From: a virus
DNA length: 21,096 nt
Strand: one strand, 5' to 3'
IMG/VR virus record: IMGVR_UViG_3300046535_001760
Location: 1-21,096 of that record
A program made the position numbers and the translations under genes. The notes under the pieces are model-generated. The model made no database searches and was not told where the DNA came from. It was given only the letters and a program-made list of their open reading frames with translations. This document shows, piece after piece, positions 1 through 21,096 of this stretch (within the stretch, counting starts at the first letter, position 1; each line of letters opens with the position of its first letter).

Positions 1-357
1 TATCCGCTATCGGTGGATGCCCACGTGTTCAGCCTTGCCGAGATTCGGCCGCTGATCGCATCTACCCATTTCCACTCGCCCAACTCCCTTGAGGCGGGGT
101 TGCAGAACTACGTCCACATGTTCCTGCCGCGATATGGTCTGTGCTACCGGGCGGCGAAGGTGGTCAACGTCCCGTGGACGCGGGTGCAGGTAGACTGCGA
201 CAACAGGTACGACCACCACCACACCGCCGACGACCTGCTGCGCTACTGGGAGATGGGGCAGCGGATTGACCTGCAAGACTTGGATGGGTGCTTCCCCAAC
301 AGCGTTCACCAGGAGTTCACGTTGATGCTCGAGCCGAGGGATGGGGCAGCCAAGTGA
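1..357 (+). CDS. C-terminal part of a glycosyltransferase-like protein (5' end outside window)
   Basis: The frame is open from base 1 to the TGA at 355-357, so the true start lies upstream; a GTG at 13 is in frame but probably internal. The 118 visible residues contain a PNSLEAGL segment, a VNVPWTRVQ segment, a histidine cluster followed by TADDLL, and a late HQE. From memory, this order (PN-LE, N-P-NRVQ, H-AE-L, HQE) is typical of the C-terminal half of a glycosyltransferase-like family found near polysaccharide genes and in phages. The nucleotide-sugar binding half is missing, so no donor or acceptor can be inferred. The next gene starts within its stop codon region (GTGA, 4-base overlap), which indicates translational coupling. 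No membrane segment is visible. The family call is moderate; the reading frame is secure because the downstream gene is coupled to it. Confidence 0.6.
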   Translation, partial: YPLSVDAHVFSLAEIRPLIASTHFHSPNSLEAGLQNYVHMFLPRYGLCYRAAKVVNVPWTRVQVDCDNRYDHHHTADDLLRYWEMGQRIDLQDLDGCFPNSVHQEFTLMLEPRDGAAK

Positions 358-1142
358 GCCGCAACGTCTACATCACCTTCAGCGGCGCCCCGTATGAGGC
401 AACCACCGCTGAAATAGTCAAGCGGGGGCCATCGATGGGGGCCGATGCGGTGTGGGTATATGACGACCGCTGGTTGATTCACACCGAGTTCTATCGCCTC
501 AACCGCAAGTTCTGGGACCACCCACACAAACGGGGGTTCGGGTGGTACATCTGGAAACCCTACATCATCATGCACGCCCTCAGCCGCCTCGACCCGGGCG
601 ACTGCGTGCTATACACCGATGCCGACACCTACCCGCTGGCTTATTTCGGCAACCTGTTCCACATTTGCAGGCGCGACGGTGGCATCATGTTGTTTGCCTC
701 TGAGAACCACTGGCAACACCAGTGGTGCAAACGCGACTGCTTCATCACCATGGGGATGGACAGCCAACCGGTTGCCGGTCATCTTGCTCAGGCTGGAGTG
801 GCACGGTTCATGGTGTTTGAGAAGGGGCCATGGGCCGCTGATCAGTTCCTGATGGAGTGGCTCACCTATTGCGTCAACTCCCGGGCCAACACCTTCGACC
901 CGTCCCAGTACGGTGAGGAGCGTCCTGGGTTCATCGAGCACCGGGCTGAGCAGGCGATCATGACCAACCTCGCCTACAAATACGGCCTCAGGCTGTACCG
1001 CGAGGCGTGCGGGGCGGGCGAGAGCATTGACCGCGACCGTCACCTATACCCTCAGCTGTTCGTGCAGGTGGACGTCCCGGGCGAGAAGGTGAGCACCGAA
1101 CCGTTGGGCAGTTCATTCGCTGATGTTCCATACCCATGTTGA
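354..1142 (+). CDS. Glycosyltransferase-like protein with DXD motif
   Basis: A 262-residue protein starting at GTG 354, which overlaps the upstream stop by four bases. An upstream in-frame ATG at 288 would read through the coding part of the previous gene and is rejected. The segment GFGWYIWKPYII (residues 61-72) followed by GDCVLYTDADTY (82-93) matches the pattern G-(F/Y)-W-WKP ... YxDAD of GT-A type sugar transferases from capsule and O-antigen clusters. D89 and D91 would hold the divalent metal and the nucleotide sugar. No signal peptide or transmembrane helix is visible, so the enzyme should be cytosolic. It is the second of four overlapping sugar-transferase genes leading into the terminase. 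Donor and acceptor are unknown. The fold is likely; the biochemical role is inference. Confidence 0.72.
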   Translation: MSRNVYITFSGAPYEATTAEIVKRGPSMGADAVWVYDDRWLIHTEFYRLNRKFWDHPHKRGFGWYIWKPYIIMHALSRLDPGDCVLYTDADTYPLAYFGNLFHICRRDGGIMLFASENHWQHQWCKRDCFITMGMDSQPVAGHLAQAGVARFMVFEKGPWAADQFLMEWLTYCVNSRANTFDPSQYGEERPGFIEHRAEQAIMTNLAYKYGLRLYREACGAGESIDRDRHLYPQLFVQVDVPGEKVSTEPLGSSFADVPYPC

Positions 1143-1720
1143 CCACCGCCACTCTCATACCGGCGTTCGTCATCTATTGCCCGCACCTGAACCGCGACAT
1201 CAGGGGCATCCTGAAGCATGTTCACCACCCCCGCATATTCACCGGGTTTCCGACCCAGCGGGGTGAGGACGGGTGCCTGGAGTCGCATAAGGCGATCATC
1301 CGGTGGGCAAGGGACAACGACCACCCGGCGGTTTGGGTGATCGAGGACGACTGCGAGTTCACCCCCCGGTTCAATGCCGCTCAGTGGCAGGCTGACGGGG
1401 TGTGGGCGCAAGCCAATGGGTTTGGAGCGATGACCGGCGGGGTGGTCAGGACTTGGGGGGCGAAGCTAGCCCGCATCGGGCTGGTGTCGGTCGATAGCTT
1501 CTGTAGCGCCCACTGCATGCTTTACCTTGCCGCCAACGACGGCTACACCCGCGCACTGGCTGCCGTCCAGCCCTATGACCAGACTCTCGGGCCTGCGCTG
1601 GTGCAGTTCCCGTTCGTTGCCGTTCAGGCCCCCAGCTTCAGCGGTATCCTGAAGCGCGACGTCAACTATGTCCCCGACTACTGGGCCTGGGAAGACGAAT
1701 TGAGGAGTCAACTGCAATGA
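1136..1720 (+). CDS. GT25-like glycosyltransferase
   Basis: A 194-residue protein starting at ATG 1136, seven bases inside the previous gene. It shows the two hallmarks of the GT25 (LPS biosynthesis) family in the right order and spacing: GCLESH at residues 46-51 and VIEDDCEF at 68-75, where E70-D71-D72 is the metal-binding acidic motif. GT25 enzymes move hexoses from nucleotide sugars to lipooligosaccharide or, in eukaryotes, to hydroxylysine of collagen. This one is near the short end for the family and has no membrane segment. It overlaps the next gene by four bases (ATGA). Whether its acceptor is a glycan or a protein cannot be read from the sequence. Confidence 0.75.
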   Translation: MLTTATLIPAFVIYCPHLNRDIRGILKHVHHPRIFTGFPTQRGEDGCLESHKAIIRWARDNDHPAVWVIEDDCEFTPRFNAAQWQADGVWAQANGFGAMTGGVVRTWGAKLARIGLVSVDSFCSAHCMLYLAANDGYTRALAAVQPYDQTLGPALVQFPFVAVQAPSFSGILKRDVNYVPDYWAWEDELRSQLQ

Positions 1721-2286
1721 ACGTCGTCACCGTCATCATTCCAACCATCGGGCGGCTGAGCCTGGACCGCACGCTGGACTCGGTTATGTGTCAACTGAGG
1801 CCGGACGACAGGGTGATGGTGGTCGGTGACGGGTACCAACCCCTTTCCCGCGACCAGTGCAACAAGCGGGGTCCGCAGGTGGCATACGGCGAAATCAACC
1901 CACCTGCCCACAACTGGGGGCACAACCAGCGCAACTGGGCGATGCGTCAGGCGTCAGGCACCCACATCGCGTTCCTGGACGACGACGACATATGGGTCCC
2001 CGGGGCGAGGGAGGCGTTGGAGGTGGCGGCGCCCATCCCGACCATCTACCGCATGCGTATCCCGAACAATGGCATGCTGTGGCGGCGCCCGCATCTGCAG
2101 GAAGGCAACGTCGGCACCCCGATGATCGTGGTACCCAACGTGCCCGAGCGCTTCGGGGTGTGGGGCGACAGATACGAGGGCGACTTCGACTTCATCAGTT
2201 CAACGGTTGCGGCATGGGGCGGTAATGTAGAGTGGCGCGAAGAGTTCCTGTGCCATGTGCGGCCTGACCTGGACGTCCACGCCTGA
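1717..2286 (+). CDS. GT2 family glycosyltransferase
   Basis: A 189-residue protein with the classic N-terminal GT2 pattern: VTVIIPTIGR at residues 4-13, a TLDSV helix (19-23), DRVMVVGDG (31-39), and then GTHIAFLDDDDIW at 81-93, where the D88-D91 run is the metal and nucleotide-sugar site. RNWAMRQASG (72-81) matches the GT2 segment before the acidic motif. The protein consists of the catalytic domain only; the membrane-anchoring C-terminal helices of polyprenol-phosphate GT2 enzymes are absent, so a soluble enzyme is expected. The start at ATG 1717 overlaps the upstream stop (ATGA), and its own TGA at 2284-2286 overlaps the ATG of the terminase by one base. Translation of the sugar enzymes and of the packaging motor is therefore coupled. 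Confidence 0.85.
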   Translation: MNVVTVIIPTIGRLSLDRTLDSVMCQLRPDDRVMVVGDGYQPLSRDQCNKRGPQVAYGEINPPAHNWGHNQRNWAMRQASGTHIAFLDDDDIWVPGAREALEVAAPIPTIYRMRIPNNGMLWRRPHLQEGNVGTPMIVVPNVPERFGVWGDRYEGDFDFISSTVAAWGGNVEWREEFLCHVRPDLDVHA

Positions 2287-4103
2287 TGGCCAAGACCGTC
2301 GCCGCCGCCCGCATACACGACCCGATAGCCGAGGACGTTGCCTTCGACGCGCTCATCCGTGCCCTCAACCACAACCCCAGGGAGGTCATCCGGCCGCTGC
2401 CCGACATAGCCAAGGTGGAGGATGAGGCGGAGGAGATGGCGCTGTCGTTGCGCAAGTTCATTCCCGGGGCGTGGCCAGCGGTCGAGCCCGCGATATTCAT
2501 CCCCAACTGGCATATCGACGCTATTGCCGAGCACCTTGAGGCGGTGTCGGCCGGTGACATCCTCGACCTGCTGATTACGATGCCGCCCCGGCACTCGAAG
2601 TCGTTGCTGGTATCGGTGCTGTGGCCCGTGTGGGAGTGGCTGCAGCTGCCATCATACCGCTGGGTGTTTGCGTCCTATTCCTTCACCCTGAGCTTGCGTG
2701 ACAGCGTGAAGCGCCGTACTCTGCTGCGCTCGCCTTGGTTCATGGAGCGATGGGCGGACCGGTTCACCCTGCTCAAGGAGCAGAATACCAAGATCAGGTA
2801 CGAGAACGACCACCATGGGTTCATGCTGGCCTCGTCGGTTGGGGGGTCCAACACCGGGGAGGGCGGAGAGCGCATCATCGCGGACGACCCGCACAACATC
2901 AAGAAGATTGAGAGCGAGGACGTCCGCATCGACACCGTGAACTGGTGGAATATCGTGATGTCCACCCGGCGCAATACCCTGACATCTGCTAGGGTGGTAG
3001 TTCAGCAGCGGGTGCACGAGGCCGACGTCGCGGGCGACATCATGGAGAAGGGCGGGTACGTCCACCTCAACCTGCCTACCGAGTTCGGGTTCGGCGGCGG
3101 TCAGCGGTGCAAGACAGGGTGGACGGTTGCGGCAACAGGGCTCGAGCATCACTGGGAGGACCCGAGGCAGGAGGTTGGTGAGCTTCTCAACCCCAAGAGG
3201 TTCGATACCGTCGCCAACGACAAGGCCAAGATAACCCTAGGCGACTACCAGTATGCTGCCCAGCACGGCCAGAACCCGACGCCGCCCAGCGGTAGTATCA
3301 TCCAACGGGCGTGGCTGCGCTTCTACGGCGGCCCGACCCCGATACCGGTGCCCGACTGGCTTCGTGCTACCAACCCGATGACCCCGCTGCTGTCCCTAGA
3401 CTGCACGTTCAAGGACAAGAAGGACACCGACTACGTGGCGGGCCTCGGGTGGGCACAGTTCGGGTCCGACATCTACCTGATGCCTCAGTGCATTCATGAC
3501 CGGCTGAGCTTCACCGGCACCATCGACGCCCTTGCCGAGATGACGGGCGGCAAGTCATTGGATGGCACAAAGAAATTCGACGGCATCTACCCCTTCCTGC
3601 GCATAAAGCTGGTTGAGGACAAGGCGAACGGCAGCGCCGTCCTCGATACCATGCGGCACCAGATACCCGGGATGGTGGCGTACGAGCCCGGCAACAACAG
3701 CAAGGAAGCAAGGTTGCAGGCGGCCAGCTGGCGGTTCAGGGCAGGCAACATCTACCTTCCTCACCCGGTGATTGCCCCGTGGGTCAACGACTACATCTAC
3801 GAGCTTTGCGCATTCCCCAAGGCGCGGCGCGACGACTATGTTGACTCCACCTCGCAGGCGTTGCTCTGGATAGGCGGCGACCCGAACGAGGCGGAGGGTG
3901 CCCCTGCCGGGGTCGAACAGGAGTCAACCTGGATGGTGGAGGGGCTGGGGATGTCGGTCGGGGCGTCGGGCGGCGATGTCCCCCAACACCTGGGTAGGTC
4001 GGCGGCGGATGACGGCGACCCGGCGGCCATCGGCGGCGACGTCAGCAAGTGGAAAATAGGGGATGACAGCGGCAACAGGCGGCGTTCAAGGTGGAGGATG
4101 TAA
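2286..4103 (+). CDS. terL: Terminase large subunit (packaging ATPase and nuclease)
   Basis: A 605-residue motor protein that cuts concatemeric phage DNA and pumps it into the prohead through the portal. The N-terminal ATPase has a Walker A-like loop PPRHSKS at residues 100-106, a Walker B strand RIIADDPH at 196-203 (D200, D201), and the coupling segment VVVQQRVHEADVAGDIM starting near 237. The C-terminal RNase H-type nuclease is recognisable from D372 in LSLDCTFKD, E444-D445 in LVEDKANG, and D517-D518 in RRDDYVDSTSQAL, which together would bind two metals. Length is normal to slightly long; the last 75 or so residues are Gly/Ala/Asp rich and probably disordered. The start ATG shares its A with the stop of the preceding GT2 gene. 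No small terminase lies immediately beside it. Confidence 0.95.
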   Translation: MAKTVAAARIHDPIAEDVAFDALIRALNHNPREVIRPLPDIAKVEDEAEEMALSLRKFIPGAWPAVEPAIFIPNWHIDAIAEHLEAVSAGDILDLLITMPPRHSKSLLVSVLWPVWEWLQLPSYRWVFASYSFTLSLRDSVKRRTLLRSPWFMERWADRFTLLKEQNTKIRYENDHHGFMLASSVGGSNTGEGGERIIADDPHNIKKIESEDVRIDTVNWWNIVMSTRRNTLTSARVVVQQRVHEADVAGDIMEKGGYVHLNLPTEFGFGGGQRCKTGWTVAATGLEHHWEDPRQEVGELLNPKRFDTVANDKAKITLGDYQYAAQHGQNPTPPSGSIIQRAWLRFYGGPTPIPVPDWLRATNPMTPLLSLDCTFKDKKDTDYVAGLGWAQFGSDIYLMPQCIHDRLSFTGTIDALAEMTGGKSLDGTKKFDGIYPFLRIKLVEDKANGSAVLDTMRHQIPGMVAYEPGNNSKEARLQAASWRFRAGNIYLPHPVIAPWVNDYIYELCAFPKARRDDYVDSTSQALLWIGGDPNEAEGAPAGVEQESTWMVEGLGMSVGASGGDVPQHLGRSAADDGDPAAIGGDVSKWKIGDDSGNRRRSRWRM

Positions 4104-4420
4104 TGGGCAGGAAGAAGGATAAGGTCAATAGGAAGAAGTCGCGGTGGGGGTACAGGCCATCGAAGAAGACGCTGCGCGATTACGTGCGCGAGGCGGCCCG
4201 CGATACAGCGGCCCGTGTGCCGCCGCCCATATCCAATAGGGAGCGACTGAACTCGTTCCTGTTGATGCTGGTGCGCGACGTCGTACCGTACGGCCGGGTG
4301 GAGGACATCATCAGCACCCTCGATACCCTGCTGCCCGCACATCGCGGTACTCATCGGTACGCCAACCCCCACTCCGACGCCTACATCCGTGACCTGTCCA
4401 ACAGACTGTGGAGGGATTGA
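4103..4420 (+). CDS. Small basic protein of unknown function
   Basis: A 105-residue protein. I chose ATG 4103, which overlaps the terminase stop (TAATG) and has GGTGGAGG about six bases upstream; an in-frame GTG at 4091 lies within that ribosome site and is less likely. The first 30 residues are very basic (MGRKKDKVNRKKSRWGYRPS), suggesting nucleic-acid contact or an electrostatic partner. The rest looks helical, with LNSFLLMLVRDVVPYGRVED as the best-structured segment. I recognise no family. The position between terminase and portal genes would suit a packaging accessory protein, but this is inference only. Confidence 0.7.
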   Translation: MGRKKDKVNRKKSRWGYRPSKKTLRDYVREAARDTAARVPPPISNRERLNSFLLMLVRDVVPYGRVEDIISTLDTLLPAHRGTHRYANPHSDAYIRDLSNRLWRD

Positions 4421-5628
4421 TGGATTCCGACTGCGAGATGGGCATGAGCGGCGCCCGACCGATGCGGATACTGTTCGTGTGGCCGGTGTGCCGGTTCAGT
4501 GTGTGGGACGTCGCACGCGGCTACAGGTCGGCCCTGACCCGGCTGGTTGGCGACACCAACATCAGCGACTACTTCCTCGACAAGCACTTCGCTTACCACC
4601 AGAAGGCTATTCCAGAGGATGCCCAGAACGAGATCGTTCTGTCGAAGATGGCGAGCGAGAACATCCTCAACGAAGCGCTGTACATGTTCGCGGACATCGT
4701 GATCGTCGTCGCGGGCCTCAACCTCCACCCGCTTGCCCTGTGGGGCCTGCGCCGCGCCGGTATCGCTGCCTGCACCATCCTCACCGAGTCGCCATACGAG
4801 GATGTCAACCAAGCCGACTGGGCGAGCGTCTATCCCGAAATGGTCATCGCGACCACCGAGCGTTCCTCGCTGAAGGCGTTTCCCAACTGGCACTACGTTC
4901 CGCACGCCTTCGACCCCGCCTACCATCAACCGGCCGCACGCAGTCCGGAGTACGCCTGCGACGTCCTCATGGTCGGCACCGGCTGGCCGGAACGTCAGCG
5001 TCTGCTGGAGAAGGTCGATTGGGCGGGCATCGACCTCAAGCTGTTCGGCATATGGGGCGGCATCACGCCATCCTCACCCCTCCACAAGTTCTACCCGGGT
5101 GGCACCTTGATCGACAACCGCCTCATCACCCAGCGGTATTGCTCCGCCAAGGTGTGCTTGAACATCCATAGGCCACACGCAACCGCCGAGAGTCTCGGGC
5201 CGCGAGCCTACGAACTGGCGGCGTGCGGAGCGTTCCAAATCTGCGACCGGCGACCGGAGGTCACCGAGGTGTTTGGTGACGCAGTACCGACCGTTGATGT
5301 CTCCTCCCGCGACGCCCACATCCACCTCGAACACCACATCCGCTGGGCACTGGAGCACCCCGACGAACGGTTGATGATGGCGCTGAGGGCAAAGGATAGG
5401 GTACAATCGCATACATTCGACAACAGAGCACGGCGGCTGCTGGAGGCAGTGGCCCCGGCGATCGGGTCGGCTGTCCCGCACCCGCAACAGTCGGACAGCA
5501 TCGACCCAGTGAGCCGGATGTTGACGGTACCGGCGGAGTTCAGGAAGATGGGAACTGACGACGGCATCGAGGAGTGGAATCTGGCGAAGATGGAAGAGGT
5601 CAAGGGCGGGGCAACGCAGCAGGCATGA
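4420..5628 (+). CDS. CgeB-like glycosyltransferase (GT-B type)
   Basis: A 402-residue protein. ATG 4420 overlaps the previous stop (TGATG) and has GGAGGG at 4410-4415; an in-frame GTG at 4408 sits in the ribosome site and is rejected. The N-terminal half begins with MRILFVWP, a Rossmann strand, and has ADIVIVVAGLNLHP and CTILTESPYED. The C-terminal half has DVLMVGTGWPERQRLLE and then ESLGPRAYELAACGAFQI (from residue 257) followed by PEVTEVFGD. This is the nucleotide-sugar binding signature of the spore-maturation CgeB / Glyco_trans_1_2 family of GT-B enzymes. No membrane segment is seen. The gene is placed between terminase and portal, which is unusual for a sugar enzyme. The acceptor is unknown. 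Confidence 0.8.
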   Translation: MDSDCEMGMSGARPMRILFVWPVCRFSVWDVARGYRSALTRLVGDTNISDYFLDKHFAYHQKAIPEDAQNEIVLSKMASENILNEALYMFADIVIVVAGLNLHPLALWGLRRAGIAACTILTESPYEDVNQADWASVYPEMVIATTERSSLKAFPNWHYVPHAFDPAYHQPAARSPEYACDVLMVGTGWPERQRLLEKVDWAGIDLKLFGIWGGITPSSPLHKFYPGGTLIDNRLITQRYCSAKVCLNIHRPHATAESLGPRAYELAACGAFQICDRRPEVTEVFGDAVPTVDVSSRDAHIHLEHHIRWALEHPDERLMMALRAKDRVQSHTFDNRARRLLEAVAPAIGSAVPHPQQSDSIDPVSRMLTVPAEFRKMGTDDGIEEWNLAKMEEVKGGATQQA

Positions 5629-5644
5629 GAAGGCAGTAACCACA

Positions 5645-7234
5645 ATGGCAAAGCGAACAGTATCCAAGGCCGCCTACGGTCCGCCGTCAACCGATGCCCT
5701 CGCCGGGCAGGCGGGGAGGGCTGAAGCGGGCGTCACGGGTCCGCCTTCACCCGACACCGGCCACGATGTCACCGCGTACGAAACGTATGGCATCAGCGGC
5801 CTTGCCCGCTACGGTGCCATCAGCCGCGTGTACGAGGAGTTCCTACGCGAACTCCAAGGCCCGCAAGGGATGAAGAACTACCGCGAGATGATGGACAACG
5901 ACCCGGTGGTCGGCGCCATCCTGTTCGCTGCCAACCACCTCTGCCGCAAGGTGTCATTCCGGTTCAAGCCTGCCAACGACACCCAGCAGGCCAAGTGGGT
6001 TGCGGCCAAGGTCGGGTCCATGATATTCGACGACATGGACTCCACTTGGCCCGAAACCCTCAGCGAGATCCTGACCATGTTGCCGTTCGGCTGGGCGCTG
6101 ATGGAGTGGAGGATAAAGCGGCGGCTGGGTATGTCGCCGCCCACCAACCCGGCACCCCCGCCGCTGGGGTCGGCTGGTATCGGTGGCATCGGCTACCCGG
6201 TGTCCACTTTCGCGCCGTCCCGGTTCGAGGATGGGCTCATCGGATTCCGCAGCTGGTCCCTGCGGTCCCAGGAAACGCTGTTCATGTGGGAGTTCGACAC
6301 CGACTCCAACGCCACCGTGATGCAGCAGATGGCGCCGCCGGACTACCGCGTTCGCCGCATCCCGATGACCAAGGCATTCCTGTTCCGCACCCAGGTTGCC
6401 AAGAACAACCCCGAGGGCCGGTCCATCATCCGCAACTGCTGGCCCAGCTACTACATCAAGAAGAACCTGCAGGTCATCGAGGGTATCGGGGTCGAGCGCG
6501 AACTCGCCGGTTACCCGGTTATCAAGATGGCCGAGCCCGACACCCAGCGCGGCCTGATGCCGCCCGACATCTGGAACCCGAAGAAGCCTGAGATGGTCGG
6601 GCTGCTGGCGGGCCTCAAGCAGATGGTACGGTCGGTGAGGATGGACGAGCAGATGGGGATGGTGCTGCCGTGGTGGGCAGACTTCAAGTTGGTGTCCACT
6701 GGGGGCAGGCGCAACTTCGACACCAACGGCATCATCGGCCGATACGACCAGCGGATCGCGATGTCGGTGATGGCCGACTTCATCATGCTGGGACACGAGG
6801 CGGTGGGGTCCAAGGCCCTGGCGTCCACGAAGATTTCGCTGTTCACTTCCGCCCTGTCCAGCTTCCTCGACAATGGCTGCGCGGTGGTCAACAGGCACGC
6901 GGTACCGACCCTGATGCAGTTCAATGGGTGGCCGCAGGAACTGGCCCCGGTGATGGAGCACGGGGATGTGGAGAGCGTCAACCTGCAGGAGTTGGGGGCG
7001 TTCATCAGGGATATCACCGGCAAGAACGTATCCGGCGCCTTCGACCCGCTGTCCCTGCCGGACGTTCAGGCCGCCTTGCTCCAGACCGCCAAGCTGCCGA
7101 CCGCTGGTATCAAGTCGTCCATCGGTGGGGTGGGAGACGCGAAGATGGGAGAGGGTGACTCCACGGGCGGCGGCGGGCCGGTTGCGGCACCCGAGGCGGC
7201 GATGGGGCCGCTGGCGGCGTTGAGCGCGACATAA
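5645..7234 (+). CDS. Portal protein (DUF935-like)
   Basis: A 529-residue protein that should form the dodecameric ring at one capsid vertex, through which DNA enters and leaves and to which terminase and neck proteins bind. The segment YREMMDNDPVVGAILFAANHLCRKV (about residues 79-103) is the conserved start of the portal core: a helix followed by DP-V and a run of hydrophobic residues. A WALMEWRIKRR segment follows near 150, and then RDITGKNVSGAFDPLSLPD towards the end, as in Mu gp29-like/DUF935 portals. The C-terminal 40 residues are Gly/Ala rich. The order terminase then portal then protease then capsid supports the call. The start is ATG 5645 with a modest GAGAAGGC ribosome site. Confidence 0.85.
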   Translation: MAKRTVSKAAYGPPSTDALAGQAGRAEAGVTGPPSPDTGHDVTAYETYGISGLARYGAISRVYEEFLRELQGPQGMKNYREMMDNDPVVGAILFAANHLCRKVSFRFKPANDTQQAKWVAAKVGSMIFDDMDSTWPETLSEILTMLPFGWALMEWRIKRRLGMSPPTNPAPPPLGSAGIGGIGYPVSTFAPSRFEDGLIGFRSWSLRSQETLFMWEFDTDSNATVMQQMAPPDYRVRRIPMTKAFLFRTQVAKNNPEGRSIIRNCWPSYYIKKNLQVIEGIGVERELAGYPVIKMAEPDTQRGLMPPDIWNPKKPEMVGLLAGLKQMVRSVRMDEQMGMVLPWWADFKLVSTGGRRNFDTNGIIGRYDQRIAMSVMADFIMLGHEAVGSKALASTKISLFTSALSSFLDNGCAVVNRHAVPTLMQFNGWPQELAPVMEHGDVESVNLQELGAFIRDITGKNVSGAFDPLSLPDVQAALLQTAKLPTAGIKSSIGGVGDAKMGEGDSTGGGGPVAAPEAAMGPLAALSAT

Positions 7235-7244
7235 GGAGGCTGGA

Positions 7245-7958
7245 ATGGCAGGCGGTATGATAGGCATGGCGTCGGGCGAGTCCCTTCGCTTCTCGCAGTT
7301 CGTTACATCCATCTACGGGCTCACGCGTCCGCCCAATACCGTGTTCATGCAGTCCATCGGGTTCTCGGTGGCGACCAACTGGAACATCATCGCACGCACG
7401 TTCCTCCGCCATCCTGACAAGCTCGACTGGCTGCTACTGGTGGAGGATGACCACCTCCTCCCCCAGGACACCATCATCCGGATGTTGGCGCACGACGTCG
7501 ATATCGTGTCGGCGCTGTACGTCCAGCGGGTGGCGCCGTTCGGGGCGTGCGTGTTCGACAGGGTAGAGGAGGGCACCGGCCGAGTGTTCAACCGCATCTT
7601 GCGCAAGGGCGACCGGGGGCTGGTCCCGGTGATGGCGGTTGGCGGCGGGTGCCTGCTCATCAAGCGGCGGGTGCTGGAGGTCATCGGTGACCCGTGGTGG
7701 GACTACGGCCATACGGCGTTCCCCGACGCCTGCAACCACGACATCAACTTCAGCAGGCGGGTGAGGGAGGCGGGTTTCCAAATCTGGTGTGACCTGGAAC
7801 TCGCCATCGAGCACATGGTCATCATGCCGGTCAAGCCGTTCCGCAAGGCTGACGGCACGTGGCGCACCAAGCTGTCAACCGGCGCAACGGGGATTGAGGT
7901 AGGAGCGGCATCGGATACCGAGCCGGGGGAAACTGACCCGGCGGAGGACCTGCTGTGA
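7245..7958 (+). CDS. GT-A type glycosyltransferase-like protein
   Basis: A 237-residue protein with a strong ribosome site (AAGGAGG at 7233-7239) and ATG 7245. DWLLLVEDDHLLP (residues 61-73) carries the E67-D68-D69 acidic motif in the place of the DXD of GT-A enzymes. VPVMAVGGGCLLIKRRVLE (128-145), NHDINFSRRVREAGFQIW (164-181) and the late IEH (188-190) match a GT2-related layout common in phage proteins: glycine strand, H-D-FSRR catalytic-region helix, and a final metal-binding His. The C-terminal 30 residues are acidic and probably flexible. The stop overlaps the next gene by four bases (GTGA). It is the sixth sugar-transferase-like gene of the window, this time directly after the portal gene. 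Confidence 0.75.
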   Translation: MAGGMIGMASGESLRFSQFVTSIYGLTRPPNTVFMQSIGFSVATNWNIIARTFLRHPDKLDWLLLVEDDHLLPQDTIIRMLAHDVDIVSALYVQRVAPFGACVFDRVEEGTGRVFNRILRKGDRGLVPVMAVGGGCLLIKRRVLEVIGDPWWDYGHTAFPDACNHDINFSRRVREAGFQIWCDLELAIEHMVIMPVKPFRKADGTWRTKLSTGATGIEVGAASDTEPGETDPAEDLL

Positions 7959-8320
7959 ACAAGAAGCAAGCCGACAACGAGCGCGAAATCCGCAAGGGGC
8001 TGGGGCGCAGGCTGGGGGTGGAGTTCTGTACCGACGACGAGTTGCAGACCGAGTTCGACAAGGCACAGGGGGAGATAGAGGCGCAGGCCACGGGGGTGGC
8101 CAAGCGATCGCCCACCGTGCCGCCCGAGGGCGAGGGGGTGACCGTTGGTGACATCATCCGCAAGTGCAACGACGTCAACCAGACCCTCAGCCGCCGTCAC
8201 CCGCACGCTCACCTGCTTTACATGTGCGCGTCCGCCCTCGACCAGTTGGTGAAGCGTCTGGCCCGATACGAGGACCCGGCAACCGGCCAGCCGCTGCAGA
8301 CGCCGGGAAAGGTGAACTGA
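7955..8320 (+). CDS. Hypothetical protein, 121 residues
   Basis: Starts at GTG 7955, which overlaps the stop of the previous gene, so it is probably translated by coupling. I recognise no family. The first 50 residues are charged and look helical (ERE-RKGLGRR, then DDELQTEFDKAQGEIEAQ). After a proline-rich linker, a second helical part follows (VGDIIRKCNDVNQTLSRRHPH, then LYMCASALDQLVKRLARYED). This two-helix layout, with no membrane or secretion signal, would suit a small structural or chaperone protein, but nothing decides it. The gene lies between a sugar-transferase gene and a winged-helix gene. Confidence 0.65.
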   Translation: MNKKQADNEREIRKGLGRRLGVEFCTDDELQTEFDKAQGEIEAQATGVAKRSPTVPPEGEGVTVGDIIRKCNDVNQTLSRRHPHAHLLYMCASALDQLVKRLARYEDPATGQPLQTPGKVN

Positions 8321-8321
8321 C

Positions 8322-8558
8322 ATGGGAGCCAACGACAACAAGCAGCTGGCCGCCCAGCCCGCCATGGAGCGCCTGTTCACGATTCGCGAGATCGCGGCGG
8401 CGTTCCATGTCAGCGAGGAAACAATCCGCCTGTGGATCAAGCAGGGGGACATTCCGTACATCGAGGTAGGGCCGTCCAGGTTGAAGCGCCTACGGCCCCG
8501 GGACCTGCTCAGCAAGGACGCGGCGGACGGCATGCCGACCGCGAAACCGAAAGGATAG
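8322..8558 (+). CDS. Excisionase/MerR-type winged-helix DNA-binding protein
   Basis: A 78-residue protein. Residues 18-62 form a textbook HTH_17 domain: LFTIREIAAAFHVSEETIRLWIK, a turn at QGDIPYIEVG, the wing SRLKRLRP and a closing RDLL helix. Such domains occur in excisionases, MerR-type regulators and the DNA-binding domain of small terminases of the lambda gpNu1 type. No oligomerisation domain follows; the last 15 residues are Lys/Pro/Ala rich. The ribosome site AAAGGTGA lies close to the ATG. It resembles the product of 8849-9214, so two related DNA-binding proteins lie in one cluster. The position inside the head module argues against an excisionase and allows a role in packaging or late regulation. 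Confidence 0.82.
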   Translation: MGANDNKQLAAQPAMERLFTIREIAAAFHVSEETIRLWIKQGDIPYIEVGPSRLKRLRPRDLLSKDAADGMPTAKPKG

Positions 8559-8562
8559 TACC

Positions 8563-8871
8563 ATGGCATCGACCAAGGGCGGCAACCGGGGGCGGGTGCG
8601 GCGCAACACCGTCACCCGCAAAGTAGGCGTCGGCCGCAAGCGCAAGGATATCACCGCCAGCGGGACCGACAACGCCATCCGCAATGTCCTGCTGGATGAG
8701 AAGCACCGCCAGCAGAACGAGGTGCTGTCGATCCTGGACACCCTCCGCCGCACCCGCAAGTCCCGGGGCGGGGTAGGGGCGCCGCTGGACATGCCCCGGC
8801 ATCTGGCAAAGGAAGCGGACAACACCATCCTCGTCACGGACGCCCTCGATGTCGTTGTTAAAGCTGACTGA
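8563..8871 (+). CDS. Hypothetical basic protein, 102 residues
   Basis: The ATG at 8563 is preceded by AAAGGA. The N-terminal 30 residues are rich in Arg and Lys (MASTKGGNRGRVRRNTVTRK and onward), followed by a helical middle (AIRNVLLDEKHRQQNEVLSI) and a short C-terminal tail. I recognise no family. It lies between two winged-helix genes, overlaps the second by 23 bases, and could be a partner of either. No signal peptide or membrane segment is seen. Reality of the gene is supported by spacing (4 bases after the previous stop), ribosome site and intact frame. Confidence 0.65.
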   Translation: MASTKGGNRGRVRRNTVTRKVGVGRKRKDITASGTDNAIRNVLLDEKHRQQNEVLSILDTLRRTRKSRGGVGAPLDMPRHLAKEADNTILVTDALDVVVKAD

Positions 8872-9214
8872 CGGCGCCCTTCGCGGGTTCCGGTATCAGA
8901 CCCGGGCGATCAACGGCGTGCAGGCAATGCTCACTATTCACCAGACGGCGGCGGTCCTGGGCGTCAACCCCATGACCGTCCGCCGCTGGATACGCAAGCG
9001 CTGGTTGCCCGCCATCCGGTTGGGGCCTCAGACGGTGCGCATCAGGATTGCTGACGTCCGCGCCCTGCGCCGGGCGATGCAGGAATATCACAACGGCAAA
9101 CCGTTCCCACAGTCCGTCGATGACCGGCTGGGCACCATGGCCCGGTTCCTGTCCTCCGTGCCGCGCCTGAAGTCGCCCCGCCTCCGCTCGCCGTCTCCCC
9201 TGGACTACCTCTAA
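8849..9214 (+). CDS. Second winged-helix (excisionase/MerR-type) DNA-binding protein
   Basis: A 121-residue frame from ATG 8849. Residues 27-75 form an HTH_17 domain: MLTIHQTAAVLGVNPMTVRRW, IRKRWLPAIRLG, then TVRIRIADVRAL. It shares the spacing and many residues of the protein at 8322-8558 (TI, AA, V, T-R-WI, P-I, GP). The start is uncertain: ATG 8849 overlaps the previous gene by 23 bases and has no clear ribosome site, while ATG 8927 begins exactly at the domain but also lacks a good one. The C-terminal 40 residues are Arg/Ser/Pro rich (RLKSPRLRSPSP), likely flexible and DNA-contacting. Possible roles are late regulator or small-terminase-like DNA recognition protein. Confidence 0.75.
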   Translation: MSLLKLTDGALRGFRYQTRAINGVQAMLTIHQTAAVLGVNPMTVRRWIRKRWLPAIRLGPQTVRIRIADVRALRRAMQEYHNGKPFPQSVDDRLGTMARFLSSVPRLKSPRLRSPSPLDYL

Positions 9215-9293
9215 GGCCGTCTCTACCCTCCCAGACTATATACACGCCCCGGGGGCCACCTTCCTATTCCGGTAAACTTGCGGGCTACAACAC
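9215..9293. other. Intergenic gap with an AT-rich block before the protease gene
   Basis: A 79-base gap, one of the few real gaps in the left half. It holds TATATA at 9237-9242, a CCCCGGGGG run at 9247-9255 and TAAACT at 9273-9278. Either AT block could be a -10 element for the capsid genes, but no convincing TTGACA-like -35 lies 16-18 bases upstream of either. There is no clear Shine-Dalgarno site before ATG 9294. No terminator is seen. Confidence 0.3.
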
Positions 9294-9740
9294 ATGCCTG
9301 CACCGGTCGGCGCCCCCGCGCCCTTCACCATAGCCAAGCTGGATGCTGCCGAACATCTGGTGTTCGGGTACGCGAATGTGTCGGTGGCCAAGCGCACCGG
9401 CGACGTCATCGTTGACCTACAGGGCGACCGCATCGAACCCGCCGACCTGGAAAAGGGAGCATACGATTACGTCATGTTCTCCCGTGAGGCCGACGAGATG
9501 CACCGGGGCGGAGTGAAGGGCCAGCTGGTCGAGTCGATGGTGTTCACACCTGAGAAGCTTCGCGCCATGGCCACCGATACAGTGACCGGCGAAGTGGACC
9601 ACGAGGGCCTTGAGGTCCTCAAGCGGCTATTCCCGCCCCGGTGGTGGGTGGGATACAAGCTGGACCCCGATGCCTTCGACGGCGTGGTGTCCGGCAAGTA
9701 CACCATGTTCTCTATCGCAGGCGAGGCGGAGGCGGTCTGA
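9294..9740 (+). CDS. XkdF-like prohead protease
   Basis: A 148-residue protein matching the XkdF-type phage serine protease domain, which trims scaffold and capsid proteins during head maturation. The visible order is typical: VFGYANVSV (23-31), a GD-QGD-IEPADLEKGAYDYV segment (about 37-60), H70 in DEMHRGG, VESMVF with S81 (79-84), and the closing GYKLDPDAF ... GKYTMFSIAGEA (120-145). H70 and S81 are my candidate catalytic residues, by analogy with herpesvirus-type assemblin proteases; this assignment is inferred. The stop codon overlaps the next ATG by one base (TGATG), coupling protease to scaffold. The start has a weak ribosome site, and the first ten residues (Pro/Ala rich) may be dispensable. 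Confidence 0.82.
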   Translation: MPAPVGAPAPFTIAKLDAAEHLVFGYANVSVAKRTGDVIVDLQGDRIEPADLEKGAYDYVMFSREADEMHRGGVKGQLVESMVFTPEKLRAMATDTVTGEVDHEGLEVLKRLFPPRWWVGYKLDPDAFDGVVSGKYTMFSIAGEAEAV

Positions 9741-11026
9741 TGGCTCGCACCCTCACCAACCTCAAGTTCAAGCGTGTGGCACTGGTCGATCGCGGCGCCA
9801 ACTTCGACAAGGCGACGGGCGACGGCGCCCACATCATGCTGTTCAAGCGGGACGACACGGCGAAGTCGGCCCCGGGCCTCGCCAGCGTGCACGTCGATTC
9901 ACCGGAGTGGGACGTCCAGGACGCCGACGACTACGAGAAGGCCGACCTGTCGGGCGACTCCCGCCGTGCTCTACCTGATTCCGCATTCGCCGCCGTCTGG
10001 ACCGACGCCGAGGGCAAGAAGCACCGCAAGCTGCCCATTCACGACGCGGGCCACCTCGCCGCTGCCCGGGGCAGAGTGGACGGCGCCGATATCCCGGCAG
10101 ACGTCAAGGCTGCTGCCCGCCGCAAAATCGATGAACGCACTTCCGCATCCACCAGCCACAAGGAGAAGCGCATGACCTTCCGTGACCTTCTGAAGAAGTT
10201 TGCCGGGCTCGCTGCCGAACCCGACGACACCAAGCGGGCCGCCGCAGCCGACGCACTGTCCAAGGCGATCGATGACCCCAACACCCCGGAACACGCAGCG
10301 GCGACGGGTGCTCATAGCAGCGGCAGCGGTCCGGGGATGCACCCGGCGCACCTCACCGCCCTCAAGGCCCAGCGGGACAACATCGCGAACATGATGAAGG
10401 AGTACGGGGACGGCCCGCACCCGGACGGCCACCCGGTGCACGCCATGAAGGCGATGCACGACGACATGTGCAAGGCGATCGCCGCGCACGAGAGCCCGGG
10501 CAACAACGCGGGCGGACCGATCAACAAGGAGGCCAGGATGCAACCGGTCGAAGTCGAAAAGGCCATCAAGGCCGCCACCACGGAACTGGAGAAGCGGCTG
10601 AACGAGGCCGAGACGCTGCTCAAGTCCGAGCGCAACACCCGTCTCGATCGCGAGATGGTAACGCTGCTCAAGCAGTTCCGCGCCACCCCGCTGCTGCTCG
10701 ACCTCGCGGACCCCAACAACGACGTCGCCAAGTTCCGCAAGATGCAGGACACCGACCCGGCGGGTTTCGAGCGCACCATCCAGCTGCTCAAGGCGACCGA
10801 CGCCCAGCTGGTCGGTTCGGGCGCGTTCCGCAACATCGGCGTGCCCGGCGCGGGCGGCGGCGCGGGTTCGGCCGAGGCCCAGCTGCTGGCCAAGGCGGAC
10901 ACCCTGATCGAGAAGTCGGCCACCCCGATGACCAAGGAACAGGCGTTCGAGAAGGTCAGCCTGGACAACCCCAAGCTGGTGTGGCAGTACCGGAAGGAAC
11001 AGAACGAGGCGATGGCCGCCCACTGA
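9740..11026 (+). CDS. Scaffold-like capsid assembly protein with nested start sites
   Basis: A 428-residue protein from ATG 9740 (TGATG overlap with the protease); a longer in-frame start at 9641 would lie inside the protease gene and is rejected. The N-terminus has VALVDRGANFDK (12-23), a motif usually seen next to XkdF domains. Residues about 80-135 hold a conserved phage segment (ALPDSAFAAVW, RKLPIHDAGHLAAARGRV, VKAAARRKI). From residue 145 it is Ala/Lys/Asp rich, with a His- and Gly-rich middle and a predicted coiled coil (about 270-315, EVEKAIKAATTELEKRLNEA and onward). The C-terminus is helical and basic/acidic, as in scaffolds that bind the capsid protein. Two in-frame internal ATGs with strong ribosome sites at 10172 and 10538 could give shorter scaffold forms, like lambda Nu3 inside C. 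Confidence 0.75.
   Translation: MARTLTNLKFKRVALVDRGANFDKATGDGAHIMLFKRDDTAKSAPGLASVHVDSPEWDVQDADDYEKADLSGDSRRALPDSAFAAVWTDAEGKKHRKLPIHDAGHLAAARGRVDGADIPADVKAAARRKIDERTSASTSHKEKRMTFRDLLKKFAGLAAEPDDTKRAAAADALSKAIDDPNTPEHAAATGAHSSGSGPGMHPAHLTALKAQRDNIANMMKEYGDGPHPDGHPVHAMKAMHDDMCKAIAAHESPGNNAGGPINKEARMQPVEVEKAIKAATTELEKRLNEAETLLKSERNTRLDREMVTLLKQFRATPLLLDLADPNNDVAKFRKMQDTDPAGFERTIQLLKATDAQLVGSGAFRNIGVPGAGGGAGSAEAQLLAKADTLIEKSATPMTKEQAFEKVSLDNPKLVWQYRKEQNEAMAAH
10160..10174 (+). promoter_or_regulatory. Internal ribosome binding site and in-frame start 1 in the scaffold gene
   Basis: AAGGAG at 10160-10165 lies six bases before ATG 10172-10174, in the frame of the 9740 gene. Translation from here would give a 284-residue product beginning MTFRDLLKKFAGL and lacking the N-terminal XkdF-linked region. 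This ribosome site is better than that of the full-length start. Confidence 0.6.
10526..10540 (+). promoter_or_regulatory. Internal ribosome binding site and in-frame start 2 in the scaffold gene
   Basis: AAGGAGG at 10526-10532 lies five bases before ATG 10538-10540, again in the frame of the 9740 gene. The product would be 162 residues, starting MQPVEVEKAIKAATTELEK, and would consist of the coiled coil plus the C-terminal part. An AGG codon, rare in this gene, sits directly before the ATG. Confidence 0.6.
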
Positions 11027-11062
11027 GCCCAAGGCAACCGCACATCAACATAGCAGTTTGCA

Positions 11063-11074
11063 GGCCCTAGGGCC
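11063..11074. repeat. 12-base perfect palindrome GGCCCTAGGGCC
   Basis: Lies in the 66-base gap between the scaffold stop and the decoration gene, just before its ribosome site (AAGGAG at 11080-11085). It is self-complementary in full. It is too short and too tight for a good hairpin and has no T-run, so it is not a standard terminator. It may be a protein or duplex site, or chance in GC-rich DNA. Confidence 0.4.
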
Positions 11075-11092
11075 AGAACAAGGAGACTCGAA

Positions 11093-11512
11093 ATGGGTGC
11101 TTTCCAGGGGGCAATGCCGGTCAAGCTGTCGGGCGCCATCGCGGGCACCGGGCTCACCGCCGCAACCGCCCAGTACAAGTTCGTGAAGCTCAACGCCGAC
11201 AATCAGGTCATCCTGTGCACGGCGGCGACGGACGTCCCGGTCGGCGTCCTGCAGGCCCCGGCGGTTTCGGTGTCCGGCGATGCGGTGGACGTCACGGTCG
11301 TCGGGGAGACGATGCTGCAGGCCGATGCCGCCCTCGTCGCTGGCAACCTCATCGGCACCTCCAACGACGGTCAGGCGGCGTCGTACGCCCCGGGCACCGC
11401 GACGACCAACTACGTCGTCGGCATGGTCATCAGCGCGGCGGGCGGAGCGTCCAGCGCGGGCAACCTCGTCACTGCGGTCGTCAACTGCGCCAACCCGCAC
11501 CGGGCGGCGTAG
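11093..11512 (+). CDS. DUF2190-type capsid decoration protein
   Basis: A 139-residue protein with strong ribosome site AAGGAG (11080-11085). It is Ala/Val/Gly/Thr rich with alternating beta-strand pattern: YKFVKLNADNQVILCTAATD (residues 24-43), VPVGVLQAPA (44-53), a GDAVDVTVVGETMLQADAAL segment, and ATTNYVVGMVISAAGG near the C-terminus. This is the pattern of DUF2190 / head-decoration proteins encoded just before the major capsid gene, which stabilise the expanded capsid from outside. Position immediately between scaffold and capsid genes agrees. GC-ending codons dominate, as in the capsid gene, suggesting high expression. A strong hairpin follows the stop. Confidence 0.78.
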   Translation: MGAFQGAMPVKLSGAIAGTGLTAATAQYKFVKLNADNQVILCTAATDVPVGVLQAPAVSVSGDAVDVTVVGETMLQADAALVAGNLIGTSNDGQAASYAPGTATTNYVVGMVISAAGGASSAGNLVTAVVNCANPHRAA

Positions 11513-11526
11513 AGGAGCGGGCAAAC

Positions 11527-11562
11527 AGGGGCGCCCAGCCGCTGGCACAGGGCGGGCGCCCT
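11527..11562 (+). terminator. Strong hairpin between decoration and capsid genes
   Basis: The left arm AGGGGCGCCC (11527-11536) pairs with GGGCGCCCT (11554-11562), with one bulged G. Inside, GCC and GGC around GCT can form a short extra stem. There is no T-run downstream, so this is not a canonical intrinsic terminator. A role in mRNA processing, protection or partial attenuation before the capsid gene is more likely. Confidence 0.45.
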
Positions 11563-11600
11563 CAACCCATTGATCGTTCACAGCCTTAAGGAGAAGCTCG

Positions 11601-12593
11601 ATGCCCAGCCCGTACCTCACTCAAGTTCACGTGGACCGACCGCTGAGCAACATGTCGGTCGCGTACATCCAGTCGCAGGAAGCCTTCATCAGCGGCAAGG
11701 TGTTCCCGACCGTCCCGGTGGACAAGAAGAGCGACCGCTACTTCCTGTACACCAAGGACGACTGGTTCCGTGACGACGCTCAGCTGCGAGCACCCAACAC
11801 CGAGTCGGCGGGCGGCGGGTACGACATCGACAACACCCCGTCGTACACCTGCCTCGTCTACTCGTACCACAAGGACATCGACGAGCAGGAGGAAGCGAAC
11901 AGCGACATCCCGCTCAACCCGGAGCGCGATGCCACCCGGTTCGTCGCCCGCAAACTCCTCATCCGCGAGGAGATTCAGTGGGTGAGCGACTACTTCACCA
12001 CCGGCAAGTGGACGGGAAGCTCCACCGGCACCGACATCACGGTGAGCGTGGTCTGGAACGACCCGACGTCCACCCCGATCGAGGACGTTCAGGTCGAGGC
12101 CGCCGCCATTCTGACCAACACCGGGTTCGACCCCAACACCTTCGTCCTCGGGTTCCAGGTGTACCAGAAGCTCATCCGGCACCCGGACGTCATCGACCTC
12201 ATCAAGTACGGCGCGGGTCCCGGCAACCCGGCCATCGCGAACGAGGCGGCGCTGGCGAAGATCTTCAGCGTCGAGCGCGTGCTGGTGTCGAAGTCCGTCA
12301 AGAACACGGCGCCGAAGACCCCGGGCTCGACCACCTTCACCGGGGCGCTCACGGCGGGCAAGAACGCCCTCCTCTGCTACGTCGCCGGATCGCCCTCCAT
12401 CATGGAGCCGACCGCAGGTTACGTGTTCATGTGGAAGGGCATCAGCCGGGGCCTCGGGACGACCATCGGGTCGTACCGCATTCCGATGCCGTGGCTGGGC
12501 CTGGAAACGGTCCGGGTCGAGAGCGAGATCGCGTTCGCGGACAAGCTGGTCGGTGCCGACCTCGGGTCGTTCTTCTCGGCAGTCGTCACGTAA
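11601..12593 (+). CDS. Major capsid protein (HK97-fold type)
   Basis: A 330-residue protein with ideal ribosome site AAGGAG (11588-11593). The N-terminal part (VHVDRPLSNMSVAYIQSQEA then FISGKVFPTVPVDKKSDRYF) is a layout I know from many phage capsid proteins: an N-arm followed by 'FPTVPV-K-S-RYF-Y'. A central domain with DPNTFVLGFQVYQKLIRHPD (near 173-192) and EAALAKIFSVERVLV follows, and the C-terminus has SYRIPMPWLGLETVRVESEI, with strands of the A-domain. Length is right for an unprocessed or lightly processed capsid protein. I counted no ATA and no AGA/AGG codon in the gene, in contrast to the tail genes, which is consistent with very high expression. Confidence 0.92.
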   Translation: MPSPYLTQVHVDRPLSNMSVAYIQSQEAFISGKVFPTVPVDKKSDRYFLYTKDDWFRDDAQLRAPNTESAGGGYDIDNTPSYTCLVYSYHKDIDEQEEANSDIPLNPERDATRFVARKLLIREEIQWVSDYFTTGKWTGSSTGTDITVSVVWNDPTSTPIEDVQVEAAAILTNTGFDPNTFVLGFQVYQKLIRHPDVIDLIKYGAGPGNPAIANEAALAKIFSVERVLVSKSVKNTAPKTPGSTTFTGALTAGKNALLCYVAGSPSIMEPTAGYVFMWKGISRGLGTTIGSYRIPMPWLGLETVRVESEIAFADKLVGADLGSFFSAVVT

Positions 12594-12623
12594 TCGACGG
12601 CGACAGCGGCGAGCGCAGCATAA

Positions 12624-12690
12624 GGTTGGTGGGGGACGGGCTGATGGGAACTTGGTTTCCCCGAGCCAAGGTAGCCAGCCCCCACCAATC
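12624..12690 (+). terminator. Large stem-loop after the major capsid gene
   Basis: The arm GGTTGGTGGGGG (12624-12635) pairs with CCCCCACCAATC (12679-12690) over 12 base pairs, including one G-U. The enclosed 43 bases can form GGGAA/TTCCC (12646-12650 with 12657-12661) or, in competition, CTTGG/CCAAG (12651-12655 with 12666-12670), plus GGCT/AGCC. No T-run follows. It may be a Rho-blocking or mRNA-stabilising element, or a weak terminator that lowers downstream expression after the capsid gene. The 129-base gap it lies in holds no other feature. Confidence 0.55.
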
Positions 12691-12722
12691 AACGTAGGCG
12701 GGCAGCAAACAGGGAGGGCGGC

Positions 12723-12941
12723 ATGGCTCTCGATGTGAACGACGACGTTGCAGACATTCTCCAGGGCCGCCAGCTGGTGGCCATCAAGACATTCACGATG
12801 GGCGGGACGAACTACAACCGGGGCGACGTCGTGGACGTCACCGGCCTGTCACCCGCCAAGGTCAGTCAGCTGCTCGACCAGCGGTGGTTGAGGCTGGGCG
12901 ACCCGGTATCCGCATCCGCCAAATCAGGCAAGCGTAAATAG
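12723..12941 (+). CDS. Small hypothetical head-module protein, 72 residues
   Basis: The ribosome site GGGAGGG (12712-12718) precedes ATG 12723. The protein has an acidic helix (DVNDDVADILQGRQL), a small beta unit with NYNRGDVVDVTGLSPAKV and a helix SQLLDQRWLRL, then a basic tail ending SGKRK. Proteins of this size and layout (a 'G-x-GD-V-...-L-P-KV-QLL-Q-WL' core) are often encoded after the capsid gene in phages, but I know no assigned function. A minor head or neck component is plausible. Confidence 0.7.
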   Translation: MALDVNDDVADILQGRQLVAIKTFTMGGTNYNRGDVVDVTGLSPAKVSQLLDQRWLRLGDPVSASAKSGKRK

Positions 12942-13005
12942 CGGCCACCCCTCGGGCAAGTCTCCGGATGGCGGCCAATCACGGTCGATGTGAAGGAGAG
13001 CACAA

Positions 13006-13245
13006 ATGGCAGAAGCAACCAAAGGCAATGGATGGAGCGCCTCGACGTTCTTTGTCGGGGACAAGGTGAACGGCAGCGCCGCGATCAGCACGTTCACCGG
13101 CACCATCAACACAGGCACGACCTTCGCCAACACCCCGAAGGCGAACCCCGGGTCGCTCCTGCTGGACCTGACCGGCAAGAAGCTGTACATCAATACCGGC
13201 ACCAAGGCCAGCCCGACCTGGACGGTTGTTGGGTCGCAGTCGTAG
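13006..13245 (+). CDS. Small beta-rich structural protein, 79 residues
   Basis: The ribosome site AAGGAG (12993-12998) precedes ATG 13006. The protein is Thr/Gly/Asn rich and probably all beta. Its end, LLLDLTGKKLYINTGTKASP followed by TWTVVGSQ, is a short motif often found in small fibre-like or decoration proteins of phages, where LYINTGT-ASPTWT closes a beta repeat. A head fibre or decoration component is the best guess. It is followed after 10 bases by the signal-peptide protein, which is also Thr rich. Confidence 0.7.
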   Translation: MAEATKGNGWSASTFFVGDKVNGSAAISTFTGTINTGTTFANTPKANPGSLLLDLTGKKLYINTGTKASPTWTVVGSQS

Positions 13246-13255
13246 GGGGCGACCG

Positions 13256-13681
13256 ATGAAAATCCGATTCGCGTCCATAGCGCTTCTCATCGCGTTGCTG
13301 GCGTCGGGGGTAGCCCGGGCTCAGTCGATCGACCTCGTTCGACCGCTCACGGCTACCGCAACCCTGACCACCGGCACCTGTTCCGGCACATCCATTTCCG
13401 CCACCGGCTGCATCGGCCTCAACCTCGCCGGTTACCAGCACGTGGCGGTGCAGATTACCGGGACCTGGACCGGCACCATCACGTTCGAAATCAGCTTGGA
13501 TGGCGGCACCACCTGGGTCACCCAGAACATGTTGCCGTCCACCGGCACCCAAACGGCGGTTACGACCACGACCGCAAACGGGGTGTGGTACTCCACTCAG
13601 CTGGTGGCGTCGCAATTCAGGGCGAGGTTCAGCACCGCCACAACGCCGCCTGTGGTGGTGTGGGTTCGAGCGTCGATGTAG
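13256..13681 (+). CDS. Exported Thr-rich beta protein with Sec signal peptide
   Basis: A 141-residue protein from ATG 13256, chosen because it gives a complete signal peptide; the longer in-frame start at 13226 overlaps the previous gene and adds an arginine-rich stretch. Residues 1-24 show n-region MKIRF, hydrophobic core ASIALLIALLASGV and an ARA|QS signal peptidase I site; there is no lipobox Cys. The mature part has a Cys pair (TGTCSGTSISATGCIG), then AVQITGTWTGTITFEISLDG (a beta-sandwich pattern) and a Thr-run (TAVTTTTANG). Such beta domains occur in virion decoration proteins, but a cleavable signal peptide is not expected in the head module. It may act in the periplasm or on the cell surface. 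The function is unknown. Confidence 0.78.
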   Translation: MKIRFASIALLIALLASGVARAQSIDLVRPLTATATLTTGTCSGTSISATGCIGLNLAGYQHVAVQITGTWTGTITFEISLDGGTTWVTQNMLPSTGTQTAVTTTTANGVWYSTQLVASQFRARFSTATTPPVVVWVRASM

Positions 13682-13697
13682 CTGACTGAGGCAGTCA

Positions 13698-14177
13698 ATG
13701 ACCTGGACATACGACCCGACCAAATTCAACGACGCCACCGCAAGCACGTACTATCCGCCTGCGACGTTGGGCCAGTTGATGCAGGTGCGGTTCCTTGTCC
13801 AGGACAACCAGACTGCCCGTCAGCTGCTGGACGACAACGAGATCTATTGGACTCTCACCGAGGAGGCCAACGTCTTCATGGCCGCCGCTGCCTGCTGCGA
13901 CCAGCTGGTGTCCCGTGCCGGGTCGATCAAGTCCAAGCAGATTAGCGAGTTCAAGATCGCGTACGACCCGATGTTCTATCGGGCGCTGGCCGCCTCGTTG
14001 CGTGCTCGTGGGGCGTACTATCAAATACCGTACGCTGGGGGTATCTCCATCACCGACAAGGAGGCCCAACAGGCGCAGACCGACTGGGTGGCACCCGCGA
14101 TTTCAAGGGGGTTGGACGACAACCCGGCGGCGCCGAAGCCGTCCACCCCATCATCCAACCCGTTGACGACCATCTAG
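13698..14177 (+). CDS. Head-tail connector (HK97 gp6 / SPP1 gp15-like adaptor)
   Basis: A 159-residue protein. The segment LMQVRFLVQDNQTARQLLDD (about 25-44) followed by NEIYWTLTEEANVFMAAAAC (45-64), then KSKQISEFKIAYDPMFYRAL and AASLRARGAYYQIPYAGG, is the pattern of the gp6-like adaptor family: V(R)-L-DN/D-T-LLDD-EI, then an Ala-rich helix, and a second helix with Y-LA-LR. The adaptor forms a 12-mer ring under the portal. The last 25 residues are Pro/Ser rich. The spacing to the next gene is four bases. Gene order adaptor, head closure, gp10-like, terminator fits the usual siphovirus neck module. Confidence 0.8.
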   Translation: MTWTYDPTKFNDATASTYYPPATLGQLMQVRFLVQDNQTARQLLDDNEIYWTLTEEANVFMAAAACCDQLVSRAGSIKSKQISEFKIAYDPMFYRALAASLRARGAYYQIPYAGGISITDKEAQQAQTDWVAPAISRGLDDNPAAPKPSTPSSNPLTTI

Positions 14178-14181
14178 CGCC

Positions 14182-14523
14182 ATGGGTACACCAGACGTCA
14201 ACGAGTGGGCGGATTTCATGCCGCAGGTGGTCACACGCGAGCCGTGGACCAGCTACAAGGACGGCGGCAGCAACTCGAATTACGGGACCGCCATCCCAAA
14301 CATCCAGTGCCGCATCGAGATGAAGAACCATCTGGTGGTGGACAAGGACGGCAAGGTCGTCACCGCACGCGGGCGGGTGTTCCTGCTGTCAACCACCATC
14401 CCCGACATCAAGGACCGGTGGACGCTACCTGCCGGATATGTTCCCACCCAGCCGCCGGTACTGGGCGTCAACGTCGTGGACGACGAGTCCGGCAACCACC
14501 ACATCACCTTGGAGATCGGCTGA
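14182..14523 (+). CDS. Head closure protein (SPP1 gp16-like)
   Basis: A 113-residue beta-rich protein starting at ATG 14182. IQCRIEMKNHLVVDKDGKVV (about 33-52), TARGRVFLLSTTIPDIKDRW (53-72) and TLPAGYVP are the usual head-closure layout: strand, G-V-S-R-VFL strand, 'IP-I-D-ITLP-G' loop. The C-terminus (VLGVNVVDDESGNHHITLEI) supplies the last strands. Head closure proteins seal the DNA-filled head under the adaptor and provide the tail docking surface. Its stop overlaps the next ATG by one base (TGATG). Confidence 0.75.
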   Translation: MGTPDVNEWADFMPQVVTREPWTSYKDGGSNSNYGTAIPNIQCRIEMKNHLVVDKDGKVVTARGRVFLLSTTIPDIKDRWTLPAGYVPTQPPVLGVNVVDDESGNHHITLEIG

Positions 14524-15014
14524 TGCAGCTGGGGGTCCACGTCGAAATCGGTGACTGGAACGAGCTATTCCAGTTCGCTGAGGAGGTGGACAAGAAGTGC
14601 CTTACCTCAGGCGGCCAGTCGCTGGTGGAGCTTGGCGAGCACATTGCCGAGGTCATCCGCGAACGGTATGTCCCCGTCGATGTGGGTCAGTCTGGCAACG
14701 AAAGGAAGAAGTTCGAACCCAGGCAGATTGCCTCAAACCGCCGCCTCAGGCGCGGCATGAAGAGGGCACAGGGTGGTACCCTACGCAAGAGCGTGGAGCT
14801 ATCAGAGTACCAGATGGTCGGCAACGAGGCGTCCGTCACCATATCGGCGGGTGGTGAGGGTTCGGGGGCCGAGAAGTACGCTCTGGTCCAGCACGAGGCG
14901 ACATGGTACCACCACACGGTCGGGCAGGCGAAGTACATCGAGATCCCGGTGACCGTCATCTGCGCCGAGAAGCTCGAAGACACGCTGGAAGACGCCGTTA
15001 ACAAGGTTCTGTAA
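14523..15014 (+). CDS. HK97 gp10-like neck/tail completion protein
   Basis: A 163-residue protein from ATG 14523; a longer in-frame start at 14205 lies inside the preceding gene and is rejected. An N-terminal helix (WNELFQFAEEVDKKCLTSGG) is followed by LVELGEHIAEVIRERYVPVD (about 40-59), an Arg/Lys-rich segment (RRLRRGMKRAQGGTLRKSVE) and strands VTISAGG ... YALVQHEATWYHHTV, then YIEIPVTVI. The 'LR-S--...-V-ISAGG-...-YA-VQHE' order is characteristic of the HK97 gp10 family, which joins tails to heads. Its TAA overlaps the next ATG by one base. Confidence 0.75.
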   Translation: MQLGVHVEIGDWNELFQFAEEVDKKCLTSGGQSLVELGEHIAEVIRERYVPVDVGQSGNERKKFEPRQIASNRRLRRGMKRAQGGTLRKSVELSEYQMVGNEASVTISAGGEGSGAEKYALVQHEATWYHHTVGQAKYIEIPVTVICAEKLEDTLEDAVNKVL

Positions 15015-15430
15015 TGCTGGGTCCTGAGATAACGGCGTATCTGGCAGCGGCCCCGTGGAGCCTTGGGGTGGTAGACACCTCGTTGTTCTACGACGAGGTG
15101 CCGCCCGACCCCGACACCATGATATCGATCGTGCAGTACGGGGCGGAACCCGATGAACCGGACTTGGGCATCGATGGCACCAAGACCCGGTACGAGACGC
15201 TCAGGTTTCAGGCAGTGACGAGGGGGGCAGCACGGGACAGCAACGCCTCGCAGCTGCTGTGCATCAACACACGCAAGGCTCTGGTGGCGGTAGTCAACCG
15301 TACCCTGTCTGGAGTGTACTACATTGGCATCGACTGCATCATGGCACCGGCCAAGATCGACATCGACGCCAATTTCCGGGTGTACTGGGCGGCCAGCTTT
15401 AGGGTAATGAAGGTCCCCAGCACGTCGTAA
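15014..15430 (+). CDS. Tail terminator / tail completion protein
   Basis: A 138-residue protein with ATG 15014 overlapping the previous stop. It starts with a helix (LGPEITAYLAAAPWSLGVVD), followed by FYDEVPPDPDTMISIVQYGA, TRYETLRFQAVTRGAARDSN and a helix ASQLLCINTRKALVAVVNRT. The strand-helix-strand order with 'Y-e-L-FQ-v-RG-...-A' is that of the lambda gpU / SPP1 gp17-like and minor-capsid-3-like terminator group, which caps the tail tube and docks it to the head. The place directly before the tube gene agrees. Confidence 0.72.
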   Translation: MLGPEITAYLAAAPWSLGVVDTSLFYDEVPPDPDTMISIVQYGAEPDEPDLGIDGTKTRYETLRFQAVTRGAARDSNASQLLCINTRKALVAVVNRTLSGVYYIGIDCIMAPAKIDIDANFRVYWAASFRVMKVPSTS

Positions 15431-15440
15431 CCGCTAGCGG
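15431..15440. repeat. 10-base perfect palindrome CCGCTAGCGG
   Basis: Starts directly after the TAA of the tail terminator gene and precedes the ribosome site AAAGGGGG of the tail tube gene. No T-run is present. It resembles in position the palindrome at 11063-11074, but the sequences differ apart from the central CTAG. Confidence 0.35.
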
Positions 15441-15469
15441 CCTTGTAACGCAGTTTAAAGGGGGATAGA

Positions 15470-15877
15470 ATGTCGTCAAACGCCATCCACGGAAAGGGAG
15501 CAATCGTTTACGCCAGCCCGGGCACAGGAGCCGCGCAGCCCCTGGCCGAGCAGGTGGACTGGGCACTCGACTACGAGCAGCCGCTCGTGGAAGTCACCCC
15601 CCTGAACAACACCTGGAAGAACTTCGTGAAGGGGTTGGCGGGGTGGACGATGGCGTGCTCAGGGAACTTCGACCCCGTTGGCAACATCCTGTGGTCGGCA
15701 TCGATCGCCACCGGGAAGTCCAACATCTACCTCTATCCGTTGGGTGCCGCAGACATGACGCGGTACTACTACGGCACGGGTTGGATCGTTCTCGGGAAGA
15801 TCGCGGCCGGGTCCACGTCCGCGAAGGCCAGTTCGTCCTTCAAGGCCACGGGCGACGATGCGCTGAGCGTCAGGTAA
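15470..15877 (+). CDS. Major tail (tube) protein
   Basis: A 135-residue protein with ribosome site AAAGGGGG a few bases before ATG 15470. It begins with SSNAIHGKGAIVYASPGTGA, then EQVDWALDYEQPLVEVTPLN, FVKGLAGWTMACSGNFDP and a closing segment ADMTRYYYGTGWIVLGKIAA. The pattern 'G-GA-VY-s ... a-W-ldy ... v-v-plN ... f-GL-gWt-s--gnfD' is typical of small tail tube proteins, in which a beta-barrel polymerises into the non-contractile tube. Length is at the short end. The single tube gene without a sheath gene before it indicates a siphovirus-type tail. A strong hairpin lies 64 bases after its stop, in the next gene. Confidence 0.82.
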   Translation: MSSNAIHGKGAIVYASPGTGAAQPLAEQVDWALDYEQPLVEVTPLNNTWKNFVKGLAGWTMACSGNFDPVGNILWSASIATGKSNIYLYPLGAADMTRYYYGTGWIVLGKIAAGSTSAKASSSFKATGDDALSVR

Positions 15878-15902
15878 GCCGCCTGAGGGCGGGGGCTGAG
15901 GC

Positions 15903-16205
15903 ATGAGCAGTCCTGCTACTATCACGGTTCGGGCCGCAAAGGGAGCACTGCTGGCGGAGTACCACCCCGCCGCAGTGCTCTCTGCGTGTCATGTCCAGCG
16001 GTCCGATGTAACCCTCAATAACCAACTGGCGTCGTTCTCCGCCCACATCACGGAGGCAAACGCATTCTGGGCCAACAGGTCCACCCGCCTGTCCCTCACC
16101 ATGAGCCCGTCGGTATCGTGGGAGTGGCCTCTGCAGTGGGTGGTAATAAGCGGCGATAGAGTCGATGGGGTAGTGGTTGGCGACCCCGAGGTAGTAAGGC
16201 GATAG
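15903..16205 (+). CDS. Hypothetical protein between tail tube and chaperone, 100 residues
   Basis: The ATG at 15903 follows CTGAGGC, a ribosome site like that of the 13698 gene. The protein looks beta-rich in its second half (TRLSLTMSPSVSWEWPLQWV, VISGDRVDGVVVGD) and I recognise no family. Its first third is encoded by a strong inverted repeat, so the coding and RNA-structure demands overlap there. Its position between tube and chaperone genes would fit a minor tail component. The frame is intact and closely spaced on both sides. Confidence 0.65.
   Translation: MSSPATITVRAAKGALLAEYHPAAVLSACHVQRSDVTLNNQLASFSAHITEANAFWANRSTRLSLTMSPSVSWEWPLQWVVISGDRVDGVVVGDPEVVRR
15941..15982 (+). repeat. Strong intragenic hairpin near the start of the 15903 gene
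   Basis: GGGAGCACTGC (15941-15951) pairs with GCAGTGCTCTC (15972-15982) with one G-U, and GGCGG (15953-15957) pairs with CCGCC (15967-15971). The stem is 16 pairs with one bulged T and a 9-base loop. It begins 38 bases inside the coding sequence. It could reduce transcription or translation of genes after the tube gene. Confidence 0.6.
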
Positions 16206-16215
16206 GGGGGCAGGC

Positions 16216-16608
16216 ATGAGTCGCAATGTGTTCGTGGTGCCGGAAACCGTCCGAATCAACCTATCAGATGACGAGTGGATCGAGGTCAAGAAGGAACTCA
16301 ACGTAGGCGAGGAGCGAAGGCACTTCAGTCTGGCGTCGGTATCGACCGTCATAGACGGTCGCGTCGTAGAACATACCGACTGGTCGATGTACGAAATCCT
16401 GCGAGCGCAGCTGTGGATGACCAAGTGGCACGTCCACGACGAGAACGGTGAGGTACCCCCGCTGTCGCTGGACGCCATCAAGGCGTTGACGGTGGATGTA
16501 TTCGAGGAGATCAATCAGGCGATCATCAGCCACGCCACGGAGCAGGCAGAAATAAAAAAAGCACGGACGAATCCGAGGGGAACCAGCGCTACACCGATAT
16601 CGCAGTAA
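16216..16608 (+). CDS. Tail assembly chaperone, zero-frame product (gpG-like)
   Basis: A 130-residue protein from ATG 16216 (ribosome site GGGGGGCAGG). The N-terminal part VVPETVRINLSDDEWIEVKK (about 7-26) has the 'I-L-D-EWI-VKKELN-GE-R' opening that I know from tail assembly chaperones of this kind. Its helical C-terminal part ends with EQAEIKK just before a slippery run of A. The zero-frame continuation (ARTNPRGTSATPISQ) is short and low in structure. Chaperones of this class bind the tape measure protein during tube assembly. It sits in the canonical place between tail tube and tape measure genes. Confidence 0.8.
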   Translation: MSRNVFVVPETVRINLSDDEWIEVKKELNVGEERRHFSLASVSTVIDGRVVEHTDWSMYEILRAQLWMTKWHVHDENGEVPPLSLDAIKALTVDVFEEINQAIISHATEQAEIKKARTNPRGTSATPISQ

Positions 16609-16706
16609 TGCGGTATATGGGGTGGAGTTGGGCGGATTTGATGAACGCTCCCCCGATGATAGTTCGGGACATAATCAAGCTGATAAACGAGGCGGCAGCG
16701 GAGTAA
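16216..16706 (+). CDS. Tail assembly chaperone, -1 frameshift product (gpGT-like)
   Basis: Ribosomes that slip back one base at 16554-16560 continue in the -1 frame, AGC ACG GAC and so on, until TAA at 16704-16706. This adds 48 residues after the first 115: STDESEGNQRYTDIAVMRYM, then GWSWADLMNAPPMIVRDIIK and a short acidic end LINEAAAE. The result is a 163-residue protein. The added part has the helix, W-W and acidic end typical of the T half of gpG-gpGT chaperones, and it exactly fills the gap before the tape measure gene, leaving 4 bases between them. The length of the extension is low but within the known range. Confidence 0.85.
16554..16560 (+). promoter_or_regulatory. Slippery heptamer A_AAA_AAA for -1 frameshifting
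   Basis: A run of seven A in the zero frame ATA AAA AAA GCA. Both lysine tRNAs can re-pair after a slip of one base. No strong downstream pseudoknot was found by eye. It lies 48 bases before the zero-frame stop, as is usual for chaperone genes. Confidence 0.82.
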
Positions 16707-16710
16707 CATA

Positions 16711-18930
16711 ATGACAGATGTCGCCAAAGTAAGCGCACAGATAAAGCTCCAGCTGATAAGCGACGTCAAGGAGAAGATCGAGGCTGACAAGCAGCAGATT
16801 CTCCAACTCAAGTCTGTGCTTGAGGCCACCAACACCGGCGCCGCCGCCAAGGAGGCGACCACCGATCAGCTGAACAAGGCCACCCAGTCGCTGGCCGCCC
16901 ACAACGAGGAGTTGAAGAAGTACAAGTCGTTGGCCACCGAGGCCACGGAGTCCGGCAGCGGGTTCGAGACTATGCTCAACCGCATGGCCGCCCGGCTGCT
17001 GGTGCTGTACGCCGTACGGGGGGCGCTGAAGTTCACCGAGGACACCATCGCGAACGTGGAGGCCCTGGAGCGGCTGAACGAGACGTCGGGCATATCGCTG
17101 CAGACGTTGCAGGTGCTGCAGGCCAACGGCAACGCGGTGGGCATGACCTTCCAGCAGGTGGGCAACGCCGTAAGCTTCTTTACGAAGCAGCTGGGCGAGG
17201 CCAAGAACTCCACCGTGGAAGTTATCAACGGCATGGGGCTGTCGTTCGAGAGGCTCATCGCGCAGAAGCCGGACGAGCGGTTCAGGGAAGTGGCGATGGC
17301 GGTCAACGACATTGTGGACCCCCTGGAGAAGGCCCGGGTGTCGATGGCCCTGTTCGGCACGGAGGGCATCGAGGCGGTCATCCAGCGGTTCACGTCGCTG
17401 AAGGATAGCTCAGCTGGCGTGGCCGCGAGCGTCATTGGGGACTGGGAATACATCATCAACTTCTGGAGGTCCAACATCCCCGACATCACCGGCTCGTTCG
17501 AGGAGGTGGTGAGCGTATTCCTGCGGCTATCCACTGCGTCCGCGCAGCTGGTGACCGGCGGCGGCAGCAGCGGCATCGCGGACTGGTTCAACCACATCAA
17601 GGATGCGGCGATTCTGTCGGCCGGTCAGGGTATCACCGGGTTCATCGCCGCACTCATCGAACTGGACAAGGTGAAGGAGGGCATGCACAAGGAAGACACG
17701 GTGCTGCTCAGCGATGCCCAGGTATATGATAAGGTAACCGGTGAACTTGTAGCCAAGACCCACGCGCTGACCGAGGCGCAACAGGCCGAACTGGACAACT
17801 GGTCGCAGCTAGGTATCGCCACCCTCGACGCCGCGCTGAAGATAGGCGTCACCCGCGAGCAGTGGGAAGCGTATCGCAAGACCATGATGATGGCCTTCGA
17901 TGACCAGAAATCCCAGTTCACCGCCGCCAAGGTGCATTACCAGGGCCAGATCACCGACATCGAGATGCTGTCGGCGGCCGAACAGAAGAACTTCGGGACG
18001 ACCAAGGAAGGGCTCGAGCTTAAGATCAGCGAGCTTCAGCAGATAGAGGTGCTGGAATCCCAGGCGCTGTCGGGCATCCTCAAGCGAGCGCAGCAGCTGA
18101 CGCTGGAGGCTGAGAACATCACAGACGTCGGCAAGCGGACCAAGGCCCTACAGGACATCGAGGTCGAGGAGGCCCGGCTGATTGAGGACTTCCACAAGCG
18201 GCTGAGGCCGCTGATGCAGCAGCGCATGGACGACGAGAACCAGCTGTCGGCCATTGTGACCAAGGAGTCGCTGGCCGAGGAGGCGGCGGCGCAGGCGAAT
18301 CTGGCGCGGTTCGGCGTCACCAAGACCAGCGAGGGTACCATACCCCTCGATCAGGCAAACGACCCGGTATTCAAGGCACAACAGGACCTGGAGTTTGCCA
18401 AGTCGCAGTACGCAGCGAACAAGATAGGCATCGACGCCCTGACGGCCGCAGAGAACAAGTTTGCCGACTCCCTGATGACGGTGGCCACCAACCAGGACAA
18501 GGTAAACGCCGCGCTCGGCAAGCCGCCGACCCTGATTGACAGCACCGCCAAGGCACTCGACAAGGTGACCGACTCAGCTGGCAAAGCGTCGCAGATGGTG
18601 GGAACGTTCGTCGGCAGCTACGGCCAGTGGGTTACCGGGCTAATGGGTGAGAAGATAGGTATGCTGGCCCCCGGGTCGCAGATAGGGATGCCACAGATTA
18701 TCCCGACCCACGCCGCTGGCGGCCCCACCCGCGAGGGACCGGCCATGTTGCACGATGGCGAGTTCGTGGTGCCGCAGGGTGGGGCACTGGTCAAGAGCGG
18801 CGGCGGGTCGGTGGTCGTCAACATGGAAGTGCACGGCACGGTGATCAGTGAGGGGGAACTGAAGTCCAAAATACAGAAGGCGGTAGTGGAGGCAGCAAGC
18901 GGGTCGCGGAAGTTTAGTTCATCCAGCTAG
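16711..18930 (+). CDS. Tape measure protein
   Basis: A 739-residue protein that sets tail length and helps DNA entry. Residues 1-75 are a charged coiled coil (VSAQIKLQLISDVKEKIEAD and onward). The core segment beginning VEALERLNETSGISLQTLQV and continuing through VSFFTKQLGEAKNSTVEVIN, MGLSFERLIAQKPDERFREV and MALFGTEGIEAVIQRF is the standard start domain of tape measures. Long helices follow from about 300 to 560. The C-terminus has HAAGGPTREGPAMLHDGEFV (from about 665) with VPQGGALV, a common end motif of the family. No peptidase, lysozyme or LysM domain is visible. Length predicts a tail of about 110 nm. The start ATG is 4 bases after the frameshift product stop. Confidence 0.92.
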   Translation: MTDVAKVSAQIKLQLISDVKEKIEADKQQILQLKSVLEATNTGAAAKEATTDQLNKATQSLAAHNEELKKYKSLATEATESGSGFETMLNRMAARLLVLYAVRGALKFTEDTIANVEALERLNETSGISLQTLQVLQANGNAVGMTFQQVGNAVSFFTKQLGEAKNSTVEVINGMGLSFERLIAQKPDERFREVAMAVNDIVDPLEKARVSMALFGTEGIEAVIQRFTSLKDSSAGVAASVIGDWEYIINFWRSNIPDITGSFEEVVSVFLRLSTASAQLVTGGGSSGIADWFNHIKDAAILSAGQGITGFIAALIELDKVKEGMHKEDTVLLSDAQVYDKVTGELVAKTHALTEAQQAELDNWSQLGIATLDAALKIGVTREQWEAYRKTMMMAFDDQKSQFTAAKVHYQGQITDIEMLSAAEQKNFGTTKEGLELKISELQQIEVLESQALSGILKRAQQLTLEAENITDVGKRTKALQDIEVEEARLIEDFHKRLRPLMQQRMDDENQLSAIVTKESLAEEAAAQANLARFGVTKTSEGTIPLDQANDPVFKAQQDLEFAKSQYAANKIGIDALTAAENKFADSLMTVATNQDKVNAALGKPPTLIDSTAKALDKVTDSAGKASQMVGTFVGSYGQWVTGLMGEKIGMLAPGSQIGMPQIIPTHAAGGPTREGPAMLHDGEFVVPQGGALVKSGGGSVVVNMEVHGTVISEGELKSKIQKAVVEAASGSRKFSSSS

Positions 18931-18945
18931 AGGCTCAGTTAACCA

Positions 18946-21096
18946 ATGCCTCAAGTATACCTCGACGGCAAACTGAACATCATGCGGCTGGGCGCTGGCC
19001 GCCTGAACTACTATAAGCCGTATGGCCTCGTCACGGTAGCCGGTACTAGGCGGGAGTCGAACGTATACCTCAACACCCTGTCGGTGGTTGACAACCTCGG
19101 GTCGTCTCCGTCTACCGCGTCGTTCAGGTGCTCGGGGTTCACCCCCGTGGCGGGCAACGACGTCAAGATAGGGTCCGGGTCCACCGCCAACCTGCTATTC
19201 GGCGGGGTGATCGATACCGTCACTCAGGTATACGAGGGCCGCAACCTAACGAATGTGGCGTACGATGTTACCTGCACCGACTACGCACGGCTGTTCAACC
19301 GGCGGCTGGTGTTCGGGCGATATCAGGGGATGTTTGCCGAGGCGATCGTCCGCACGATCGTAACAAACTTCTCGTCCGGGTTCACAGCAAATGGTGTTCA
19401 GTCCAACACCACGTTTGTGGCCGACATCTCGTTCAGCGGCGTTCCACCGCTGGACGCCCTCAACAGGTTGGCGCAGATGGCGGGCGCCAAAACCTACGTT
19501 GACAACAACAAGGACATATTCTTCGCCTCGTCCTACACCGTGCGCGACCCCGCCACCTTTACGACAGCGAACACCGAGAAGGGTGACGGGGCGTCATACA
19601 GCCACCAGACCGACATTCAACAGATACGTACCCGGGTGTACGTGACGGGCGGCGGGACATCAACCTCGTCTATTGCGGCCCCGGTCGGCTCTACCACCAT
19701 CCTGGTTGAGGACCTTACACCCTTCTCCCCGACCGGCGGCACCATCGTGACCCCGGACGGCCAGATTATCACATACACCGCCTCCGGGGCTGTGTCGCCG
19801 CCAGCAGGTCAGGCGGTAACATTGAGGACCGGTGGCCTCAGGCCCATTGAGAGCATTACGCGCTCGGGGTCAACCGCGACGGTTACCACCGTCAGGGCTC
19901 ACGGGTACTCGACGAACGACCTCGCAACTATCTCGGGGTGTAACCAGACGGAGTACAACGGCACTTTCAGCATCACCTTTGCCAGCAGCACCACGTTCAC
20001 CTACACCGTCACCGGTACCCCAGCGACTCCCGCGACGGCATCGTCAAATACGCTGTCTGTCACGTCCATCAACCGGTCGTCGTCCATCGCCACCGTTATC
20101 ACCTCGACGAACCACAACCTCGTCACGGGGCAGTATGTGGTTATCGCGGGGGCCGTTGAAACCCAATACAACGGTACTTTCCAGATAACGGTCACGAGCG
20201 CTACGTCCTTCCTGTACACCGTGAGCGGGTCGCCGTCCACCCCGGCGACGGGCACCATAACCGCCAACTTTGACTCGATGCTGGCAAACGTCAACATCGG
20301 GGGCGGGCCGGATGTCGGGGTGCACCGCTACGCATTTTCGTATTCGTCAAGCACGGGCGAGACAGCCATCAGCAGCGTCACCTTCGTCACCGTCTCGGCC
20401 GTCACCGTCCCGACTGCCCCGACTCTGACGAACTTGGCGGTAACGGGCGGGATTGGCACCGGGGCCTACACATACGTCATTACCTACAGCACGAGTGCTG
20501 GGGAGACGACAGCGGGGGCCACAGCTAGTGCAACGCTCGGGGTCATCACCTCCCCTGCTGCTGCTGGGGTTATTGCTGCAACGACGGCGGCGTCTGGAAA
20601 CCTCGTTCCAGGGGGAACCTACAGCTACAAGAACACATACTATACTCCAACTGGGGAGACGGTTCTTGGGTCGGTGTCCTCAGCATCTATCAGCACCATT
20701 TCTCAGTCTGGAACGATATCGGTGGCGGCTGCTTCTGGTAGCGGGAACCTATCCCACGGGGGGAACTATTCCTATCAGATAACATACGTCAGCGCGACCG
20801 GTGAAACTACAGCGTTTGGGACCTCGGGAACTATCAGTTCTGCCCTTATCTCTCCCGGTTCACCAACATATACCTCGGAGACAACTGGAGGTTCGCTAAC
20901 TATCGGGGCAACCTATTATTGGTGGGTATCCTACGTTACTGCCCACGGTGAGACGGCAGTTGGTGCTGGCGTCGGTCACATCATGACTGCCTCGAATACC
21001 AAAGTAACTATTGGTATTCCGGTTTCGGGTGATAACCGTGTTACTGCAAGAAAGGTTTATAGGATTCCAGGCAATCAATACGGCATCCCTAACAAT
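18946..21096 (+). CDS. Tail hub/fibre protein with repeat domains (3' end outside window)
   Basis: The frame from ATG 18946 (AGAGG at 18930-18934) is open to the last base: 717 residues without a stop. I translated it in full. Residues 1 to about 225 look like a baseplate hub domain: LLFGGVIDTVTQVYEGRNLT, YDVTCTDYARLFNRRLVFGR, and then SFSGVPPLDALNRLAQMAGA with KTYVDNNKDIFFA, as in gp27/Tal-type hubs. Then follow two 63-residue repeats (303-365 and 374-436) and at least five 48-51-residue repeats with a GET motif (E at 472, 520, 571, 620, 669), which look fibronectin-III-like. The protein probably starts the tail tip and reaches the host receptor. No distal tail (Dit) gene lies between it and the tape measure gene. 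G+C declines strongly towards the edge. Confidence 0.8.
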   Translation, partial: MPQVYLDGKLNIMRLGAGRLNYYKPYGLVTVAGTRRESNVYLNTLSVVDNLGSSPSTASFRCSGFTPVAGNDVKIGSGSTANLLFGGVIDTVTQVYEGRNLTNVAYDVTCTDYARLFNRRLVFGRYQGMFAEAIVRTIVTNFSSGFTANGVQSNTTFVADISFSGVPPLDALNRLAQMAGAKTYVDNNKDIFFASSYTVRDPATFTTANTEKGDGASYSHQTDIQQIRTRVYVTGGGTSTSSIAAPVGSTTILVEDLTPFSPTGGTIVTPDGQIITYTASGAVSPPAGQAVTLRTGGLRPIESITRSGSTATVTTVRAHGYSTNDLATISGCNQTEYNGTFSITFASSTTFTYTVTGTPATPATASSNTLSVTSINRSSSIATVITSTNHNLVTGQYVVIAGAVETQYNGTFQITVTSATSFLYTVSGSPSTPATGTITANFDSMLANVNIGGGPDVGVHRYAFSYSSSTGETAISSVTFVTVSAVTVPTAPTLTNLAVTGGIGTGAYTYVITYSTSAGETTAGATASATLGVITSPAAAGVIAATTAASGNLVPGGTYSYKNTYYTPTGETVLGSVSSASISTISQSGTISVAAASGSGNLSHGGNYSYQITYVSATGETTAFGTSGTISSALISPGSPTYTSETTGGSLTIGATYYWWVSYVTAHGETAVGAGVGHIMTASNTKVTIGIPVSGDNRVTARKVYRIPGNQYGIPNN
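19852..20253 (+). repeat. Two 63-residue repeats in the tail hub/fibre protein
   Basis: Copy A (19852-20040) and copy B (20065-20253) share the order SI-RS-S-ATV, N, EYNGTF or QYNGTF, T-F-YTV-G-P-TPAT. The offset is 213 bases. The DNA copies have diverged, so the duplication is old, but the protein pattern is clear. Confidence 0.75.
20317..20964 (+). repeat. At least five GET repeats of 48-51 residues
   Basis: Each unit has Y-x-Y-x3-Y-x4-G-E-T, or the like: YAFSYSSSTGET, YTYVITYSTSAGET, YSYKNTYYTPTGET, YSYQITYVSATGET and YYWWVSYVTAHGET. The Glu codons of GET are at 20359, 20503, 20656, 20803 and 20950, with periods of 48, 51, 49 and 49 residues. The array may continue beyond the window. Confidence 0.8.

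What the first reader, a model, noticed from the sequence alone, without database searches (positions are those of the whole stretch)
1..7958. Six soluble glycosyltransferase-like genes interleaved with terminase and portal genes
Four consecutive sugar-transferase-like genes (1-357, 354-1142, 1136-1720, 1717-2286) overlap and run into the terminase start, a CgeB-like one lies between terminase and portal, and a sixth follows the portal. The families differ (DXD GT-A, GT25-like, GT2, GT-B CgeB-like, GT2-related), which suggests assembly of a multi-sugar glycan and not a single transfer. None has a visible membrane segment, unlike the GtrA/GtrB type of phage serotype conversion. Established: some actinobacterial phages glycosylate capsid and tail proteins with phage enzymes encoded near structural genes. 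Inference: this phage makes and attaches a short glycan to virion proteins, with the Thr-rich proteins at 13006, 13256 and 18946 as candidate acceptors. No nucleotide-sugar synthesis or base-modification gene is visible in the window, so donors would come from the host or from genes elsewhere.
Basis: partly seen in the sequence, partly recalled or inferred. Interest (0 to 1): 0.75.

Follow-up and report, generated by a model that had tools for sequence, protein, structure and literature searches.

The report
Phage sugar-transferase cassette beside virion genes
An uncultivated phage carries at least six soluble sugar-transferase genes inside its virion-building operon, and relatives show that one of them normally sits right next to the gene for the tail tube, so these phages probably coat their own particles, most likely the tail tube, with a multi-sugar chain.

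Summary
In detail: six glycosyltransferase (GT)-like genes lie in and around the terminase-portal region, overlapping or abutting those genes in one transcription direction. Two have strong family matches (GT2 at 1717, CgeB-like GT-B at 4420). One has a confident GT6-like GT-A model (354), one matches the STIV A197 GT (7245), one is a weak GT25 (1136), and the first is a truncated, weakly supported GT-A. Comparison changes the picture. The CgeB-like GT-B belongs to a phage family with at least 316 IMG/VR relatives. In 40 of 50 non-redundant members it lies directly upstream of the major tail protein gene; this window is an exception in which it apparently relocated. The four leading genes are a conserved cassette: the same four, in the same order, recur in other phages, in two of them together with a CgeB-like GT-B. 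In two further phages the GT2 and GT-B are fused. Other such islands add methyltransferases, an aminotransferase or GDP-sugar enzymes. Best explanation: a virion-glycosylation system building a multi-sugar glycan, with the tail tube protein as likeliest acceptor. Chemistry, acceptor and host are unproven. Phage virion glycosylation is already known in mycobacteriophages; the tail-tube-linked GT-B family and mobile cassette are the new variant.

The parts
1..357 (+). g1: C-terminal part of a probable GT-A glycosyltransferase (full-length relatives 256-264 aa), cut by the contig end
   Evidence: Cluster c49; full-length relatives in L147, L148, L150, L155; low-confidence model hits mostly GT-A enzymes. 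Weakest of the six.
354..1142 (+). g2: GT6-like GT-A glycosyltransferase with DAD motif (TDADTYP)
   Evidence: AlphaFold pLDDT 91.2, pTM 0.91; VIA-align Z about 14 over about 200 residues to BoGT6a and alpha-1,3-galactosyltransferases; Foldseek best hits GT enzymes; DXD aspartates invariant in 20 relatives
1136..1720 (+). g3: GT25-like glycosyltransferase (RGEDGCLESH...EDD motif)
   Evidence: PF01755 6e-4, best member 6.5e-5, window protein below the curated cut-off; motif conserved in 5 relatives; weak PDB profile hits mostly GT25
1717..2286 (+). g4: GT2 glycosyltransferase
   Evidence: PF00535 1.4e-9 over cut-off; AvpGT GT2 4e-4
2286..4103 (+). terminase large subunit (context)
   Evidence: phrog_38 1e-74
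4420..5628 (+). g7: CgeB-like GT-B glycosyltransferase of the tail-linked phage family
   Evidence: PF13524 5.5e-20 (scanned from 4408); 316 IMG/VR relatives; normally directly upstream of the major tail protein gene
5645..7234 (+). portal (context)
   Evidence: phrog_113 3e-49, PF06074 2e-18
7245..7958 (+). g9: GT-A (GT2-like / STIV A197-like) glycosyltransferase; same place in relative G005/L016
   Evidence: phrog_12406 4e-9; A197 6e-8; L016 homologue 54% between portal and g10
15470..15877 (+). major tail protein: proposed acceptor, the usual neighbour of the GT-B gene
   Evidence: phrog_10528 1.4e-4; family member phrog_1407 major tail protein 8.9e-10; followed by probable tail assembly chaperone genes and the tape measure gene

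Best explanation
The genes encode a virion-glycosylation system. Soluble GTs, made with the structural proteins, build a short multi-sugar glycan stepwise on a phage virion protein, using host nucleotide sugars. The likeliest acceptor is the major tail (tube) protein at 15470: the GT-B (g7) would act on or near it and the cassette g1-g4 (and g9) would start, extend or cap the chain. The glycan would shield the particle or tune adsorption. Shown: the GT families (two strongly, two by structure or remote homology, two weakly), the gene overlaps, the recurrent cassette, the GT2+GT-B fusions, and the GT-B/tail-gene adjacency in relatives. Inferred: the acceptor, order of transfer, sugars and biological role.
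For: GT-B directly upstream of the major tail protein gene in 40 of 50 non-redundant genes, and one gene away in 2 more. In contigs chosen by capsid protein rather than by GT, 8 of 9 with a visible tail gene carry the GT-B: 5 of them next to it (two of these near-identical), 2 within six genes, and the window elsewhere. Cassette g1-g2-g3-g4 in the same order in L147 and L150, with one extra methyltransferase inside in L148, and g2-g3-g4 in L146; L147 and L150 also hold a CgeB-like GT-B. GT2+GT-B fusions in L090 and L099, in front of the tail gene. Sugar-tailoring genes in related islands: methyltransferases, DegT/DnrJ aminotransferase, GDP-mannose dehydratase and epimerase. g2 relatives in GT/methyltransferase islands between capsid and connector genes, the layout also seen in mycobacteriophage Klein. 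Precedent: mycobacteriophages glycosylate capsid and tail tube proteins with their own GTs (PMC12363180 and PMC12619734, citing Freeman et al. 2023).
Against: No biochemical data. In this window the GT-B is far from the tail gene, and in G010/G012 it is several genes away. GT-B distances also correlate with other neighbouring genes (c15 0.77, c5 0.61, against 0.65 for the tail protein), so adjacency may reflect a linkage block. The window's major tail protein has no Ser/Thr-rich tail. Two of the six GT assignments are weak. Thymidylate-synthase-family genes in two relatives leave DNA modification open.
Confidence: 0.62

Rival explanations
1. Virion glycosylation, but the main acceptor is not the tail tube: capsid, head decoration or tail-tip proteins are glycosylated and the GT-B/tail-gene adjacency is just a stable place for accessory genes.
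For: The g1-g4 cassette sits next to head genes (before TerL here, before the head-tail adaptor in L147/L150, before a protease-like gene in L148); g9 sits after the portal; in the window and in G010/G012 the GT-B is away from the tail gene.
Against: The adjacency holds across distant members, while upstream neighbours vary.
Confidence: 0.2
2. DNA hypermodification: the GTs glycosylate modified bases of the phage genome to evade restriction.
For: Known for other phage GTs (Pyle et al. 2024, cited in PMC12619734); thymidylate-synthase-family genes in relatives G001 and G008.
Against: None found in the window or in 60.8 kb of G016, which has the GT-B next to its tail gene. DNA-modifying GTs would not be expected to track the tail gene, and sugar methyltransferase and aminotransferase companions do not point to bases.
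Confidence: 0.08
3. Host-surface modification (superinfection exclusion or serotype conversion) by soluble GTs acting on LPS or capsule precursors.
For: GT25 and GT2 enzymes are typical of LPS synthesis (general knowledge; PF01755 is described as an LPS biosynthesis family); no virion data exist.
Against: Overlaps with late structural genes, no clear membrane segments, no tyrosine integrase found in the window or six relatives, and location tied to the tail gene.
Confidence: 0.1

Closest known systems
Virion glycosylation of mycobacteriophages Che8, Corndog and Myrna (Freeman et al. 2023, read only through citing papers PMC12363180, PMC12619734, PMC11256854)
   Same: Phage-encoded GTs; capsid and tail tube proteins reported as acceptors.
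   Different: Actinobacterial hosts; in F1 phages the GTs lie near the genome's 3' end (PMC11256854). No tail-adjacent CgeB-like GT-B is described in the passages read; in the phage records searched, g7 has no match.
GT cluster of mycobacteriophage Klein (Omegavirus), gp15-gp22
   Same: Several GTs plus a methyltransferase inside the structural operon between capsid and connector genes; gp15 is a distant relative of g9.
   Different: No match to g7; other GT families; function not shown in the record.
CgeB / PF13524 (Glyco_trans_1_2)
   Same: g7 matches over the whole Pfam domain.
   Different: A phage family; bacterial profile hits are much weaker (best 2.7e-29) and PHROGs has no match.
STIV A197 and PBCV-1 capsid glycosyltransferase (PDB 2c0n, 2p6w)
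   Same: g9 is similar in sequence to A197; g2 has a GT-A fold that also matches 2p6w.
   Different: Other kinds of virus; fold or remote-homology resemblance only.

Membership tests
Glycosyltransferase set (six genes) | GT-A or GT-B fold with family signature | tested here: met
   Met for 1717 and 4420 (Pfam over cut-off), 354 (fold) and 7245; 1136 is below cut-off with a conserved motif; the 1-357 fragment is only weakly supported.
GT6 (for gene 354) | Sequence membership in GT6 | tested here: not met
   No Pfam match to GT6 for the window protein or 19 relatives; only the fold matches. Hence 'GT6-like', not a member.
GT25 (for gene 1136) | Score above the PF01755 cut-off | tested here: not met
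   20.2 bits against a cut-off of 24; GT25-like only.
Phage virion-glycosylation systems | GT genes in the phage genome alongside structural genes | tested here: met
Phage virion-glycosylation systems | Glycan found on a virion protein | not testable with these tools
   Needs MS of virions; the phage is uncultivated
Gtr-type serotype conversion | Membrane-bound GtrA/GtrB/GtrX in a temperate phage | tested here: inconclusive
   No clear membrane segments in the GTs and no tyrosine integrase found in the window or six relatives, but the records are fragments and GtrA was not searched
DNA-hypermodifying GT systems | Base-modification enzymes such as thymidylate-synthase homologues in the genome | tested here: inconclusive
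   Absent from the window and G016, present in G001 and G008

The most novel reading that the evidence does not exclude
A large family of uncultivated tailed phages glycosylates its tail tube: a dedicated CgeB-like GT-B, genetically paired with the major tail protein gene, works with an exchangeable multi-GT and methyltransferase cassette that moves between sites in the structural operon, giving each phage its own virion glycan.
Probability: 0.45. Interest if true: 0.75.

Novelty: new variant of a known kind. Interest (0 to 1): 0.62.

Why it matters
It extends phage virion glycosylation from a few mycobacteriophages to a large uncultivated phage group. It names a specific enzyme-substrate pair to test (GT-B and major tail protein) and a recurring cassette whose members can be expressed and assayed, and it bears on why phages sugar-coat particles that need never meet an animal immune system.

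Tried and rejected
The Thr-rich acceptor idea: the three proteins are Thr-rich, but 13256 has a conserved signal-peptide-like N-terminus. Mirror-tree as proof of GT-B/tail-protein specificity: GT-B distances track other neighbours too. Host identification: capsid relatives lie in genomes or bins of Alphaproteobacteria, Acidobacteria, an Actinomycetota MAG and methanogens at 40-51% identity, too distant to decide. GT-B in four of those genomes: none at 1e-5. Tail-linked GT-B in cellular genomes: only weaker matches in about 300 genomes each from the phylum of the Acidobacteria bin and the class of the Acetobacteraceae bin. Structure of full-length g1: low confidence. Paper searches for CgeB in phages or tail-tube glycosylation listed no paper whose title or abstract describes this arrangement, in an open-licence library only. 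A direct scan with g7 alone found no IMG/VR match; the alignment found 316.

Full report
The window is a 21,096-base IMG/VR virus record, linear and probably a fragment. It holds the structural module of a long-tailed phage: terminase, portal, capsid genes, connectors, major tail protein, a probable tail assembly chaperone gene with a small following ORF, tape measure and tail-tip genes.

Four GT-like genes run into the terminase gene with overlaps of 4, 7, 4 and 1 bases; a CgeB-like gene lies between terminase and portal; a sixth follows the portal. Strength of assignment varies: 1717 and 4420 pass curated Pfam cut-offs; 354 has no sequence family but a confident AlphaFold model matching GT6 enzymes at Z about 14; 7245 matches a PHROG glycosyltransferase family and STIV A197; 1136 is GT25-like below cut-off, with its GC-x-x-x-H and EDD motifs invariant in five sequences; 1-357 is a truncated gene whose full-length relative gives only a low-confidence model with GT-A matches.

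Relatives change the interpretation. Contigs found by capsid and terminase proteins share the module. In this capsid-chosen set 8 of 9 contigs with a visible major tail protein gene carry the CgeB-like GT-B: 5 immediately upstream of it (two near-identical contigs among them), 2 several genes upstream, and the window between terminase and portal; G013 has none. A wider search found 316 GT-B relatives in IMG/VR, of which 80 loci were fetched. After merging at 90% identity there are 50 GT-B groups: 40 directly upstream of the major tail protein gene, 2 one gene away, 2 at a contig end, 6 elsewhere. The tail gene family is identified by PHROG matches and by the genes that follow it. The window groups with G005 in GT-B, capsid and tail protein trees, with moderate to good support, and G005 has the usual order, so relocation in the window's lineage is the simplest reading.

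The four leading genes are also a unit. g1-g2-g3-g4 recur in that order in L147 and L150, with one methyltransferase gene inserted in L148, and L146 has g2-g3-g4. L147 and L150 carry a further CgeB-like GT-B (PF13524 2.7e-18 in L147), another GT2-type gene and methyltransferases in the same cassette, upstream of the head-tail adaptor gene. L090 and L099 encode a fusion of a g4-like GT2 and a g7-like GT-B just before the tail gene. Relatives of g2 occur in other islands with GT2-type and FkbM-methyltransferase genes between capsid and connector genes (L158-L162), and L163 adds GDP-mannose dehydratase and epimerase genes. Mycobacteriophage Klein has five annotated GTs and a methyltransferase in the same position.

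Best explanation: a virion-glycosylation system, with the major tail protein as the likeliest acceptor. The neighbour evidence is indirect. Protein-distance comparison does not single out the tail protein: correlation with GT-B is 0.65 for the tail protein, 0.61 for c5 and 0.77 for c15. Papers citing Freeman et al. 2023 state that mycobacteriophages glycosylate capsid and tail tube proteins with their own GTs (PMC12363180; PMC12619734); the original paper was not held.

Rivals: another virion acceptor, DNA modification, or host-surface modification. DNA modification cannot be dismissed because two relatives carry thymidylate-synthase-family genes, but G016 has the GT-B/tail pair without one in 60.8 kb. 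Host-surface modification is less likely given the overlap with structural genes and the lack of clear membrane segments.

Limits: the loci are metagenomic contigs; gene calls outside the window come from a simple codon-based caller; GT-B loci were sampled by GT-B similarity, so the 40 of 50 figure describes GT-B-bearing phages, not all phages; the host is unknown; the literature library is open-licence only.

Noticed in passing
window 13256-13681; homologues in G005, G015, G016: A Thr-rich protein in the structural module with a conserved N-terminal signal-peptide-like sequence and a conserved cysteine pair, so probably exported and not a cytoplasmic glycan acceptor.
   Followed up: partly
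L016 / G005 (IMGVR_UViG_3300046535_000201): 41% GC overall, yet its capsid protein is 85% identical to that of the window, whose GC is 62.6%, suggesting a shift between hosts of very different base composition.
   Followed up: no
window 8322-8558 and 8849-9214: Two small proteins that read like helix-turn-helix (excisionase/MerR-like) DNA-binding proteins between portal and protease genes, conserved in the relatives.
   Followed up: no
L058-L065: Capsid proteins of this family at 40-51% identity in bins of Acidobacteria, Acetobacteraceae, an Actinomycetota MAG and methanogenic archaea.
   Followed up: no
L163: A phage island with a GDP-mannose 4,6-dehydratase, a GDP-fucose-synthase-like epimerase and a probable fucosyltransferase (GLGNQLF motif, by eye) beside a g2 relative.
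   Followed up: partly
L119, L136: DegT/DnrJ-type sugar aminotransferase genes between a GT2 and the tail-linked GT-B, suggesting amino-sugar synthesis (Pfam for the L136 copy).
   Followed up: no
L147 429-1046, L152 1204-1830, L155 1492-2007: MptE-like (PF01973, below cut-off, scanned in L152) proteins near the islands; this family is related to flagellin glycosylation factors (my recollection).
   Followed up: no
window 16228-16608 and 16608-16706: A probable tail assembly chaperone gene followed by a small overlapping ORF before the tape measure gene, an arrangement that often marks a programmed frameshift.
   Followed up: no
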